DNA of 64,000 nucleotides, from positions 1 through 64,000 of the forward strand of contig JAURYL010000082.1 of assembly GCA_030653935.1 (NCBI GenBank), given 5' to 3'. A model generated the notes under the pieces. The model was given only the letters and a program-made list of their open reading frames with translations, was not told where the DNA came from and did not search any database. This document shows, one piece after another, positions 1 to 64,000 of the stretch. The translations under genes and the position numbers were made by a program. The stretch's first letter is position 1; each line of letters begins with the position of its first letter. The DNA is from Pseudomonadota bacterium (lineage in GTDB: Bacteria; Pseudomonadota; Gammaproteobacteria; Burkholderiales; Thiobacillaceae).

Positions 1-67
1 GGCTACCCGCTGCCGCCGCGATGAAGAACGGTAGGACGTAGGGTGTGGTGAGCGCAGCGAACCGCAC
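1..67 (-). repeat. Dispersed intergenic repeat, partial copy (composite family)
   Basis: The reverse complement of this stretch matches 30276-30342 at all but a few positions. Both contain the core GCGGTTCGC, CTCACCACACCCTAC and a tail ending GGTAGCC. The core alone recurs near 18910-18945 and, shorter, near 43383-43405. At 30276 the core is followed by a second palindromic unit; here the window edge cuts it. It appears to have eroded the 3' part of the overlapping nucleotidyltransferase frame. Confidence 0.75.
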
Positions 68-539
68 CATGGATTGTGAAGGTTCTACCTGGAGAACCAC
101 CTGGGCTGGTTCCGCGCGATGGACCGTGAACCACCTGGTAGCACGAAACCCGCTCGGTGGTTCGCCATGGCCCTCGGTCAGGTGGATTAACAACATGATT
201 TGCGAAAACAGCCTTGGAAAAACCCAGCACCGTCTCGTCGGTCGGAATCAGGTCCACTTCCACCGGCCCCAGCCGCCAGCGGCAGATGGGCGCCTCGGAC
301 GAGACATCGCGCTTGAAGCCGCGCTGTGTGAATTGCTCCTCCAGCGCGTGGTAATTGCGTAGCGCCGCCACCTCGGCGATCAGGTCCACATCGAAGGTGA
401 CCCGAGGCGGTGGCGCGGTCGGTGCATCGATCAAAAGACTCGCGGCGTAACCACCGACCAGCACCAGTTCGTCGCGCAGATCGCCCAGCGCCGCCGCAAC
501 GAGTTCAACCCGCTGAATATTCGGGTCGGCGGGATTCAC
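3..539 (-). pseudogene. Truncated nucleotidyltransferase (toxin-like), 3' end lost
   Basis: From a GTG at 539 the frame encodes about 108 residues that look like a nucleotidyltransferase: a GG pair near residues 29-30, the pattern TFDVDLI near 48-54, and VEVDLIP near 93-99. After residue 108 the sequence changes abruptly into repeat-derived translation (about position 215 downward) and runs to the window edge with no recognisable C-terminal half. The GTG overlaps the TGA of the upstream winged-helix gene (536-538), so the two were translationally coupled. Such pairs are often a DNA-binding antitoxin with a nucleotidyltransferase toxin; that role is inferred. The break coincides with a repeat also found at 30435-30470 (core TTTGCGAAAACAGCC), which suggests disruption by repeat insertion. 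A frameshifted continuation outside the window cannot be excluded. Confidence 0.6.
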
Positions 540-1069
540 AAGCGTTCCTCGAACAGGCGTTGGGCCAAGGCCCGTTCGCGTGCATTGCCGGCGCGGATGG
601 CATCGAACAGCGCCAGATGTTCGTACAGCACGGCGTTGCGCAGCGCGGCTGCGGGCACCGACGGATAGAGTGGAATCAGGGCCATGCCACGCGCGCTGCC
701 CTCGATGGCGGGCCAAACCGGCACCGGATCGGCCGAGGAGGCGATCAGCGTGTTCAAGGGTGCCGCTGCGTGTGCGGTCGGCACGCCAGCGACCAGCGCA
801 CCGCGAACCGGCGGGAACGCATACTTGGCGCCATGAAACAGAAACTCCTTGAACGCCGGCGTCAGGACCCTCGGCCGGCGCGCCTCGAAGATCAGCAGGC
901 GCGCCGCCTCGGCTCGCTTCAGCGCGCCATGCACCTCGGACATGGACAGCCCGGTAAAGGCCGCCAGATCAGGGTAGGTCGTTGCCTGATCGCGGCAGGC
1001 GGCCAGGGCCAGCAGGAGATAAACATCCTGCGGCTTGAGCACGAGCTGGCGGTTGGGGACTCTGGGCAT
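536..1069 (-). CDS. Winged-helix domain protein, likely partner of the nucleotidyltransferase
   Basis: This 177-residue protein begins with a helical region resembling a winged helix-turn-helix (residues 10-65, with YPDLAAFTGLS as the candidate turn), followed by a less recognisable C-terminal half. It has no signal peptide or membrane segment. Its TGA overlaps the GTG of the nucleotidyltransferase gene by 4 bp, a coupling typical of toxin-antitoxin or abortive-infection pairs with the DNA-binding partner first. I do not recognise a named family, so autorepressor or antitoxin is inferred from fold and context. Because the downstream partner is broken, this may be a surviving half of a decayed module. 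An hsdS remnant and a tRNA gene lie just upstream. Confidence 0.55.
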   Translation of the reverse strand: MPRVPNRQLVLKPQDVYLLLALAACRDQATTYPDLAAFTGLSMSEVHGALKRAEAARLLIFEARRPRVLTPAFKEFLFHGAKYAFPPVRGALVAGVPTAHAAAPLNTLIASSADPVPVWPAIEGSARGMALIPLYPSVPAAALRNAVLYEHLALFDAIRAGNARERALAQRLFEERL

Positions 1070-1130
1070 GCTGTTGATCGGTTGTTTCGCATTTCGCGAA
1101 ACACGAAACTAGTGGATGGGTAAGGGGCTG

Positions 1131-1298
1131 TCAATACCATTCCGCCGCGGGCTGCGAGGTGGCTTCCACGTCGATCTGGCCGGAGAGCAGACGGGGGAGG
1201 AGGAGGCCGCGGGTGCGGCGGAGGGTTTGGATTTGGAAAACGAGCATCTGTTGTTGCGCGAGGCTGTCGGCAATCAGGGTGGAGAACCTATCTGCTGC
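1131..1298 (-). pseudogene. Remnant of type I restriction specificity subunit (hsdS C-terminus)
   Basis: The last 55 codons before the TGA at 1131 encode a coiled-coil tail with the typical HsdS ending: ADRFSTLIADS, then IQTLRRTRGLLLPRLLSGQI. In HsdS this conserved helix separates or follows the target-recognition domains. Upstream of about 1300 the frame no longer resembles HsdS, and there is no hsdM or hsdR nearby, so this is a fragment of roughly one seventh of a normal gene. It lies about 250 bp from the 3' end of tRNA-Arg, consistent with leftover cargo of an integrated island. Confidence 0.6.
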
Positions 1299-1413
1299 TT
1301 CGCCTTGCGCATGCGCCGACAGGCAGAAGACCGACGACACCATTTCTGCGCCAACCATCAACTGAAACCGGCTATTTCTACATCCCAGTAGGGCGGAATG
1401 ACCGCTTTCTATG

Positions 1414-1434
1414 CCCGGATTCGGCCGGGTTTTT
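1414..1434 (+). terminator. Rho-independent terminator-like hairpin
   Basis: The sequence contains stem CCCGG, a short loop and CCGGG followed by five T residues on the plus strand. No intact plus-strand gene precedes it, so it may be a relic of the decayed accessory region next to the tRNA. Confidence 0.45.
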
Positions 1435-1542
1435 CGTCTGGGATGGATGCGGATTGCCCGAATCTGGCTACATGTGTGGCTACACGAAGCCGGCATGCAA
1501 AAAAGCCAGATATTGAAACTCAGGGTAAGCGTTTGAATTATT

Positions 1543-1618
1543 TGGTGCCCCCGACACGAATCGAACGTGTGACCCTCCCCTTAGGAGGGGGATGCTCTAT
1601 CCACTGAGCTACGGGGGC
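1543..1618 (-). tRNA. tRNA-Arg (anticodon CCU)
   Basis: Read on the minus strand, this 76-nt stretch folds as a tRNA: acceptor GCCCCCG pairs with CGGGGGC, the D arm is GCTCAGTGGATAGAGC, the anticodon stem is TCCCC/GGGGA with loop CTCCTAA (anticodon CCT), the T arm contains TTCGATT, and a genomically encoded CCA ends at 1543. It decodes AGG. Its 3' end faces the decayed accessory genes at 1-1300, which fits use as an integration site for a mobile island. A plus-strand open frame crossing it (1398-1607) is only antisense translation. Confidence 0.97.
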
Positions 1619-1752
1619 GTGGCGGGCGATTCTACCGCAGCCGGGGCAGCCGATGCCTGGCTTGATCATCACGCGCGATGTGGTTCTTTCCTTGATGCCG
1701 AGGGGTCTGGCGCCAATAATCCAGACATTGCCATCCGATAACCGAGTTCATC

Positions 1753-2151
1753 ATGAGCCATCTGACCAAAAAAGACCGCCTTGCCATTCGTGCCGCCCTG
1801 GAGGCGCAACGCGCGCAGCTTTTGCGCGGTTTGAAGGGGGTTCTTGAAGAAAACGGGCAGACCCGGTTCGCTGATGTATTGGGGCGTTCTTCGGGGGATA
1901 GCGCCGATGAAGCTTTGGCGGTGACTTTGGGCAATCTTTCCGCCGCGCGCATGGATCATGAGGTGCGGACCTTGCAGGCGATGGAATCCGCGTTCAAACG
2001 TCTGGATGATCCGGAATACGGCCAGTGCGAGGATTGTGGCGGCAACATCCCGGCAGCGCGCTTGATCGCCAACCCGGTCGCCATCCGTTGTGTTGCCTGC
2101 CAGGAGCGATTCGAACACACGCACGCGGGTCAGACGCACGGTTCCATGTAA
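1753..2151 (+). CDS. dksA: DksA/TraR-family zinc-finger transcription factor
   Basis: The 132-residue protein has an N-terminal coiled coil (about 5-85) and a C4 zinc finger at Cys92, Cys95, Cys113 and Cys116 (CEDCGG and CVACQ). The coiled-coil tip carries DSADEA (49-54), matching the DxxDxA motif that enters the RNA polymerase secondary channel in DksA. DksA works with ppGpp to retune rRNA and amino-acid promoters. It is shorter than the E. coli protein (151 aa) and lacks its N-terminal extension, so it may be a DksA paralogue rather than the primary copy. It lies alone between the tRNA and uup. Confidence 0.85.
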   Translation: MSHLTKKDRLAIRAALEAQRAQLLRGLKGVLEENGQTRFADVLGRSSGDSADEALAVTLGNLSAARMDHEVRTLQAMESAFKRLDDPEYGQCEDCGGNIPAARLIANPVAIRCVACQERFEHTHAGQTHGSM

Positions 2152-2226
2152 GGCGTCGCTACTTGGGGGATAATCCCCGCCCGCTGTGTTCCTCGACGCC
2201 CGCGTTTTCGCGCGGGCGCGCTTCGT

Positions 2227-4161
<1,935 letters not shown>

Positions 4162-4181
4162 TACAGAAAGGCGGGAAGGAC

Positions 4182-4254
4182 GTAGGTTGGGCAAAGCGAA
4201 GCGTGCCCAACGAACCGCCGCGATGTTGGGCACGCTTCGCTTTGCCCAACCTAC
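4182..4254. repeat. Perfect 30-bp inverted repeat in the mutL leader
   Basis: The arms 4182-4211 and 4225-4254 are perfect reverse complements; the left arm begins GTAGGTTGGGCAAAGCGAAG and the loop is 13 nt. This belongs to a repeat family known from many proteobacterial genomes, often mistranslated as VGWAKRSVPN. It ends 12 nt before the mutL GTG, so a transcript from uup would carry a very stable hairpin right at the mutL translation start. There is no U-run, so it is not a standard terminator. Confidence 0.9.
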
Positions 4255-4266
4255 CTTGCAACCGCT

Positions 4267-6117
4267 GTGTCTGACATCCACCTCCTCCCCGATCTCCTCG
4301 TTTCCCAGATCGCCGCTGGCGAGGTGGTGGAACGCCCTGCTTCCGCCGTCAAGGAGTTGCTGGAAAATAGCCTCGATGCCGGTAGTCGCGACATCCGCCT
4401 GGATCTGGAGGAGGGCGGCATCAAGCTGATACGCCTGAGCGATGACGGTAACGGCATCGCCCAGGACGACCTGAAGCTGGCGCTGACGCGGCACGCCACC
4501 AGCAAGATCGCCAGTCTCGATGATCTGGAGCGGGTCGCCAGCCTCGGTTTTCGTGGCGAGGCGCTGGCCAGTATCGCCTCGGTGGCGCGCCTGACCCTGA
4601 CCAGCCGCTCGGCCGACGCGGCCCACGCCTGGAAGGTCGGCGCCCTCGATGGCAAGCTGCATAGCCCGGAACCGGCGGCCCTGGCGCGCGGCACGGTGGT
4701 GGAGGTGCGCGACCTGTTCTTCAACACCCCGGCACGGCGCAAATTCCTGAAAAGCCCGCCCACCGAATTCGCCCATTGCGACGAGGCCCTGCGCCGCGTC
4801 GCCCTGTCGCACCCGGAATGCGCTTTCACCCTCGCCCACAACGGCCGCGTCAGCAAGCGTCTGGCCGTGGCCGACTGGCAGGCCAGGGCGCTGGACATCC
4901 TCGGTGAAGGCTTCGCCGCCGCCGCCCGCACCCTGGACGAGTCCGCCGGGCCATTGCGCCTGTATGGGCTCGCCGGCCTGCCCGCCTATTCCCGCGCCGG
5001 GCGCGACGCGCAATATCTGTTCGTCAACGGCCGCTTCGTGCGCGACAAGCTGCTCAGCCACGCGGTGCGCGAGGCCTATCGCGACGTGCTGCACCATGAG
5101 CGGCATCCCGCCTATGTGCTGTTCCTGGAGTTGCCGCCGGAGGGCGTGGATGTGAACGTGCACCCGGCGAAAACCGAAGTGCGCTTCCGCGACGGTCGTG
5201 GCGTGCACCAGTTCGTTTTGCATGTGCTGGAGCGGGCATTGGGGGCGGGCAGGGAGAAAGGCGCTGAGATGGGCGCGGGTGTTTCCGCTCCCGCCTTTTT
5301 CAAAGGGGGGCCGGCGGGGGATTTTCCGTTGTCGCCACGTTCAAGCTCCCAATCTTCGCAACCCGCCTTAAATCCCCCCTACCCCCCTTTACAAAGGGGG
5401 GGGAACACCCCGGCCCATCGCGCCAACGAGCCCGCCCCCTACTACCAGATGGTGGCCGAGGCGCTGGCGGGCACATCCGAAATCCGAAATCCGAAATCCG
5501 AAATCGAATATCCACAATCCGAAATCGCTGAGACGCCGCCGCTCGGTTATGCGCTGGCCCAGCTTTCCGGCATCTACATCCTGGCCGAGAACGCGCATGG
5601 CCTGATCGTGGTGGACATGCACGCGGCGCACGAGCGCATCCTCTACGAGCAGATCAAGACTGCGTTCGACGCCCGCGTCGTGGCCAGCCAGCCGCTGCTG
5701 ATTCCGGTGGTGTTCGCCGCCACCGGCCTGGAAATGGCGACCGCCGAGGAGGCCGGGGCGGCACTGCTGGAAATGGGCTTCGAGATCGCGCCGGTGTCAC
5801 CCACCCACCTCGCCCTGCGCGCCGTGCCGGCCATGCTCAAGGACGCCGATGGCGAACGCCTGGCGCGCGAGCTGCTGAAGGACATCCACGAATTCGGGTT
5901 GAGTGGCGCCATGCACGCGCGTCGTAACGAACTTCTCGCGACGCTGGCCTGTCATGGCGCGGTGCGCGCGAATCGCAGGCTCAGCGTGCCGGAAATGAAC
6001 GCCCTGTTGCGCGACATGGAAGGTACGCTGCGCGCCGACCAGTGCAACCACGGCCGCCCCACCTGGTTTCAACTTACCCTGTCCGACCTGGACAAGTTTT
6101 TCATGCGAGGACAATAG
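4267..6117 (+). CDS. mutL: DNA mismatch repair protein MutL
   Basis: MutL couples MutS mismatch recognition to strand incision. The N-terminal GHKL ATPase is clear: ENSLDAGS near 32-39, DDGNGI near 58-63, GFRGEAL near 94-100. The C-terminal domain (about 430-616) holds the endonuclease motif DMHAAHERILYE (near 450), ACHGAVR and QCNHGRP, so this is a nicking MutL, as expected outside the mutH-bearing enterobacteria. The start is a GTG at 4267, chosen because homology begins immediately (SDIHLLPDLL). The linker, about 335-425, is odd: it is largely made of translated dispersed repeats ([35 protein letters not shown]). A small S24-protein gene follows 2 bp after the stop, then miaA. Confidence 0.96.
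   Translation: MSDIHLLPDLLVSQIAAGEVVERPASAVKELLENSLDAGSRDIRLDLEEGGIKLIRLSDDGNGIAQDDLKLALTRHATSKIASLDDLERVASLGFRGEALASIASVARLTLTSRSADAAHAWKVGALDGKLHSPEPAALARGTVVEVRDLFFNTPARRKFLKSPPTEFAHCDEALRRVALSHPECAFTLAHNGRVSKRLAVADWQARALDILGEGFAAAARTLDESAGPLRLYGLAGLPAYSRAGRDAQYLFVNGRFVRDKLLSHAVREAYRDVLHHERHPAYVLFLELPPEGVDVNVHPAKTEVRFRDGRGVHQFVLHVLERALGAGREKGAEMGAGVSAPAFFKGGPAGDFPLSPRSSSQSSQPALNPPYPPLQRGGNTPAHRANEPAPYYQMVAEALAGTSEIRNPKSEIEYPQSEIAETPPLGYALAQLSGIYILAENAHGLIVVDMHAAHERILYEQIKTAFDARVVASQPLLIPVVFAATGLEMATAEEAGAALLEMGFEIAPVSPTHLALRAVPAMLKDADGERLARELLKDIHEFGLSGAMHARRNELLATLACHGAVRANRRLSVPEMNALLRDMEGTLRADQCNHGRPTWFQLTLSDLDKFFMRGQ
5281..5405. repeat. Dispersed C/G-tract repeat within mutL linker
   Basis: Two tracts, TTTCAAAGGGGGG near 5298 and CCCCCCTACCCCCCTTTACA near 5374, form an inverted pair flanking a short spacer. 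This is a common proteobacterial intergenic repeat, but here it is in frame within mutL and encodes a Pro/Gly-rich linker. Confidence 0.7.
5475..5526. repeat. Heptanucleotide array (ATCCGAA) within mutL linker
   Basis: About six units of the 7-mer ATCCGAA, with an interruption, encode IRNPKSEI-type residues in frame with MutL. The same heptad recurs at 6529-6557 (miaA start) and 52580-52640 (tauD leader). Confidence 0.9.
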
Positions 6118-6119
6118 CC

Positions 6120-6500
6120 ATGAGCAAACCCTTCCCCATCCCGGTGCGTGTGGCCGCCGAAACCCCCGAGACCCCGGAAGAAATGGAAACTTCCGCCTGC
6201 GCCAGCGGCGAGCCCTATGCCTTGATGGTGCTGGGTGATTCCATGCAGCCGGAGTTCATGGAGGGCGAAATCATCGTGGTCGAGCCGGAAGGTCTGGCCA
6301 AGGACGGCTCCTACGTGGTCGCCTTCGTCAATGATGAGTACATCTTCCGCCAGGTCGTGCAGCACCCGGAAGGCTGGATGTTGAAGCCGGTGAACCCGCT
6401 CTATCCCAACCTTCCGGTGGAAGGGCTGTCGGTAGTCAAAGGCGTGGTGATCATGAAGAAGAAGCCGGGCAAACGTAGCGAACAGAAGGCCTACGACTGA
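6120..6500 (+). CDS. S24 (LexA-like) family protein, catalytic lysine apparently absent
   Basis: This 126-residue protein is a single S24/S26-type fold without a DNA-binding domain. Ser41 lies in the expected motif GDSMQPEF, followed by EGEIIVVEP and [14 protein letters not shown]. In LexA and UmuD the Ser/Lys dyad lysine sits at the position here occupied by Arg77 (YIFRQ against VKR in LexA), so autoproteolysis is doubtful. The ATG at 6120 follows mutL by 2 bp and is followed 14 bp later by miaA, so it was probably inserted into the common mutL-miaA arrangement and is co-transcribed. A role as a LexA/UmuD-like interaction module in repair is inference only. Confidence 0.75.
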
Positions 6501-6514
6501 GGACGGGTCACACC

Positions 6515-7483
6515 GTGCGCGCCGCGCAAATCCGAAATCCGAAATCCGAAATCCGCAATGGCCTCCCTCCCGCCCTCTGCCTCATGGGCCCCACCGCCAG
6601 CGGCAAGACCGACCTGGCGGTGGCGCTGGCTGAACGGTTTCCGGTGGAGATCATCAGCGTCGATTCGGCCCTGGTCTATCGCGGCATGGACATCGGCACC
6701 GCCAAGCCGGACGCGGCCACGCTGGCGCGCGCGCCGCATCATCTGATTGACATCCTCTCTCCGACAGAAAGCTATTCCGCCGCCCGCTTTCGCGCCGACG
6801 CCCTGCGCCTGATGCATGACATTGTCGCGCGCGGTCGTATCCCCCTGCTGGTGGGTGGCACCATGCTCTATTTCAAGGCGCTGAAGGAAGGCCTGGCGGA
6901 ACTGCCGGTGGCGGCACCGGCATTGCGCGCCGAGCTGGAGGCGCGCGCGAAAGAGGAGGGCTGGCCGGCGCTGCACGCGGAACTCGCCCGCCTCGACCCG
7001 GAGACGGCGGCGCGCCTGGCGCCCAACGATTCGCAGCGCATTCAGCGTGCCCTGGAAGTCTGCATCAGCGGCGGTGAGCCGCTTTCCGCCCTGTTGGCGC
7101 GGCAGGAGCAAAGCACCGATCTCCCCTGTTGTTTGCTGGAAATCGCCCTGATGCACGACGACCGCGCCTGGCTGCATGAACGCATCAACATGCGCTTCAA
7201 GACCATGCTGGACGCCGGCCTGGTGGAGGAACTGCGCGCCTTGCGCGAACGCTGGCCGCTCAAGCCGGAACTGCCCTCCATGCGTTGCGTCGGCTATCGC
7301 CAGTCCTGGCGTTATCTGGAAGGGGAAATCAGTGGCGCGGAGTTGTTCGCCAGTGGCGCCGCCGCCACGCGGCAACTCGCCAAACGTCAGATTACCTGGC
7401 TACGCGGCTGGGAAGGGGCGACCGTGGTGGATTGCCGAGCGCCTGACCTGCTGGAGCGGGTGAGCCAATTGATCGAACTGTAG
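6515..7483 (+). CDS. miaA: tRNA dimethylallyltransferase MiaA
   Basis: MiaA adds a dimethylallyl group to A37 of tRNAs reading UNN codons. The P-loop GPTASGKT is at 25-32, followed by [19 protein letters not shown] (substrate-binding Asp, and Q replaced by L as in some homologues), [16 protein letters not shown] and [13 protein letters not shown] near the C-terminus. Length (322) is normal. The start is a GTG at 6515. The first 15 residues ([12 protein letters not shown]) are encoded by a heptanucleotide repeat array with no in-frame ATG downstream, so the native 5' end seems to have been replaced. The TAG stop lies in the arm of a palindromic repeat shared with zapD. Confidence 0.95.
6529..6557. 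repeat. Heptanucleotide array (ATCCGAA) at the miaA start
   Basis: Four tandem units of ATCCGAA-type heptads span the first codons of miaA after the GTG at 6515. The same heptad occurs in mutL 1 kb upstream and in the tauD leader at 52580-52640. Confidence 0.9.
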
Positions 7484-7530
7484 GAGCCGAATATGCGGCG
7501 TGTGATTCGGCCCGCAAGCGGGCCTCCTAC
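7480..7530. repeat. Palindromic REP-like element between convergent miaA and zapD
   Basis: The ends GTAGGAGCC and GGCCTCCTAC are inverted, and the inner CGGCCCGCAAGCGGGCC forms its own hairpin. The TAG in the left arm (7481-7483) is the miaA stop, and the TAG in the right arm (7529-7527, minus) is the zapD stop. The structure could also act as a bidirectional terminator. The same family occurs at 9017-9089. Confidence 0.9.
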
Positions 7531-8276
7531 AGGTTGCAGAAGGTCAGCATGAAATCGACGTCGCGATCACAGGGTCGGGGTTTTTGCGCGCGGTCGGGAA
7601 CCAGGAAGCGGATATTGACCGCGTATTTGTTGGCGCTGACTTCCGGTGTACAGGCGCTATCCAGGGTCAGGCGCAGCAAATGCGCGCTGCGGCCCCCCAG
7701 CATCAGCTGGAACAGCCCCTGACTGGCGGTGTGGCGGCTGCGATGACCACTGTCGCGGAGCAGGCGCAAGACCACATCGACGGCGCTTTTCAAGGGCAGC
7801 AATGGCCCCAGCCACTCCATCAGGTCATTGGTGCGCTCCGCCTCGGGCAGATTGAGCCAGTAGTGGTAGGCGGGCAGGTCGAAACTACAGGTGCCGCCGG
7901 GAATGCCGGCACGGCCCTTGATGCCGGCCAGCCATTCGTTGTCGCGCACATGCTGGCCGATCTTGCCGCTCATGCCGCGCAGGTCGGCCAGGGCGGTGGC
8001 AATGCGGGCAAGTACATCGTCTAGGAGGTCGGCATCCACGGCGGGGTTGCTGCGCAGGTCTTCCAGGCTGGTTTTTTGTCGATCCAGTTCCTGGATCAGT
8101 TCGCTTTTCATCTCCGGCCGGCCGGTGACATCGGTGAGTTCAAACACCGCCAGGAGCGCGGCGTGGTGCGCGCGCGCGTCTCCGCCACGCACGAAATACA
8201 GCGTCTTGTCGAACAGATCCTCAAGACGCAACCAGGTACGGATGCGTTCATTGAGGGGGAATTCGTAGACAGTCAC
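7527..8276 (-). CDS. zapD: Cell division protein ZapD
   Basis: ZapD crosslinks FtsZ filaments at the division ring. The 249-residue protein begins with the family hallmark VYEFPLNERIRTWLRLE and contains FELTDV, RPEMKSELIQELDRQ and GGTCSFDLPAYHYWL, the usual conserved blocks. The GTG at 8276 was chosen because homology starts there and the length equals the family norm; the frame extends 13 codons upstream without homology. It lies downstream of coaE with a 103-bp gap, as in many beta- and gammaproteobacteria where pilD-coaE-zapD cluster. It is convergent with miaA and its stop codon lies in a shared palindromic repeat. Confidence 0.94.
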   Translation of the reverse strand: MTVYEFPLNERIRTWLRLEDLFDKTLYFVRGGDARAHHAALLAVFELTDVTGRPEMKSELIQELDRQKTSLEDLRSNPAVDADLLDDVLARIATALADLRGMSGKIGQHVRDNEWLAGIKGRAGIPGGTCSFDLPAYHYWLNLPEAERTNDLMEWLGPLLPLKSAVDVVLRLLRDSGHRSRHTASQGLFQLMLGGRSAHLLRLTLDSACTPEVSANKYAVNIRFLVPDRAQKPRPCDRDVDFMLTFCNL

Positions 8277-8379
8277 TGGAACGGCCCGAGGAAAAACATG
8301 AGGGATACGCGCCAAAGGCTTGAATTGGTGGCGATTTTGCAGCTTGCCCCGTGCAATGGCAATGAAGCGGGCGGGTTTT

Positions 8380-8997
8380 TTATTGTGTTGGGTGGAGGGG
8401 GATGAGGTAGGTCTGGTGCAGATGTGTGACCTGGGCTTCCAGTTCGGCCAGGCCGGAACGGTTGTCGATGAGGTCGTCGGCGATGGCGAGCCGCGCGGCG
8501 CGGGAGCTCTGCGCCGCCAGAATGGACCGCGCCTGTTCCAGGCTGATCCCAGGGCGGCTGGCGGTACGTTCGATCTGCTGTTGCTCGTCGCAATCCACCA
8601 CGGCGATGCGATCCATGTCAGGACGGTAGGTCGCCAGGTTCTCCACCAGCAGGGGCACGATCAGGATGACGTAAGGCGCCCGCGCGGCGGCGACCTGGCG
8701 CCGTGCCTCGCCGTGGATCAGGGGGTGGAGGATCTGTTCCAGACGCGCGCGGGCAGTGCCCTCGGCAAACACCCGAGCGCGCATGGCGGCGCGATCCAGG
8801 CCACCATCAGCGGCGATCACCGCATCCCCGAAAGCGGCGGCAATGGCCGGCATGGCCGCGCCATCAGCGGCGGTGAGGCCATGCGCGATGGCATCGGTAT
8901 CGACCAGCGCCGCGCCGTGCTCGGCGAACAGGCGCGCGGCCGTGCTCTTGCCGGAACCGACGCCGCCAGTGAGGCCGACGCAATAAGGGCGTTTCAT
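8380..8997 (-). CDS. coaE: Dephospho-CoA kinase
   Basis: CoaE phosphorylates the ribose 3'-OH of dephospho-CoA, the last step of coenzyme A synthesis. The P-loop GLTGGVGSGKST lies at residues 8-19, followed by LVDTDAIAH (the D-x-D substrate motif), ILHPLIH, VPLLVEN and VVDCDEQQQIERTASRPG. Length (205) is typical. It sits between pilD and zapD on the minus strand, a conserved order in which coaE is a housekeeping passenger of the pilus cluster. A 73-bp palindromic repeat separates it from pilD. Confidence 0.97.
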   Translation of the reverse strand: MKRPYCVGLTGGVGSGKSTAARLFAEHGAALVDTDAIAHGLTAADGAAMPAIAAAFGDAVIAADGGLDRAAMRARVFAEGTARARLEQILHPLIHGEARRQVAAARAPYVILIVPLLVENLATYRPDMDRIAVVDCDEQQQIERTASRPGISLEQARSILAAQSSRAARLAIADDLIDNRSGLAELEAQVTHLHQTYLIPLHPTQ

Positions 8998-9016
8998 TTA
9001 ACGTGAAACAACGCGC

Positions 9017-9089
9017 GTAGGAGGGCCCGCTTGCGGCCCGAAAAACCCGCTGTGGTGCGTTGGTTCGGCCCGCAAGCGGGGCCTCCTAC
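9017..9089. repeat. Palindromic REP-like element between pilD and coaE
   Basis: The ends GTAGGAGGGCCCGCTTGCGG and CCGCAAGCGGGGCCTCCTAC are inverted around a loop of about 30 nt. The family is the same as at 7480-7530 (GTAGGAG, CGGCCCGCAAGCGGG). Confidence 0.9.
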
Positions 9090-9115
9090 GGGGTGTTGCA
9101 TCACAGCCACGCCTC

Positions 9116-9973
9116 TCATCCCAGCCAGATGCGCAGCAGCTCATCGCCCCAGAACAGGGCAATGAGTCCGCCCAGGACCAGCCAGGGGCCGAAGGGAATG
9201 GGTTTGGCGCGGTCATGACCGGCGAACAGGATCAGGCTGATGCCGACAATGGCGCCGGAAAAACTGGCGGCGAGCAGGATCGGCAGCAGCATCTTCCAGC
9301 CCATCCAGGCGCCGAGGGCGGCGAGCAGCTTGAAGTCGCCGAAGCCCATGCCTTCCTTGCCGGTAATCAGCTTGAACAGGTGGTACACCGACCATAGCGA
9401 AAGGTAGCCGGCGATGGCGCCGATCACGGCTTCCGGCAGGGGCACCAGGCCGCCTTCCAGATTGAACAGCAGGCCGGCCCAGGCCAGGGGCAGGGTGATG
9501 TTGTCGGGCAGCAATCGGGTATCGAGGTCGATGAAGGCGAGCGCGACCAAACTGGCGAGCAGCAGGCAGATGGCCGGCGTCACCCAGGTGGCGCCCCAGC
9601 GCCAGGCGGCATAGCCGAACAGCAGGCCGGTGAGCGCCTCGACCAGAGGATAGCGGGCGGTGATGGCCATGCCGCAGGCGCTGCAACGGCCTCGCAGAAA
9701 CAACCAGCTCAGGATCGGGATGTTCTCGTACCAGGCGATCTGGTGGCCGCAACGGGGGCAGGCAGAGCGCGGCTTGACCAGGTTGTAGGAAATGCTGGCC
9801 GCCGCCGCCGGGGCTTGTTCGCTGTCCAGCCAAGCGCACTGTTCGCGCCATTCCCGCTCGATCATGATCGGCAGGCGATGGATGACCACGTTGAGAAAGC
9901 TGCCGATCAGCAGGCCGAGGATGACGGCGAGCGAAATCAGCGCGGTAGGTTGGCTGGAGAGAAGTTCGAGCAT
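9116..9973 (-). CDS. pilD: Prepilin peptidase / N-methyltransferase PilD
   Basis: PilD cleaves and N-methylates type IV prepilins in the inner membrane. The 285-residue protein has about eight hydrophobic segments, a cytoplasmic loop with the tetracysteine Cys72, Cys75, Cys97, Cys100 (CPRCG and CSACG) needed for methyltransferase activity, and the aspartyl protease signatures FIDLDTRLLPD (about 147-157) and GMGFGDFKL (about 212). It lies downstream of pilC, from which it is separated by a terminator-like hairpin, so it may have its own promoter or lower expression. The order pilB-pilC-pilD is the standard one. Confidence 0.96.
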   Translation of the reverse strand: MLELLSSQPTALISLAVILGLLIGSFLNVVIHRLPIMIEREWREQCAWLDSEQAPAAAASISYNLVKPRSACPRCGHQIAWYENIPILSWLFLRGRCSACGMAITARYPLVEALTGLLFGYAAWRWGATWVTPAICLLLASLVALAFIDLDTRLLPDNITLPLAWAGLLFNLEGGLVPLPEAVIGAIAGYLSLWSVYHLFKLITGKEGMGFGDFKLLAALGAWMGWKMLLPILLAASFSGAIVGISLILFAGHDRAKPIPFGPWLVLGGLIALFWGDELLRIWLG

Positions 9974-9994
9974 GCTGGGACGGCGACGGCGGTA

Positions 9995-10020
9995 AATAAA
10001 AAAGCCGGCGGGACGCCGGC
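9995..10020 (-). terminator. Terminator after pilC (repeat-derived)
   Basis: On the minus strand GCCGGC, a 5-nt loop and GCCGGC are followed by a T-run (TTTTTTATTT), directly after the pilC stop at 10027. The hairpin belongs to the dispersed GCCGGCGCTAC family seen also at 3876 and 45310, so a repeat doubles as terminator. Confidence 0.7.
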
Positions 10021-10026
10021 GCTACG

Positions 10027-11238
10027 TTAAACCACCGATCCCATCTTGAAGATGGGCAGGTACATGGCGATGACGATGCCGCCGATGAGCGTGCCCAGGA
10101 TCACCATGATGAATGGCTCCATGAGGCTGGAGATGCCGGCCACGGCGTCGTCGACTTCACGCTCGTAATAGTCGGCCACCTTGGACAGCATGGAATCGAG
10201 CGCGCCGGATTCTTCGCCGATGGCGACCATCTGGATCAGCATGTTGGGGAACACCCCCGCGCCCTGCAACGAGTTCGCCAGGCTGGAGCCGGTGGCGACC
10301 TGGCTGCGGATCTTCTGGGTGGCCTCCATGTAGACATGATTGCCGGCGGCGCCGGCAACCGAGTCGAGCGCTTCCACCATTGGGACGCCGGCGGCGAACA
10401 TCGAGGCGAAGGTGCGCGACCAGCGCGCCACCGTGGCTTTCTCGATGAGCGGACCGAATACCGGAACTTTCAGCATCCAGGCATCCATCTTGGCGCGAAA
10501 GCCCGGGTTGCGCTTCCATGCCTGCATGAGCATGAAAACACTGCCGCCGATGCCCGCGAAGATCAGATACCAGTAATTCACGAACAGGTCGGAGATGTGC
10601 AGCACGATCATGGTCAGCCCCGGCAGGTCGGCGCCGGCCTTGCCGTAGAGATCCTTGAACGCGGGAATCACGAACAACATGATGCCGGCGGTGATGACGA
10701 AGGCCACGATCAGCACGGTGATCGGATAGAACAGGGCGGATTTGATCTGGCCCTTCAAGGCCAGCATCTTTTCTTTGTAAGTGGCGACCCGGTCGAGCAC
10801 GGAATCGAGAATACCGGCCTGTTCGCCGGCGTGGACCAGGTTGCAATAGAGCCCGTCGAAATATTGAGGATGCTTGCGGAAGGCGGCGTTCATGCTGGTG
10901 CCGGTTTCCACGTCGGATTTGATGTCGCCGAGCAGGCGTTGCAGTGCCGCGTTGCTGTGGCTGCGGGCGGAAATATCAAAGGCCTGCAACAGGGGCACGC
11001 CGGCCTTGAGCATGGTGGCGAGCTGGCGAGTGAACAGGGCGATGTCTTTTTCCGTGATCTTCTGAGCGCGCGCGAACAATCCCTGTTTGCTGACCTTCTG
11101 CGCATTGATGCCCTGCCGGCGCAGGGTCTGGCGGACGAAGGCCTCGCCCGGCGCCAGCATCTGGCCCTTGACCTTTTTGCCGCTCTTGTCGGTCCCTTCC
11201 CAGAGAAAGGGGAGTTCCTGTGTCTTGGCCATCGCCAT
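10027..11238 (-). CDS. pilC: Type IV pilus inner-membrane platform protein PilC
   Basis: PilC is the GspF-type platform protein on which the PilB ATPase acts. The 403-residue protein shows the two GspF domains: the first (about 70-195) with FTRQLATMLKAGVPLLQAF and GEQAG, the second (about 275-395) with TFASMFAAGVPMVEALD and IGEESGALD. Hydrophobic segments near 170-195, 215-245 and 375-400 are the membrane helices. The start at 11238 (ATG GCG ATG) has AAGGG 14 nt upstream; the frame extends further, but only into a repeat element. That 158-bp inverted-repeat element fills the pilB-pilC gap and must be transcribed with the operon. Confidence 0.96.
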   Translation of the reverse strand: MAMAKTQELPFLWEGTDKSGKKVKGQMLAPGEAFVRQTLRRQGINAQKVSKQGLFARAQKITEKDIALFTRQLATMLKAGVPLLQAFDISARSHSNAALQRLLGDIKSDVETGTSMNAAFRKHPQYFDGLYCNLVHAGEQAGILDSVLDRVATYKEKMLALKGQIKSALFYPITVLIVAFVITAGIMLFVIPAFKDLYGKAGADLPGLTMIVLHISDLFVNYWYLIFAGIGGSVFMLMQAWKRNPGFRAKMDAWMLKVPVFGPLIEKATVARWSRTFASMFAAGVPMVEALDSVAGAAGNHVYMEATQKIRSQVATGSSLANSLQGAGVFPNMLIQMVAIGEESGALDSMLSKVADYYEREVDDAVAGISSLMEPFIMVILGTLIGGIVIAMYLPIFKMGSVV

Positions 11239-11256
11239 GCTGGTTCGTTTCCCTTG

Positions 11257-11414
11257 GGGCTCGTTAATGAATAACCTGAACGTTCTGGCTGCGCCATCGG
11301 GCGCGCTGCCGCGTTGCTGGTCGCTTGCAGGGAGTGGCCATGCGCGCAACCAGCGCCTTGCATCGCATCCCGCTAACGTACCCATAATCGTCCAGGTTAT
11401 TCATTAACGAGCCC
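11257..11414. repeat. 158-bp element with 22-bp perfect terminal inverted repeats (copy 1)
   Basis: The ends 11257-11278 and 11393-11414 are perfect inverted repeats, starting GGGCTCGTTAATGAATAACC; allowing one mismatch they extend to 26 bp. The right end directly abuts the pilB stop codon (11415-11417) and the left end is 18 bp before the pilC ATG. The interior, read on the minus strand, matches a second element at 49415-49574 over most of its length, sharing blocks such as TGCGATGCAAGGCGC, CAACGCGGCAGCG and GCAGCCAGAA. I see no open frame inside. It could be a non-autonomous transposable element (MITE) or a structured RNA. Confidence 0.85.
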
Positions 11415-13136
11415 TTATTCGTTGGTGACGGCGAGGACTTCTTCCAACGAAGTCAGTCCTTGCTTGACCTTGAGCAGCCCGGCCTGGCGCAGGTTGAGCA
11501 CGCCCTCCCGCTCTGCCTGCTGGGCGATTTCAAGCGTGGAGCCGTTTTTCAAGATGATGCGGTGGATTTCCTCGGTGACCGGCATGACCTGGTAGATGCC
11601 GACTCGGCCCTTATAGCCGGTCTGCTTGCAGAGGTCGCAGCCCACCGCCGAATACGGCTGCCAGGAGTCGTCGAGATCGGACTCGGCGAAGCCGGCGGTG
11701 AGTAGCGCCTCCGAGGGGATTTCGATCGGTTTGCGGCAGTTGGGACAGAGGCGCCGACCCAGGCGCTGCGCGGTGATGAGGTGTACCGATGCGGCGACGT
11801 TATAGCTGGGAATGCCCATATTGATCAGGCGGGTCAGGGTCGAGGGCGCGTCGTTGGTGTGCAGGGTGGAGAGCACCATGTGGCCGGTTTGCGCGGCCTT
11901 GATGGCGATGTCGCCGGTTTCATGGTCGCGGATCTCGCCGACCATGATGATGTCCGGGTCCTGGCGCAGGAAGGCTTTCATGGCGGTGGCGAAACCCAGG
12001 CCCGCCTTTTCATTGACGTTGACCTGGTTGATACCGCCGAGCTGGATTTCCACGGGGTCTTCGACGGTGGAAATGTTCACGCCCGGCTGGTTCAGGATGT
12101 TCAGGCAGGAATACAGCGAAACGGTCTTGCCGGAGCCGGTGGGGCCGGTGACCAGCACCATGCCGTAGGGCCGCACGATGGCGTCGGTGAGCAGCTTCAG
12201 TTGCTCGGGTTCGTAGCCCAGTTTTTCGATCCCCATGGTCGCGGAGGTCGAATCCAGGATACGCATGACGATCTTTTCGCCATACAGCGTCGGCAGGGTG
12301 GAAACCCGGAAGTCGATCGCCTTGTTGCGCGACAGGACCAGCTTCATGCGGCCGTCCTGCGGGACCCGTTTTTCCGAGATATCCAGCTTGGAAATGACCT
12401 TGATCCGCGAGGCGATTTTTTCCTTGATCGCCAACGGTGGCTGCGCGATTTCGTAGAGCAGGCCATCGAGGCGGTAGCGAATGCGATAGTTTTTTTCGTA
12501 GGGCTCGAAGTGGATATCGGAGGCGCCGCTGTTGACGGCGTCCAGCATCATTTTCTGCAAATACTTGACCACCGGCGCGTCGTCGATGTCCACCGCCGCC
12601 GCCGTGGTGGCGGCATCCATCGCCTCGTCGTCGCTGAATTCGAGGTTGAGATCCTCGGTTTCAATGGTCTTGAGGATGTTGTCCTCGGTCGCCTCGCCGT
12701 ACTGATCCAGCCAGCGCCCGAGTTTGTCGTCCTCGACCACCACCGCGTCGACGATCAGACCGGTCTGGAACTTGATGTCGTCCAGCGCCTGCAGGTTGCT
12801 CGGGTCGGAGAGGGCGACGAACATCCGGTTGCCGCGCTGCGTGATGGGCAGCACCCGGTGCTTGGCGAGCAGCTTGGCGTCCACCGGCCCCCTGGGCAGG
12901 ACCGAGGGGTCCAGCGCGTCCAGGTTGAGGAAGGGCAGGCCGAAGGTTACGGCGGCGAAGGCGGCAATCTGGTCGGCGCGAAAACGGCGTGTTCGAAGCA
13001 GGGTGGCGAGCGTGCTCTCGCCGCTACCGCGTGCCTGATTCTGTAGTGACTCGCCCTCCTCCGGCGTCAGCAGGCCCTGGGTGACCAGGGCCCGGCACAA
13101 GCCGGTGAGATTGGCGCCGATGGTTACCGCGACCAT
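11415..13136 (-). CDS. pilB: Type IV pilus assembly ATPase PilB
   Basis: PilB powers pilus extension. The 573-residue protein has an N-terminal MshEN/GspE-N domain (about 10-150), then the secretion ATPase domain: DIHFEPYEKNYRIRYRLDG near 208, Walker A GPTGSGKT near 329, Asp box and Walker B (IIMVGEIRD near 395), His box STLHTND, and a zinc tetracysteine, CPNC near 463 and CDLC near 498. The ATG at 13136 has GGGAG upstream. N-terminal MshEN domains in this family can bind c-di-GMP, which would fit the c-di-GMP genes nearby, but I did not verify the binding motif. A repeat element begins directly at its stop codon. Confidence 0.97.
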   Translation of the reverse strand: MVAVTIGANLTGLCRALVTQGLLTPEEGESLQNQARGSGESTLATLLRTRRFRADQIAAFAAVTFGLPFLNLDALDPSVLPRGPVDAKLLAKHRVLPITQRGNRMFVALSDPSNLQALDDIKFQTGLIVDAVVVEDDKLGRWLDQYGEATEDNILKTIETEDLNLEFSDDEAMDAATTAAAVDIDDAPVVKYLQKMMLDAVNSGASDIHFEPYEKNYRIRYRLDGLLYEIAQPPLAIKEKIASRIKVISKLDISEKRVPQDGRMKLVLSRNKAIDFRVSTLPTLYGEKIVMRILDSTSATMGIEKLGYEPEQLKLLTDAIVRPYGMVLVTGPTGSGKTVSLYSCLNILNQPGVNISTVEDPVEIQLGGINQVNVNEKAGLGFATAMKAFLRQDPDIIMVGEIRDHETGDIAIKAAQTGHMVLSTLHTNDAPSTLTRLINMGIPSYNVAASVHLITAQRLGRRLCPNCRKPIEIPSEALLTAGFAESDLDDSWQPYSAVGCDLCKQTGYKGRVGIYQVMPVTEEIHRIILKNGSTLEIAQQAEREGVLNLRQAGLLKVKQGLTSLEEVLAVTNE

Positions 13137-13205
13137 GCCACTACCACTCCCGAGATTTCATTGACTCGGCGGATGTTGCACACCGAGGTTTGAAATGTAA
13201 AGCAA

Positions 13206-14489
13206 TCATGTACTTGAATTGCCGCTGGGCCTGCGCTGCCCGATTCGCGCGGTTTTCACCATGCGACCGAGAACCTGCATGATTTCCATGGGATAACCCG
13301 CGATCATCACGCTTACCCCGGGTTCCGGCATGGCCTCCAGCTTGTCCAGAATCAGGCCATTGAGCGTGCGGGCACCGTCGACCGGCAGATCCAGTTTCAA
13401 CTTGCGATTGAGTTCGCGCACCGACATCGCGCCTTCCACCAGATAACTGCCATCCTCCTGCGGCAGGCTGGTGTTCTGGGCGCCCGGGCGCAGGCTGGCG
13501 AATTCGCCGACGATTTCCTCCAGGATGTCCTCCAGGGTGACCAAGCCGAGCAACTCACCGTATTCATCCACCACCAGGCCGACCGATTGGCGCGTGGCCT
13601 GGAATTGTTCGAGCTGGGTATAGAGATTGGTGTCCGAGGGAATGAAGTAGGGCGCGCGCAAGGCTTCGCGCAGTACTTCCATATCGAAATCATCTTCATG
13701 GATACGGGCCAACACCCGGCGCACATGCAGCACCCCCACCAGGTTGTTGGACTCGCCTTCGTAGACGGGAAGGCGGGCATGATGGCTGGTGGCGATCTGA
13801 TGGACGAGCTCATTCATCTCGGTGCCGAGATCGAGGGCTTCGATCTGGCCGCGCGGCACCATGACATCGTCGACGGTGATGTGCTCCAGATCGAACAGGT
13901 TGAGCAGAATGCCGCGATGCTGCGCCGGCAGGAAATTGCCCGACTCGGCCAGCAGTGTGCGCAATTCCTCGACGCCCATGCTGTTGCCGGAGGCCGCTTG
14001 CGGGTCCAGGCGCATCAGTTTCAGCAGACGCTGCACGAACAGATTGACGAACCAGATCGCGGGATAGGTGAGCCGCAGCAGCGGCGCCAGGATGTAACTG
14101 GCCGCCGGCGCGATGCGATCCGGATAGGAGGCGCCGATCACCTTGGGGGTCACCTCGGAGAACACCAGAATCAGAAAGGTGACCGTCAGGGTGGATAAGG
14201 TCAGCGCCATCTCGTTCTGGCCGAACAGGCGGAAGGCGATGATGGTGACCAGGGAGGCGGCGGCGGCATTGATCAGGTTGTTGCCGAGCAGAATCACACC
14301 GAGCAGCTTGTCGGTATTGGACAGCAGCCATTCCGCCAGCTTGGCGCCACGATTGCCCGCTTTGGCCAGGGTGCGCAGGCGGTAACGGTTCACCGCCATC
14401 ATGCTGGTTTCCGACATCGAGAAGAAACCGGAGAGCACCAGCATTACAACGAGGACGCCGAAAAGCGCCTCTAAAGGGATTGAGTCCAA
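13206..14489 (-). CDS. CorC/HlyC-type transporter-associated protein (DUF21, CBS pair, CorC domain)
   Basis: The 427-residue protein has an N-terminal DUF21 domain with three or four membrane helices (about 1-150; LSGFFSMSETSMMAVNRYRL is the conserved start), a tandem CBS pair (about 205-330; VMVPRGQIEALD, GLVTLEDILEEIVGE) and a C-terminal CorC_HlyC domain (about 340-420). This is the YfjD/CorB architecture linked to Mg2+/Co2+ homeostasis and ion export. The predicted start is a TTG at 14489 with only a weak ribosome site. It follows the GGDEF-EAL gene on the same strand after 87 bp containing a small perfect hairpin (14531-14548), so it probably has its own transcript. Confidence 0.88.
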   Translation of the reverse strand: MDSIPLEALFGVLVVMLVLSGFFSMSETSMMAVNRYRLRTLAKAGNRGAKLAEWLLSNTDKLLGVILLGNNLINAAAASLVTIIAFRLFGQNEMALTLSTLTVTFLILVFSEVTPKVIGASYPDRIAPAASYILAPLLRLTYPAIWFVNLFVQRLLKLMRLDPQAASGNSMGVEELRTLLAESGNFLPAQHRGILLNLFDLEHITVDDVMVPRGQIEALDLGTEMNELVHQIATSHHARLPVYEGESNNLVGVLHVRRVLARIHEDDFDMEVLREALRAPYFIPSDTNLYTQLEQFQATRQSVGLVVDEYGELLGLVTLEDILEEIVGEFASLRPGAQNTSLPQEDGSYLVEGAMSVRELNRKLKLDLPVDGARTLNGLILDKLEAMPEPGVSVMIAGYPMEIMQVLGRMVKTARIGQRRPSGNSST

Positions 14490-14576
14490 GACATAACCGG
14501 AGAGTGAGGGAGGCCCGAGTGTAGCAGCGCCCTCACGCCGACGTGAGGCCTGGCGGCGGCCCGCTCGTCGGTGGGG

Positions 14577-16709
14577 TCAGTGCAGTTGCAGTAATCCGGT
14601 GGCGTCGCATGCGGCGACGGGGCGGCTGAACAGATAGCCCTGATAGGCGTCGCAGCCGATCGATTCGAGATAGTCGAGCTGTGTTTTGGTTTCCACGCCC
14701 TCGGCGACCACGTTCAGGCGCAGGCCTTTGGCCATGGCGGTGATGCCCGCGACGATGGTGCCGCCGTTGCTTGGGGCGATCAGGTCTTGAATGAAGCTGC
14801 GGTCGATCTTGAGGGTGTGCACCGGCAGTTTCTTGAGGTAGGAAAGCGAGGAATAGCCGGTGCCGAAATCATCGATGGAGATTTCCACGCCCTGGTCCGC
14901 GAGTCGACGCAGCTTTTCGATGGCGCCTTCCATGTCGCGCATCAGAGTACTTTCGGTGAGTTCGATTTCGATGCCTTGTCCATCGATGCCGTGGTCATGC
15001 AGCGACTGGATGAATTTATCGACGAAATGCGGATGCTCGATCTGGCGCGCGGAGAGATTCACGCCCAGGGTGACCGGCGGCAGTTTCGCGGCGCGCCAGG
15101 ACAGGGCCTGTTTGCAGGCGGCATCCAGCACCCATTCGCTGATCGGCGCGATGAGGCCGCATTCCTCGGCGATGGGAATGAAGTCGTTGGGGGAAACCAG
15201 GCCACGTTCCGGGTGGTGCCAGCGGATTAGTGCTTCCATGCCGCGGATGCGCTGGCTCTGGATGTCCACTTGCGGCTGGTAATACAGCTCGAATTCGCCG
15301 CGCGCGAGGGCATGGCGCATGTCGTTCTCCACCGCCAGACGACCGGTGAGCGAGTGGCGCAGGTCGTGGGTGAAGAAACGGAAGTCGTTCCGGCCATGGT
15401 CCTTGGCGTGATACATAGCCAGGTCGGCGTGCTTGACCAGGGTTTCCAGGTTGTCGCCATCGTCCGGGTAGACGGCGATGCCGATGCTCATGCCGGAATA
15501 GATTTCATTGCCGTCGATGAGGAAGGGTTGTTGCAGCGAGGTGATGATCTTTTGCGCGATGAAGGCGGCGTTGTCGCGCGAGCGGACACGCGGCAGCAAC
15601 AGCATGAATTCGTCACCACCGATGCGCGCCAGGGTGTCGCCTTCGCGGAGACTGTCGCGCAGGCGTTGCGCCATGCCTTGCAGCAGGCCGTCGCCGACCA
15701 GATGGCCGAGGCTGTCGTTGACTACCTTGAAACGATCCATGTCGAGGAACATGACCGCCAGTGCCTGGCCGTGGCGGCGCGCCTGGGCGATGGCCTGGAT
15801 GACGCGGTCGTTGAACAGGGCGCGGTTGGGCAGGCCGGTGAGCAGGTCGTGATAGGCCTGGAAGGTGACGGTGGCCTCGGCCTGCTTGCGGGCGCTGATG
15901 TCGCGGGCGACGCCGTAGGTGCCGAGGAATTCGCCGCTGCCATCCGGGCGCGGGCGATACATGCCCATCGCCGAGATTTCGACCATGACGCCACCATCGC
16001 CTTCGCCGCTGAGCAGGTCTTCCTTGCGCTTGAGACGGAGCTCGGCGTTGTGTGTGGCGCGGGTGCCGGTGCGGCGTTCGTTGAAAAGATAACGCGCGTT
16101 CTCACGCTCGTCCTCGGGGACAACGATTTCATAGTGTCGCCCCACCAGTTCATCCGGCGGGTAGCCGAGCACCTGGCTGACGCGCTCGTTGAGAAAGGTG
16201 AATTCGCCGTTGCCGTCGAGGGTATAGATCACGTCCGGAGAGGTGTTGATGAGCAGACGGTGCCACTGTTCCGAATGCTCCAGTTGCCGTTGCATCTGCT
16301 GGTTGTCGCGGGCGAGGCGAACCTTCTGGGCGGCGTTGCGCAGCGTCTTGATCAGTTCTTCCGGTTCGCACGGTTTGCGCAAGTAGTCGTAGGCGCCCAG
16401 GCGGATGCAGTTGATCGCGGAATCGATCTGGCTGTTGCCGCTCATGATGATGACCAGGGTGCCGGGATGCCGCTCGCGCAGGGAGGCCAGCAGATCATGG
16501 CCGCTGGCGTCGGGCAGGCGCAGGTCGAGCAGAACCAGATCGTAGCTTTGCCGCGCCAGCAGGGCGCGCGCTTGCGCTCCAGTCAGCGCGGTGTCGATCC
16601 GGTGCAGGTGCGGCGCCAGCAGCAGGCGCGAGCTCTCCAGGTAGCGCGGCTCATCCTCGATGATGAGCAGGCTGACAAGCGGGGAGGCGAGTTCGGGATC
16701 AGAGTGCAC
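14577..16709 (-). CDS. Response regulator with PAS, GGDEF and EAL domains
   Basis: The 710-residue cytoplasmic protein has a receiver domain (about 12-125; phospho-acceptor Asp62 in LLDLRLPD, Lys in YLRKPCEP), a PAS domain (about 150-275), a GGDEF domain with intact GGDEF at 364-368 and an RxxD inhibitory site (REGD) five residues upstream, and an EAL domain starting at GMEALIRW near 490 with intact NLSARQ, ELTES, DDFGTGYSS, KIDRSFI and AEGVET. Both synthesis and hydrolysis of c-di-GMP are possible on sequence. It begins 50 bp after the stop of an HDOD histidine kinase on the same strand, so the two probably form a two-component pair. Confidence 0.93.
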   Translation of the reverse strand: MHSDPELASPLVSLLIIEDEPRYLESSRLLLAPHLHRIDTALTGAQARALLARQSYDLVLLDLRLPDASGHDLLASLRERHPGTLVIIMSGNSQIDSAINCIRLGAYDYLRKPCEPEELIKTLRNAAQKVRLARDNQQMQRQLEHSEQWHRLLINTSPDVIYTLDGNGEFTFLNERVSQVLGYPPDELVGRHYEIVVPEDERENARYLFNERRTGTRATHNAELRLKRKEDLLSGEGDGGVMVEISAMGMYRPRPDGSGEFLGTYGVARDISARKQAEATVTFQAYHDLLTGLPNRALFNDRVIQAIAQARRHGQALAVMFLDMDRFKVVNDSLGHLVGDGLLQGMAQRLRDSLREGDTLARIGGDEFMLLLPRVRSRDNAAFIAQKIITSLQQPFLIDGNEIYSGMSIGIAVYPDDGDNLETLVKHADLAMYHAKDHGRNDFRFFTHDLRHSLTGRLAVENDMRHALARGEFELYYQPQVDIQSQRIRGMEALIRWHHPERGLVSPNDFIPIAEECGLIAPISEWVLDAACKQALSWRAAKLPPVTLGVNLSARQIEHPHFVDKFIQSLHDHGIDGQGIEIELTESTLMRDMEGAIEKLRRLADQGVEISIDDFGTGYSSLSYLKKLPVHTLKIDRSFIQDLIAPSNGGTIVAGITAMAKGLRLNVVAEGVETKTQLDYLESIGCDAYQGYLFSRPVAACDATGLLQLH

Positions 16710-16759
16710 CGGCAGCCTTGATGTCTGGGGTGGGGTGGGGTGGGCGCCGAAGCCGCCTG

Positions 16760-18676
16760 CTATCCCAGAGGGAACAGCAGTTGGAAGGTGGTGCCCGAAG
16801 AACCGCTTTTATACGCGATTCCACCCCCCATGTTTTCCGTAAGCGTTCTCACGATGGCAAGGCCAAGGCCGGCATGGTCATCCCCCTTGTCTGTTTCCAC
16901 CGGGTCGAACAAATGCTGTTCCAGCTCGGGGTCGATGCCGGTGCCGGAATCGGTGATTTGCAGTTCGATGAAGCGTTCGCGCTTGTGATTGGTGATCAGC
17001 CCGGTCTCAAGGCGGATTTCACCGCCGTCCGGGGTGGCTTCGAGGGCGTTGAGCAACAAATTGAGCAGGATCTGTTTGATCTTGTCGCGGTCGCAGTCGA
17101 GCCGGGGCAGGCCGGGGCGGGTTTGGTGCATGACCCGAATGCCGCGCGCTTGCCAGGATGGGCCGGTGACCTTGATCAGATCATCCGCCAGGGCGCCGAT
17201 ATCGGTGGCTTCCGAGAGTTCCGCCAGGCTGTCGTCGTCCTGGGTCAGCGCGCGGACGATGCGGACGATACGGTCGAGTTCCTCATGGATGATGCGCAAT
17301 TCATCCGCGATGGGCGCGTCGTCGCCCAACTTGGCCTTGAGAATGGCCAGGTAGTTTTTGATGATGCCGAGCGGATTGTTGATTTCATGCGCCGCGCGCC
17401 GCACCCGCCCGCCCAGGTAGGCGTCGCCGCCGGCCGCCGCGAGTTCCGTGGGCGCGGCGGCGCGTCCCGCCAGCTCGCCCAGCCGGGCGTAGCGTTCCGG
17501 ATGCGCGGCGACTTCCGCCAACGCCTCGCGGTCGCCGCAGACCAGCAGGACGCCGCGCGTGGCGCCTTCTCTCACGGGGATGGCGGCGATGCCGTCGGCG
17601 CCGGCCTGGCGCGCCAACTGGAGATCCAGCGGGGAAGCCTCGCTTTCCGGATCACGGTAAACCACCACGGGCATGCGCGTGTACAGGGCGCGCACGGCCG
17701 CGGTATTACTGCCTTCCATTCGGATGGAAATGGGCGGCGCCCGCAGTTCTCCGATGTCGCGCGACTCCAGCATGCTGGTGCGGTTGTCCAGACACAGATA
17801 GACCGGGTCATACAGGCCCTCTTGTTCCGCCAGCAGGCGCGCCGCCGCCAGCACGCCATCGCCAACGCGTTCATGCATGCCGGTGGTGGCCAGTTCCGCG
17901 CGGGTGAACCGCGCGACCGCGCTCGAGAGGTCTTGTTGCGCGCGCGCCAGCGCGGCGGAGGTTGCCACCGATTTATCCATTTCCTGAAGCATTGCGCTAA
18001 GCGATTCATGGTCTGGAGCGGGCGCCAAGGATAACTGATCGTCACTATCCAGCGCGCGCCGCTTCAGCAGTTGCCAGGCCGTGGCCGCCAGTCGCGGCAG
18101 TAGCGTGGCGTCGCGCAGGCGGCTGGCCGGTTCACGCAGCAGGCGCGGGACGTCGGCGAGAAAACCGCGCATCGGGAGTTCGGAGAGCGCCTGCTGGCTA
18201 TCGGGCAGATCACCGAGCAGGCCAGCCAGCCAGGCTTCGTCGAGCGCGGGATAGGCCGTGTGCCGCGCCAGCGACCGGCACAGGTGGGCCAGGGAGATCG
18301 CGTGCAGCCAGTCTTGTTCCTGGAGCGCCGAATCCGGCTGCGCGAGTTGCCGCAGGGCGGTATCGCTGACCAGGCCTTTCAAGGTGGGGAGCGAGATCTG
18401 GCCGCAGAGTGCCTCGAAACCGCGCGGGCCCGGGTCGGTGTCGGGACGCGCCGTGGCGCGCAGGATCGCCAGGCTCAGGCCGGGATCGAGCATGAGCCAG
18501 CCGCGCGCCTGCTCGCTCAGGTCGCCGGTACCCGCGAGCGCGTCGAGCAGATTGATCAGCACGCCGGGATGCGATGCGATCCGAACGGGGCTGGGGGGAA
18601 CTGAGAGGGGGTGGTAAGCGCGGTGCGGCAAGACGGCGAGGTGGGGTGGCCTGAAGAGTGTTGCGAAATGAAGCAA
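16760..18676 (-). CDS. Histidine kinase with N-terminal HDOD-like and GAF-like regions
   Basis: The 638-residue protein lacks membrane segments. Residues about 30-200 resemble an HDOD domain (LDALAGTGDLSEQ, LMLDPGLSLAILRAT, AWLAGLLGDLP), 250-400 look GAF-like, and 415-638 form the kinase: H-box RRAAHEINNPLGIIKNYL with the phospho-accepting His near 430, N-box LLNLLLNALEATPDGG, DSGTGIDPE and GLGLAIV. It is therefore a soluble sensor. The start is uncertain; a TTG at 18676 gives the longest frame and later GTG codons are possible. The GGDEF-EAL response regulator gene follows after 50 bp and is the likely phosphorylation partner. Confidence 0.85.
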   Translation of the reverse strand: MLHFATLFRPPHLAVLPHRAYHPLSVPPSPVRIASHPGVLINLLDALAGTGDLSEQARGWLMLDPGLSLAILRATARPDTDPGPRGFEALCGQISLPTLKGLVSDTALRQLAQPDSALQEQDWLHAISLAHLCRSLARHTAYPALDEAWLAGLLGDLPDSQQALSELPMRGFLADVPRLLREPASRLRDATLLPRLAATAWQLLKRRALDSDDQLSLAPAPDHESLSAMLQEMDKSVATSAALARAQQDLSSAVARFTRAELATTGMHERVGDGVLAAARLLAEQEGLYDPVYLCLDNRTSMLESRDIGELRAPPISIRMEGSNTAAVRALYTRMPVVVYRDPESEASPLDLQLARQAGADGIAAIPVREGATRGVLLVCGDREALAEVAAHPERYARLGELAGRAAAPTELAAAGGDAYLGGRVRRAAHEINNPLGIIKNYLAILKAKLGDDAPIADELRIIHEELDRIVRIVRALTQDDDSLAELSEATDIGALADDLIKVTGPSWQARGIRVMHQTRPGLPRLDCDRDKIKQILLNLLLNALEATPDGGEIRLETGLITNHKRERFIELQITDSGTGIDPELEQHLFDPVETDKGDDHAGLGLAIVRTLTENMGGGIAYKSGSSGTTFQLLFPLG

Positions 18677-18989
18677 GCGCCATGCCGCCCTGGTAACTGG
18701 ATACCGCCTTGTAACTTGATGATTGCGTTGTGATTATCGTAAAAAAACCCGACGCTTTGTGCCACCCCGTTGGGATGTCGGCAGGAGTGTCCAGCGTTTG
18801 CCGTTAAGGTGAAACAACCATGGCGGCGTGGGGCGGCGAGGTGCTTTTCCCGGAGGCGCCGCCAGCAGGCCAGTAGCCAGTCACATTGAATCGCGTGGCT
18901 GGTTTGCAGGGTGCGGTTCGCCGCGCTCACCACACCCTGCATCCGGTTTGAGCACGCTCGTATCCTCGCGTTTCAATGCGACAGGCCGG
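18677..18989. other. Intergenic region with a repeat core
   Basis: No convincing gene is present. It contains a copy of the dispersed repeat core (GCGGTTCGCCGCGCTCACCA, about 18910-18945) related to 1-67 and 30276-30342, plus an imperfect hairpin CCGAC...GTCGG near 18749-18781. The promoter of the histidine kinase must lie here, but I cannot place it. Confidence 0.5.
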
Positions 18990-19499
18990 CTAGCCGGTGG
19001 TCTCCCGCAACAGACGGAACAATTCGCGGCTGGATTTGGGCGGCTTGTTTTCGGTGGCTTCCCGGCGCGCGTTGCGGATCAATTGGCGCATTTGCTGGGT
19101 ATCCGCTTCGGGATGCAGGCTCTGCCATTCGGTGAATGCCGCGTCATCCGCCAGCAGACGTTCGCGCCAGCGCTCCAGGGCGTGGAATTCGGCCTTGACT
19201 GTGGCGGACTCTCCCCTGATCGCGGCCAGCTTTTCGAGGATGGGATCGGCATCCACCCCGCGCATCAGTTTGCCGATGAACTGCATCTGCCGGCGGATCG
19301 CCCCGTTCGCGGTGAGTCGCTGCGCCTCCAGCAATTCCAGGAACAGCCGTTCCGGTAAATCCATTTTTTTCAGATGCTCGCGCGATAGCTTCACGAGTTC
19401 CACGCCCAGCGCCTGCAAGGCGTTCATTTCGTTCTTGCGCTGGGTCTTGCTGACGTGGCCGTCCTCGAATGTGTCGTGGTCTTCTGCGGGTGATTGCAT
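18990..19499 (-). CDS. darP: Ribosome-biogenesis factor DarP (YjgA)
   Basis: The 169-residue protein matches DarP/YjgA (DUF615): SKTQRKNEM near the start, LGVELVKLS, LPERLFLELLEAQRL, IRRQMQFIGKLMR, ALERWRERLLADD and QQMRQLIRNARRE. DarP associates with the late 50S subunit precursor. The start ATG at 19499 was chosen because homology begins with the SKTQRKNEM block; the longer frame runs into the opposite-strand pmbA gene. It is divergent from pmbA with a 49-bp gap, the conserved darP/pmbA head-to-head arrangement, so the two promoters overlap. Confidence 0.93.
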   Translation of the reverse strand: MQSPAEDHDTFEDGHVSKTQRKNEMNALQALGVELVKLSREHLKKMDLPERLFLELLEAQRLTANGAIRRQMQFIGKLMRGVDADPILEKLAAIRGESATVKAEFHALERWRERLLADDAAFTEWQSLHPEADTQQMRQLIRNARREATENKPPKSSRELFRLLRETTG

Positions 19500-19548
19500 G
19501 GCATGCGGAGTGAAAGCGCGGGCGGGTATCATAGCGGCCTTTGTCCCT

Positions 19549-20904
19549 ATGTCAGGTTCTCCCGTGTCCGACAGTCCATTCAGCTTTACCCGCGAGGCTT
19601 TGCAAGCACTCACCGCCCAAACCCTCGAATTGGCGCGCGCCGGCGGCGCCAGCGCCGCCGAGACGGAGATTTCCGAAGGGAGTGGCTTGAGCGTGTCCGT
19701 GCGCCATGGCGAGGTGGAAACCATCGAGCACAACCGCGACAAGGGCATCGGTGTCACCGTTTATCTTGGCCAGAGGCGCGGCCACGCCTCGACCTCCGAT
19801 TTTTCCGCGCCAGCGCTGGCTCGCACCGTGGAAAAGGCGCTGACCATCGCCCGCTATACCGCCGAGGACAATTGCGCCGGTCTGGCCGAGGAAAACCTGC
19901 TGGCGCGACTGCTGCCGAATCTCGATCTCCATCACCCCTGGCTGGTGGAGGTCGATCAGGCCGCCGAACTGGCGCGGGCGTGCGAGGCCGCCGCGCTGGG
20001 CGTGGACACGCGCATCAACAATTCCGAGGGCGCCTCGCTGTCGAGCCAGAGTTCACAGTTCATCTATGCCAATAGCCTGGGCTTCTCCGGGGGCTATCCG
20101 AGTACACGGCAGAGCCTCTCGTGCGCGGTGATCGCCGAGGAAGACGGCGCCATGCAGCGCGATTACTGGTACACCACCGCGCGCGCCGCCGAGGACATGG
20201 ATTCCGCCGACGCGGTGGGGCGGCGAGCGGGCGAGCGCACGGTGCGGCGCCTCAACGCGCGCAAGCTGTCCACCCGCCAGTGCCCGGTGCTGTTCGAGGC
20301 ACCCATCGCCACCGGTCTGATCGCCAGTTTCGTGTCCGCGATTTCCGGCGGTCATCTCTATCGCAAGTCTTCCTTCCTGCTCGATAGCCTCGGCAGCCAG
20401 GTATTTCCCTCCTTTTTCCAGATGCTCGAAAACCCCTTCCTGCCGCGCGGGCTGGCTTCGGCGCCGTTCGACGCCGAAGGTGTCGCCACGCATGAGCGGG
20501 AGGTGGTGCGCGACGGCGTGATCCAAGGTTATTTCCTGGGCAGCTACAGCGCCCGCAAGCTGGGCATGAAAACCACGGGCAACGCCGGCGGCAACCACAA
20601 CCTCGTCGTGCCTTCCACCGGCGAGGACTTCGCCGGCCTGCTCAATAAGATGGGGAGCGGCCTGCTGGTGACCGAATTGCTCGGCCAGGGCCTCAACATG
20701 GTGACCGGCGACTATTCGCGCGGCGCCGCCGGCTTCTGGGTGGAAAACGGCGTGATCACCTATCCGGTGGAGGAAATCACCATCGCCGGCAACCTGCGCG
20801 ACATGCTCGGCGGCATCGTCGCCATCGGCAACGATGTCGAAACCCGGGGTTCGCGCCGGGTCGGCTCGATCCTCATCGGCAATATGACTGTCGCGGGCGA
20901 GTGA
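19549..20904 (+). CDS. pmbA: Metalloprotease PmbA (TldE)
   Basis: PmbA/TldE is the partner of the TldD metalloprotease, and the TldD-TldE heterodimer degrades unfolded peptides and matures some modified peptides such as microcin B17. The 451-residue protein shows the family blocks VRHGEVETIEHNRDKG, GHASTSDFS, CPVLFEAPIATGLI, DGVIQGYFLGSYSARKLGM, TGNAGGNHN and ELLGQGLNMVTGDYSRGAAG. The catalytic HExxxH of TldD is absent, as expected for TldE. The ATG at 19549 leaves 49 bp to the divergent darP. No tldD lies in the window. Confidence 0.95.
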   Translation: MSGSPVSDSPFSFTREALQALTAQTLELARAGGASAAETEISEGSGLSVSVRHGEVETIEHNRDKGIGVTVYLGQRRGHASTSDFSAPALARTVEKALTIARYTAEDNCAGLAEENLLARLLPNLDLHHPWLVEVDQAAELARACEAAALGVDTRINNSEGASLSSQSSQFIYANSLGFSGGYPSTRQSLSCAVIAEEDGAMQRDYWYTTARAAEDMDSADAVGRRAGERTVRRLNARKLSTRQCPVLFEAPIATGLIASFVSAISGGHLYRKSSFLLDSLGSQVFPSFFQMLENPFLPRGLASAPFDAEGVATHEREVVRDGVIQGYFLGSYSARKLGMKTTGNAGGNHNLVVPSTGEDFAGLLNKMGSGLLVTELLGQGLNMVTGDYSRGAAGFWVENGVITYPVEEITIAGNLRDMLGGIVAIGNDVETRGSRRVGSILIGNMTVAGE

Positions 20905-20962
20905 CGTCTAGCAGCGTGGACTCCGCCGCGAGCCATCCAGGCGACGGGCCTTGTTTCAGTCT

Positions 20963-21502
20963 ATGAAGACTCTCCTCGTCATCGCCCGGGCCATCGATGC
21001 GCTCAACGAACGCGTCGGTCGCGCCGCCATGTGGCTGGTGTTGCTGGCGACGCTGATTTCCGCCGGCAATGCCATCATGCGCTACGGTTTCGATCTTTCT
21101 TCCAACGCCTGGCTGGAAATCCAGTGGTATCTGTTCGCCCTGATTTTCCTGCTCGGCGCCGGCTATACACTTAAGCATAACGGCCATGTCCGCATCGACA
21201 TTCTTCATGGCCGTTTCTCGCCGCGCCTACGGGCCTGGGTGGATTTGATCGGCGGCGTGCTCTTTCTGCTGCCCCTGTGCGGCCTCCTGATCTGGATGGG
21301 CTGGGATGGCTTCGCCGCCTCCTGGGCGGTGAACGAAACTTCGCCGGATGCCGGCGGCCTCTCGCGCTGGCCGATCAAGCTGGCGATTCCGCTCGGGTTC
21401 GGGCTGTTGCTGCTGCAAGGTGTCGCGGAATCCATCAAGCGCGCCGCTTTCCTCATGGGCCAAGGGCCGTTGCATGAGGAGCGGGTGGAGGAACTGGCGT
21501 GA
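20963..21502 (+). CDS. TRAP transporter small permease (DctQ family)
   Basis: The 179-residue protein has four predicted membrane helices (about 25-45, 55-75, 95-120, 135-155) and the DctQ blocks NAIMRYGF, LEIQWYLFALIFLLGAGYTLKHNGHVRIDI. DctQ forms a complex with the large subunit DctM and an extracytoplasmic binding protein to import organic acids using a Na+ gradient. The ATG at 20963 is preferred; a TTG four codons upstream is an alternative. Its TGA overlaps the dctM ATG by one base. No dctP-type binding-protein gene is adjacent. Confidence 0.92.
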   Translation: MKTLLVIARAIDALNERVGRAAMWLVLLATLISAGNAIMRYGFDLSSNAWLEIQWYLFALIFLLGAGYTLKHNGHVRIDILHGRFSPRLRAWVDLIGGVLFLLPLCGLLIWMGWDGFAASWAVNETSPDAGGLSRWPIKLAIPLGFGLLLLQGVAESIKRAAFLMGQGPLHEERVEELA

Positions 21503-22890
21503 TGTTCGAATTGATGGCGCCGCTGATGTTCCTGGGCTTGGTGGCGTTCCTGCTGCTCGGTTATCCGGTGGCGTTTTCCCTGGCGGCCAATGGCCTGTTG
21601 TTCGCCGTGATCGGCATTCTGTCGGGCTATTTCGGCTTCGAGCAATTGCAAGCCTTGCCGGAGCGGGTCTACGGCATCATGTCCAATGCCACGCTGCTGG
21701 CGATCCCATTCTTTACCTTCATGGGCCTGGTGCTGGAAAAAAGCGGCATGGCGGAAGAGTTACTCGAAAGCGTCGGCCAGTTGTTCGGCCCGATTCGCGG
21801 CGGCCTCGCCTTCGCGGTGGTGTTTGTCGGCGCCTTGCTGGCGGCGACCACCGGCGTGGTGGCGGCGTCGGTGATCGCGATGGGCCTGATTTCCCTGCCC
21901 ATCATGTTGCGTTACGGCTACGACAAACGTCTGGCCAGCGGTGTCATCGCCGCCTCCGGCACCCTGGCGCAGATCATCCCGCCCTCCCTGGTGCTGATCG
22001 TGCTGGCCGACCAACTGGGCGTGTCGGTGGGCGACATGTATCGCGGCGCGCTCGTGCCCGCTCTGATGCTTACCGGCCTCTATGCCGTTTTCGTGCTGGC
22101 CGTCAGTCTGGCGCTGCCGAATACCATGCCGGCGTTGCCCGTCGAGGCGCGTGGCCCGCGCGGCGGCGCGCTGTTGGTGAAGTCACTCACCGCCATGCTG
22201 CCGCCGTTGCTGCTGATCTTCCTGGTGTTGGGCACCATCTTCCTCGGCATCGCCACCCCCACCGAGGGCGGCGCCATGGGCGCGGTGGGCGCCTTGTCGC
22301 TGGCCCTGCTCAAGCGTCGGCTCAGTCTCGATACACTGACTCAGGCGATGGACGCCACCGCCCGGCTCACCACTTTCGTGATTTTCATCCTGATCGGCTC
22401 CACCGTGTTTTCCCTGGTGTTCCGCATGCTGGAGGGCGATCTTTGGGTGGAGGGCATGTTGACCGCGCTGCCCGGCGGCGAACTCGGCTTTCTGCTGGTG
22501 GTGAATCTGTTGATCTTCGTGCTGGCGTTCTTCCTGGATTTCTTCGAGATCGCCTTCATCATCGTGCCTCTGCTGGCGCCGGTGGCGTTGAAACTGGGCA
22601 TCGATCTGGTCTGGTTCGGGGTGCTGCTGGGCATCAACATGCAGACCTCCTTCATGCATCCACCCTTCGGTTTCGCGCTGTTCTACCTGAAAAGCGTGGC
22701 GCCAAAAGAGGTGAAGACCAGCGACATCTACTGGGGCGCGGTGCCGTTCCTGATCATCCAGTTGCTCATGGTCGCCGCCGTGCTGGCCTTCCCCGGCCTG
22801 GTCGGGGTGGAGACCGTCAAGCTCGACGACACACCAATCAAGATCGAACTGGAGCTGCCGGGGAATCTTTATATGCCGCCAAAACAATAA
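21502..22890 (+). CDS. TRAP transporter large permease (DctM family)
   Basis: The 462-residue protein is almost entirely hydrophobic, with about 12 membrane helices, and carries DctM family blocks: FLLLGYPVAFSLAANGL, ATLLAIPFFTFMGLVLEKSG, AATTGVVAASVIAMG, GVIAASGTLAQIIPPSLVLI, TPTEGGAMGAVGAL and MQTSFMHPPFGFALFYL. It is the transport subunit of a TRAP system in which the substrate is set by a separate binding protein. It starts at the ATG overlapping the dctQ stop. No binding protein is encoded nearby, so the substrate cannot be guessed. Confidence 0.93.
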   Translation: MFELMAPLMFLGLVAFLLLGYPVAFSLAANGLLFAVIGILSGYFGFEQLQALPERVYGIMSNATLLAIPFFTFMGLVLEKSGMAEELLESVGQLFGPIRGGLAFAVVFVGALLAATTGVVAASVIAMGLISLPIMLRYGYDKRLASGVIAASGTLAQIIPPSLVLIVLADQLGVSVGDMYRGALVPALMLTGLYAVFVLAVSLALPNTMPALPVEARGPRGGALLVKSLTAMLPPLLLIFLVLGTIFLGIATPTEGGAMGAVGALSLALLKRRLSLDTLTQAMDATARLTTFVIFILIGSTVFSLVFRMLEGDLWVEGMLTALPGGELGFLLVVNLLIFVLAFFLDFFEIAFIIVPLLAPVALKLGIDLVWFGVLLGINMQTSFMHPPFGFALFYLKSVAPKEVKTSDIYWGAVPFLIIQLLMVAAVLAFPGLVGVETVKLDDTPIKIELELPGNLYMPPKQ

Positions 22891-22969
22891 CCCTGATTTC
22901 CAGTTGGCCGTTTTCTGCCGATAAGTTAATCTGTAATCAACACGTTACCAACAATCACTGGAGTTTTAG

Positions 22970-23647
22970 ATGAAGACCTTCGCGAAACTGCTTGTCGTGG
23001 CGGTTCTGCTTTCCGGCTGTGCCACGAAAGAATATGTTCAGGAGCAACTCAAGCCCCTGATCAAGCGCGCCGACTCCCTGGATAACCGCGTCACAACCAC
23101 GGACGCGGCGATCACTTCCAGCAACACCGGCCTGGCGGCTACCAGCAAGCGTGTCGATGACTCGGTCATCACCCTCAAGGTGCATGCCGACCGCCTGGGC
23201 AAGAACGAGGCCGATATCGCGCAGATTTCCAAGACTGCTCAGGATGCGCTGGAGCGGGCGGCGGCCGCCGGCAGACTGGCCGCCGGCAAGCTGGCCTACG
23301 AGGTGGTGCTGTCCGAGGACAAAGTCAAATTCGGTTCCAGCAAGACGGTGCTGGGCAAGGATGCGATGGCGGCGCTCGACGAATTCGCGGCCACGATCAA
23401 GAGGGATAACCGCATCGTTTTCATCGAAGTCCAAGGCCATACCGACAGCATCGGCAGCGAGGCAGTCAACCTGAAAGTGGGCCAGCAGCGCGCCGAGGCG
23501 GTGCGGCTGTATCTCTACTCCAAAGCGGGTTTCCCGTTGCATCGGCTTTCCGCCATCTCTTATGGCGAGAGCATGCCGGTGGCCAGCAATATGTATAACC
23601 CCGGCCGCGCCCAGAACCGCCGCGTGGTCCTGGTCGTACTGTACTGA
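22970..23647 (+). CDS. OmpA-family lipoprotein
   Basis: The 225-residue protein has a lipoprotein signal with lipobox LLSGC (Cys17), a helical or coiled-coil region (about 20-105, ALERAAAAGRLAA), and a C-terminal OmpA-like peptidoglycan-binding domain (about 115-225) with VEVQGHTDSIGSEAVN-type core (here IEVQGHTDSIG), RAEAVRLYL and AQNRRVVLVV. It probably tethers the outer membrane to peptidoglycan. A GGAG ribosome site precedes the ATG and a strong terminator follows the stop, so it is monocistronic. Confidence 0.9.
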   Translation: MKTFAKLLVVAVLLSGCATKEYVQEQLKPLIKRADSLDNRVTTTDAAITSSNTGLAATSKRVDDSVITLKVHADRLGKNEADIAQISKTAQDALERAAAAGRLAAGKLAYEVVLSEDKVKFGSSKTVLGKDAMAALDEFAATIKRDNRIVFIEVQGHTDSIGSEAVNLKVGQQRAEAVRLYLYSKAGFPLHRLSAISYGESMPVASNMYNPGRAQNRRVVLVVLY

Positions 23648-23660
23648 TTCCGTCGTGGGA

Positions 23661-23690
23661 AAAGCCGGGGCTTCGGCCCCGGCTTTTTTT
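23661..23690 (+). terminator. Rho-independent terminator after the OmpA lipoprotein
   Basis: The stem AAAGCCGGGGC / GCCCCGGCTTT with a TTCG loop is followed by a T-run, 14 bp after the stop codon. Confidence 0.95.
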
Positions 23691-23809
23691 CGTCCGGCCG
23701 TGGCGATTGCCGCGATTAAAGCCATGTCTGGCTAAAGATTTCTCCGCGCGTGCCGATGGTGGCGGCAATCACGCAGCAGTTCACTCAACAGGAACCACGG
23801 AGATTTCGC

Positions 23810-24379
23810 ATGGACGAAACCGGCAGTTACACGGTGCCCCCTTCCACCGCCGCGCGCCCGGACCTCGATTGGAGTCAGGTGCGCGAGACCATCATGATGC
23901 TCAACCTGGCGGTGGCTCAGATCGAGATGGCGCTGAAGGAATCGAGCGGCTCGGTCGATGTGCTGACCAATTCCTTTACCGATATGTACGGCAACCTGAT
24001 GGCGCTGGTGGAGGAGGCGCGCTCCTTGCCCGATTCCCCCGTGAAGCAGGCCATCGAAGGCAGCGGCATCGCCGTTTCCGAGCAGATGCAGCATGTCATC
24101 GTCGCGTTCCAGTTCTATGACCGCCTGTCGCAACGGCTGTCCCATGTCTGCCACAGCCTCGACGACCTTACCGGTATCGTCAACGAGCCCGCTCTGCTCT
24201 ACAACCCGTTTGCCTGGCACGCGTTGCAACAGAAGATTCGCTCCAAGTACACGATGGAAGACGAGAAGCTGATGTTCGACACCCTGCTGCGTACCGGTGA
24301 TGTCCAGGCGGCGCTGGATCAGTTTGTTTCCGCCAAGCAGGGCGAGGCCGGAAAATCTTCGGATATCGAGTTGTTCTGA
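23810..24379 (+). CDS. Conserved protein of unknown function, CheZ-like helical pattern
   Basis: The 189-residue, acidic, all-helical soluble protein has no signal or membrane segment. A central block, VIVAFQFYDRLSQRLSHV (about 100-117), resembles the amphipathic helix of CheZ-type phosphatases, which carries the catalytic Asp and Gln in D-x-x-x-Q, here DRLSQ. This is only a pattern match and no chemotaxis gene is in the window. The start at 23810 has GGAG 9 nt upstream; an upstream ATG at 23750 overlaps the preceding terminator zone and is less likely. It stands alone between a terminator and a repeat-rich gap. Confidence 0.55.
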   Translation: MDETGSYTVPPSTAARPDLDWSQVRETIMMLNLAVAQIEMALKESSGSVDVLTNSFTDMYGNLMALVEEARSLPDSPVKQAIEGSGIAVSEQMQHVIVAFQFYDRLSQRLSHVCHSLDDLTGIVNEPALLYNPFAWHALQQKIRSKYTMEDEKLMFDTLLRTGDVQAALDQFVSAKQGEAGKSSDIELF

Positions 24380-24504
24380 GGAGGGCTGGTAGACATCAAC
24401 CTGGAAACTGCGGTTGGCCGCTTATTTCCACCGGCAGACCGCATGGCTACAGGTAATGCAGGCATTGAGGGTACCCGGTGTTTGTGTGAATCCGCGTGGC
24501 TGAT

Positions 24505-24561
24505 GTAGGAGCGGGCTTGCCCGCGATTGGCGGTGGGTTTCGCGGGCAAGCCCGCTCCTAC
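24505..24561. repeat. Palindromic REP-type repeat
   Basis: The ends GTAGGAGCGGGCTTGCCCGC and GCGGGCAAGCCCGCTCCTAC are inverted with a loop of about 17 nt. It is related in its GTAGGAG tips to the elements at 7480 and 9017 but has a different inner sequence. Confidence 0.92.
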
Positions 24562-24570
24562 GCTTCGTTT

Positions 24571-24808
24571 AACCTTGATTCCTCGGTTGATCGCGCCCGA
24601 GTGTGGGTCTGCCGGGCCGGCTGGCAAGGCGCGACGACGCAGCGGGCCGGGGCCCGCAAGGAGGAGCAACGCCGCCAGACGGTCCGGCAGACCCGCACTC
24701 GGGCGCGAAGCGGGCTCACCCATTCGGTGAGCGTGATCGAAGGCGCAAACCTCAGCACCCATGCGGCCTCGCGAGGGAGATCGAGCGGTCAACCGAGGAA
24801 TCAAGGTT
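24571..24808. repeat. Nested inverted-repeat element (about 240 bp)
   Basis: The outer arms 24571-24590 and 24789-24808 are perfect 20-bp inverted repeats (AACCTTGATTCCTCGGTTGA). An inner pair is nearly perfect: GCGCCCGAGTGTGGGTCTGC near 24593 against the complement of GCAGACCCGCACTCGGGCGC near 24690. A further pair CTGGC/GCCAG sits inside that. No gene is seen. The arrangement suggests a MITE or composite repeat inserted next to the REP at 24505. Confidence 0.8.
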
Positions 24809-24838
24809 TAACTGCCGGATTCATCGATGGCGGTGACC

Positions 24839-25477
24839 TCATGCGCCGTCGCCGACGAAGGGATTGGATCTTCGCTCGAAGCCGAAGGTGCTCATGGGGC
24901 CGTGGCCGGGGATGAAGGCGATGTCGTCGCCCAGGGGGAAGAGTTTCTCGCGGATGGAGCGGATCAGGTCGTTGTGGTTGCCGCGCGGGAAGTCGGTGCG
25001 GCCGATGCTGCCCTTGAACAGGACATCGCCGACAAAGGCGTGGCGGCTTTGCGGCTCGAACAGGACGACATGGCCGGGGGTGTGGCCGGGGGTGTGGATG
25101 ACCCGCAAGGTGAGTTCGCCCAATTCAACGGTATCGCCATCGTGCAGCCATTCCCGGGGCGTGAATGCCTCGGCGGGGGGGAAGCCGAACATTTCGGCCT
25201 GCGCCGGCAGGTTGTCGAGGAGGAAGGCATCGTCCCGATGTGGGCCGATGATCGGCAGGTCGAGCCGGCGCGAGAGTTCCAGGGCGCCGCCGACATGGTC
25301 GAGATGGCCGTGGGTGAGCAGGAGTTTTTCCAGAGTGACGTCTGCTTTTTTCACCGCTGCGAGCAGTTGTTCGATGTCGCCACCGGGATCGACCAAGGCG
25401 GCGCGACGGCTGCCTTCACACCAGATCAGGGAACAGTTCTGTTGGTAGGGGGTGACCGGGAGAATGGTGAACTTCAT
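24839..25477 (-). CDS. MBL-fold metallo-hydrolase (glyoxalase II-like, YcbL type)
   Basis: The 212-residue soluble protein has the metallo-beta-lactamase metal motif THGHLDHVGG (about 55-64), HTPGHTPGH (about 130-138), a bridging Asp in FVGDVLF and FIPGHGP near the C-terminus. The short form without the glyoxalase II C-terminal helical domain matches YcbL-type hydrolases; some relatives with this fold are persulfide dioxygenases, so a role in sulfur or thioester chemistry is possible but unproven. Its ATG overlaps the stop of the ene-reductase gene by 4 bp, so the two are translationally coupled. Confidence 0.88.
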   Translation of the reverse strand: MKFTILPVTPYQQNCSLIWCEGSRRAALVDPGGDIEQLLAAVKKADVTLEKLLLTHGHLDHVGGALELSRRLDLPIIGPHRDDAFLLDNLPAQAEMFGFPPAEAFTPREWLHDGDTVELGELTLRVIHTPGHTPGHVVLFEPQSRHAFVGDVLFKGSIGRTDFPRGNHNDLIRSIREKLFPLGDDIAFIPGHGPMSTFGFERRSNPFVGDGA

Positions 25478-26562
25478 GCCGCGCCCATGAACGGGTAGTC
25501 GGTGTAGCCCTTGGCGTCGCCACCATAGAAGGTGGCGACGTCGGGGGCGTTGAGGGGGGCGCCGGCCTGGTAGCGCGCCGGCAGGTCGGGGTTGGCGATG
25601 AAGGGCACGCCGAAGGCGACCAGATCGGCGCGTCCCGCCGCCAGCAGCGCGTTGGCGCTGTCGCGGTCATAGCCGCCGTTGGTCATCAGCACGCCTTTCC
25701 AGAGGTTGCGCAGTTCCAGTGGGTCGAAGTGGGGGCCGGCGGCGCCTGGGGCGTCCTTGCCCATTTCGGTGAGATGCAGATAGGCCAGGCCGTAGCGGTT
25801 GAGCAGTTCCACCACCCGGCTGAAAGTGCCCTTGGGGTCGCTGTCACGCATGTCGTTGAACGGCTGGATCGGCGACAGGCGGACGCCGACGCGATCCGCG
25901 CCCCACGCCGGGCAGACCGCGTCCAGCACTTCCAGCAGCAGGCGGGCGCGGTTGTCGATGCCTCCGCCATAGGTATCGGTGCGCTGGTTGCTGCCGTCGC
26001 GCAGGAATTCGTCGAGCAGGTAGCCGTTGGCGGCATGTACTTCAATGCCATCGAAACCGGCGGCCTTGGCCTGCGCGGCGGCGTGCCGGTATTGCGCGAC
26101 GATGCCGGGCAGTTCGGCGGTTTCCAGGGCGCGCGGGGTGACGAAGGGTTGCGGACCCTGGAAGGTGATGGCGTCGCCGGCCGGGGCGATGGCGGAGGGC
26201 GCCACCGGCAGTTGTCCATTCGGTTGCAGCGAGGGGTGCGAGATGCGCCCGACATGCCAGAGCTGGCAGACGATGCGGCCGCCTTCCTGATGCACGGCCG
26301 TGGTCACCGCTTGCCAGCCGGCGACCTGGGCGTCGCTCCAGATGCCGGGGGTCAGCGGGTAGCCGACGGCGGTGGCGTCGATGCAGGTGGCTTCGCTGAT
26401 GATCAGGCCGGCGCCGGCGCGTTGCCGGTAGTACTCGACGTTGAGCGCGTGTGGCACGCCTTCCGGGGTGGAGCGGTTGCGCGTCAGCGGCGCCATCGCC
26501 AAGCGGTTGGGCAGGGTGAGGGGGCCGAGGGTCAGCGGCGTGAACAGATCGATAGCGGGCAT
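25474..26562 (-). CDS. Alkene reductase, Old Yellow Enzyme family (NemA-like)
   Basis: The 362-residue FMN enzyme reduces activated C=C bonds with NAD(P)H. Family blocks are LFTPLTLGPLTLPNRLAMAPLTRNRS, GLIISEAT, GRIVCQLWHVGRISHP, GFDGIEVHAANGYLLDEFL, YGGGIDNRARLLLEV and RVGVRLSP. The usual substrate-binding His-Asn pair is visible as HAANGYL near 185. Length is typical of NemA. It is first in a two-gene operon with the MBL hydrolase (ATGA overlap), suggesting joint detoxification of electrophiles. A GGAG site precedes the ATG. Confidence 0.92.
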   Translation of the reverse strand: MPAIDLFTPLTLGPLTLPNRLAMAPLTRNRSTPEGVPHALNVEYYRQRAGAGLIISEATCIDATAVGYPLTPGIWSDAQVAGWQAVTTAVHQEGGRIVCQLWHVGRISHPSLQPNGQLPVAPSAIAPAGDAITFQGPQPFVTPRALETAELPGIVAQYRHAAAQAKAAGFDGIEVHAANGYLLDEFLRDGSNQRTDTYGGGIDNRARLLLEVLDAVCPAWGADRVGVRLSPIQPFNDMRDSDPKGTFSRVVELLNRYGLAYLHLTEMGKDAPGAAGPHFDPLELRNLWKGVLMTNGGYDRDSANALLAAGRADLVAFGVPFIANPDLPARYQAGAPLNAPDVATFYGGDAKGYTDYPFMGAA

Positions 26563-26619
26563 GGCGTTCTCCAGTGCGGGTGCGTTAGCCTAGCGTCGCT
26601 TTCCCGACTCCGCCAGCCC

Positions 26620-27252
26620 ATGACCGCCGACGCCCTGTTGTTTATTTCCCGCCACTGCCCACACTGCCCCGCCGTCCTGGCTGGTTTGTCCGATCTGGTG
26701 AAACACGGTGGCATCGGCCGTCTGGATGTGGTGAACATCGAGATCCACCCGGAGGTCGCCGAGTCGCACGCGGTTCGTTCCGTTCCCTGGCTGCGCCTGG
26801 GCCCGTTCGAATTGGCCGGCGTGCGCACGCCGGGTGAACTGGCCATCTGGGCGCGGCGCGCATCCGAGCCGGACGGCATGGCCGAAGCCTTCCATGATTT
26901 GCTGAAAAGCGGCGGGCTGGACCAGGTTCTGGCGCTGGTGGCGGCCGATACGACACGCCTGGCCGCCCTGTTGCCCATCGTCGGCAACCCGGAGGCGAGT
27001 ATCAATGTGCGCCTGGGCGCGGGGGTGGCGTTCGAGGAATACGCCGGTGCCGCGCCGCTGCGGGCGCTGGTGCCGGCGCTGGGGGTATTGTCGGAACATG
27101 CCGACCCACGGGTGCGGGCGGACGCCTGCCACTATCTCGGCCTCAGCGGGGAAATCTCCGCGCGGCCCTGGCTGGAAGCGCGGTTGACGGACCTGGACCC
27201 GGATGTCCGTGAGATTGCGCGGGATGGCATGCCGGAGGCGCGGGCGTTGTAG
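26620..27252 (+). CDS. Thioredoxin-fold protein with C-terminal HEAT-like repeats
   Basis: The 210-residue protein starts with a thioredoxin-like domain (about 1-80) bearing CPHC at 14-17 (FISRHCPHCPAVL) and a cis-Pro (VRSVPWLRLG). The C-terminal half (about 130-210) has helical repeats (LRALVPALGVLSEHADPRVRADACHYLGL) that look like HEAT repeats, a combination seen in some uncharacterised thioredoxin family proteins. There is no signal peptide, so it is cytoplasmic. It is divergent from the ene-reductase with 57 bp between them and has only a weak ribosome site. The exact redox partner is unknown. Confidence 0.75.
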   Translation: MTADALLFISRHCPHCPAVLAGLSDLVKHGGIGRLDVVNIEIHPEVAESHAVRSVPWLRLGPFELAGVRTPGELAIWARRASEPDGMAEAFHDLLKSGGLDQVLALVAADTTRLAALLPIVGNPEASINVRLGAGVAFEEYAGAAPLRALVPALGVLSEHADPRVRADACHYLGLSGEISARPWLEARLTDLDPDVREIARDGMPEARAL

Positions 27253-27309
27253 GTCAGGTTGCGGGTTGACCGCGACCCGGCGGTTTTTGGGTTTTGTTAA
27301 GGACATTTC

Positions 27310-28755
27310 ATGCACGGACTCACCCATTCAGATCTTTTTCGCCAGCAGGCCTATCTCGATGGCGCCTGGGTGGATGCCGAGATCACGTTTCCGGTTCTCA
27401 ACCCCGCCACCGGCGAGGAGTTGGGCCGGGTGCCCGATTTCGGGCGGAAGGAAACCGCGCGCGCCATTGCCGCCGCGCGGGCGGCACTGCCGGCCTGGAG
27501 CGGGCGCCTGGCGAAAGAGCGATCCGCCTTGTTGCGGCGCTGGCACGAACTGATGCTTGAACATGCCGATGACCTTGCCCGTCTGATTACCCTGGAGCAG
27601 GGCAAGCCGCTGGCCGAGGCGCGCGGCGAGGTGGTGTACGCGGCGGGGTTTCTGGAGTGGTTCGCGGAAGAGGCGAAGCGGGTCTACGGTCGGGTGATTC
27701 CGTCGCCCTGGCCGGGGCGGCGGGTGTTGACCCTGAAACAGCCGATCGGCGTGGCGGCGTTGATCACGCCGTGGAATTTCCCCGCCGCCATGCTCACCCG
27801 CAAGGCGGGCGCGGCGCTGGCGGCCGGTTGTACGGTGGTGGCGAAACCGGCCTCGAAGACGCCGTTTACCGCGTTGGCGCTGGCGAAATTGGCCGAGGAG
27901 GCGGGTTTTCCGGCGGGCGTGGTGAACGTGGTGACCGGCAACGCCGAGGCCATTGGCGCCGAGTTGGTGGCGAATCCGCTGGTACGCAAATTGTCGTTCA
28001 CCGGTTCCACCGAAACCGGCAAGCGCCTGATGGCGGCTTGCGCCGGCACCCTGAAAAGCGTTTCTCTGGAATTGGGCGGCAATGCGCCGTTCATCGTGTT
28101 CGATGATGCCGACCTGGACGCGGCGGTCGCGGGCGCGCTGGCATCGAAATACCGTAACGCCGGCCAGACCTGCGTCTGCGCCAACCGCCTGATGGCACAG
28201 GATGGCATTCATGATGAATTCGTCGCGCGTCTAGCGGCGGCGGTGTCCGCGCTCAAGGTCGGCAACGGTCTGGAAGCGGGGGTGAGCCAGGGGCCGCTGG
28301 TAAGCGAGGCGGCGGCGGAGAAGGTGGCGGCGTATATCCACGACGCGGTGGAGCAGGGCGCCCGCGTGGTCTGCGGTGGCAAGCGTCACGCGCTGGGCGG
28401 CGCCTACTTCGAACCCACCGTGCTGGCGGACGCGACCCCGGAGATGCGGGTCTGCCGTGAGGAAATCTTCGGGCCGGTGGCGCCGGTCATCCGCTTCCAC
28501 GACGAGGCCGAGGCGATCCACCTGGCCAATGCCACGGAATACGGACTCGCCGCGTATTTCTACGCGAACGACATGGCGCGCGTCTGGCGCGTGTCGGAGG
28601 CGCTGGAATACGGCATGGTCGGCGTCAACGCCGGGGTGATTTCGACGGAGGTGGCGCCGTTCGGCGGCGTCAAGCAGTCCGGCCTCGGCCGCGAGGGCGG
28701 CGCCGAGGGGGTCGAGGCGTATCTGGAAAGCAAATACCTGTGCATGGCGGAATGA
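27310..28755 (+). CDS. gabD: NAD(P)-dependent succinate-semialdehyde dehydrogenase
   Basis: The 481-residue aldehyde dehydrogenase has catalytic Cys288 (NAGQTCVCANR) and general base Glu254 (LELGGNAPF), with ITPWNFP, KPASKTPFTALAL, FTGSTETGK and EEIFGPVAPV blocks. Overall length and the GQTCVCANR context match GabD-type succinate-semialdehyde dehydrogenases, which feed succinate into the TCA cycle; related semialdehyde substrates are possible. The NADP preference of GabD cannot be read safely here. It follows the thioredoxin-like gene after 57 bp and stands alone functionally, with no gabT nearby. Confidence 0.88.
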   Translation: MHGLTHSDLFRQQAYLDGAWVDAEITFPVLNPATGEELGRVPDFGRKETARAIAAARAALPAWSGRLAKERSALLRRWHELMLEHADDLARLITLEQGKPLAEARGEVVYAAGFLEWFAEEAKRVYGRVIPSPWPGRRVLTLKQPIGVAALITPWNFPAAMLTRKAGAALAAGCTVVAKPASKTPFTALALAKLAEEAGFPAGVVNVVTGNAEAIGAELVANPLVRKLSFTGSTETGKRLMAACAGTLKSVSLELGGNAPFIVFDDADLDAAVAGALASKYRNAGQTCVCANRLMAQDGIHDEFVARLAAAVSALKVGNGLEAGVSQGPLVSEAAAEKVAAYIHDAVEQGARVVCGGKRHALGGAYFEPTVLADATPEMRVCREEIFGPVAPVIRFHDEAEAIHLANATEYGLAAYFYANDMARVWRVSEALEYGMVGVNAGVISTEVAPFGGVKQSGLGREGGAEGVEAYLESKYLCMAE

Positions 28756-28881
28756 ACCCGGATACGGCGTTCAACCGCCGTTTCCAGGTTGATGAGATAG
28801 GGCCGGGTGCGACGGCGCTGCCCGTGGGACGCTTCGCGCTCACCGGAAAGTGGTGCTATCTGATTGTTCTTATTAGCTAAA

Positions 28882-28910
28882 TTGACATGGTTTCGGGTTT
28901 GGCCGATGAT
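28882..28910 (+). promoter_or_regulatory. Candidate sigma70 promoter for the cytochrome genes
   Basis: TTGACA at 28882-28887 is followed after 17 bp by GATGAT (four of six matches to TATAAT). It lies about 100 bp upstream of the cytochrome b561 gene. The rest of 28756-29012 has no gene; near 28769-28796 it holds a repeat fragment (CCGTTTCCAGGTTGATGAG) that recurs inverted near 24395-24420. Confidence 0.35.
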
Positions 28911-29012
28911 CGACGGCCCGCAAGTCCCCCGCTTCTCCCGCAACCGTGAACCCAAGCATGAAGTCCAAAGCCGTTTCCCCAACCCTGTCGGTGATGGCCG
29001 CGTTCCACTGAG

Positions 29013-29639
29013 ATGACACGTCTGCTCCTCGACCGAGAGAAGGTCTACGACCCCGTTCTGAGGAGCCTCCATGCCTGGAATGCGCTCGCCATCGTGCTGC
29101 TGCTATTGGGGGGGCGGATTGGGGAGTGGTTGGGTTATGCGCCGGAAGCCGCCGGTCTCTGGCGTCTCCACGTCTGGGCCGGTTACTGCCTGGTGTTTGG
29201 GTTGGTCGCGCGCCTGACCTGGGGCATGGTCGGGCCGGCGCATGCCCGCGTTGGCGCTCTCTGGCAGCCGCGTGCGTGGTGGCGGGCTTTGCGTTACCGC
29301 GCGTTGTTCGCGGAGCCTCAAGGCTGGGGCCATGACGCGCCGGCGACGCTGGGCTACCTGCTGTTGTATCTCCTGCTGTTCGGCATGGCGGTGACCGGTC
29401 TGGCGCTGGCGGCCATTGAGCAGGGTCGTGGTCCGCTCTATCTCTGGTTGGGGCATGACGTCACCCTCAGTCAACTGTTCCGGGTCCCGCACGAGTGGAT
29501 GGAACCCGCCATCCTGGTTTTGCTGGTGGCGCACATCGCGGTGTTGATCCTGCGTGAGACCCGCCACGGGATTCCCACGGCGCAGGCGATGGTGAGCGGC
29601 TTCCAGTACCGCAAGAAACCGGATGCGGAAGCGGAATGA
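29013..29639 (+). CDS. Cytochrome b561-type membrane cytochrome
   Basis: The 208-residue protein has four or five hydrophobic helices (about 20-37, 50-70, 110-135, 165-185) and family-specific His positions: VLRSLHAWNALA, WRLHVWAGY, RVPHEWM and LLVAHIAVLI, expected to bind two b haems. Bacterial b561-like proteins pass electrons between quinol and periplasmic cytochromes. A dihaem cytochrome c gene follows after 57 bp in the same direction, so together they probably form a membrane-to-periplasm electron relay. Confidence 0.88.
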   Translation: MTRLLLDREKVYDPVLRSLHAWNALAIVLLLLGGRIGEWLGYAPEAAGLWRLHVWAGYCLVFGLVARLTWGMVGPAHARVGALWQPRAWWRALRYRALFAEPQGWGHDAPATLGYLLLYLLLFGMAVTGLALAAIEQGRGPLYLWLGHDVTLSQLFRVPHEWMEPAILVLLVAHIAVLILRETRHGIPTAQAMVSGFQYRKKPDAEAE

Positions 29640-29696
29640 GCCCCCGCGCGCGTGACAGGGCGTTAGCCAGCGTGCCACCCGGCGGCACCGACGTGA

Positions 29697-30257
29697 ATGC
29701 GGCGCGCTGACATGCAAAGCGATTTCACCTGGAAAAGCCTGGCCATATTTACCCTGGTCACGGGGCTGGCGGGGCTCTGGCTCGCCAACGCGCCGTCGCA
29801 TGATGAGGCGGTATTCCCCATGCCTCGCGGCAAGACTCTGGTGAACGAATGCGGGCGCTGCCATGCCGCATATGCCCCCGGTCTGTTGCCGGCGCGTTCC
29901 TGGCGCAAGATGATGGACGCGCTGGATGATCATTTCGGTGAGGATGCCAGCGTGTTGGAGCCGGTGTCGCTGGCATTGTTGAAGGATCTGGAAGACATGG
30001 CCGCCGACGGCGCCTTCGCCGATATGCGCATGCGCCGTATTGCCGGAGCGGTGCCGGTCGACGAAGCCCCGCAACGGGTCACGGAAACCGCGTACTTCAA
30101 GGCCATGCACGCATCCGTGCCGAAGCACTACTGGAAAAACCCGGTCGTCGGTTCGCCCGGAAACTGTGGCGCCTGCCATCCTGGCGCCAACGAAGGCCGT
30201 TTTAGTGAACTTGAACTGGGGATGCCTGGCAGCCTGTCGGACTTTGTTCGTCGATAG
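29697..30257 (+). CDS. Dihaem cytochrome c (DHC-like)
   Basis: The 186-residue protein has an N-terminal hydrophobic helix (about 12-32, an uncleaved anchor or signal) and two c-type haem sites: CGRCH (about 52-56) and CGACH near 160. Between them is a helical stretch (SWRKMMDALDDHFGEDASV). The pattern matches DHC-type dihaem cytochromes commonly encoded beside cytochrome b561 genes. The start is ambiguous between 29697 and an in-frame ATG at 29712; neither has a strong ribosome site. Function as an electron acceptor for the adjacent b561 is inferred from adjacency. Confidence 0.85.
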   Translation: MRRADMQSDFTWKSLAIFTLVTGLAGLWLANAPSHDEAVFPMPRGKTLVNECGRCHAAYAPGLLPARSWRKMMDALDDHFGEDASVLEPVSLALLKDLEDMAADGAFADMRMRRIAGAVPVDEAPQRVTETAYFKAMHASVPKHYWKNPVVGSPGNCGACHPGANEGRFSELELGMPGSLSDFVRR

Positions 30258-30275
30258 GTATCGCAACCGTGCTTG

Positions 30276-30427
30276 ATGCGGTTCGCCGCGTTCACCACAC
30301 CCTACGTCCTACCGTTCTTCATCGCGGCGGCAGCGGGTAGCCCGGATGCAGCGCAGCGGAATCCGGGGAGTTGTGTGGATTCCCCGGTCAAATAATCCCG
30401 GATTCCATTGCATTCCATCCGGGCTAC
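30276..30427. repeat. Composite dispersed repeat
   Basis: Positions 30276-30342 match the reverse complement of 1-67 almost exactly. Overlapping it, 30337-30427 is a second palindromic unit with ends GTAGCCCGGATGCAGCGCAG and GCATTCCATCCGGGCTAC, a type widespread in proteobacteria. A further piece at 30435-30470 (TTTGCGAAAACAGCC) matches 190-215. Confidence 0.85.
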
Positions 30428-30461
30428 GCAACTACCAACATGCTTTGCGAAAACAGCCAAA

Positions 30462-30492
30462 GCAAAACACCGACATTGCGTCGGCGTTTTGC
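30462..30492 (-). terminator. Terminator after the PEP-CTERM gene
   Basis: On the minus strand GCAAAACGCCGAC, a short loop and GTCGGTGTTTTGC followed by TTT form a hairpin 17 bp past the stop codon. Confidence 0.7.
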
Positions 30493-30508
30493 TTGATGCG
30501 GGGGCGGA

Positions 30509-31345
30509 TCAGGCGGTGGCCTTTTTTCGGCGCAGAGCCAGCAGCCCCATCATGCCGATCGGCAGCAGCGCCAGGGTGCCGGGCTCGGGCACGGCGCCGG
30601 AAATCGGGGGATCGACCCAGATGCTGTCGTTGGCGCAGTTCTGCGTCCAATGCACGGTAAACACGTTGCCGTTGGCCCAGTTGCTGCCAAACGAGGACAG
30701 GGGCACGGAGACTTCATAGAAGTAATGCAGGTCATTGGGCCAGGCGCCGTAGCCATTCTGGCCCACGGTGGTAAAGGCCACGCTGCCGATGCCGACTTGG
30801 GTGCCGCTCAGGATCGAGGTCGGATGCGCGGGATCCGCGAGCAGTCGGTTGCCGGCGGCGGCGGGATCGTAGTAACCGGTCCAGCTGCCATTGCTTTTCC
30901 AGATTCCCAGCGCCCAGTTCACATTGGAATAGACATGGCCCTTTGTGGTGGTGGCGCCGCCGAGCAGTTCCACGCCATATTCGTAAACACCATTATTGCC
31001 AAAATCGATTGCAATGTCGCCAGGGCCATAGCTGTTGCTCAGCGGCCTGTCCAGCGTCAGCGGGTTGTGGCCGGTGGCGATGGCGATATACAGGTTGCTG
31101 GTGTCCCATGACATGTAAATTGCCTCGGCGTCATAAGCCTGACCACCATAGCCGGGATCCAGCTTGCTGTCGTGCTGGTCTTCGATGGTGTACTTGAAGA
31201 CGCTGCTGTTCGGTATCCAGTCCGAGGCATTGCCGGTGCGCTTGATACCCCAGTCGCTCAGGTTGCCGTCGATCACGAAGGCTTGGGCGCTGCCGGCGAT
31301 CAGCAGGCCGATGAGGGGTAGGGCACGGATCAGGGTCTTGCTCAT
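30509..31345 (-). CDS. PEP-CTERM sorting-signal protein (exosortase substrate)
   Basis: The 278-residue secreted protein has a signal peptide (about 1-22, ALPLIGLLIAGSAQA), a beta-rich body with Asn/Gly-rich stretches (IDGNLSDWGI, YGPGDIAIDFGNNGVYEYG), and a C-terminal PEP-CTERM tail: VPEPGTLALL, a hydrophobic helix and RRKK. Such proteins are cut at the PEP motif by an exosortase and go to the cell surface with exopolysaccharide. The N-terminal body resembles carbohydrate-binding or DOMON-like sandwiches, but I cannot assign it. The ATG at 31345 has GGAG upstream. No exosortase gene is in the window. Confidence 0.9.
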   Translation of the reverse strand: MSKTLIRALPLIGLLIAGSAQAFVIDGNLSDWGIKRTGNASDWIPNSSVFKYTIEDQHDSKLDPGYGGQAYDAEAIYMSWDTSNLYIAIATGHNPLTLDRPLSNSYGPGDIAIDFGNNGVYEYGVELLGGATTTKGHVYSNVNWALGIWKSNGSWTGYYDPAAAGNRLLADPAHPTSILSGTQVGIGSVAFTTVGQNGYGAWPNDLHYFYEVSVPLSSFGSNWANGNVFTVHWTQNCANDSIWVDPPISGAVPEPGTLALLPIGMMGLLALRRKKATA

Positions 31346-31686
31346 GCTGCTCTCCAATTGGATGTCTGAGCAGTTATAAGCACTTACCGTGCCATATGTG
31401 TTTCTATATATTAATCAACGAGATATGTTTTGTTCTTGGGTTTGTGTCGGTGTCTATGACGGTAAAAGTGGCATAACTGACGAAAACAAGTCTATTTGGT
31501 GATTATGTTGTTGTTGGTTCATCGGAAGTCGAGGTTGGTGTAGCGTGAGGGAGGCTGACCCGGAACGGGGGGTATCGATCTGGCGCATCGATTCCTGGCA
31601 TCGCCGGCGCGTGGCGTTTCTCGTGCCTTCGCTCGACGCTGTCCTGGGGAGGCCGCCACGCGCTATCGGCGCGGGGTGTTCAGACG
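31346..31686. other. AT-rich upstream region of the PEP-CTERM gene
   Basis: About 31370-31530 is markedly more AT-rich than its surroundings (for example TTTCTATATATTAATCAACG) and probably holds the PEP-CTERM gene promoter. From 31540 to 31686 there is GC-rich sequence with only a short, unconvincing open frame. Confidence 0.4.
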
Positions 31687-31713
31687 AAAAAAAACCGGCC
31701 CGAAGGCCGGTTT
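31687..31713 (-). terminator. Terminator after the Ala/Pro-rich lipoprotein
   Basis: On the minus strand AACCGGCC, TTCG and GGCCGGTT are followed by a run of eight T residues, 20 bp downstream of the stop codon. Confidence 0.92.
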
Positions 31714-31732
31714 TGTTCTACCGAGCGCCGTA

Positions 31733-31948
31733 TTACTGAGGAGCGGCGGGAGCGGCAGGGGCGGCGCCATCAGCAGCGGGAGCAGCCATGTCAGCGGGAG
31801 CAGCCATGTCAGCCGGAGCGGCGGGAGCGGGGGCAGCCATTTCAACGGCGGGAGCAGCAGCTTCGGGAGCGGGAGCGGCTTCTTCTTTTTTGCCACAAGC
31901 GGTCAGGGAGAAAGCGAGCAGGGCGGCGAGCAGGACGGAGTATTTCAT
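31733..31948 (-). CDS. Small Ala/Pro-rich lipoprotein
   Basis: The 71-residue product has a lipoprotein signal MKYSVLLAALLAFSLTAC with lipobox LTAC (Cys18), then KKEE and a low-complexity tail of Ala-Pro repeats with interspersed AAPADM units. There is no recognisable domain. The tandem units at DNA level (GCAGCGGGAGCAGCCATGTC twice) suggest length variation by slippage. The ATG at 31948 has AGGA upstream, and a strong terminator follows, so it is a real monocistronic gene. Small Ala/Pro-rich lipoproteins often link envelope layers; that is only a guess here. Confidence 0.75.
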   Translation of the reverse strand: MKYSVLLAALLAFSLTACGKKEEAAPAPEAAAPAVEMAAPAPAAPADMAAPADMAAPAADGAAPAAPAAPQ

Positions 31949-32121
31949 TTGAGATTTTCCTAGGAACAAAGTTGATCAACGAAGTATGCGATCAGCCGGC
32001 AAGCATTCGCCTCCCAACTGATCGCGCGGATTCTAGCAAAAATAAAAATAACCGCCAGGGGCTGGGAAGGGAAAATTTACGCCGCGCCGCGGATCGCATG
32101 TGCGGGCAAGGGCCGTAGGGG

Positions 32122-33249
32122 TCATTTCGGCAGCAGAAAACCCGATACGTACCATTCATGCAACAGTGGCAACAGGTGAGCGTCGAGCACGACGGGGGGC
32201 AATTGGCGTTGGTCCGCCAGGCTTTGCAGGAGGGTGAACGTCTCCGGCGAGGATTCCACGCGTTCGCCATTCATATAGTAAGTAGCGCCACGAAACAGGA
32301 GCAGGCTGCGCGGGTCCAGGCGCAGGCCGTGTTTCGCCGCGGCTTTGGCGAACGCGGCAGGCTTCAGGGGGCGTTCCGGCGGGTTGAAGAAGATGTGCGA
32401 CTTGGGCTCGGAGAGATAACGGCCGAGGAAGTCCTCGACGATGTGCTTGTCCCAGTGGATCGCTTTCAGCATCGTCGCCACCTGATCGAGCATGGTGCCG
32501 GGAATCTCGGCGGGGTGGCGCGGCCGCTTCTGGTCGGGGTCGCTGTAGATGCCGGTCGGGGTGAGGTGATCCTGTAGGTAGTTGAGAAAGTTACCGACCA
32601 TGTCCTCGGCGGTCGGTACCCGGAAGCCGACTGACCAGGTCATGCAGTCGGTCAGGGCGACACCGTTATGGGCATATTGCGGCGGCAGGTAAAGCATGTC
32701 GCCGGGCTCCAGTTCCCAGGATTGTTCCGGCTGGAAGCGCTTGAGGATGCGCAGCGGCGCGCCATCCATGACTTCCAGATCGTCCTGGGCGCTGATTTCC
32801 CAGCGGCGGCGGCCCTGGCCCTGGATCAGGAAGACATCATAGGAATCGAAGTGCGGCCCGACGCCCCCGCCGGGTGGTGCGAAGCTGACCATCAGGTCAT
32901 CCAGGCGGGCGAGCGGAATGAAATTGAAGGCATGCAGCAAGGCATCGCCCTCGGGCAGGAAGTGATTCACACCGGAAACCAGCAGCCCCCAGTTTTTTTT
33001 CGGCAGGCCGGCGAGGTCGTCGGCCTCGAACGGGCCGTGGTCGAGCAGGCACTGGCCGCGAATGTAGCGCACCAGGCGACTTTCGGCGTCGTCACGCATG
33101 GCCAGCACGGAGAGTCGGTCACGGTCGAGCCAGTCGCCGAACCCCGGCAACGCCTGGCGAACCAGCAGGGGCTTTTTCTGCCAGTATTCGGCCATGAAGG
33201 TTTCCGGGGTGATGCCACCCAGCAGCCGCTCAAGCGAGAACGCCGACAT
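32122..33249 (-). CDS. roxA: Cupin-domain Fe(II)/2-oxoglutarate oxygenase, RoxA (YcfD)-like
   Basis: The 375-residue protein matches the YcfD/RoxA family that hydroxylates an arginine of ribosomal protein L16. The JmjC-type cupin carries the iron facial triad as His133-x-Asp135 (GPHFDSYDVFLIQ) and His194 (PPQYAHNG). The start of homology, EYWQKKPLLVRQA, is characteristic. A C-terminal winged-helix-like part (about 275-375) is also present. I chose the ATG at 33249 because homology begins there; an in-frame ATG at 33297 adds 16 Pro-rich residues but leaves only 35 bp to the divergent bcp gene. Confidence 0.87.
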   Translation of the reverse strand: MSAFSLERLLGGITPETFMAEYWQKKPLLVRQALPGFGDWLDRDRLSVLAMRDDAESRLVRYIRGQCLLDHGPFEADDLAGLPKKNWGLLVSGVNHFLPEGDALLHAFNFIPLARLDDLMVSFAPPGGGVGPHFDSYDVFLIQGQGRRRWEISAQDDLEVMDGAPLRILKRFQPEQSWELEPGDMLYLPPQYAHNGVALTDCMTWSVGFRVPTAEDMVGNFLNYLQDHLTPTGIYSDPDQKRPRHPAEIPGTMLDQVATMLKAIHWDKHIVEDFLGRYLSEPKSHIFFNPPERPLKPAAFAKAAAKHGLRLDPRSLLLFRGATYYMNGERVESSPETFTLLQSLADQRQLPPVVLDAHLLPLLHEWYVSGFLLPK

Positions 33250-33332
33250 GGTGAAAGCATTGGTCGACGCGACGGGGGGAGGAAGAGGTTTACCCATATA
33301 ATACTTTCGGCCTATTTCGAGGAGGTTGCGCA

Positions 33333-33794
33333 ATGCTGAATGAAGGTGACAATGCGCCTGATTTTGAATTACCCGATGCGGACATGGCGATCGCCAGGTT
33401 GGCCGATTACAGCGGAAAGCCGCTCGTGCTGTTCTTCTACGTGCGCGATGATACGCCCGGCTGTACCACCGAAGCGATCGAGTTCAGCGACCGGGAAGCC
33501 CGCTTCACGCGCCTGGGTTGTAACGTTCTCGGCATTTCACGCGACGATTGCATCCGCCACGGCGCTTTCCGTGAAAAACATGGCATTAGCGTGCCGCTGC
33601 TGGCGGACAAGGAAGGCATTGCCTGCCGTGACTATGGTGTACTGGTCATGCGCGAAGTGGATGGGGTGCAGCGCGAGGGCGTGAATCGTTCCACTTTCAT
33701 CATCGATGCGGCGGGGGTGATCCGCCACGCCCTTTATGGTGTCGTGCCCAAGGGGCACGCGGAGGAAGTTTTTAATCTCGTCAAGGAGTTATAG
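33333..33794 (+). CDS. bcp: Peroxiredoxin, Bcp/PrxQ family
   Basis: The 153-residue thiol peroxidase reduces hydroperoxides. The peroxidatic Cys44 is in DDTPGCTTEA. The resolving Cys found five residues later in many PrxQ proteins (TPGCTxEAC) is replaced by Ile49, so it may be a one-Cys enzyme or use another thiol such as Cys62 or Cys72. Other blocks are FFYVRDD, GISRDD, PLLADKEG and RSTFIIDAAG. GAGG precedes the ATG. slyD starts 2 bp after the stop, so the two are co-transcribed, a pairing fitting oxidative stress and protein folding. Confidence 0.92.
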   Translation: MLNEGDNAPDFELPDADMAIARLADYSGKPLVLFFYVRDDTPGCTTEAIEFSDREARFTRLGCNVLGISRDDCIRHGAFREKHGISVPLLADKEGIACRDYGVLVMREVDGVQREGVNRSTFIIDAAGVIRHALYGVVPKGHAEEVFNLVKEL

Positions 33795-33796
33795 AA

Positions 33797-34282
33797 GTGC
33801 AAATCGGCAAGGATACGGTGGTCACCCTGACCTACCAATTGACCACGCTTTCCGGCGAACTGCTGGAGGAAGCGACCCTGGAATCGCCCGCGGCTTATTT
33901 GCATGGCGGCTACGACGGCATTTTTCCCAAGGTGGAGGAATCCCTGGAGGGCAAGGCCACGGGCGACACGCTCGACGTGGTGCTGGAGCCGGACGACGCC
34001 TTTGGCGAATACGACGCCGAATTGGTGCGCGTGGAGCCGGTCCACATGTTCCCCAAGGAAATTCAAGTCGGCATGCAGCTTGAGGCGGCCAGCGAGGACG
34101 GAGACCAATCGCTGCTCTACACCGTGACCGATATCGCGGAAGGGCAGGTGGTGGTGGATGGCAATCATCCCCTGGCCGGTCAAAGCCTGAGATTGCAATG
34201 CCAGGTGCGCGAAGTTCGCGTAGCACTTCCGGTGGAAGTGGAACATGGCCATGTCCATGGCGAGCATGGCCACCACCACTGA
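33797..34282 (+). CDS. slyD: FKBP-type peptidyl-prolyl isomerase SlyD
   Basis: The 161-residue protein shows the SlyD arrangement: an FKBP domain split by an insert-in-flap chaperone domain (about 70-125), [31 protein letters not shown], and a C-terminal His-rich metal-binding tail ([14 protein letters not shown]). SlyD binds nickel and acts as a folding helper and in metal delivery. Translation starts at a GTG at 33797, 2 bp after the bcp stop. A terminator follows the gene. Confidence 0.95.
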
Positions 34283-34295
34283 TCGATTCCCACGC

Positions 34296-34326
34296 GGGCG
34301 GTTCAAGTAGAATTACCGCCCTTTTC
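34296..34326 (+). terminator. Terminator after slyD
   Basis: The stem GGGCGGT / ACCGCCC with a loop of about 12 nt is followed by TTTTCT, ending 16 bp before the accA start. Confidence 0.75.
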
Positions 34327-34341
34327 TCAGGCGTTTATCCC

Positions 34342-35307
34342 ATGAAAGTCACTTTTCTCGACTTTGAACAGCCTGTCGCCGAGCTCGAAGCCAAGATCGA
34401 GGAGCTCTCCGAGGTGCAAGGCGACTCATCGCTGGACATCTCCTCGGAGATCGGCCGCCTGCGCAAGAAAAGTGCGGCGCTGACCAAGCAGATCTACGGC
34501 AAGCTCAATGCCTGGCAGGTTTCTCAGGTTGCCCGTCATGCGCAACGCCCCTACACCCTGGACTATATCCAGGCGTTGTTTACCGAATTCGAGGAATTGC
34601 ACGGCGACCGCGCCTATGCCGACGATCCCGCCATCGTCGGCGGCATCGCCCGTTTCGCGGGTGAGCCGGTGATGGTGATCGGTCACCAGAAAGGCCGCGA
34701 CGTGAAGGAGCGGCAGTACCGCAACTTCGGCATGCCGCGCCCGGAGGGCTACCGCAAGGCATTGCGCCTGATGCGCCTGGCCGAGAAATTTCACCTGCCG
34801 CTGCTCACCTTCATCGACACCCCCGGCGCCTACCCGGGCATCGGCGCCGAGGAGCGCGGCCAGTCCGAGGCCATCGCCCGCAATCTCTATGTGATGTCGG
34901 AACTCAAGACCCCGGTGATCTGCACCGTGATCGGCGAGGGCGGTTCCGGCGGCGCGCTGGCGATCGGCATCGGCGACGTGGTGATGATGTTGCAATACGC
35001 CACCTATTCGGTGATTTCTCCGGAGGGCTGTGCCTCCATCCTCTGGAAAAGCGCCGACAAGGCCGCGCTGGCGGCGGAATCGCTGGGTATCACGGCGCCG
35101 CGTCTGAAATCCCTGGGCCTGATCGACCGCATCGTCGAAGAGCCGCTGGGCGGCGCCCACCGCGATTCCGAGACCATGATGGCATCGATGCGCGCCAGCC
35201 TGGCCGAGGCCCTGCGCGAAGTCAGCGAGCGCCCGCGCAACGCCCTGTTGAACGACCGTTATGCCCGCCTCATGGGTTTCGGCAAGTTCAAGGAAGCCCG
35301 CGCCTGA
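34342..35307 (+). CDS. accA: Acetyl-CoA carboxylase carboxyltransferase subunit alpha
   Basis: AccA with AccD transfers the carboxyl group from biotin to acetyl-CoA, starting fatty-acid synthesis. The 321-residue protein matches throughout: [18 protein letters not shown] at the start, [83 protein letters not shown] and [10 protein letters not shown]. The ATG at 34342 was chosen for homology although the frame extends further upstream. It precedes tilS, a common neighbour in betaproteobacteria, but here a repeat-rich gap of 155 bp lies between. Confidence 0.98.
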
Positions 35308-35364
35308 ACCGCCGTAGCTGCGGCGTTGCAAGTTAAAAGATGCACGCCATGATTTCCCCCCCGA

Positions 35365-35440
35365 AAACCTCGCTTCGCTCGGTTCTCCCCCCAAGGGGCA
35401 AAGAAACACTTGGGGCGGCCCGGCGTGTTTCTTGAGCGCT
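35365..35440. repeat. Dispersed repeat between accA and tilS
   Basis: The stretch contains CCTCGCTTCGCTCGGTTCTC, CCCCAAGGGGC and ACTTGGGGCGGCCCGGCG, a combination common between betaproteobacterial genes. It includes the small palindrome CCCCAAGGGG. Confidence 0.6.
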
Positions 35441-35462
35441 CGGCGCCGTTCATTCAAGCGAG

Positions 35463-36761
35463 ATGATTCCGCCGTCTGGCGACCTGCCCGCGCGGGTGGC
35501 GCAATTTTTACGCCGACATTCTCCCGGCCGGCATCTGGCGGTTGCGTATTCCGGCGGGCTGGATTCCACGGTGCTTCTGCACCTGCTCGCCGGCCTGCGT
35601 GGCGAGGAGGATTTCCAACTCTCCGCCGTGCATGTGCATCACGGCCTGTCGGCGGACGCGGATGCCTGGGCGAGCCATTGCCAGGCGGTGTGCGCCACCT
35701 TGAACGTGCCGCTGCGTCTGGAGCGGGTGGTGGTGAAACGCGCAGGCCAGGGGCTCGAAGCCGCCGCGCGTGAGGCGCGCTACCAGGTGTTTTCGAGTCT
35801 CGCCGTCGATGCCCTGGCGCTGGCGCATCAGCGTGACGACCAGGCGGAAACCGTGCTGCTGCAACTGTTTCGCGGCGCCGGCATGAAAGGCCTTGCGGCG
35901 ATGCCGGCGGAACGTGCCCTCGGTACCATCAGGCTGTTGCGGCCGCTGCTCGATGCGACGCGCGGCGAGATCGAGGCTTTTGCCCGCGCGCGCGGGTTTT
36001 CCTGGGTGGATGACGCCAGCAATGCCGACACCGATCTGCGCCGCAACGCGGTCCGCCACCATCTTCTGCCGCGCATCGACAGCCTGTTTCCCGGGGCTGG
36101 CCAGACGCTGGCGCGAGCGGCGGGTCGGTTCGCGGAGAGCGCCGGGTTGCTCGATGCCTTGGCGGAACTGGATGGCGCGGATTGCCGTGATGGCCTGGAA
36201 GTGGCGCGTCTGATGGCGTTGGATGCGGCGCGCGGGCGCAATCTGCTGCGCCGCTATCTGGAATTGCGGGGCCACCCGGTGCGCCGCGAGCGTTTGCACG
36301 AGGCACTGGCGCAGATGCTGGGGGCGCGCGCCGACGCGGAGCCGGCGGTCGATTTCGGCGCGGCCACCCTGCGACGGTTTCAGGGGCGGCTGCTGCTGGT
36401 CGAAAAATCCCCGCCGCCAACCACGCGCGACTGGGTCTGGCGCGGCGAGACCGAGCTCGATCTCGGAGCGGGTGGGCGGCTGCGCTTCACGGCGACGACG
36501 GGGGAGGGCGCGCGCCTACCGAGCCGGGCGACAGTGCGGTTGCGGACGGGCGGCGAGCGGCTCCAGCCGGATGCGCGGCGACCGGAGCGGACGTTGAAAA
36601 ATCTTCTGCGCGAAGCCGCCGTGCCGCCCTGGTTACGCGAGCGGCTGCCCCTGCTCTACGTTGATGGCCGCCTCGCCTGGGCGGCGGAACTCGGTGTCGA
36701 CGCGGCGTTTCAGCCCGGGCCCGAGGAGCCCGGCTGGCTTATTGCGTGGTGGCCGGCGTAA
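35463..36761 (+). CDS. tilS: tRNA(Ile)-lysidine synthetase TilS
   Basis: TilS converts C34 to lysidine in tRNA-Ile(CAU), switching it to AUA reading. The 432-residue protein has the PP-loop SGGLDST at 30-36, VHVHHGLSADADAW, LALAHQRDDQAETVLLQLFRGAG, and the C-terminal substrate-binding domain with RLRTGGERLQPDARRPERTLKNLLREAAVPPWLRERLP-type residues (key: GGER, KNLLRE). The start ATG at 35463 lies after a repeat-rich gap. Its 3' end overlaps the convergent SPOR-protein gene by 23 bp. Confidence 0.96.
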   Translation: MIPPSGDLPARVAQFLRRHSPGRHLAVAYSGGLDSTVLLHLLAGLRGEEDFQLSAVHVHHGLSADADAWASHCQAVCATLNVPLRLERVVVKRAGQGLEAAAREARYQVFSSLAVDALALAHQRDDQAETVLLQLFRGAGMKGLAAMPAERALGTIRLLRPLLDATRGEIEAFARARGFSWVDDASNADTDLRRNAVRHHLLPRIDSLFPGAGQTLARAAGRFAESAGLLDALAELDGADCRDGLEVARLMALDAARGRNLLRRYLELRGHPVRRERLHEALAQMLGARADAEPAVDFGAATLRRFQGRLLLVEKSPPPTTRDWVWRGETELDLGAGGRLRFTATTGEGARLPSRATVRLRTGGERLQPDARRPERTLKNLLREAAVPPWLRERLPLLYVDGRLAWAAELGVDAAFQPGPEEPGWLIAWWPA

Positions 36762-37434
36762 GCACGCCCTTCAGGCCCAGGCGGCGAATTTCCGCCTGCG
36801 CTTTTTCCGCTTCTTCCCGGTTGGCGAACGGCCCCAGATGCACGCGGGTTTCCAGGTGCGCGCGGATGCCCTGTTTTTTCAGCCTGTCGACCAGTTCGCG
36901 CGCCCGCGCCGGTTCGCTGAAGACGCCGAGTTGCACCAGATAGGGCTCGCCCAGCGCCGTGGCCGCGTGGGGCGGCTGGGGGGCGCGGGACGCGACGGCT
37001 GGCGCCGGGATTGAAGCCGGAGCAGTAGCCTGCGCCGTCCGCATCGGGGCGTTGCTGACCCGGGGCGGCGGCGGCGTGTCGCGCGTTGATGCTGTACCCG
37101 CCGGCGCGGGTGTCGGGGCGGCGGCGGTGGGCGTGGTTTCTCCAGGTGTTTCTGCCGCCGGTCCGTCCTCGGGTGAGTCGGTGGTTACCTCGGGGTCCAC
37201 GTCGGGGGCGGTTTGCGGCGGCGCGCTTTGCTGCATCGGCGCCGAGACGATGGGGCTGGGCAGTGCCGATGGTGCCGCTGGTTCGGGTTTTCTGCCGCCC
37301 CCCTGATCCAGCCACCACAGGCCGGCCAAGGCTGCGGCTGTCACCACGCCCGCCACGCCCAGGCGCAGCAGTGCCTTGCGCCTTACATCGTCGTTCTCCG
37401 CCACGCCACTGATCGGGCTGTTTTCAACCGCCAT
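36739..37434 (-). CDS. SPOR-domain inner-membrane protein
   Basis: The 231-residue protein has a short cytoplasmic N-terminus, one membrane helix (about 24-43, LRLGVAGVVTAAALAGLWWL), a long Pro/Ala/Thr-rich periplasmic linker (about 50-160) and a C-terminal SPOR domain (about 163-231; YLVQLGVFSEPARARELVDRL, VHLGPFANREEAEKAQAEI). SPOR domains bind denuded glycan strands at the septum, so a division role is likely. It converges on tilS with a 23-bp overlap of the coding ends, and is divergent from ndk. Confidence 0.9.
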   Translation of the reverse strand: MAVENSPISGVAENDDVRRKALLRLGVAGVVTAAALAGLWWLDQGGGRKPEPAAPSALPSPIVSAPMQQSAPPQTAPDVDPEVTTDSPEDGPAAETPGETTPTAAAPTPAPAGTASTRDTPPPPRVSNAPMRTAQATAPASIPAPAVASRAPQPPHAATALGEPYLVQLGVFSEPARARELVDRLKKQGIRAHLETRVHLGPFANREEAEKAQAEIRRLGLKGVLTPATTQ

Positions 37435-37578
37435 TGTTCGCTCCTCGCCGCGCCCTGGAATGGCGCATCGCCTTTATTTTAGGGGCCTTTCGTGGTAACT
37501 TCCGCGCGCTTTTTTCGCGTCTTTTCAACGCCTTCCCTCTCTTTCTCAAATCCCGATTCGTAATTGGAGCACCGCTAC

Positions 37579-38007
37579 ATGGCTATTGAACGCACCCTGT
37601 CCATTATCAAACCCGATGCCGTCGCCAAGAATGTCATCGGCAAGATCTATTCCCGTTTCGAGAGCAACGGCCTCAAGGTCATCGCCGCCCGCATGGCCTG
37701 GCTGTCCGAGCAGGAAGCCGGCGGTTTCTACGCCGTGCACAAGGATCGTCCTTTCTACAAGGACCTGGTTGCTTTCATGACCTCCGGCCCGGTGATGATC
37801 CAGGCGCTGGAAGGCGAAGATGCCATCGCCAAGAACCGTGATCTGATGGGCGCCACCGATCCCAAGAAAGCGGAAGCCGGCACCATCCGCGCCGACTTCG
37901 CCGAGAGCATCGACGCCAACGCTGTGCATGGCTCCGACGGCCCCGACACCGCGAAAGTGGAAGTAGCCTATTTCTTCCCGGAAATGAACGTCTACGCTGG
38001 CCGTTGA
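37579..38007 (+). CDS. ndk: Nucleoside diphosphate kinase
   Basis: Ndk equilibrates NDPs and NTPs through a phospho-histidine. The 142-residue protein starts [15 protein letters not shown] and has catalytic His117 in NAVHGSDG. Length is the family norm. The ATG at 37579 has GGAG 9 nt upstream; the frame extends five codons further upstream without homology. It opens the conserved block ndk-rlmN-pilW-rodZ-ispG-hisS, with 44 bp to rlmN. Confidence 0.98.
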
Positions 38008-38051
38008 TCACACCAGGCGGGTGGCCGTAAACGCCACCCGCCTCCGCCGCC

Positions 38052-39140
38052 ATGCAAAACCTCCTCGATCTCGATCTTCCCGGACTCGTCGCTTTCTTTG
38101 AAAGCATCGGCGAGAAGCCGTTTCGTGCGCGCCAGGTACTGCGCTGGTTGCATCAATATGGCGCCGACGACTTCGACCAGATGACCGACCTGGCCAAATC
38201 CCTGCGCGCCAAGTTGCCCACGGTGGCCGAAATTCGGCCGCCGGTGCTGGGACACGAACAGGTGTCTGACGACGGCACCCGCAAGTGGCTGCTGGAAGTC
38301 GGCCCGCAAAATCGGGTCGAGACGGTGTTCATTCCGGAAGCCGAGCGCGGCACCCTGTGCGTTTCCACGCAAGTGGGTTGCGCGCTGGAGTGCACCTTCT
38401 GTTCGACCGGCCGGCAGGGCTTCAACCGCAATCTGTCGGCGGCGGAAATCATCGGCCAGCTGTGGTGGGCGAACAAGGCGATGGGGCGTGACCCGAAAGG
38501 CGATCGCATCATCTCCAACGTGGTGTTGATGGGCATGGGCGAACCTCTGCTCAACTTCGACAATACCGTGACCGCCGTATCCATGATGCTCGACGACCAT
38601 GCCTATGGCCTGTCGAAGCGGCGCGTCACCATTTCCACCTCCGGTATCGTGCCCGCGATGGATCGGCTGCGCGCGCAGATGCCAGTGGCCCTGGCGGTAT
38701 CCCTGCATGCGCCCAACGACGCCCTGCGCGACCAGTTGGTGCCAATCAACCGCAAATATCCTTTGAAAGAATTGATGCCCGCCTGCCAGCGCTATGTTCA
38801 GGACGGCCCGCGCGACTTCATTACTTTTGAATACGTCATGCTCGATGGCATCAATGATCGTCCCGAGCATGCCGAACAGTTGTTGCAGCTCACCCGTGAT
38901 GTGAACTGCAAGTTCAACCTGATTCCCTTCAATCCGTTCCCGAATTCCGGATATCGCCGTTCGCCATCCGAGACCGTGCGCCGTTTTGCCAGTCTCCTCA
39001 TGGGCGGCGGCAAGATCGCGACGACGCGCAAGACGCGCGGTGACGACATCGACGCCGCCTGCGGCCAGTTGGCCGGCGAGGTGCAGGACAAGTCGCGGCG
39101 TGTGGCCAGTCGTATCGAGAAATTCATGGGGGCGGCATGA
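38052..39140 (+). CDS. rlmN: Dual-specificity 23S rRNA/tRNA adenine C2-methyltransferase RlmN
   Basis: This radical SAM enzyme methylates A2503 of 23S rRNA and A37 of some tRNAs. The 362-residue protein has the radical SAM cluster CxxxCxxC at Cys110, Cys114 and Cys117 (CALECTFC), [45 protein letters not shown] and [18 protein letters not shown]. The conserved C-terminal Cys337 (DIDAACGQL) is in the position of the mechanistic methyl-carrying residue. The stop overlaps the pilW ATG by 4 bp. Confidence 0.98.
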
Positions 39141-39922
39141 AGCGGGGGGCATTCTGGCTGCTGCTGGCGCTCGCGGGTTGCGCGGCGCCGCAGGCGCCCA
39201 TGCAAAGCAGCCCGGAAACGCGTCCCGCCAGCCGTAGCGACATTCGCGCCCAGGTGCATACCGATCTGGCCGCCAATTACTATTTGCGCGAGCAGTATGC
39301 CGTGTCGCTCCAGGAACTCACGGCGGCGCTCAAGGTGGATTCCGGCTACGCGCCGGCCTACAACATGCTCGGCCTGGTGCATGGCGCCCTGCGCGAGGAT
39401 GCGCGCGCGGAGGAAAACTTCCGTCGCGCCCTCGAACGCTCACCGCAATACTCCGAGGCGCACAACAACTTCGGCTTGTTCCTGTGCCAGCGCAAACGCA
39501 TGAAGGAAGCCCGCGAGCGCTTCGAATCGGCGCTGAACAATCCGCTCTACGCCTCGCCGGAGAAGGCGCTCAGCAATGCTGGCGCCTGTAGTCTGGAACA
39601 GGGCGACCTGGACGCGGCGGAGATGTATTACAAGCGCGCCACCTTGCGCGCGCCCAATCACGCATCCGCGCAACTCGGCCTGGCCGAAGTCAATTATCGC
39701 CAGGGACGCTGGCTGGCCGCGCGGGTGATGTTGCGGCAACTCACCGAACAGTCCGAGGTCGGCGCCCAGGCGCTCTGGCTGGGAGTGCGCATCGAGCGCC
39801 GCCTCGGCGACCGTGAGGCGGAAGCCAACTATGGCGCGCAGTTGCGTCGTCGCTTCCCGGTATCCATGCAAACCCAATGGCTGATCACCGGCCAGTACGA
39901 TGAGATGGGAGGCCTGTTATGA
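39137..39922 (+). CDS. pilW: Type IV pilus biogenesis TPR lipoprotein PilW/PilF
   Basis: This pilotin-like lipoprotein helps the PilQ secretin reach and assemble in the outer membrane. The 261-residue protein has a lipoprotein signal with lipobox ALAGC (about 11-15) and about six TPR motifs ([38 protein letters not shown] and so on). It overlaps rlmN and rodZ by 4 bp each, so it is translationally coupled in the block. The other pilus genes in this window (pilBCD) are 26 kb away. Confidence 0.92.
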
Positions 39923-40851
39923 GCGCGACGGAACAACCGCTGCCGCAAACGCAAGCCGAAACGCCGCCGTCCACGCATTCCGCCGTGTTTCACCCGGGGT
40001 TTGGCGACAAACTGAAGCTCGGGCGCGAGGCGCTCGGGCTGACTTTCGCCGATGTGGCGGCCAAGCTCAAACTCAGTGAGCGCCAGATCGAGGCCATGGA
40101 AGCGGAAGACTTCGCGCATCTGCCGGGCGAGGTTTTCAGCCGTGGTTTTGTGCGCAATTACGCGCGTCTGCTGAATGTCGATCCGGCGCTGCTCATCGTC
40201 CCGGTGGATATCCACGCGGCCGTGGCCGAAACCATCACCGCGCCCAGCGAGAACGTGATCTTTTCCTCACCCGGACTCCGCCGCTGGGTGTTGTTGCCAT
40301 TGTTGGTGCTGGGTTTCTTCGTGCTGCTGGTGGCGCTGCTCTATTACTGGCTGCGCCAGGGCGAGGATGCCCTGATCGGCGAATTGGCGACGGCGCCCGC
40401 CGCCGTGACGATGTCGCAACCGGCCCCCGTCAGCCCGCTTCCCCTCAGCCCGCTTCCCCCGGTTACCCCGGAAGCCGCGGCGGTCGTCGATGCCGCCACC
40501 CCGCCGGAGGTGCCGGTTTCGCCGGCACCCGCGACGGCGGCCACCATGGCGCCACCAGCCATGCTGCCGCTGGCGGCGGTGGTCGCGCCGACACCAGTAC
40601 CCACGGCCGGCGGCAAGGTCCGTACCCTGCGTTTCGCGCCCTCGCTGGACTCCTGGATTCAAGTGGTGGACGGCCAGGGCAAACGCTATTCCAAACTGGT
40701 CCGCGCCGGCAGCGTCGAAATGTTCGCCGGCGAGCCCCCGTTCAAACTGGTGGTGGGTGAGGCGGCGCAGGTGAAACTGAACTATGACGGCCACCTCATC
40801 GACCTCACCCCCTATATCGGGCAGAAGGTCGCCCGCCTGACCCTGGAATGA
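39919..40851 (+). CDS. rodZ: Cytoskeleton-associated protein RodZ
   Basis: RodZ links MreB to the elongasome. The 310-residue protein has a helix-turn-helix domain (about 30-100; [38 protein letters not shown]), one membrane helix (about 117-140; [22 protein letters not shown]), a Pro/Ala-rich periplasmic linker (about 155-230) and a C-terminal DUF4115 domain ([31 protein letters not shown]). The position between pilW and ispG is conserved across proteobacteria. Confidence 0.94.
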
Positions 40852-40858
40852 TGCCGCG

Positions 40859-42088
40859 ATGACGATGAGTGAAACGATAGTGCGGCGCCCGACGCGGCGT
40901 GTCATGGTGGGTCATGTCGCGGTGGGCGGCGGCGCCCCGGTGGTGGTGCAGTCGATGACCAATACCGATACCGCTGACGTCGCCGGAACAGTCATCCAGG
41001 TCTATGACCTCTGGCAGGCCGGCTCGGAAGTGGTGCGGCTCACCGTCAATACCGAGGAAGCCGCGCGCGGCGTCGTCGCCATCCGCGAGAAGCTCGACGC
41101 CATGGGCTGCAATGTGCCGCTGGTCGGCGATTTCCATTTCAACGGCCACCGTCTGGTCAAGGCCGTGCCCGAATGCGTGCCGGCGCTCGCCAAGCTGCGT
41201 ATCAACCCCGGCAACGTCGGTCGCGGCGCGAAAAAGGAAGAGCAGTTCGCCATCCTGGTGGAAGCGGCCGCGCGCCACGACAAGGCGGTACGCATCGGCG
41301 TCAACTGGGGCAGCCTGGATCAGGAATTGCTGGCGCGGATGATGGACGACAACGCGCAACGCGCCGTGCCGCATGAGCCGAAACAGGTGATGCGCAACGC
41401 GCTCATCGTCTCCGCGCTGGAATCCGCCGCGCGCGCCGAAGCCCTGGGCCTGCCGGGCAATCGCATCATCCTGTCGTGCAAGCTGTCCGGGGTGCAGGAC
41501 CTCGTCCAGGTCTACCGCGATCTCGCCAGCCGTACCGACTACGCCCTGCACCTCGGCTTGACCGAGGCGGGTATGGGCAGCAAGGGCATCGTCGCCTCCA
41601 CGGCGGCGCTGGCCATCCTGTTGCAGGAAGGCATCGGCGACACCATCCGCGTCTCGCTCACCCCGCAACCGGGCGAGTCGCGCACCACCGAGGTCCAGGT
41701 GGCGCAGGAGATCCTGCAAACCCTGGGGCTGCGCTCCTTCACGCCCCTGGTCACCGCTTGTCCCGGCTGCGGCCGCACCACCAGCATGGTGTTCCAGGAA
41801 CTGGCGCAGAAGATCCAGAATTGGTTGCGCAGCCAGATGCAGGTCTGGCGCGGCAACTACCCCGGCGTCGAAACCATGAACGTGGCGGTGATGGGCTGTG
41901 TGGTGAACGGCCCCGGCGAGAGCAAACACGCCAATGTCGGCATCAGCCTGCCCGGCACCGGCGAGGTCCCGGTGGCCCCGGTCTATGTCGACGGCAAAAA
42001 GACCGTCACCCTCAAGGGCGACCAGATCGCCGAGGAGTTCCAGGCCATCGTCGAGGACTACGTCGTGCGCACCTATGGCCCCAAATAA
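40859..42088 (+). CDS. ispG: 4-hydroxy-3-methylbut-2-enyl-diphosphate synthase IspG
   Basis: IspG performs the penultimate step of the MEP isoprenoid pathway using a [4Fe-4S] cluster. The 409-residue protein has the three cluster cysteines Cys301, Cys304 (CPGCGRT) and Cys347 (CVVNGPGE), and the blocks [34 protein letters not shown] and [12 protein letters not shown]. It starts 7 bp after rodZ and is followed by hisS after 24 bp. Confidence 0.98.
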
Positions 42089-42112
42089 GTACAGAGCAAG
42101 CAAAGAACTCCG

Positions 42113-43381
42113 ATGAGCAACCAACTCCGCGCCGTGCGCGGCATGAACGACCTCCTGCCGGCGGACAGCCCGCTCTGGCAATACTTCGAGGCCACCCTGC
42201 GCGGCTGGCTGAAGTCCTATGGCTACCGCGAACTGCGCACGCCCATCCTGGAACACACCGGCCTGTTCAAGCGCGCCATCGGCGAGGTGACCGATATCGT
42301 CGAGAAGGAGATGTATACCTTCGTCGACGAACTCAACGGCGAGAGCATGACCCTGCGTCCGGAGGGCACGGCAAGTTGTGTGCGCGCGGTGATTGAGCAC
42401 AACCTCCTGTTCGAGGGCGGCAAGCGGCTCTGGTATGCCGGTCCCATGTTCCGCCACGAGCGACCGCAGAAAGGGCGCTACCGGCAGTTCCACCAGTTCG
42501 GCATCGAGGCCCTGGGTTTCGCCGGGCCGGATCTGGATATCGAACATCTGCTGATGACCGCGCGCCTGTGGCGGCTGCTCGGCCTCGCCGACTGCGTGCG
42601 GCTGGAGATCAATTCCCTGGGCGGCGCCGAGTCGCGCGCCCGGCATCGGGAGAAGCTGATCGCCTATTTCCTGACGCATGAGTCCGAACTGGACGCTGAC
42701 GCGAAACGTCGCCTGCACAGCAATCCGCTGCGTATCCTCGACAGCAAGAATCCGGCCATGCAAGCGCTGGTGGAGGCCGCGCCGCGTTTGATGGATGAAC
42801 TGGACGACACCGCGCTGGCTCACTTCGAGGCGGTGAAGCGGGGCCTGGAGGACGCGGGCATTGCCTACACGATCAATCCGCGTCTGGTGCGCGGTCTCGA
42901 TTACTACAACTTTACCGTGTACGAATGGGTGACGGATCGGCTCGGTGCTCAGGGCACGGTCTGCGCCGGCGGCCGCTACGATGGTCTGGTCGCGCAGCTC
43001 GGCGGCAAGCCGGCGCCGGCCTGTGGCTATGCCATGGGGGTGGAACGTCTGCTGGCGTTGCTGGTCGAGGTTGGTGTGGCTACGCCCGCCGACGCGCCGG
43101 ATGTCTATCTGGTCAACGTCGGCGAGGCCGCCACGCGCTTCGCCATGCAAGCCGGTGAAGCCCTGCGTGACGCCGGTCTGGATGTCGTGTTGCATGGCGG
43201 CGGCGGCAGTTTCAAATCACAGATGAAGAAGGCCGATGCCAGCGGCGCCCGTTACGCCATGATCATCGGCGATGACGAAGCCGTGGCCGGCGAAGTGACC
43301 ATCAAACCCCTGCGTGGGGATGGTGAACAACAGCGCATCGCTCTGGCGAAGGCGGTGGAATTTTTCAAGCTCGTGGGATGA
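42113..43381 (+). CDS. hisS: Histidyl-tRNA synthetase
   Basis: This class II synthetase charges tRNA-His. The 422-residue protein has motif 1 near [21 protein letters not shown], motif 2 with [18 protein letters not shown], the histidine-specific [15 protein letters not shown], motif 3 [13 protein letters not shown], and an anticodon-binding domain at about 325-422 ([31 protein letters not shown]). Length is typical. It is part of the ispG-hisS-yfgM-bamB string. Confidence 0.98.
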
Positions 43382-43382
43382 A

Positions 43383-43405
43383 GTGAACGCGGCGAACCGC
43401 ATCGG
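43383..43405. repeat. Fragment of the GCGGTTCGC repeat family between hisS and yfgM
   Basis: GTGAACGCGGCGAACCGCAT is the reverse complement of the core seen at 30276, 18910 and 1-67, here without the rest of the element. Confidence 0.55.
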
Positions 43406-43472
43406 CTAACGTGATGTGGTTCGTTCCTCACCCCACCCCGCGAAACTCGTAACTCATACGTGGAGTAAATGC

Positions 43473-44102
43473 ATGGCGTTCGATCTGGAAGAACAGGAAC
43501 AACTCGACGAGTTCAAGGCGTGGTGGAAACAGCACGGCATGAAGGTGATTCTGGGCGTGACCGTGTTTCTCGCCGCCGTCGGCGGTTGGCGCGCCTGGCA
43601 GACCTGGCAGCACAACCAGGCGGCCGAGGCCTCCATGCTGTTCGACACGGCGGTGCAGGCGGCGTCGATGAACGATGTCAAGTCGGCCAAGGAAGTGACC
43701 GCCCGGATCATGGAAAACCAGTCGAGCACCGCCTATGCGACTCCCGCCGCCTGGTTGGCCGGTCGTGTCAATCACGATAGCGGCGACCTGAAAAGCGCGC
43801 GCGCCCAGTATGAGTACGCGCTTGAACATGCCGACGACGACGGCCTCAAGCAGCTCGCGCGGATTCGCCTGGCCGGCATTCGTTTCGAGGACAAGGACCC
43901 CGTCGGCGCCCTGGCGCTGCTCGAAGGCGCCTTCTCCCCGGCCTTCCAGAGCCTGGCCGCGCAACTCAAGGGCGATATCCTGGCCGAACAAGGCAAGACC
44001 GCGGACGCTCGCGCCGCCTACAAACTGGCGCTGGAGAAGCTCGACGACAAGAGTTCCCTGAAACCGCTGCTGGAAATTCGTCTGGATGGACTGGGAGGCT
44101 GA
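43473..44102 (+). CDS. yfgM: YfgM-like ancillary translocon/BAM-associated protein
   Basis: The 209-residue protein has a cytoplasmic N-terminus (FDLEEQEQLDEFKAWWKQHG), one membrane helix (about 23-42, VILGVTVFLAAVGGWRAWQTW) and a periplasmic TPR-like region (about 50-205), the YfgM architecture. YfgM associates with SecYEG and periplasmic chaperones. The start at 43473 has GGAG 8 nt upstream. bamB starts 1 bp after its stop, the conserved order hisS-yfgM-bamB. Confidence 0.92.
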   Translation: MAFDLEEQEQLDEFKAWWKQHGMKVILGVTVFLAAVGGWRAWQTWQHNQAAEASMLFDTAVQAASMNDVKSAKEVTARIMENQSSTAYATPAAWLAGRVNHDSGDLKSARAQYEYALEHADDDGLKQLARIRLAGIRFEDKDPVGALALLEGAFSPAFQSLAAQLKGDILAEQGKTADARAAYKLALEKLDDKSSLKPLLEIRLDGLGG

Positions 44103-44103
44103 C

Positions 44104-45267
44104 GTGCTGAAACGCGCTTTGTTTATCGCCAGCCTCGCCACCGCCTCGGCGGTCTCGCTCGGCGGTTGCTCCACGATCAGCGGCTGGTTCGGTTCCAGCA
44201 CGCCCGTCGCCAAGCCGGCCGAGCTGGTTGAATTCAACGCCGTCGCCAGCCTGGCGCGGCAGTGGGAGGCCAAGATCGGCGCCGCCGGCGCCTACGATTT
44301 TTCGCCGGGAACCGATGGCGAGGCGGTTTATGTCGCCGCCAGCGACGGTGGACTGAGCAAGCTGGATCTGGCGAGCGGCCGCGAACTCTGGCGCGTCGAT
44401 GCCGGGCAGACACTCTCCGCCGGCGTTGGTGTCGGCGAGGGTCTGGTGCTGGTGGGCACGCCCAAGGGCGAACTGCTCGCCTACAAGGCGAGCGATGGCA
44501 GCCCCGCCTGGAAGGCCAGGCTGTCCGGTGAAATCCTGGTGCCGCCGGTAGTCGCGGCCGGTGTCGTCGCCGCGCGCGGCAACGACGGCAAGATCGCCCT
44601 GTTCGAGGCGCGCGACGGCAAGCAACGCTGGGCCAACAGCCGCGCATTGCCGACGCTGACCCTGCGCGAGCAGGGCCAGCTGCTGCTCACCGACAACGCG
44701 CTTTATGCCGGTAACGCCGGCGGCAAGTTGAGCGCGCTTTCTCTGGTGAACGGCGCGCCGCTATGGGAATCCAACATCGCGCTGCCGCGTGGTGTCACCG
44801 AGCTGGAGCGGATCGCCGACGTGGTCGGCCCGCTGGCGCTGGACGCGCGACTGATTTGCGCCGCCGCCTACCAGGGTCGCATCGCCTGCGTCGACCGTGT
44901 GACCGGTAACGGCGCCTGGGCGCGCGACCTCTCCTCGCTACGCGGCGTCGACATGGATGCGCGCTATGTCTACGTCGGCGATGACCACGGCGCGCTCTAT
45001 GCCTATGAGCGCACGCGTGGCAGCAATGCCTGGAAGCAGGACAAACTGCGTGATCGACGCCTCTCCAGCCCGGTCGCCGTGGCTGATCGCTACGTCGCGG
45101 TGGGGGATTACCAGGGCCAGATCCACCTGATCAACGCCGAGAACGGCGCCTTCGCCGCCCGCGCCGCCACCGACGGCAGCGCCATCAACAGCGTCATGAT
45201 TCCGCTGAAAGCCGGTCTGGTCGTCCAGACCGCCAATGGCGGCGTGATGGCGTTCAAGATTCAATAG
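44104..45267 (+). CDS. bamB: Outer-membrane assembly lipoprotein BamB
   Basis: BamB is the beta-propeller lipoprotein of the BAM complex. The 387-residue protein starts at a GTG, has a lipobox SLGGC (about residues 18-22), and a series of PQQ-like propeller blades: DLASGRELWRVDAG, TPKGELLAYKASDGSPAWKA, FEARDGKQRW, SLVNGAPLWESNIALPRG, DRVTGNGAWARDLSS. The stop is followed by 176 bp with a repeat unit and then a toxin-antitoxin pair, whereas der usually follows directly. Confidence 0.95.
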   Translation: MLKRALFIASLATASAVSLGGCSTISGWFGSSTPVAKPAELVEFNAVASLARQWEAKIGAAGAYDFSPGTDGEAVYVAASDGGLSKLDLASGRELWRVDAGQTLSAGVGVGEGLVLVGTPKGELLAYKASDGSPAWKARLSGEILVPPVVAAGVVAARGNDGKIALFEARDGKQRWANSRALPTLTLREQGQLLLTDNALYAGNAGGKLSALSLVNGAPLWESNIALPRGVTELERIADVVGPLALDARLICAAAYQGRIACVDRVTGNGAWARDLSSLRGVDMDARYVYVGDDHGALYAYERTRGSNAWKQDKLRDRRLSSPVAVADRYVAVGDYQGQIHLINAENGAFAARAATDGSAINSVMIPLKAGLVVQTANGGVMAFKIQ

Positions 45268-45309
45268 GTCGGGTCAGGAACAACCCCGGCTTCCTGTCGG
45301 CTGTTCGAG

Positions 45310-45332
45310 ACGCCGGAGGGGATGCCGGCGCT
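45310..45332. repeat. Dispersed GCCGGCGCTACA-type repeat after bamB
   Basis: GGAGGGGATGCCGGCGCTACAGG shares its core (GATGCCGGCGCTACA) with the units inside uup (3876) and after pilC (10004). It marks the left edge of the inserted toxin-antitoxin segment. Confidence 0.65.
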
Positions 45333-45443
45333 ACAGGTTGCACCGAGGCGGGTAGCGTCTGTTTCGCCACCGATTTCGCTTCTTGTTCGGTAGGCGCGCG
45401 CGGTGCTACCCTGGTGGCACCGCTTAGTAATTGGAGACCAGGC

Positions 45444-45728
45444 ATGTCCGTCGCCACCACCACACTGAAACTTCCGGGACCCCTCAAATCCCGCATCGTC
45501 CACGCCGCCGAATACGCCGGGAAAACCCCCCACGCCTTCATGCTCGAAGCCCTGCAAGCGCAAACCGAATTGGCGGAAAGGCGGCGCGAATTCGTCGATG
45601 CCGCGCTTCAATCCAGGGAAGAAGTCGCCCAATATGGTCTGGTCTACGACGCCGACGAAGTGTTCAGTTACATCCAGGCCCTGTTGGAAGGCAAACCGGC
45701 TGAACGCCCCGCGCCGACCAAGTTGTAA
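45444..45728 (+). CDS. Ribbon-helix-helix antitoxin
   Basis: The 94-residue protein has an N-terminal ribbon-helix-helix pattern (TTLKLPGPLKSRIVHAAEYA, KTPHAFMLEALQAQ) and an acidic, helical C-terminus that would wrap the toxin. This is the CopG/ParD-type layout. GGAG precedes the ATG at 45444 and the toxin gene follows 3 bp after the stop, so the pair is an operon, expected to be autoregulated through the ribbon-helix-helix domain. The pair sits between bamB and der, whose adjacency is otherwise conserved, so it is an insertion. Confidence 0.85.
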   Translation: MSVATTTLKLPGPLKSRIVHAAEYAGKTPHAFMLEALQAQTELAERRREFVDAALQSREEVAQYGLVYDADEVFSYIQALLEGKPAERPAPTKL

Positions 45729-45731
45729 GCC

Positions 45732-46028
45732 ATGACACGATTGGTTTTTTCACCGCGCGCCCTGCTGGATATGGAACGGCTGGCCGTTTTCCTTCGTGAC
45801 AACGATGCCGCCGCTGCGCAGGGCACCGTACCCACCCTGATGCGCGGTCTGGCCATTCTGAAGGAGCACCCTCTGATCGGGCGTAAGGTGGAAGCAGGCT
45901 TGCGTGAACTGGTCATCGCCCGAGGCAAGGCCGGTTATGTGGCACTCTACGATTACGACGTGGCGAATGACTCGGCTATTGTTCAGGCGATCTGGCATCA
46001 ACGAGAACAGGGGTTTGAGCATGAATGA
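45732..46028 (+). CDS. ParE/RelE-superfamily toxin
   Basis: The 98-residue protein has the ParE/RelE fold signature: FSPRALLDMERLAVFLRDND, GLAILKEHPLIGRKV, LRELVIARGKAGYVALYDYD and AIVQAIWHQREQGFE near the C-terminus. ParE members poison gyrase and RelE members cleave mRNA on the ribosome; the ending IWHQRE favours the ParE-like group but does not decide it. It is paired with the ribbon-helix-helix antitoxin immediately upstream. Confidence 0.88.
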   Translation: MTRLVFSPRALLDMERLAVFLRDNDAAAAQGTVPTLMRGLAILKEHPLIGRKVEAGLRELVIARGKAGYVALYDYDVANDSAIVQAIWHQREQGFEHE

Positions 46029-46360
46029 TCGACCGTCGCGCCTGGTCGGCGGCCGCCACGGGTGTGAATTCGCCGCGAGCCCGCAAAAAGCCCTGGAGCG
46101 GGGTGTGCACCTCGGCGCCATGACGCGCCTGCACAGCGTGCCGGACTTCCAGCCACGCGGCGTATTTCGTGGTACACAAGCTTTCTTCGCTGCGATGGAT
46201 GCGGAGAAAGAACACAGGCGGCGAGCATGGTTCGCTTGCTGAATTGGCTTAGATAGAGCTTTTAGATTAATTGATCAGGATTTATTGAACGTTGCCGTAT
46301 TCCGGCGCCCGTTCATTACCGCCAAAGTCACTCCATTCCTACTTTTCCCGCATCCCGCAA
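46029..46360. other. Intergenic region before der
   Basis: No convincing gene is present. A short frame from about 46021 overlaps the toxin end and has no recognisable features. Positions 46240-46300 are AT-rich (GATAGAGCTTTTAGATTAATTG in part) and could hold the der promoter, needed because the toxin-antitoxin insertion separates der from bamB. Confidence 0.4.
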
Positions 46361-47761
46361 ATGAAACCCACCCTAGTCCTGGTCGGCCGACCCAATGTCG
46401 GCAAATCCACGTTGTTCAATCGTCTGACCAAGACGCGCGACGCGCTCGTTCACGATCTTCCCGGCCTCACTCGCGACCGCCATTACGGTCACGGGCGCGG
46501 CGGCTCCAAACCTTTTCTGGTGGTGGATACCGGCGGTTTCGAGCCGGTGGTGGAAACCGGCATCCTCGCCGCGATGGCGAAGCAGACCATGCAGGCGGTG
46601 GCTGAGGGCGATGCGGTGATTTTTCTGGTCGACGGCCGCGCCGGGGTCACGCCGCAGGACATGATCATCGCCGAGAAACTGCGTCGTTCCGGGCGTCCGG
46701 TGCTGGTGGCGGTGAACAAGACCGAGGGCATGAATCGCGGCGTGGTCAGCGCCGAGTTCTTCGAACTCGGCCTTGGCGAGCCGGTGGCGATTTCCGGTGC
46801 CCACGGCGAGGGGGTGCGTGAGCTGGTGGAGTTGGTGCTGGAGCCCTTCACGGTCGAACCCGAAGACGAGCACGGCGACAAGCATCCCATGATCGCCATC
46901 ATCGGCCGCCCCAACGTCGGCAAGTCGACGTTGGTGAACACCTTCGTCGGCGAGGAGCGGGTGATTGCCTTCGATCAGCCGGGCACCACGCGTGATTCGA
47001 TCTACGTGGATTTCGAGCGTGGCGGCAAGCCCTATACCTTGATCGATACCGCCGGGGTGCGGCGCAAGGGTCGGGTGACCGAGGCGATCGAGAAGTTCTC
47101 GGTGATCAAGACCTTGCAGGCCATCGAGGATGCGAACGTGGTGGTGCTGGTGCTCGACGCGCAGCAGGAAGTCTCCGATCAGGATGCCCACCTCGCCGGT
47201 TTCGTCCTGGAAGCCGGTCGCGCCCTGGTGGTGGCGGTGAATAAGTGGGACGGGATGGATGGCTACGCGCGCGAGCAGATCAAGCAAGAGCTCACCCGGA
47301 AGCTGGAATTCCTTTCCTTCGCCCGCTTCCATTTCATTTCCGCGCTGCGCGGCGACGGCATCGGCGCCATATTGAAATCGGTTGACGAGGCCTATGCGGC
47401 GGCGATGGCCAAGTTGCCGACGCCACGCCTGACCCGCGTGCTGCAGGATGCCGTTAGCCAGCAGCAGCCGGGCAAGTCCGGCCTGTTCCGGCCGAAGCCG
47501 AAATATGCCCACCAGGGTGGCAGTAATCCACCGGTGATCATCGTCCACGGCAACCATCTGGAAGGCATCACCGATAGCTACAAGCGTTATCTGGAAAACA
47601 CGTTCCGCACCGTGTTCAACTTGCAGGGCACGCCGCTGCGAGTGGATTTCAAGTCTGGCCACAATCCTTTCGAGTCACGCAAGCCGAAAGCCATCACGCC
47701 GCGCCAGGAACGCACCGCGGAGCGCACGGCGAAGCGGCGGCAGAAAACATTCGGGAAGTGA
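46361..47761 (+). CDS. der: Ribosome biogenesis GTPase Der (EngA)
   Basis: Der has tandem GTPase domains and is needed for 50S assembly. The 466-residue protein has G1 motifs GRPNVGKST at 9-17 and again near 182-190, DTGGF and DTAGVRRKG as G3, NKTEG and NKWDG as G4, and a C-terminal KH-like domain (about 355-440; [24 protein letters not shown]). The ATG at 46361 was chosen because the G1 motif follows at the usual distance. hfq-hflX, often downstream, are absent; the next gene is on the opposite strand. Confidence 0.98.
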
Positions 47762-47841
47762 GCGCCTGAAAAAACAGGAATCACGCGGGGGTTGCGGCGC
47801 CACTCCCGCGCGGGTGTGGCGGAGGTTTTCCGGGCGGTGAT

Positions 47842-49350
47842 TCAGTCAGCCTTGCCCTTACCCTTGACCCGCGCCAGGCCGGCTTCGATGCTGTCGCACA
47901 GGGTTTTCAGCACCTGAATACGGGCGTGGTATTTGTTGTTGGCGGCAACCAGGGTCCAGGGCGCATGTTCGGTGCTGGTGCGATCCACCATGTCGCAGAC
48001 CGCCTGCTCGTAGTCACTCCAGCGGTCACGGTTGCGCCAGTCCTCGTCGGTGATCTTGTAGTGCTTAAAGCCGGTTTTCTCGCGTTCCTTGAAACGCCTG
48101 AGTTGTTCATCCGAGCTGATCGAGAGCCAGAACTTCACGACCACGATGTTGTGGTCGTTGAGCTGAGCCTCGAACTCGTTGATTTCGTTGTAGGCGCGCA
48201 GCCAGTCGTATTCCGAGCAGTAACCTTCCACCCGCTCCACCAGAACCCGGCCGTACCAGGAGCGGTCGAAGATGGCCATGCGTCCGCGCCGGGAGATGTG
48301 ACGCCAGAAACGCCAGAGGTAGGGCTGCGCCTTTTCCTCGTCGGTAGGCGCGGCGATGGGAATGACCTGATACATGCGCGCGTCCAGCGATCCGGTCACG
48401 CGCCGGATGCTGCCGCCCTTGCCGGCGGCGTCATTGCCCTCGAATACCGCGACGACCGAGATTTTGCTGAAGCGTGGATCGCGAGTGAGGACGTTGAGGC
48501 GGCCCTGGTAGGTTTCCAGCAAGCTCGAGAATTTGGCTTTGCTCAGTTTCTGCTCAAGATCCAGTGACTTCAGGATGTGCAGGTTGTCCACCCTGGGCAG
48601 TTTCGGCAGGGATGGGATGGAATGCGGTTCGCCGTGTTCGCTGGAGAGGCGCATGCGCATGGCTTCCAGCACGATCTTGCCGAGCATCAGGCCGCGGTAG
48701 CGTTCGTCGCTGCCTTCGATGATGTACCACGGTGCTTGCGCGGTGCTGCTGAGGCGCAGGGCTTCGGCGCTGGTCTTGCGGAACTTGCCGTAGAGGCTGA
48801 AGTGGTGCCAGTCGCGTTCGGTGACGCGCCAGCGGGTGCGTGGGTCTTTTTCCAGTGCTTTGAGACGGGATTTCTGGAAGTCTTTTGACAGATGAAACCA
48901 GAACTTGAGAATGAGCGCGCCTTCATCGCTGAGCATTTTTTCGAAGCGCACATTACGTTCCATTGCTTCTTCGAGATCGACTTTTCGGGTCTTACCGTAG
49001 ACCCGGTCGATGATCGGCATGCTGTACCAGGAGCCCTGGAAGATGCCGATCTTGCCGCGCGGCGGTAGCGCGCGCCAGAAGCGCCACATGGAGGGACGGT
49101 CGAGTTCTTCATCGGAGGGGGTGCCCATGCCGTGCGTTTCGATTCCGCGCGTATCCAGCCATTCGTTGAGCAGGTGCACCGACTCGCGGCGGCCGCCGCC
49201 ATCAACACCGCTGATGATGATGATGACCTGGAATCCGCGCTTTCTGACCAGTTCATCCTGGGCTAGGAGCAAGGCCTCGCGGAGCGCGGGCAGTTCCTGC
49301 TCATAGGTTTCCTTGTCGACCTTGTGGCCTATTTCCGCTGACTCGAACAT
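47842..49350 (-). CDS. pap: Polyphosphate kinase 2, two-domain (polyphosphate:AMP phosphotransferase)
   Basis: The 502-residue protein has two PPK2 domains. The first (about 20-240) has ISGVDGGGRRESVHLLNEWL, where the P-loop lysine is missing; the second (about 285-500) has an intact EGNDAAGKGGSIRR (about 303-316), FDRSWYGRVLVERVEG and KITDEDWRNRDRW. This matches class II PPK2 (PAP), which phosphorylates AMP to ADP using polyphosphate, with a catalytically inactive N-terminal copy. The start at 49350 has GGAAGAG upstream. A 160-bp inverted-repeat element separates it from the GGDEF gene. Confidence 0.92.
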   Translation of the reverse strand: MFESAEIGHKVDKETYEQELPALREALLLAQDELVRKRGFQVIIIISGVDGGGRRESVHLLNEWLDTRGIETHGMGTPSDEELDRPSMWRFWRALPPRGKIGIFQGSWYSMPIIDRVYGKTRKVDLEEAMERNVRFEKMLSDEGALILKFWFHLSKDFQKSRLKALEKDPRTRWRVTERDWHHFSLYGKFRKTSAEALRLSSTAQAPWYIIEGSDERYRGLMLGKIVLEAMRMRLSSEHGEPHSIPSLPKLPRVDNLHILKSLDLEQKLSKAKFSSLLETYQGRLNVLTRDPRFSKISVVAVFEGNDAAGKGGSIRRVTGSLDARMYQVIPIAAPTDEEKAQPYLWRFWRHISRRGRMAIFDRSWYGRVLVERVEGYCSEYDWLRAYNEINEFEAQLNDHNIVVVKFWLSISSDEQLRRFKEREKTGFKHYKITDEDWRNRDRWSDYEQAVCDMVDRTSTEHAPWTLVAANNKYHARIQVLKTLCDSIEAGLARVKGKGKAD

Positions 49351-49414
49351 GGTCTCTTCCTCGTTGATGCGTTTCGGCAATGGCTGCTTAACGGCGACAA
49401 GTTCGAAGACTTTA

Positions 49415-49574
49415 GGAGTCGAGCAATAATAACTGGGACAATTATGGGGGTGCTGGCGAGGTGCGATGCAAGGCGCCGGACGCGCAGCATGGCCCTTCCA
49501 TGCAAGCGGACGGCAACGCGGCAGCGTGCCCGTCAGTGCAGCCAGAATGTTCAAGTTATTGTTGTTCGACTCCC
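49415..49574. repeat. 160-bp element with terminal inverted repeats (copy 2)
   Basis: The element starts GGAGTCGAGCAATAATAACT and ends with the near-complement AGTTATTGTTGTTCGACTCCC (in part). The interior matches copy 1 (11257-11414, minus strand) block by block: ATTATGGG, TGCGATGCAAGGCGC, GCATGGC, TGCAAGCG, CAACGCGGCAGCG, GCAGCCAGAA. The ends differ between copies, yet each copy stays self-complementary. Its right end is 3 bp from the stop codon of the GGDEF gene, whereas copy 1 abuts the pilB stop. Relative to the upstream gene it is in the opposite orientation to copy 1. Confidence 0.82.
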
Positions 49575-49577
49575 TAA

Positions 49578-51590
49578 TTATTGATTCAAGGCCTCGGCGC
49601 CGGCGGGTTCCATTTCGACTCGGTTGCGGCCAGCGTGTTTGGCGCGATAGAGCGCGTGGTCGGCGCGCGCCAGGATGCTGTCGGCGCTGCCATCGTCGTG
49701 ATGGAACAGCGCGATTCCGATGCTGACGCTGTAGCGGATGCTCTCCGAGTCGCTCGCCACTTCGTCTTCTTCGACCGCATGGCGCAGGCGTTCCGCCAAT
49801 TCGTGCGCGCCCTGGGAGTCGGTGTCGGGAAGCAGAATGGCGAATTCCTCGCCGCCAAGCCGGCCGAGTTGATCGCTGCGTCGCAGCATGCGCAGCGCGC
49901 AGGCGGTGAAGGCTTTGAGCACCTTGTCGCCGGAGGCGTGGCCGAACTGATCGTTCACCTGTTTGAAATGGTCGAGATCGAGCATCAGCAGCGCGGTCGG
50001 CTCGCTGTAGCGCTGGTATCGCGTCAGCTCCTGCTCCAGTAGTTGCAGGAAGTGGCGACGGTTGTGCGCGCCGGTGAGGGAGTCGGTGCTGGCGAGGAGA
50101 CGCAGTTGGCGGGCAAGCTCCTGGCGCTCTGAGATGTCCTGGAACGCAACCACCGCGCCTACCCGGATGCCGTTCTTGAGCAGCGGCGTGACGGTGAGCG
50201 CGACCGGAAAACCGCTTCCGTCCCCGCGCCAGAACCATTCCTCTTCCGTGTGGCGGGTTTGACCATCGGTCATGGTCAGGGTGATTGGGCAGTCGGCGTG
50301 CGGGTAGGGGCCGCCATCGGCGTGGTGGTGATGAAACAGCAGGTGTTGGTCGCGCCCCAGCACCTCATCGGCGTCGAGGCCGAGCATGCGCAACGCGGTG
50401 GGATTGATGAAAGTGGCGCGACCCTTGAGGTCAACGCCGTAAACACCTTCGCCGAGACCCATGAGCAAGAGCTGGAAGCGGGCCTCGCTTTCGTTCAGGG
50501 CGTTAGCCTTCTTTTTCACCTGGAGGCGCCAACGGCGATGGGTGTCGCGCAGCAGCCAGAGCAAGGCGAATTGGGCGATGATGTAGCCGATCAGGGCTTC
50601 GGCGGCCAGCGTCAGTTGCGAGTAGCGTTGCCGCTCGATCAGGGCGCTGACATCGCGCCAGATCAGAACCGAACCGACCGAGGCGCGTCTGGCATCGAGG
50701 GTGCCGAGGTAATCACGCAAAGGGAGGCGGCTGACTTGCAGGGTGCTGCCGCGGTAGGGCATCAGCCAGGTTCGCGCATGCTCACGGAACGCCGGGAAGG
50801 GGATTTGTTCCATCCACTCCTTGAGCTCCGGCCGGGAGCTGGCTTCCAGATAGCAATCGCAACCGTTGCGCTGACGCGCGCCGGCGCGATATTCCTGCCA
50901 CACCGAGGATTCCACGTGTTCCGGCTTGAGCAGGACGGCAAAGCCGGCGCCAAGCTGGCGGTCGAGTAGTCCGAGTTGGGTGGTAAAGGCCGTGCCGGCT
51001 TCGAGCGAGCCGATATGGCGGATAGTGCCGTCGGCGTCAGTGATTTCGACCGGTACCACGCCGCGCAGGCCGGATTGCACGCGACCGGTTTCGAAACCGG
51101 CGCGTGGCTGCCGGTCGCGGTTGGTGTCTTCGATGATGTGGCGCAGCCCGTCCATGCGGTCGCCATAACGCTCCGGCGCATGCACGCGCAGGAAGGAAAG
51201 TACGCCCGGGCCGAGATGGAACTGCAACTGGCGGACGCCGAAGCGGGTCTGCATGTAATGCCATTGTGGTTCCACCCGCGCGAGCAGGGCGGCGCGAACA
51301 CGCTTGGCATTGACGCCGCCGGCACCACCGCCTTCGGACGCTACCGCCGCCCGGCCTTCGTCAAACAGGTGTTGTACTTCTCGATCCGCCGCCAGCAGGC
51401 TGGCAAGCGCGAGCATCTGTTGTTCGAGGTTGCCGACGGCGACCTCGAACGCGGTTTGCAGGCGCTTGGCGTCCTGGTCGAGTTGGGCTTGTAGTTCGCG
51501 TTCGTGATCGCGCCAGACCAGAAGGGTGATGGCCGTGAAGATGAGGAGTAATAGGCCGCTGGCAAGCCAGGTGATTGCGCGAAAGTGCAT
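49578..51590 (-). CDS. Membrane-bound diguanylate cyclase with periplasmic sensor and PAS domain
   Basis: The 670-residue protein has a membrane helix at about 7-26, a large periplasmic sensor (about 30-330; VRQLQFHLGPGVLSFLRVHAPERYGD resembles double-Cache sensors), a second helix (about 336-358), a PAS domain (about 375-490) and a GGDEF domain (about 505-660). The active site is GGEEF at 579-583 with an RxxD inhibitory site (RRSD) five residues before. It therefore probably makes c-di-GMP in response to a periplasmic signal. The stop codon is 3 bp from the repeat element copy 2. Confidence 0.92.
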   Translation of the reverse strand: MHFRAITWLASGLLLLIFTAITLLVWRDHERELQAQLDQDAKRLQTAFEVAVGNLEQQMLALASLLAADREVQHLFDEGRAAVASEGGGAGGVNAKRVRAALLARVEPQWHYMQTRFGVRQLQFHLGPGVLSFLRVHAPERYGDRMDGLRHIIEDTNRDRQPRAGFETGRVQSGLRGVVPVEITDADGTIRHIGSLEAGTAFTTQLGLLDRQLGAGFAVLLKPEHVESSVWQEYRAGARQRNGCDCYLEASSRPELKEWMEQIPFPAFREHARTWLMPYRGSTLQVSRLPLRDYLGTLDARRASVGSVLIWRDVSALIERQRYSQLTLAAEALIGYIIAQFALLWLLRDTHRRWRLQVKKKANALNESEARFQLLLMGLGEGVYGVDLKGRATFINPTALRMLGLDADEVLGRDQHLLFHHHHADGGPYPHADCPITLTMTDGQTRHTEEEWFWRGDGSGFPVALTVTPLLKNGIRVGAVVAFQDISERQELARQLRLLASTDSLTGAHNRRHFLQLLEQELTRYQRYSEPTALLMLDLDHFKQVNDQFGHASGDKVLKAFTACALRMLRRSDQLGRLGGEEFAILLPDTDSQGAHELAERLRHAVEEDEVASDSESIRYSVSIGIALFHHDDGSADSILARADHALYRAKHAGRNRVEMEPAGAEALNQ

Positions 51591-51681
51591 GGCGCATTTT
51601 CACCCAGGCAGAACCGAATATTCCCGGCTTGGGGCGCTGAAAAGTGAAATATTGATGCTCCAGCCGCCCGTCGGACGCTGT

Positions 51682-52578
51682 TTACGCGCCGCGCAGATTG
51701 CGCAAATGGTCGTGGTAGCGGGCGCGATAGAGCAGGCGGCGATGATCGGGATGATCACTGAAGCCGGAGCGGGTGTGCGGGATGTTGTTGCAGATCACGC
51801 CCATGCCCGGTTGCAGGCCGAGGGTGAAGCGGCCGGGAGGGTTGCCGGCGAGGAGTTCTTCCAGGGCGCGCACGGCGGCCAGGGTGGCGGCATCCTGTTT
51901 CCAGGCGATGCTCTTGGTGCGGGCGGTGTAGCGTAGATGCAGGAGGCCGCCGTCCACGAGAAAGGCGGGACCGGTTTCGTCGGGGCGTGCCACGCCCAAT
52001 TCGTCGGTGCGCGCCGGGATGGTCATGGCGTCTTCGGCCATGAAGGCGCGGATATGCATCGGATCGCTATCGCGCAGGGCGATATAGGCCAGTTCGTGGT
52101 CGTACAGGTCGTTGATGCCGCCTTCATCGGCGGCGCGCACGCAATGCAGGGTCATCGCCCAGATGCGCCGCTCGGGTGGGTTGTAGTAGCCGTCGGTATG
52201 CCAGCGGATAGGCTTGTGGGTGTAGGGGATGAATTCGCCACGTTTCTGGCCGTCTTCATCGTGCGGGGTGAGACTGGTGATGCCGTCCTCGTCCGCCAGC
52301 CAGTTGGCGTCCAGGCGATTCAGGCCGAATTGCGCGGCGAGGCGGCTGATCGACACCTTGTCTTCGGTTTCGCCCAGATCGGTGGCGTAGATCGCCATAT
52401 TGGTCTTGGCAATGAGCCGCCAGATAGCCTGGTATTCGTCATCACTCAGGTTCGCGGGGTCGCGCACCTTGACGATGAGGTCTTCGCCGCGCGTCGGGTA
52501 ATCCGCCAACTTGGCGGCGCGCCAGGCCTGGTAGCCGGCTTCGTTGTCGGGGTGGAAGGGGGAGTCGGTGGGGATCAT
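51682..52578 (-). CDS. TauD/TfdA-family Fe(II)/2-oxoglutarate dioxygenase
   Basis: The 298-residue protein has the family iron-binding triad: HTD in IRWHTDGYY (about 125-133) and the distal His in NNIPHTRSGFSD (about 260-271), with a 2-oxoglutarate Arg in RRLLYRARYHD. TauD-type enzymes hydroxylate taurine or other small molecules; the substrate here is unknown. It is the last gene of the minus-strand set that ends at the divergent dsr operon, after sseA and a 194-residue unknown, which suggests a link to sulfur metabolism. A heptanucleotide repeat array occupies its leader directly before the ATG. Confidence 0.85.
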   Translation of the reverse strand: MIPTDSPFHPDNEAGYQAWRAAKLADYPTRGEDLIVKVRDPANLSDDEYQAIWRLIAKTNMAIYATDLGETEDKVSISRLAAQFGLNRLDANWLADEDGITSLTPHDEDGQKRGEFIPYTHKPIRWHTDGYYNPPERRIWAMTLHCVRAADEGGINDLYDHELAYIALRDSDPMHIRAFMAEDAMTIPARTDELGVARPDETGPAFLVDGGLLHLRYTARTKSIAWKQDAATLAAVRALEELLAGNPPGRFTLGLQPGMGVICNNIPHTRSGFSDHPDHRRLLYRARYHDHLRNLRGA

Positions 52579-52579
52579 G

Positions 52580-52640
52580 GGATTTCGGATTTCGGATTTC
52601 GGATTTCGGGCTTCGGGCTTCGGGCTTCGGGCTTCGGGGG
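52580..52640. repeat. Heptanucleotide array (ATTTCGG / GCTTCGG) in the tauD leader
   Basis: Four ATTTCGG units grade into four GCTTCGG units, filling the gap between the unknown gene (stop at 52649) and the tauD-like ATG at 52578. The first half is the reverse complement of the ATCCGAA heptads at 5475 and 6529. Confidence 0.92.
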
Positions 52641-52648
52641 AGGGCGTC

Positions 52649-53233
52649 TTACTCTTTGCTCTCTGCTGGATAAAACCCGTCCATGTTTTTCTTCACCATG
52701 CTCTGCATCTCGGGCATTTCGATTTCCATGATCTGGTCCTGGATCCAGGTCTGGTCGGATTGCTCCATGATTTCGCGGATTTGCAGGGAGAGGAAGCGTA
52801 GCGCGGGGAAGCTGGCTTGCTCGTCGGGGAAGTCGAAGGCCGCGTAATCGCCCATGCGCCGATTGGTCAGGTCGATGAATCCGGCCTGGTAATCGTAATC
52901 CGGGTCTTTCTCGCCGCCGGTGGTTTCGATGATGTTTTCTTCCATGATCTCGGCCAGGCGCACGCCTACCGCGCTGACCACGTCCTGGCGCAGTTCGTCA
53001 TCCATGCGGTTGAAGGCCAGGCGATCGACGTAGTGGACCAAGAAGCAGGCCATTTCGCCGATGATGCGAAAGCCGCGTTGCGGCGTGATGATGTCGAAAT
53101 CGGCCTTCGACAGGTTGTCGATGGTGCGGTCGCACAGGCGCCAGATGGTGGAGGCGAGGACGGTAGCGACTTCGGAAGGATCGCGCTGTTCGCCTTCCTT
53201 CTTGAACCAGACGGTTTTGACTCTGAGTGCCAA
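52649..53233 (-). CDS. Conserved protein of unknown function, dsr-linked
   Basis: The 194-residue soluble, acidic, mostly helical protein has no signal peptide or membrane segment. I recognise no family. It starts with a TTG at 53233, chosen because GGAG lies 7 nt upstream and the codon follows the sseA TAA directly; the longer frame overlaps sseA. Features are ALRVKTVWFKKEGEQRDP, IIGEMACFLVHYVDRLAFNRMDDELRQDVV (a candidate interaction helix) and a Met-rich C-terminus (EIEMPEMQSMVKKNMDGFY). Its tight coupling to sseA and the downstream dioxygenase suggests a shared role near sulfur oxidation. Confidence 0.7.
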   Translation of the reverse strand: MALRVKTVWFKKEGEQRDPSEVATVLASTIWRLCDRTIDNLSKADFDIITPQRGFRIIGEMACFLVHYVDRLAFNRMDDELRQDVVSAVGVRLAEIMEENIIETTGGEKDPDYDYQAGFIDLTNRRMGDYAAFDFPDEQASFPALRFLSLQIREIMEQSDQTWIQDQIMEIEMPEMQSMVKKNMDGFYPAESKE

Positions 53234-53235
53234 GG

Positions 53236-54084
53236 TTATTCTCCGGTGGCGATGGGCCTGGCGGGATCGCGTATCCACTCGCTCCAGGAGCCGGGATAGA
53301 GGCGCGAGCCGGCAAGACCGGCGACTTCCATCGCCAGCAGGTTGTGGCAGGCGGTGACGCCGGAGCCGCAGGAATGGATGACCTGCCAGGGCGCGCGGCC
53401 TTTCAGTAAAGCCTGATAGTTTTCACGCAGCGCTTCCGGCGGCAGGAAGGTGCCGTCGATGTCGAGGTTCTCGTCGAATGGCCAGTTGATGGAACCAGGA
53501 ATGTGGCCGGCAACCGGGTCGAGCGGTTCGAATTCACCGCTGAAACGACGGTCCGGGCGCGCGTCGATGATCAGGGCGTCGCCGGTTTGCGAAGCGCGCA
53601 GAACCTCGTTCGCATCGACGACCTGGCTATGCTCTGGTAGGCAGGCGCAGTTGCCCTTGCGGGGTTGCGGTAGCTCGGCGGTCAGCGGTCGTTTTTCCTT
53701 GCGCCACTTCGGCATGCCGCCGTCGAGCAGGGCGACACCAGGGTGGCCGAGCCAGCGCAGCATCCACCACAGACGCACGGCCATCGCGCCGTAGCTGTCG
53801 TCGTACACGACAACCTGTTTGTTGACGCCGACGCCCCAGGCACAGAGCCGTTCCGCCAGAGTGCGGACATCTGGTAGCGGGTGGCGGCCAGTTTCGTCGG
53901 TAACCGGCGCGGACATGTCTTCATCGAGATGAACGTAGCGTGCGCCGGGAAGGTGATCTTTGAGGTAAGCCTGACGCCCGGCTTCCGGATCGGTCAGGGT
54001 GAAGCGACAGTCGAAGACGATCCAGTTGGGGTCGTCGATATGCGCTGCCAGGTCTTCAGTGGTAACCAGGGTGTTGATGAACAT
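53236..54084 (-). CDS. sseA: Sulfurtransferase SseA (two-domain rhodanese)
   Basis: The 282-residue protein has two rhodanese domains. The N-terminal one (about 5-130) lacks the catalytic Cys, and the C-terminal one (about 155-282) has Cys239 in the active loop HSCGSGVTACHN, the CGSGVTA form typical of SseA/mercaptopyruvate sulfurtransferases. Other blocks are IVFDCRF, GARYVHLDEDMSAP, DDSYGAMAVRLWWML, LLDGGMPKW and DARPDRRFSGE. It could supply persulfide sulfur to the DsrEFH/DsrC relay encoded divergently. It precedes the 194-residue unknown with no gap; a repeat-rich 86 bp separates it from the DsrC paralogue. Confidence 0.93.
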   Translation of the reverse strand: MFINTLVTTEDLAAHIDDPNWIVFDCRFTLTDPEAGRQAYLKDHLPGARYVHLDEDMSAPVTDETGRHPLPDVRTLAERLCAWGVGVNKQVVVYDDSYGAMAVRLWWMLRWLGHPGVALLDGGMPKWRKEKRPLTAELPQPRKGNCACLPEHSQVVDANEVLRASQTGDALIIDARPDRRFSGEFEPLDPVAGHIPGSINWPFDENLDIDGTFLPPEALRENYQALLKGRAPWQVIHSCGSGVTACHNLLAMEVAGLAGSRLYPGSWSEWIRDPARPIATGE

Positions 54085-54090
54085 GGAGGT

Positions 54091-54168
54091 CAGTCGGTAG
54101 TCGGCAGTCGGCAGTCGGCAGAAATGTCAGCGGGTTTGCTGACGGCTGCCGACTGCGAACTGACGGCT
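54091..54168. repeat. GTCGGCA tandem/inverted repeat
   Basis: Three units of CAGTCGG(T/C) with AGTCGGCAGTCGGCAG are followed, after a spacer, by the complement (CTGACGGCTGCCGACTGC). It fills the gap between the DsrC paralogue and sseA and could form a hairpin. Confidence 0.75.
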
Positions 54169-54170
54169 GG

Positions 54171-54503
54171 TTAGTAACCGCCCTTGCCGAAGGGCTTGGT
54201 CAGGCCGGCCACCTTGGCGGACTGGCGGTTGGGTTGCAGGGGGAATAGTTCATACAGTACTTTTTTCCAGTCGACGCTGTCGTCCTCGTCGATAAGGTCG
54301 GCGAGCATATTGCGGAAATTGGGGGTCTGGCCGTCTTCCTGGTATTTGCGTCGCATGAAATTAACGACCTGCCAGTGCGCGTCGGTCAGGGTGATGTTTT
54401 CAGCCGCGGCGATCACGGGAACGATTTCTTCGCTGAAGTTTGCTTCCAGCAGGAAACCATCGTCATCCACCTCGAGTTCTTCGCCGTTCAGTACATAGCC
54501 CAC
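54171..54503 (-). CDS. DsrC/TusE-family protein lacking the C-terminal cysteines (RspA type)
   Basis: The 110-residue protein aligns along its length with DsrC: DDDGFLLEANFSEEI, ITLTDAHWQVVNFMRRKYQEDGQTP, LYELFPLQPNRQSAKVAGLTKP. The C-terminal arm ends FGKGGY where DsrC has TGCI, and there is no upstream Cys either, so neither sulfur-carrying cysteine exists. In the DsrC family such cysteine-free members are called RspA and are thought to be regulatory. Translation starts at a GTG with AGGAG upstream. It competes or cooperates with DsrC (59388) only by inference. A terminator separates it from the Cas6-like gene. Confidence 0.88.
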   Translation of the reverse strand: MGYVLNGEELEVDDDGFLLEANFSEEIVPVIAAAENITLTDAHWQVVNFMRRKYQEDGQTPNFRNMLADLIDEDDSVDWKKVLYELFPLQPNRQSAKVAGLTKPFGKGGY

Positions 54504-54527
54504 AGTTTTCTCCTATTTCACGAGTAA

Positions 54528-54560
54528 AAAAATATGGCCGTCCGGAATTCAGACGGTCGA
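54528..54560 (-). terminator. Terminator after the Cas6-like gene
   Basis: On the minus strand CCGTC, a loop and GACGG are followed by CCATATTTTTTT. The left stem arm overlaps the stop codon of the Cas6-like gene. It separates the 80-aa/Cas6-like pair from the DsrC paralogue. Confidence 0.7.
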
Positions 54561-55202
54561 AACTTCCTTGATCGATTTGTGCGGTATGAAAATACCGCAG
54601 CCCCAGTGTCTGTATAGACCCAGGCCTTGCTCCTGCACGGCCAGCGAATGTAGCAGACTGAGGTCATGCAACATCAGCGTGTGGCCGCTGATCTCTCCAT
54701 CCGGGGTGCGCATTTTACGATGCAACCCGGGGATCAGTCCGCATTGAACGCCCATTTCATCCAGTTGACCGCGCACTTTGTCGAGAATGGTCGCCTCATC
54801 CGCGCCGCCCAGAGACACGCAGTGCGAGTACAGCGTGCCAAATGGCGTCAGGTTCTTCTCTTTCAAGTCACCAATGTTCAGAACACCGGCCCCGGGGTCG
54901 ATCTGCTTGCCCACCAGCGCGCGCGCGTCATCCAGGCGGCCGACCGGAAGCCGCAGGACCAGCTTCACCCGTCGATTGATCACCAGATTGTCATTGCGTC
55001 CGCTCGGCGCGCCATGGACCGGATGGATGCCGGCCTCGGGGGTGTCGGCCAGCCACGGCAGGTGGCGGAGCAATTCAGCGTAGAGCGCGGGGCCATGGTC
55101 GGCCGGAATTTCTCCTCCCGACAAGTCGTAGAGCAGGTCCAGCATTTTCGGCGTGAACTTCATGTCTTTCACTGCGTCCCATTCCGGGTTGTACATGCGC
55201 AT
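54549..55202 (-). CDS. Standalone Cas6/Cmx6-like protein in the dsr locus
   Basis: The 217-residue protein resembles the Cas6 subtype Cmx6 (CRISPR-RNA endoribonuclease family): GGEIPADHGPALYAELLRHLPWL, AGIHPVHGAPSG, NRRVKLVLRLPVGRL, FGTLYSHCVSLG, LIPGLHRKM, SGHTLMLHDLSLLHSLAVQEQGLG and the glycine-rich C-terminal GCGIFIPHKSI. No CRISPR array and no other cas gene are in the window. It starts 4 bp after the 80-residue gene and ends in a terminator. I infer RNA binding or cleavage from the fold only. The association with dsr suggests a non-defence role; whether this link is documented I cannot check. Confidence 0.68.
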   Translation of the reverse strand: MRMYNPEWDAVKDMKFTPKMLDLLYDLSGGEIPADHGPALYAELLRHLPWLADTPEAGIHPVHGAPSGRNDNLVINRRVKLVLRLPVGRLDDARALVGKQIDPGAGVLNIGDLKEKNLTPFGTLYSHCVSLGGADEATILDKVRGQLDEMGVQCGLIPGLHRKMRTPDGEISGHTLMLHDLSLLHSLAVQEQGLGLYRHWGCGIFIPHKSIKEVSTV

Positions 55203-55206
55203 GGGG

Positions 55207-55449
55207 TCAGTCCTCGGTGGGCGGGGTAGGCGAATCAGCAACCAACGGCTCGGCCCACTTCAGCATTTCTTCCGCCCAGAATTTTGCGGTTATGGGATCG
55301 ACGTCGAAGATGGTGAAGCGCGCGCCGCGCTCGCGTATCCGCAAGCGGAGCATGGGAGTTCCCCCCGCTTCGTAGCGGGCCTCCTGCAACTCGATTTCCT
55401 GGTTGCCAAAAGGGTTGTGAAACTTGGTCAGGGATGTGATTTCATTCAT
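55207..55449 (-). CDS. Small conserved protein, first gene of the divergent dsr-linked set
   Basis: The 80-residue, soluble, mixed-charge protein has a beta-rich core: FGNQEIELQEARYEAGGTPMLRLRIRERGARFTIFDVDPITAKFWAEEML. No Cys, no signal and no known family that I recognise. It is followed by the Cas6-like gene after 4 bp, so the two are co-transcribed from the region that also holds the dsrA promoter. The FxIFDVDP and WAEEMLKWA blocks look like a small ligand-binding or interaction domain, but I do not assign a function. Confidence 0.65.
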   Translation of the reverse strand: MNEITSLTKFHNPFGNQEIELQEARYEAGGTPMLRLRIRERGARFTIFDVDPITAKFWAEEMLKWAEPLVADSPTPPTED

Positions 55450-55725
55450 GGGGTGTTAGTATATTCCAATACGTTGATTAACTGACAATCGCAGTCAGGT
55501 ATTAACGTTTCAATTGGGATCCGGGATGTGGTACACAACCTACCCGATCGGGTAGGTTGTGTACTACCCGACTGACATGGATGGTTACCCCCTCGGGATG
55601 ATGGTGACCTGGATAAGCGCTCGCTAATATGTAAAGACTCGTCCCGTACGGGCGGACTGCCAACGGGTAAGTGCGATGAGTTTGTGACGACACGGTGTTG
55701 TTTAAGACTTCAAGGAGAAAGACGG
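55450..55725. promoter_or_regulatory. Divergent control region between dsrA and the accessory set
   Basis: The 276-bp region has no gene. It holds a perfect 34-bp palindrome (55531-55564), a smaller hairpin CTGACAATCGCAGTCAG (about 55482-55498), the palindrome CCCGTACGGG near 55645, and the dsrA ribosome site AAGGAG near 55711. Promoters for both directions must lie here. I cannot place a convincing sigma70 pair for dsrA. Confidence 0.75.
55531..55564. promoter_or_regulatory. Perfect 34-bp palindrome (candidate operator)
   Basis: Each arm is GTACACAACCTACCCGA followed by its exact complement. It lies 162 bp upstream of dsrA and 81 bp upstream of the 80-residue gene. A third TACCCGA copy follows at 55565-55571. 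It is not followed by a T-run, so it is not a terminator. Confidence 0.85.
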
Positions 55726-57027
55726 ATGGCTAAGCAAATGATTGATACGCCGAACCTGGACGAACTCGAGACTGGCCCCTGGCCCTCGTTCGTTACAGGT
55801 CTGAAGCGCCTGGCTAAAGACAACGACATGATGGTCGACCTGATGGGTCAACTGGAGACTTCCTACAGGACCCGCTTCGGCTACTGGAAGGGCGGCACCG
55901 TTGGTGTGGTGGGTTACGGCGGCGGCGTGATTCCCCGTTTCACCGAACTGAAAGATGAAAACCACAAGCCCCTGTTCCCCGAGGCGGCCGAGTTCCATAC
56001 CCTGCGCATCATGCCGCCCGCCGGCATGCACTACTCCTCCGACCTGCTGCGTCAAATGTCCGATGCCTGGCTGGAAACCGGTGGTTCCGGCCTGATTGCC
56101 TTCCACGGCCAGTCCGGCGACATCATGCTGCAAGGCATCAAGACCAACGACGTGCAGCGCGCCTTCGACAAGTTCAATGAAATGGGCTTCGACCTCGGTG
56201 GTGCCGGCCCCGCGCTGCGCACCTCCATGTCCTGTGTTGGCGCCGCGCGTTGTGAAATGTCCTGTTTCGATGAGGCTCGCGCGCTGCGCATCGTCATCAA
56301 CAACAACCTGGACGACATGCACCGTCCTTCGCTGCCGTACAAGTTCAAGTTCAAGTTCTCCGGCTGCCCGAACGACTGTATGAACTCCATCCAGCGTTCC
56401 GACATGGCGACCATCGGCACCTGGCGCGACAACATCCGCGCCGACGAGAAACTGGCGCGTGACTGGTATGCCGCTCACAGCCTGGAAGACACCATCAACA
56501 TGGTGGTCAATCATTGTCCGACCAAGGCCATTCAGCTCAAGAAGAACGATGGCGCGGTTGCCGCCGAAGGCGTCACCAAGGTTGTGTTGTCCGACGACAA
56601 CTGCCTGGAAATCGATAACCACAACTGCGTGCGCTGCATGCACTGCCTGAATGTCATGCCCGGCGCGCTGCTGCCTGGCAAGGACAAGGGCGTCACCATT
56701 CTGGTTGGTGGCAAGAGTGTGCTGAAGATCGGTGCCACCATGGGTACCGTGGTGATTCCGTTCATGAAGCTCGAGTCCGACGAGGACTTCGAGAAGCTGA
56801 ACGATCTGTCCCGCTCCATGCTCGACTTCTTCGCGGAAAACGCGCTGGAGCATGAGCGTACCGGCGAGATGATCGAGCGTATCGGCCTGGTCAACTTCCT
56901 GGAAGGCATCGAGCTGGAAGTCGATCCCAACATGATCAACTCCCCGCGCTCCAACCCCTATGCCCGTATGGATGGCTGGGACGAGGAAGCCGCCAAGTGG
57001 TTCGAGCGCAAGCAGGCTGCCGCGTAA
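55726..57027 (+). CDS. dsrA: Reverse-type dissimilatory sulfite reductase alpha subunit
   Basis: DsrA with DsrB forms the sirohaem enzyme that, in sulfur oxidisers, converts DsrC-bound sulfur to sulfite in the cytoplasm. The 433-residue protein has the sirohaem-[4Fe-4S] cysteines Cys170-x5-Cys176 and Cys214-x3-Cys218 (SCVGAARC and SGCPNDC), an additional Cys180, and an inserted ferredoxin domain with CVRCMHCLNVMPGAL. The ATG at 55726 has AAGGAG 9 nt upstream; an earlier in-frame start lacks a site. Neighbouring dsrEFH and dsrL place it in the oxidising group. Confidence 0.98.
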   Translation: MAKQMIDTPNLDELETGPWPSFVTGLKRLAKDNDMMVDLMGQLETSYRTRFGYWKGGTVGVVGYGGGVIPRFTELKDENHKPLFPEAAEFHTLRIMPPAGMHYSSDLLRQMSDAWLETGGSGLIAFHGQSGDIMLQGIKTNDVQRAFDKFNEMGFDLGGAGPALRTSMSCVGAARCEMSCFDEARALRIVINNNLDDMHRPSLPYKFKFKFSGCPNDCMNSIQRSDMATIGTWRDNIRADEKLARDWYAAHSLEDTINMVVNHCPTKAIQLKKNDGAVAAEGVTKVVLSDDNCLEIDNHNCVRCMHCLNVMPGALLPGKDKGVTILVGGKSVLKIGATMGTVVIPFMKLESDEDFEKLNDLSRSMLDFFAENALEHERTGEMIERIGLVNFLEGIELEVDPNMINSPRSNPYARMDGWDEEAAKWFERKQAAA

Positions 57028-57039
57028 GTTAAAGCTCAT

Positions 57040-57066
57040 CCGGGGGCGCTTTAATGGCGCTTCCGG
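57040..57066 (+). other. Intercistronic hairpin between dsrA and dsrB
   Basis: CCGGGGGCGC, a short loop and GGCGCTTCCGG form a stem with a small internal mismatch, downstream of the dsrA stop at 57027. There is no T-run. It could stabilise the transcript end or mark an mRNA processing site. Confidence 0.6.
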
Positions 57067-57109
57067 AAAATTGTCGCAGGTTTAACGATTTCACCCTTTG
57101 GAGATAGCA

Positions 57110-58183
57110 ATGGCTGAAAGGACTCACCAGACCATTGAATCCGGTGCACCGGATCCGATGCCCTACATGCACCCCGTCATGAAAGAGAACTATGGGAAGT
57201 GGGTGTTCCACTCGCATCCCAAGCCGGGCGTGCTCTACCATCGTGCCGAGAGCGGCGCCGAAGTCTGGACCGTCAAGGCGGGCACCCAGCGGCAGATGGA
57301 CCACTACACCATTCGCAAGCTGGCCGACATCGCCGACCAGTACGCCGACGGCTACGTGCGCTTTACCACACGTTCCAATATCGAATACATGGTGACTGAC
57401 CAGGCCAAGGTCGAGCCCCTGATCTCCGCGCTGAGCGAAGGTGGCTTCCCGGTCGGTGGTACCGCCAACTCGGTTTCCATGATCGCTCATACCCAGGGCT
57501 GGCTGCATTGCGACATCCCCGGTACCGACGCCTCCGGCGCGGTCAAGGCGCTGATGGACGAGCTTTATGAAGAGTTCATCAAGTGCGAGATGCCTAACCG
57601 CGTCAAGCTGTCCACTTCCTGTTGCGAAATCAACTGTGGTGGCCAGGCTGACATCGCCATCGTCATCCAGCACACCAAGCCGCCGAAGATCAATCACGAT
57701 CTGGTCGCCAACGTCTGCGAGCGTCCCTCCGTGGTTGCCCGTTGCCCCGTTGCCGCGATTCGTCCCGCGCTGATTAACGGCAAGCCGTCCCTGGAAGTCG
57801 ACGAGAAGAAGTGCATCTGTTGTGGCGCCTGCTTCCCCCCGTGCCCCCCGATGCAGATCAACGACCCCGAGCATTCCAAGTTCGCGATCTGGGTTGGCGG
57901 CAAGAACTCCAACGCACGTTCCAAGCCGACCTTCCACAAGCTGGTTGCCGCCGGTATCCCGAACAACCCGCCGCGTTGGCCCGAGGTCAGCGAAGTCGTC
58001 AAGAAGATCCTTGCCGTCTACAAGGCCGATGGTCGTCCGTGGGAACGCATGAACGACTGGATCGACCGTATCGGTTGGCCCGCCTTCTTCGAGAAGACCG
58101 GCCTGCCGTTCACCAAGTATCACATCGACAACTGGCGTGGTTCCCGTACCACTCTGAACGCTTCCACGCATATCCGTTTCTAA
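57110..58183 (+). CDS. dsrB: Reverse-type dissimilatory sulfite reductase beta subunit
   Basis: The 357-residue partner of DsrA completes the alpha2beta2 enzyme; the functional sirohaem sits mostly with DsrB residues. It has STSCCEINCGGQADIAIV (CC-x-x-x-C) and a C-rich ferredoxin region CICCGACFPPCPPM near 240, plus FTTRSNIEYMVTD and GWLHCDIPGTDASG. The ATG at 57110 has GGAG 7 nt upstream. It is 82 bp after dsrA and 76 bp before dsrE, with hairpins in both gaps. Confidence 0.98.
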   Translation: MAERTHQTIESGAPDPMPYMHPVMKENYGKWVFHSHPKPGVLYHRAESGAEVWTVKAGTQRQMDHYTIRKLADIADQYADGYVRFTTRSNIEYMVTDQAKVEPLISALSEGGFPVGGTANSVSMIAHTQGWLHCDIPGTDASGAVKALMDELYEEFIKCEMPNRVKLSTSCCEINCGGQADIAIVIQHTKPPKINHDLVANVCERPSVVARCPVAAIRPALINGKPSLEVDEKKCICCGACFPPCPPMQINDPEHSKFAIWVGGKNSNARSKPTFHKLVAAGIPNNPPRWPEVSEVVKKILAVYKADGRPWERMNDWIDRIGWPAFFEKTGLPFTKYHIDNWRGSRTTLNASTHIRF

Positions 58184-58202
58184 TCACGCTTTTGTGAGTA
58201 TC

Positions 58203-58225
58203 CCGGCCCTGAGCCTCGGGGCCGG
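58203..58225 (+). other. Intercistronic hairpin between dsrB and dsrE
   Basis: CCGGCCC, a loop and GGGCCGG form a perfect 7-bp stem 20 bp after the dsrB stop. Similar stems follow dsrC and dsrK. Confidence 0.7.
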
Positions 58226-58259
58226 TACGATTCGGCTATTCGGAGATAGGGATATTTAA

Positions 58260-58652
58260 ATGAAGATCGGTATATTAGTAAGCGAAGGGCCTTATACCCA
58301 TCAGGCCTCCGATACCGCCTACAACTTCGTGAAGGCGGCCATCGAAAAGGGACACGAGATCTACCGTGTTTTCTTCTACCACGACGGTGTCAACAACGCG
58401 ACGCGCTTGACCGAGCCACCGCGTGACGATCGCAATATCGTCAATCGCTGGAGCGAGTTGGCCAAGCAGCACAACCTTGATCTGGTGGTGTGTATTGCCG
58501 CCGCTCAACGGCGCGGCATCATGGACGAGAACGAAGCCAAACGGCAGGGCAAGAATGCGGACAACCTCGCTGAGGGGTTCCGGATTTCCGGTCTGGGACA
58601 GTTGGTGGAAGCTGGCATCCAATGTGATCGTCTCGTGACTTTCGGCGATTAA
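58260..58652 (+). CDS. dsrE: Sulfur-relay protein DsrE
   Basis: DsrE is the sulfur-carrying subunit of the cytoplasmic DsrE2F2H2 complex. The 130-residue protein has the carrier Cys78 in LVVCIAAAQRRG, at the position known for DsrE of purple sulfur bacteria, and starts MKIGILVSEGPYTHQ. DsrEFH exchanges sulfur with DsrC and marks the oxidising type of dsr cluster. dsrF follows after 11 bp. Confidence 0.97.
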   Translation: MKIGILVSEGPYTHQASDTAYNFVKAAIEKGHEIYRVFFYHDGVNNATRLTEPPRDDRNIVNRWSELAKQHNLDLVVCIAAAQRRGIMDENEAKRQGKNADNLAEGFRISGLGQLVEAGIQCDRLVTFGD

Positions 58653-58663
58653 GGGAGATAGCG

Positions 58664-59053
58664 ATGACTGATGAAATGATGGATGAAGAAGGCGTCATCA
58701 AGAAGTTCATGTTCGTGAACCGCAAGGCGCCTTACGGCACGATTTACGCGCTGGAAGGCCTGGAGGTCGTGCTGATCTCCGCCGCTTTCGAGCAGGATGT
58801 CAGCCTGGCGTTTGTGGATGATGGTGTTTATGAACTGAAGAAGACTCAGGATACCAAGGCGCTGGGCCAGAAGAATTTCTCGCCGACCTACCGTGCCCTT
58901 GAGGGTTACGACATCGAGAAACTCTATGTCGAGCGCGAATCGATGGAAATGCGTGGCCTGACCGAGGACGATCTGCTGGTGGACGTGCAGGTGGTTTCCT
59001 CTGCGGAAATGGCTGACCTCATGGCCGAGCAAGACGTCGTGATCAGCTTCTAA
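58664..59053 (+). CDS. dsrF: Sulfur-relay protein DsrF
   Basis: The 129-residue DsrE-like fold protein has MFVNRKAPYGTIYALEGLEVVLISAAFEQDVSLAFVDDGVY as its core and no cysteine, as expected for DsrF, a structural subunit of the DsrEFH hexamer. It lies 11 bp after dsrE and 13 bp before dsrH. Confidence 0.96.
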   Translation: MTDEMMDEEGVIKKFMFVNRKAPYGTIYALEGLEVVLISAAFEQDVSLAFVDDGVYELKKTQDTKALGQKNFSPTYRALEGYDIEKLYVERESMEMRGLTEDDLLVDVQVVSSAEMADLMAEQDVVISF

Positions 59054-59066
59054 GGGGAGATACGAG

Positions 59067-59366
59067 ATGTTGCATATCGTTAACAAATCGCCGTTTGATC
59101 GGAACTCGCTGGAAAGCTGCTTTCGGATGGCGACGCAAGGTTCCGCTGTTCTGCTGATCGAGGACGCCGTCTACGGCGCCACCAAGGGCAGCAGTGTGGA
59201 AGCGAAAGTTCAGGGTGCCATGGCCGGTCTCAAGGTCTACGCGCTCGGCGCTGATCTCCAGGCGCGTGGCGTTGCTGATCGAGTGCTCGATGGCGTCACG
59301 GTTGTGGATTACGGTGGTTTCGTGGATCTGGTTGCTGAACACGGCAACCTCCAATCCTGGTTGTAA
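59067..59366 (+). CDS. dsrH: Sulfur-relay protein DsrH
   Basis: The 99-residue protein is the TusB-like subunit of DsrEFH: MLHIVNKSPFDRNSLESCFR with Cys18 near the usual DsrH Cys, then GSAVLLIEDAVYG and VDYGGFVDLVAEHGNLQSWL. It completes the trimer set ahead of dsrC. Confidence 0.96.
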   Translation: MLHIVNKSPFDRNSLESCFRMATQGSAVLLIEDAVYGATKGSSVEAKVQGAMAGLKVYALGADLQARGVADRVLDGVTVVDYGGFVDLVAEHGNLQSWL

Positions 59367-59387
59367 TTTTATTTAAGGAGTATCGCT

Positions 59388-59723
59388 ATGCCTATGGTTG
59401 AAGTTGCCGGCAAATCATTTGAAGTCGACGAGGAAGGCTACCTGACCAATCTGGCCGATTGGAACCAGGACATCGCCGGATATCTGGCTCAGGAAGAAAA
59501 AGTTGAAATGACCGACTCCCATTGGGAAGTGGTCAACTTTCTGCGCGAGTACTACGAGGAGTACCAGATCGCCCCCGCCGTCCGCGTGCTGACCAAAGCC
59601 ATCTCCAAGAAGTTGGGCGCCGACAAGGGCAACAACAAGTACCTGTACGAGTTGTTCCCCTACGGTCCCGCCAAGCAGGCTTGCAAGATCGCTGGTCTGC
59701 CGAAGCCGACCGGCTGTATCTGA
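59388..59723 (+). CDS. dsrC: Sulfur-carrier protein DsrC
   Basis: DsrC carries sulfur from DsrEFH to DsrAB as a persulfide or trisulfide. The 111-residue protein has both conserved C-terminal cysteines, Cys99 and Cys110 (AKQACKIAGLPKPTGCI), on the flexible arm. Its core motifs are DEEGYLTN and WEVVNFLREYYEEYQIAP. It differs from the cysteine-less paralogue at 54171-54503. A ribosome site AAGGAG precedes the ATG. A hairpin pair follows before dsrM. Confidence 0.98.
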   Translation: MPMVEVAGKSFEVDEEGYLTNLADWNQDIAGYLAQEEKVEMTDSHWEVVNFLREYYEEYQIAPAVRVLTKAISKKLGADKGNNKYLYELFPYGPAKQACKIAGLPKPTGCI

Positions 59724-59760
59724 TCAATCCTGATTGATCCCGGCGGGTCTCGGCCCGCTG
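59722..59760 (+). other. Hairpin pair between dsrC and dsrM
   Basis: A GATCAATC / GATTGATC palindrome starting at the dsrC stop is followed by GCGGG, TCTCGG and CCCGC. There is no T-run. It could protect the 3' end of a dsrC-proximal transcript and lower dsrM expression. Confidence 0.6.
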
Positions 59761-59834
59761 GTTCACAAGAGTTCTGTTCGGATTCTGGGTAACCCGGAAT
59801 GTGATTGTTTGATCTGCCTGAAGCAGAGGAACGG

Positions 59835-60566
59835 ATGACTTCGCTGACGCTTATTTATACTGGCCTGTACTACTTCGCCGCAATCGTGCTGATTGCCGGT
59901 GTGGCCTATCGCATAGTCGAGTACAGCCGCACCCCGGCGCCTCTCAAAATTCCCACGACGCCCGCGCCCACGACCGGTGCCGGTGTTGCGATGCGCATGG
60001 CACGTGAAGTCGTGCTGTTCGAATCGCTGTTCAAATCCAACAAATGGATCTGGGTGTTCGGCTGGATGTTCCATGTCGGTCTCGCCCTCGTCCTGTTGCG
60101 CCATGTGCGCTATTTTCAGGAACCGATGTGGTTCGTGATCGAGTTCGTGCAGCCCTACGGTACCTATGCCAGCTTCATGATGGTGGCCGGCCTGCTCGGG
60201 CTGTGGGCACGTCGATTCCTGGTTGACCGTGTTCGTTACATCTCCACGCCCTCGGACCATTTGATGCTGGCGCTGTTGGTCGCAATCGGTGTCTCCGGAA
60301 TGATGATGACCTTCGTCTCTCATACCGACATCGTCGCGCTCAAGGCGTTTACCCTTGGCTTGGTGACCTTCGACTGGCAGCCGCTACCCAGTGATGGCCC
60401 GTTGCTGGTGCATCTGGCTTTGGTCGCGCTGCTGATGATCATCTTCCCGATCAGCAAATTACTGCATGCGCCGGGCATCTTCTTCAGCCCGACCCGTAAT
60501 CAGGTAGATAACCCGCGTGAAACCCGCTCGATCGCCCCCTGGGCGGCGGCGGCGGAACGCAAGTAA
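59835..60566 (+). CDS. dsrM: DsrM, membrane cytochrome b of the DsrMKJOP complex
   Basis: The 243-residue protein is NarI-like, with about five membrane helices (about 8-25, 75-95, 105-130, 155-175, 200-220) and His residues in WMFHVGLALVLLRHVRYF and FVSHTDIVAL suited to b-type haem binding. DsrM takes or gives quinone-pool electrons together with DsrK. The start at 59835 has AGGA 6 nt upstream. Confidence 0.95.
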   Translation: MTSLTLIYTGLYYFAAIVLIAGVAYRIVEYSRTPAPLKIPTTPAPTTGAGVAMRMAREVVLFESLFKSNKWIWVFGWMFHVGLALVLLRHVRYFQEPMWFVIEFVQPYGTYASFMMVAGLLGLWARRFLVDRVRYISTPSDHLMLALLVAIGVSGMMMTFVSHTDIVALKAFTLGLVTFDWQPLPSDGPLLVHLALVALLMIIFPISKLLHAPGIFFSPTRNQVDNPRETRSIAPWAAAAERK

Positions 60567-60617
60567 GGATAGGTCCGGCTAGTCCGCGACAAACCATGAA
60601 AGACGCAAGGAGCTATT

Positions 60618-62141
60618 GTGGCCGTTCCTGAATTCGAAGTACCCAAGCTGACGGAATACACCGAGGTTCCCAAGATCAACCCCGGGGTGATGGCGCACGT
60701 CAAGACCTTTCCGGCCGCCGAGGCCAGTCAGACTTTCCTGGGCTATCCCTGGGCGCTGACCGATGACTGGCAGGAGCGCGCCATCGACAAGATGGGTGAC
60801 TTGCTGGGCAAGTACCGCAGCCTGCGGGTGTTCATGGATGCCTGCGTGCATTGCGGCGCCTGTACCGACAAATGCCATTATTTCCTTGGCACCGCCGACC
60901 CGAAGAACATGCCGGTCGCGCGCCAGGACTTGATGCGCCAGGTCTACCGTCGCTATTTCACCATTCCCGGCAAGATCGCCCCGTGGCTGGTGGGCGCCAA
61001 GGACCTCAGCAAGGAAATCCTGGACGACTGGTACAACTACTACCATCAGTGCTCCGAGTGCCGTCGCTGCTCCGTCTATTGCCCCTATGGCATCGACACC
61101 GCCGAAGTCACCATGGCCGGCCGCGAGATACTCAATACCATCGGTATGGGCCAGAAGTATTCCAGCGAGATTCTGACCAAGGTGCAGAAGATCGGTAACA
61201 ACCTCGGCCTGCCCGGGCCCGCGCTGGAAGACACGCTGCTGGGCCTCGAGGAGGATATCGAACTGGATACCGGCGTACCGGTCAAGATTCCGCTCGACGT
61301 CAAGGGCTCGGAAATCCTGCTGGTTACCCCGTCGGCCGACTTCTTCTCGGAACCACATGTGGAATCCCTGATCGGCTACGCCAAGGTCTTCCACGCCGCC
61401 GGCGCTTCCTGGACCCTGTCCACGCATGCCTCCGAGGCGGGTAACTTCGGCCTGTTCAACGGTAATTACGAAACCATGCGCAAGGTTGCCATGCGGATTC
61501 GTGACGCTGCGCTGGAACTTGGCGTCAAGCGCATCATCGTCGGCGAGTGCGGCCATGCCTGGCGCGTTGCATACAGTTTCTGGAATACCCTCACGGGTAT
61601 CGGCTTTGGGGGTAACGATCCGTTCTCGATCGAGCTGCAACAGCAACTGGACCACCGCTACAAGCAGCCCATGCATATTTGCGAATACACCTGGGACCTG
61701 ATCCAGAAGGGCACGCTCAAATTCGACAAGTCACTGAACGACGACCGTGTCATTACTTTCCATGATTCCTGCAACGTGGCTCGTGGTTCCCGCATGGGCG
61801 AGGAGCCGGGTGATCAGTTCACCATTCCGCGTAACGTCATCATGGCCGTGGCCAACAATTTCCACGACATGGCGCCGGAAACAATCGGTGAAGGCACTTT
61901 CTGTTGCGGTGGCGGCGGCGGTGTGCTGACCGATGACCTGATCGAAGTGCGCGTCAAGGGCGCTTTGCCGCGGATGAATGCTTTCAACAACGTGGTTCAG
62001 GCTGATGGCGTCAACTTCCTGGCCCTGATCTGCGCGATCTGCAAGGCGCAATTCACCAAGGTTATCCCGTATTACGGTTTCGACCGGAGCATGGTCGGCG
62101 GCGTGCATCAGCTCGTCAGCACGGCCATCAAGCTGGACTGA
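60618..62141 (+). CDS. dsrK: DsrK, HdrD-like iron-sulfur subunit
   Basis: The 507-residue protein is the cytoplasmic catalytic subunit that interacts with DsrC. It has two [4Fe-4S] motifs, Cys76, 79, 82, 86 (CVHCGACTDKC) and Cys145, 148, 151, 155 (CSECRRCSVYC), and C-terminal CCG domains with CGHAWR and Cys429-Cys430 (CCGGGGGVL), the non-cubane-cluster type of HdrB/HdrD. Translation starts at a GTG at 60618 with AAGGAG upstream. Confidence 0.97.
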   Translation: MAVPEFEVPKLTEYTEVPKINPGVMAHVKTFPAAEASQTFLGYPWALTDDWQERAIDKMGDLLGKYRSLRVFMDACVHCGACTDKCHYFLGTADPKNMPVARQDLMRQVYRRYFTIPGKIAPWLVGAKDLSKEILDDWYNYYHQCSECRRCSVYCPYGIDTAEVTMAGREILNTIGMGQKYSSEILTKVQKIGNNLGLPGPALEDTLLGLEEDIELDTGVPVKIPLDVKGSEILLVTPSADFFSEPHVESLIGYAKVFHAAGASWTLSTHASEAGNFGLFNGNYETMRKVAMRIRDAALELGVKRIIVGECGHAWRVAYSFWNTLTGIGFGGNDPFSIELQQQLDHRYKQPMHICEYTWDLIQKGTLKFDKSLNDDRVITFHDSCNVARGSRMGEEPGDQFTIPRNVIMAVANNFHDMAPETIGEGTFCCGGGGGVLTDDLIEVRVKGALPRMNAFNNVVQADGVNFLALICAICKAQFTKVIPYYGFDRSMVGGVHQLVSTAIKLD

Positions 62142-62146
62142 GGCTG

Positions 62147-62164
62147 TCCGGCCCCGAGGCCGGA
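62147..62164 (+). other. Intercistronic hairpin between dsrK and dsrL
   Basis: TCCGGCC, CCGA and GGCCGGA form a perfect 7-bp stem-loop 5 bp after the dsrK stop, without a T-run. Confidence 0.7.
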
Positions 62165-62221
62165 TGGATAAATGTTACACAGGCGGTATTGCCGCACGAT
62201 TCTTGAGATAGGAGAGCGAAG

Positions 62222-64000
62222 ATGTCGGTCACTTCCAAAGACGTAAAGAAAACTGAGGGCGTTGCGTGGCGTCGTTACAAGGACGGCGAGAAGATAGGCG
62301 ACTACCGTCGTCCTCAGGACATAATTTTCCAGGCGAGCTGGACCCACAAATGCCCGGAATACGTGCACTCAACCCCGCCCTGTCAGGGTTCCTGCCCGGC
62401 CGGTGAGGACATCCGCGGCTATCTGAACATCGTGCGCGGTATCGAAAAGCCCACCGGCGGCCAGAGCTGGCAGGAATACGCTTTCCGCCGCCTGACCAGC
62501 GCCAATCCCTTCCCCGCCGTGATGGGCCGGGTCTGCCCGGCGCCGTGTGAATCCGGCTGTAACCGCAACCAGGTGGAAGAGAACGTCGGCATCAACTCCG
62601 TCGAACACTTCCTCGGCAACTGGGCACTGGAAAACAACATTGGTTTCGAGAAGCCCGGCGTCGAGTCCGGCAAGAAAGTCGCCATTATCGGTGGCGGCCC
62701 CGCCGGCCTCGCCGCTGCTTATCAGCTGCGCCGCATGGGCCATGGCTGCACCATATTTGACGACCACGCCGAACTCGGCGGCATGATGCGCTACGGCATC
62801 CCTGGTTTCCGTACCCCGCGCCAAGTGCTAGATGGTGAGATCAAACGCATCATCGACATGGGTGTGGATACTCGTCTGAACACTCGTATCGGCACGGACA
62901 TCAGCATGGAGCAGATCGAGAAAGACTACGACGCCGTGCTGATCGCCCTGGGTGCCCAGGGTGGCCGTACCCTGCCGGTTGATGGCGCCGATGCCCCCAA
63001 CTGTGTTCCCGCTACCGCCTTCCTGCGTGCCTTCAACGAAGGCCGTCTGCAACACGTCGGCAACAAGATCGTGGTTATCGGTGGTGGCGACACCTCCATC
63101 GACGTCGCAACCGTCGCCCGTCGTCTCGGCAAGGTCACTAACGCTTCCACCACCGATCTGCCGGAAATGGTGCTGGCTGGCCATACCGCGCACGACGTCG
63201 CCAGTATTTCCGCTCGTATGGGTGTCGAAGTCGTGCTGATCTCCCGCGCCACCATCGACAAGATGGCCGCCAACAAGCACGAAGTCGAGCAGGCCAAAGC
63301 CGAAGGCATCGAAATCATCGGTGGCGTGACGCCTATCACCGTGATCAAGGATGCATCCGGCCGTGCCACCGCGCTGCGTGTGGCCGAGTTCGAAGTGGTC
63401 GGCAAGGAAACCAAGATCAAGGAAGGCACCGAATTCGACATCACCGGTGACCTGATCGTGTCCGCCATCGGCCAGGCCGTCGACTTTACCGGCCTGGAAA
63501 GCTTCAACAACAACAATGGCCTGATCCGCGCCGACAAGAACTACCGCTTCCCCAACAAGCCGAACATCTTCGTCGCCGGCGACGTGATCCGCCCCCATCT
63601 GCTGACCACCGCCATCGGCCACGCCCGCATCTGCGCCGACGGCATCGACGCCTTCCTGAAGGGCGATGAACTGGATCGTCGTCCCAAGGTTGACGTCGCG
63701 CACTGGGACCAGGTACGCAAATGGGTTGAAGCTGGCCATGAGTACAAAGAGCACCACGGCCAGGAAACGGGCAGCGATTCCTGGAAGGACGTCCTGCATA
63801 ATTTCGATGACCGTTCCGGCCGCTATGTGATCCCGTCCACCGAAATGTTCCTCGGCCACTTCATGAACGTCCCGCGTAATCAACGTGGCGTGACCACGTT
63901 GGACAAGGATTCCGCGCTGGGCAACTTCGAAGACCGCCTGCACGCCCTGGACGACAAGCAGACCGTGGCGGAAGCCAAGCGCTGCATGTCCTGCGGCCTC
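62222..64000 (+). CDS. dsrL: DsrL, flavin-dependent iron-sulfur oxidoreductase (partial, runs off the window)
   Basis: The frame from the ATG at 62222 stays open for 593 codons to the window edge. DsrL is normally about 650 residues, so only the C-terminus is missing. Visible are an N-terminal [4Fe-4S] region like GltD (Cys44, Cys54, Cys58, then RVCPAPCESGCNRNQ), an FAD site IIGGGPAGLAAAY (about 155-167), an NAD(P) site VVIGGGDTSIDVATVARR (about 284), GDVIRPHLLTTAIGHAR, and a last segment with CMSCGL that begins the C-terminal ferredoxin-like part. DsrL couples DsrAB to NAD(H) and supports the oxidising role of the cluster. Confidence 0.96.
   Translation, partial: MSVTSKDVKKTEGVAWRRYKDGEKIGDYRRPQDIIFQASWTHKCPEYVHSTPPCQGSCPAGEDIRGYLNIVRGIEKPTGGQSWQEYAFRRLTSANPFPAVMGRVCPAPCESGCNRNQVEENVGINSVEHFLGNWALENNIGFEKPGVESGKKVAIIGGGPAGLAAAYQLRRMGHGCTIFDDHAELGGMMRYGIPGFRTPRQVLDGEIKRIIDMGVDTRLNTRIGTDISMEQIEKDYDAVLIALGAQGGRTLPVDGADAPNCVPATAFLRAFNEGRLQHVGNKIVVIGGGDTSIDVATVARRLGKVTNASTTDLPEMVLAGHTAHDVASISARMGVEVVLISRATIDKMAANKHEVEQAKAEGIEIIGGVTPITVIKDASGRATALRVAEFEVVGKETKIKEGTEFDITGDLIVSAIGQAVDFTGLESFNNNNGLIRADKNYRFPNKPNIFVAGDVIRPHLLTTAIGHARICADGIDAFLKGDELDRRPKVDVAHWDQVRKWVEAGHEYKEHHGQETGSDSWKDVLHNFDDRSGRYVIPSTEMFLGHFMNVPRNQRGVTTLDKDSALGNFEDRLHALDDKQTVAEAKRCMSCGL

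Follow-up and report, generated by a model that had tools for sequence, protein, structure and literature searches.

A Cas6-family protein accompanies the reverse-Dsr sulfur-oxidation genes of Gammaproteobacteria independently of CRISPR loci

The window analyzed here, a stretch of 64,000 nucleotides at the start of contig JAURYL010000082.1 from a Thiobacillaceae genome (assembly GCA_030653935.1), encodes a protein that is a member of the Cas6 family and not part of a CRISPR system. By its constant company with dsrAB, the gene belongs to the dsr sulfur-oxidation gene group, and the same association recurs across Gammaproteobacteria, including the beta lineages. The Dsr route of sulfur oxidation has been studied extensively as a chemolithotrophic pathway, and our observations point to an RNA-based step in it. 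The explanation that we prefer, and to which we give an even chance of being right, is that an exapted Cas6, together with a DsrC-family protein of the RspA type, binds, and in most cases cleaves, an RNA of the reverse-Dsr pathway and in this way tunes Dsr.

The protein matches the Pfam Cas6 family PF09559 with 172.9 bits (cut-off 26.7, E 9.8e-51) and the NCBIfam model TIGR02807 (cas6_cmx6) with 142.7 bits, above the equivalog cut-off of 98.85, and it is also matched by six PADLOC Cas6 models. Its solved relative 8fcj_B, a Cas6 from a type I-B CAST, is recovered at E 6e-16 from the single sequence and at 2e-33 from a 46-sequence profile. We modeled the structure with AlphaFold2 using 22 sequences (pLDDT 86.9, pTM 0.82), and the model aligns to 8fcj_B with Z 26.5 and an rmsd of 2.0 across 198 residues at 28% identity; other Cas6 structures rank next in the fold search (Z 15.6-17.3), which speaks for the listed families only. 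The predicted structure has the tandem ferredoxin-like fold of Cas6 proteins. Chance resemblance is excluded as an explanation of the Cas6 identity. The initial annotation had recognized a Cas6-type protein with the C-terminal ending given in Table 1 and had proposed comparing its predicted structure with Cas6; Pfam, NCBIfam and the modeled fold all bear this out.

Table 1. Features of the cas6-dsr locus, in positions of the window.
Feature	Position	Strand	Basis and remarks	Presence in beta loci
TauD-family dioxygenase	51682..52578	-	Pfam	67/79
p209, conserved protein	52649..53278	-	no Pfam or NCBIfam match	76/79
Rhodanese, 3-mercaptopyruvate sulfurtransferase-like	53236..54084	-	Pfam; under NCBIfam cut-off	54/79
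Cysteine-less DsrC-family protein (RspA type)	54171..54503	-	PF04358; tail GKGGY; immediately downstream of cas6	
Cas6/Cmx6-family protein, 217 aa	54549..55202	-	ATG start, TGA stop; C-terminus GCGIFIPHKSIKEVSTV	
DUF6967 protein, 80 aa	55207..55449	-	Pfam; immediately upstream of cas6	71/79
Inverted repeat, 40 bp, 19/20 pairs	55528..55567	.	core CCTACCCGATCGGGTAGG; between the divergent genes; DNA-operator-like	
TAATAT box	55625..55630	+	-10-like (a guess); kept upstream of dsrA in near relatives	
Possible dsrA leader stem, CCCGT...ACGGG	55643..55667	+	near relatives only	
dsrA	55726..57027	+	NCBIfam; ATG at 55726; divergent from cas6 gene group	
dsrB	57098..58183	+	NCBIfam	
dsrE	58260..58652	+	Pfam and NCBIfam	
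dsrF	58664..59053	+	Pfam and NCBIfam	
dsrC of the operon	59388..59723	+	named from position and synteny; homologs with two-cysteine tails	
dsrM	59805..60566	+	named from position and synteny	
dsrK	60618..62141	+	named from position and synteny	

The gene order of the locus is given in Table 1. The 80-aa companion gene that had been noted beside cas6 encodes the DUF6967 protein, and the divergence from dsrA described with it is likewise confirmed. The dsrE and dsrF products match the NCBIfam models of TusD and TusC, respectively. Two further ORFs, o62369 and o62828, which served as queries in our alignment scripts, probably lie antisense to dsrL, a gene that exceeds the window. This genome also has a solitary second dsrA (G000:C5:8200-9450, locus L196), and so do seven other genomes (L200, L204-L209); no dsrB or other dsr-operon match lies beside these solitary copies within the fetched stretches.

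We compared the locus with 79 loci from the beta lineages, 57 from the order sample (found with the family model) and 22 from named contigs (found with the window protein); these hold 76 distinct proteins, so some genomes are counted twice. In all 79, cas6 is divergent from dsrA, with a gap of less than 800 bp in 76, and a DsrC-family match is present in every one. Forty gamma loci were fetched from 76 carriers (the 30 best-scoring and 10 chosen). The fetched stretch includes dsrA in 31 of them; as read from the locus tables, the two genes diverge in every one of these, and a TauD gene stands between them in 26. For the remaining nine, dsrA falls outside the fetched stretch, and in two of these loci (L157, L173) the contig ends on that side. 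The examination of homolog neighborhoods that the initial annotation had called for therefore establishes the linkage of cas6 to dsr across beta- and gammaproteobacteria. In 34 of the 40 gamma loci, the gene for a 64-aa protein lies near cas6 and on its strand (for example L195 10210-10404 and L161 9753-9944); the two examples scanned had no Pfam match, and relatives of this protein occur in Cas6-free dsr loci outside the class (L210, L212-L214).

The association also holds at the level of genome content. Among the 300 genomes of the order sample, which includes the genome studied here, PF09559 was found in 58 and dsrA (strong match, E < 1e-80) in 64. All 58 Cas6 carriers have dsrA, and six more dsrA-positive genomes are without Cas6, the contig ending at dsrA in two and the locus being intact in four. 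The class sample (369 genomes) contained 117 dsrA-positive genomes, our own among them, and Cas6 is present in 109 of the other 116 (76/80 and 33/36), with a single match in each carrier except G920, where there are two pieces. Taking the order and class samples together, more than nine tenths of the dsrA-positive genomes examined from the class encode Cas6 (167 of 180). Even five genomes as small as 1.0-1.1 Mb (G705, G803, G911, G941, G1003) retain the gene. In the phylum sample, Cas6 was found in 5 of 398 genomes, all of them from the order of the window's genome and all dsrA-positive, and PF09559 was absent from 48 dsrA-positive genomes outside that order (dsrA was counted in 396 genomes, treated as the same draw as the 398 since the handles agree). 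The bond of Cas6 is thus with Dsr of the class, rather than with Dsr everywhere. Many of the genomes are drafts, so that single absences of Cas6 may be gaps. The Cas6-free dsrA-positive genomes (the 48 outside the order, 7 of 116 gammas and the four intact beta loci) show that Dsr as such functions without Cas6.

The homologs are not found mainly beside CRISPR arrays. The 119 dsr-Cas6 loci from Pseudomonadota (2.15 Mb scanned, overlaps included), which lie near dsr or away from arrays, yielded no CRISPR-like array; run on nine CRISPR stretches, the same script recovered arrays from four (L058, L059, L124, L125). Among 80 Cas6 carriers (57 betas and 23 chosen gammas, drafts included), 52 gave no Cas1 match. 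The original description of a standalone Cas6 unlinked to CRISPR is upheld by these counts. It had also stated that the window contains neither an array nor another cas gene: no CRISPR-like array was found in the window, and the statement on cas genes holds for the nine further ORFs that were scanned near cas6. The Cas1 genes of this genome are on contigs other than that of the window. None of the components by which a type I-MYXAN locus is recognized (cas3, cas8, cas7, cas5 or an array) lies beside cas6, where the neighbors are dsr-group genes.

The same genome encodes, on other contigs, two CRISPR systems, each with an array: one of type I-C with Cas5c, the processing enzyme in type I-C, and one of type III-A that has its own, distinct Cas6 (L059 12713-13732). 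Since both systems have their own processing enzymes, neither needs the window gene, and crRNA processing for its own genome is rejected as the role of the protein. Neither of the two outcomes that the initial annotation had named as refuting its view, homologs mainly beside arrays or a matching CRISPR system elsewhere in the genome, was obtained. Processing of crRNA in trans for arrays elsewhere is, more generally, very hard to credit: the family does include the Cas6 of type I-MYXAN operons and the genome does hold two arrays, but those arrays belong to the two systems just described, and the many carriers without a Cas1 match and the array-free loci argue against such a service. The III-A locus contains two adjacent Cas1 genes (L059 14316-16318), one of which is a diverged variant.

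On plasmids the Cas6 family has seven hits, all cyanobacterial, and six of them lie within type I-MYXAN cas operons. On a Gloeobacter plasmid (L121 5974-8546), a Cas6/Cmx6 gene is the sole annotated cas gene within 6 kb and sits in a gene run that includes a PAPS-reductase-family protein and a cupin; this is perhaps another Cas6 turned to other use. No phage record matched Cas6, and of seven pattern matches in viral contigs none was confirmed. We reconstructed a phylogeny with a quick method from 78 of 124 sequences (62% identity cut), which leaves many forks open. One branch splits the seven cyanobacterial plasmid copies from the dsr copies (SH-aLRT 99), and the betas are nested among the gammas at weakly supported forks. 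The outgroup consists of those seven plasmid copies, L121 included, and the order of CRISPR use and dsr use is undecidable from this tree.

DsrC carries sulfur on its C-terminal cysteines. The DsrC-family protein encoded next to cas6 in the window, which the initial annotation had left unmentioned, matches PF04358 with 100.7 bits and contains no cysteine at all. For such cysteine-less proteins we use the name RspA, which we take to be that of Venceslau et al. 2014. In a survey of 60 loci, the DsrC-family tails beside cas6 were cysteine-free in 48 of 51 and ended in KGGY in 50 of 51; the other DsrC-family tails in the same stretches kept two cysteines in 48 of 56. Under a strict definition of the partner (K or R followed by GGY, same strand, at most 1.6 kb from cas6), 108 of 119 Cas6 copies are accompanied (78/79 beta, 30/40 gamma) and 11 fail, the sole beta exception ending in KAGY. 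Conversely, no RspA-type tail was found in the eight informative Cas6-free dsr stretches (L197, L199, L202, L203, L210, L212-L214), all of which retain DUF6967, TauD or the 64-aa protein; the DsrC-family gene of L199 has an ordinary cysteine. This joint absence was judged within the fetched dsr stretches, leaving out L198, L201 and L211 as too short on the relevant side. Taken together, the pairing counts and the joint absence suggest that Cas6 and its partner have mostly been gained and lost together. DUF6967 persists beside dsrA in Cas6-free loci (L197, L199, L202, L203, L210, L213, L214), and it seems for this reason to be part of the dsr group rather than of the Cas6 group.

Two features of the protein are shared by almost all relatives, whether dsr-linked or CRISPR-linked. 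The C-terminal glycine-rich loop G193-F205 (G193, G195, G201, G203, F205) is near-universal, and Arg84 is present in 124 of 124 proteins. This pattern suggests selection for RNA binding. R78, E136, H208 and K209 are typical of the dsr copies, as is their conserved tail PHK. H36 is found in 40/40 gamma, 59/77 beta and 7/7 plasmid proteins, and H60 in 38/40 gamma, 55/77 beta and none of the plasmid proteins; judging from this conservation, H36 is a putative catalytic residue, and H60 is putatively one too. Of the 77 beta proteins, 13 have neither histidine (Tyr36 in 12 of these), and their genes are still placed beside dsr. Comparison of the window gene with four near relatives gave dN/dS values of 0.09-0.15, which shows that it is under purifying selection. 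The residue pattern and the dN/dS values are consistent with selected RNA binding, cleavage being usual yet dispensable.

The retention of the gene where both histidines are gone, the conserved dsr-typical tail and the regular pairing with RspA would also suit an RNA-independent scaffold or regulator, in which the Cas6 fold binds RspA or a Dsr protein. We consider this unlikely, as the invariant Arg84 and the near-universal glycine loop suggest that it is RNA binding that has been selected.

Under the explanation that we prefer, a Cas6 would have split from CRISPR immunity and joined the reverse-Dsr pathway as a standing partner across Gammaproteobacteria, including the beta lineages. Going by the conserved residues, Arg84 and the glycine-rich loop would serve to bind RNA; proteins that retain the histidines may also cut it at a hairpin, as other Cas6 proteins do. 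Cas6 and RspA, with its DsrC profile and without the sulfur-carrying cysteines, would set the level of a dsr or other sulfur-pathway transcript post-transcriptionally, a dsr transcript being the most likely target, and the outcome would be that the Dsr machinery tracks sulfur supply. The beta group without histidines would act through binding alone. We propose, tentatively and with slightly less than even confidence, that Cas6 and RspA may associate physically as a dedicated ribonucleoprotein regulator of reverse-Dsr across gammaproteobacterial sulfur oxidizers, those with reduced genomes included, and that catalysis has been lost again in some binding-only betas.

The intergenic region was examined for elements related to this proposal. 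The core of the inverted repeat is unique in the 3.8-Mb genome, also when one mismatch is allowed, and the palindrome is common to the dsrA upstream regions of near relatives, and chiefly of those. It was considered as an RNA substrate and rejected: its core aligns on both strands, it lies upstream of TAATAT and it is spread mainly among near relatives, which makes a DNA operator likelier, and the palindrome is a likely operator for a regulator. A scan for consensus promoters found none in the TAATAT region, and the assignment of this box as a -10 element therefore remains a guess. A second inverted repeat is located near the start of the DUF6967 gene, in the gap between the cas6 group and dsrA.

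The dsrA leaders, with identical ones counted once, show no more predicted structure where cas6 is adjacent: the median z is -0.37 for 106 leaders beside cas6 and -0.17 for 18 without it (p 0.87). Values below -2 were obtained for 3 of 106 and 3 of 18, respectively, so that strongly structured leaders are, if anything, commoner without Cas6. In several gamma and non-gamma loci the rule for the dsrA start fell inside the gene, and those rows test coding sequence. A structured dsrA leader was rejected as a general substrate, the stem being confined to near relatives and no general signal being present. The stretch behind cas6 is unstructured as well (115 loci, median z 0.11). Alignment folding of the gene gaps in 24 near-relative loci, with sufficient sequences for 12 of the 13 gaps, placed the p80-dsrA and dsrK-downstream gaps far below column shuffles on both strands and the dsrF-dsrC gap somewhat below (z -3.1), with none of the remaining gaps standing out; column shuffles destroy gap patterns, and these z-scores therefore carry little weight. 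An Rfam scan of five sources (the window and four loci) returned only tRNA: a distant one in the window and another in L066. Across 60 loci, cas6 has no constant tRNA neighbor; 15 of them contain at least one tRNA gene, of various kinds and mostly kilobases off. The most frequent, tRNA-Ser(tga), is found kilobases away from cas6 in six of the 60 loci (L072, L159, L163, L167, L179, L192), which is probably a chance neighborhood.

These results bear on two other roles for the protein. Cas6 proteins are hairpin nucleases with a narrow substrate choice, and this, together with H36 in all 40 gammas, would fit a Cas6 that processes a small RNA of its own, encoded away from cas6, in the manner of a CRISPR-derived regulatory RNA. 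The Rfam result for the window and the four loci and the lack of a structure signal in the leaders and behind cas6 speak against such an RNA, and we regard it as improbable. The other role would have Cas6 bind a tRNA or its precursor while a TusE-like RspA docks on DsrEFH, linking sulfur flux to tRNA 2-thiolation. Passages of PMC3397948 describe DsrEFH and DsrC as similar to TusBCD and TusE of the tRNA-thiolation relay, and such a role would agree with the TusD and TusC matches of dsrE and dsrF and with the DsrC/TusE family of the partner. It is, in our estimation, quite improbable too, given the inconstant tRNA genes and a partner without the cysteine that such a relay uses. The initial annotation had proposed a functional link with dsr from position, perhaps through thiolated tRNA or dsr mRNA. 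The link now extends well beyond position, through the linkage in betas and gammas and the independence from CRISPR; the particular RNA is as yet unsupported, as there is neither a general structure in the leaders or behind cas6 nor a constant tRNA gene.

If the preferred explanation is true, a Cas protein serves central metabolism, a crRNA-processing nuclease having been recruited into core energy metabolism, and sulfur oxidation is under RNA-level control. At minimum, the CRISPR-derived database names of dsr-linked copies need correcting. To our knowledge, Cas6 is not counted among the dsr genes in published dsr gene sets, and we know of no pairing of RspA with Cas6 in print. We found no Cas6-dsr link in the titles, abstracts and some passages of the open-access literature: in these parts, the papers combining cas6, dsrAB and sulfur oxidation concern CRISPR systems or gene lists, without a dsr link; those on Cmx6 are unrelated, going by their titles; a search on RspA returned nothing on the subject; and a word search of PMC11406059 and PMC10504309 returned no mention of CRISPR or cas6. 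The link is perhaps undiscussed in the literature found because annotation names Cas6 a CRISPR protein, TIGR02807 being an "equivalog" model. The seven cyanobacterial plasmid relatives are annotated with a CRISPR GO term.

In comparison with known systems, the window protein is like the Cas6/Cmx6 of type I-MYXAN in its matches to TIGR02807 and PF09559 above cut-off and in H36, R84 and the glycine loop, which are common to both. The dsr copies differ in having no nearby cas operon or array, in carrying R78, E136, H208 and K209, and in falling on the other side of the tree. Plain identity does not separate the two groups, the window protein being 24-27% identical to I-MYXAN relatives and 26-31% identical to gamma dsr copies. 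The type I-B CAST protein 8fcj_B has the same fold but belongs to a transposon's Cascade complex, and no such genes were found at the window locus. The partner resembles RspA-type DsrC-family proteins, as it likewise belongs to PF04358 and is without C-terminal cysteines. Finally, the cluster of Allochromatium vinosum is reportedly dsrABEFHCMKLJOPN, and the window has a like order of dsrAB, E, F, C, M and K.
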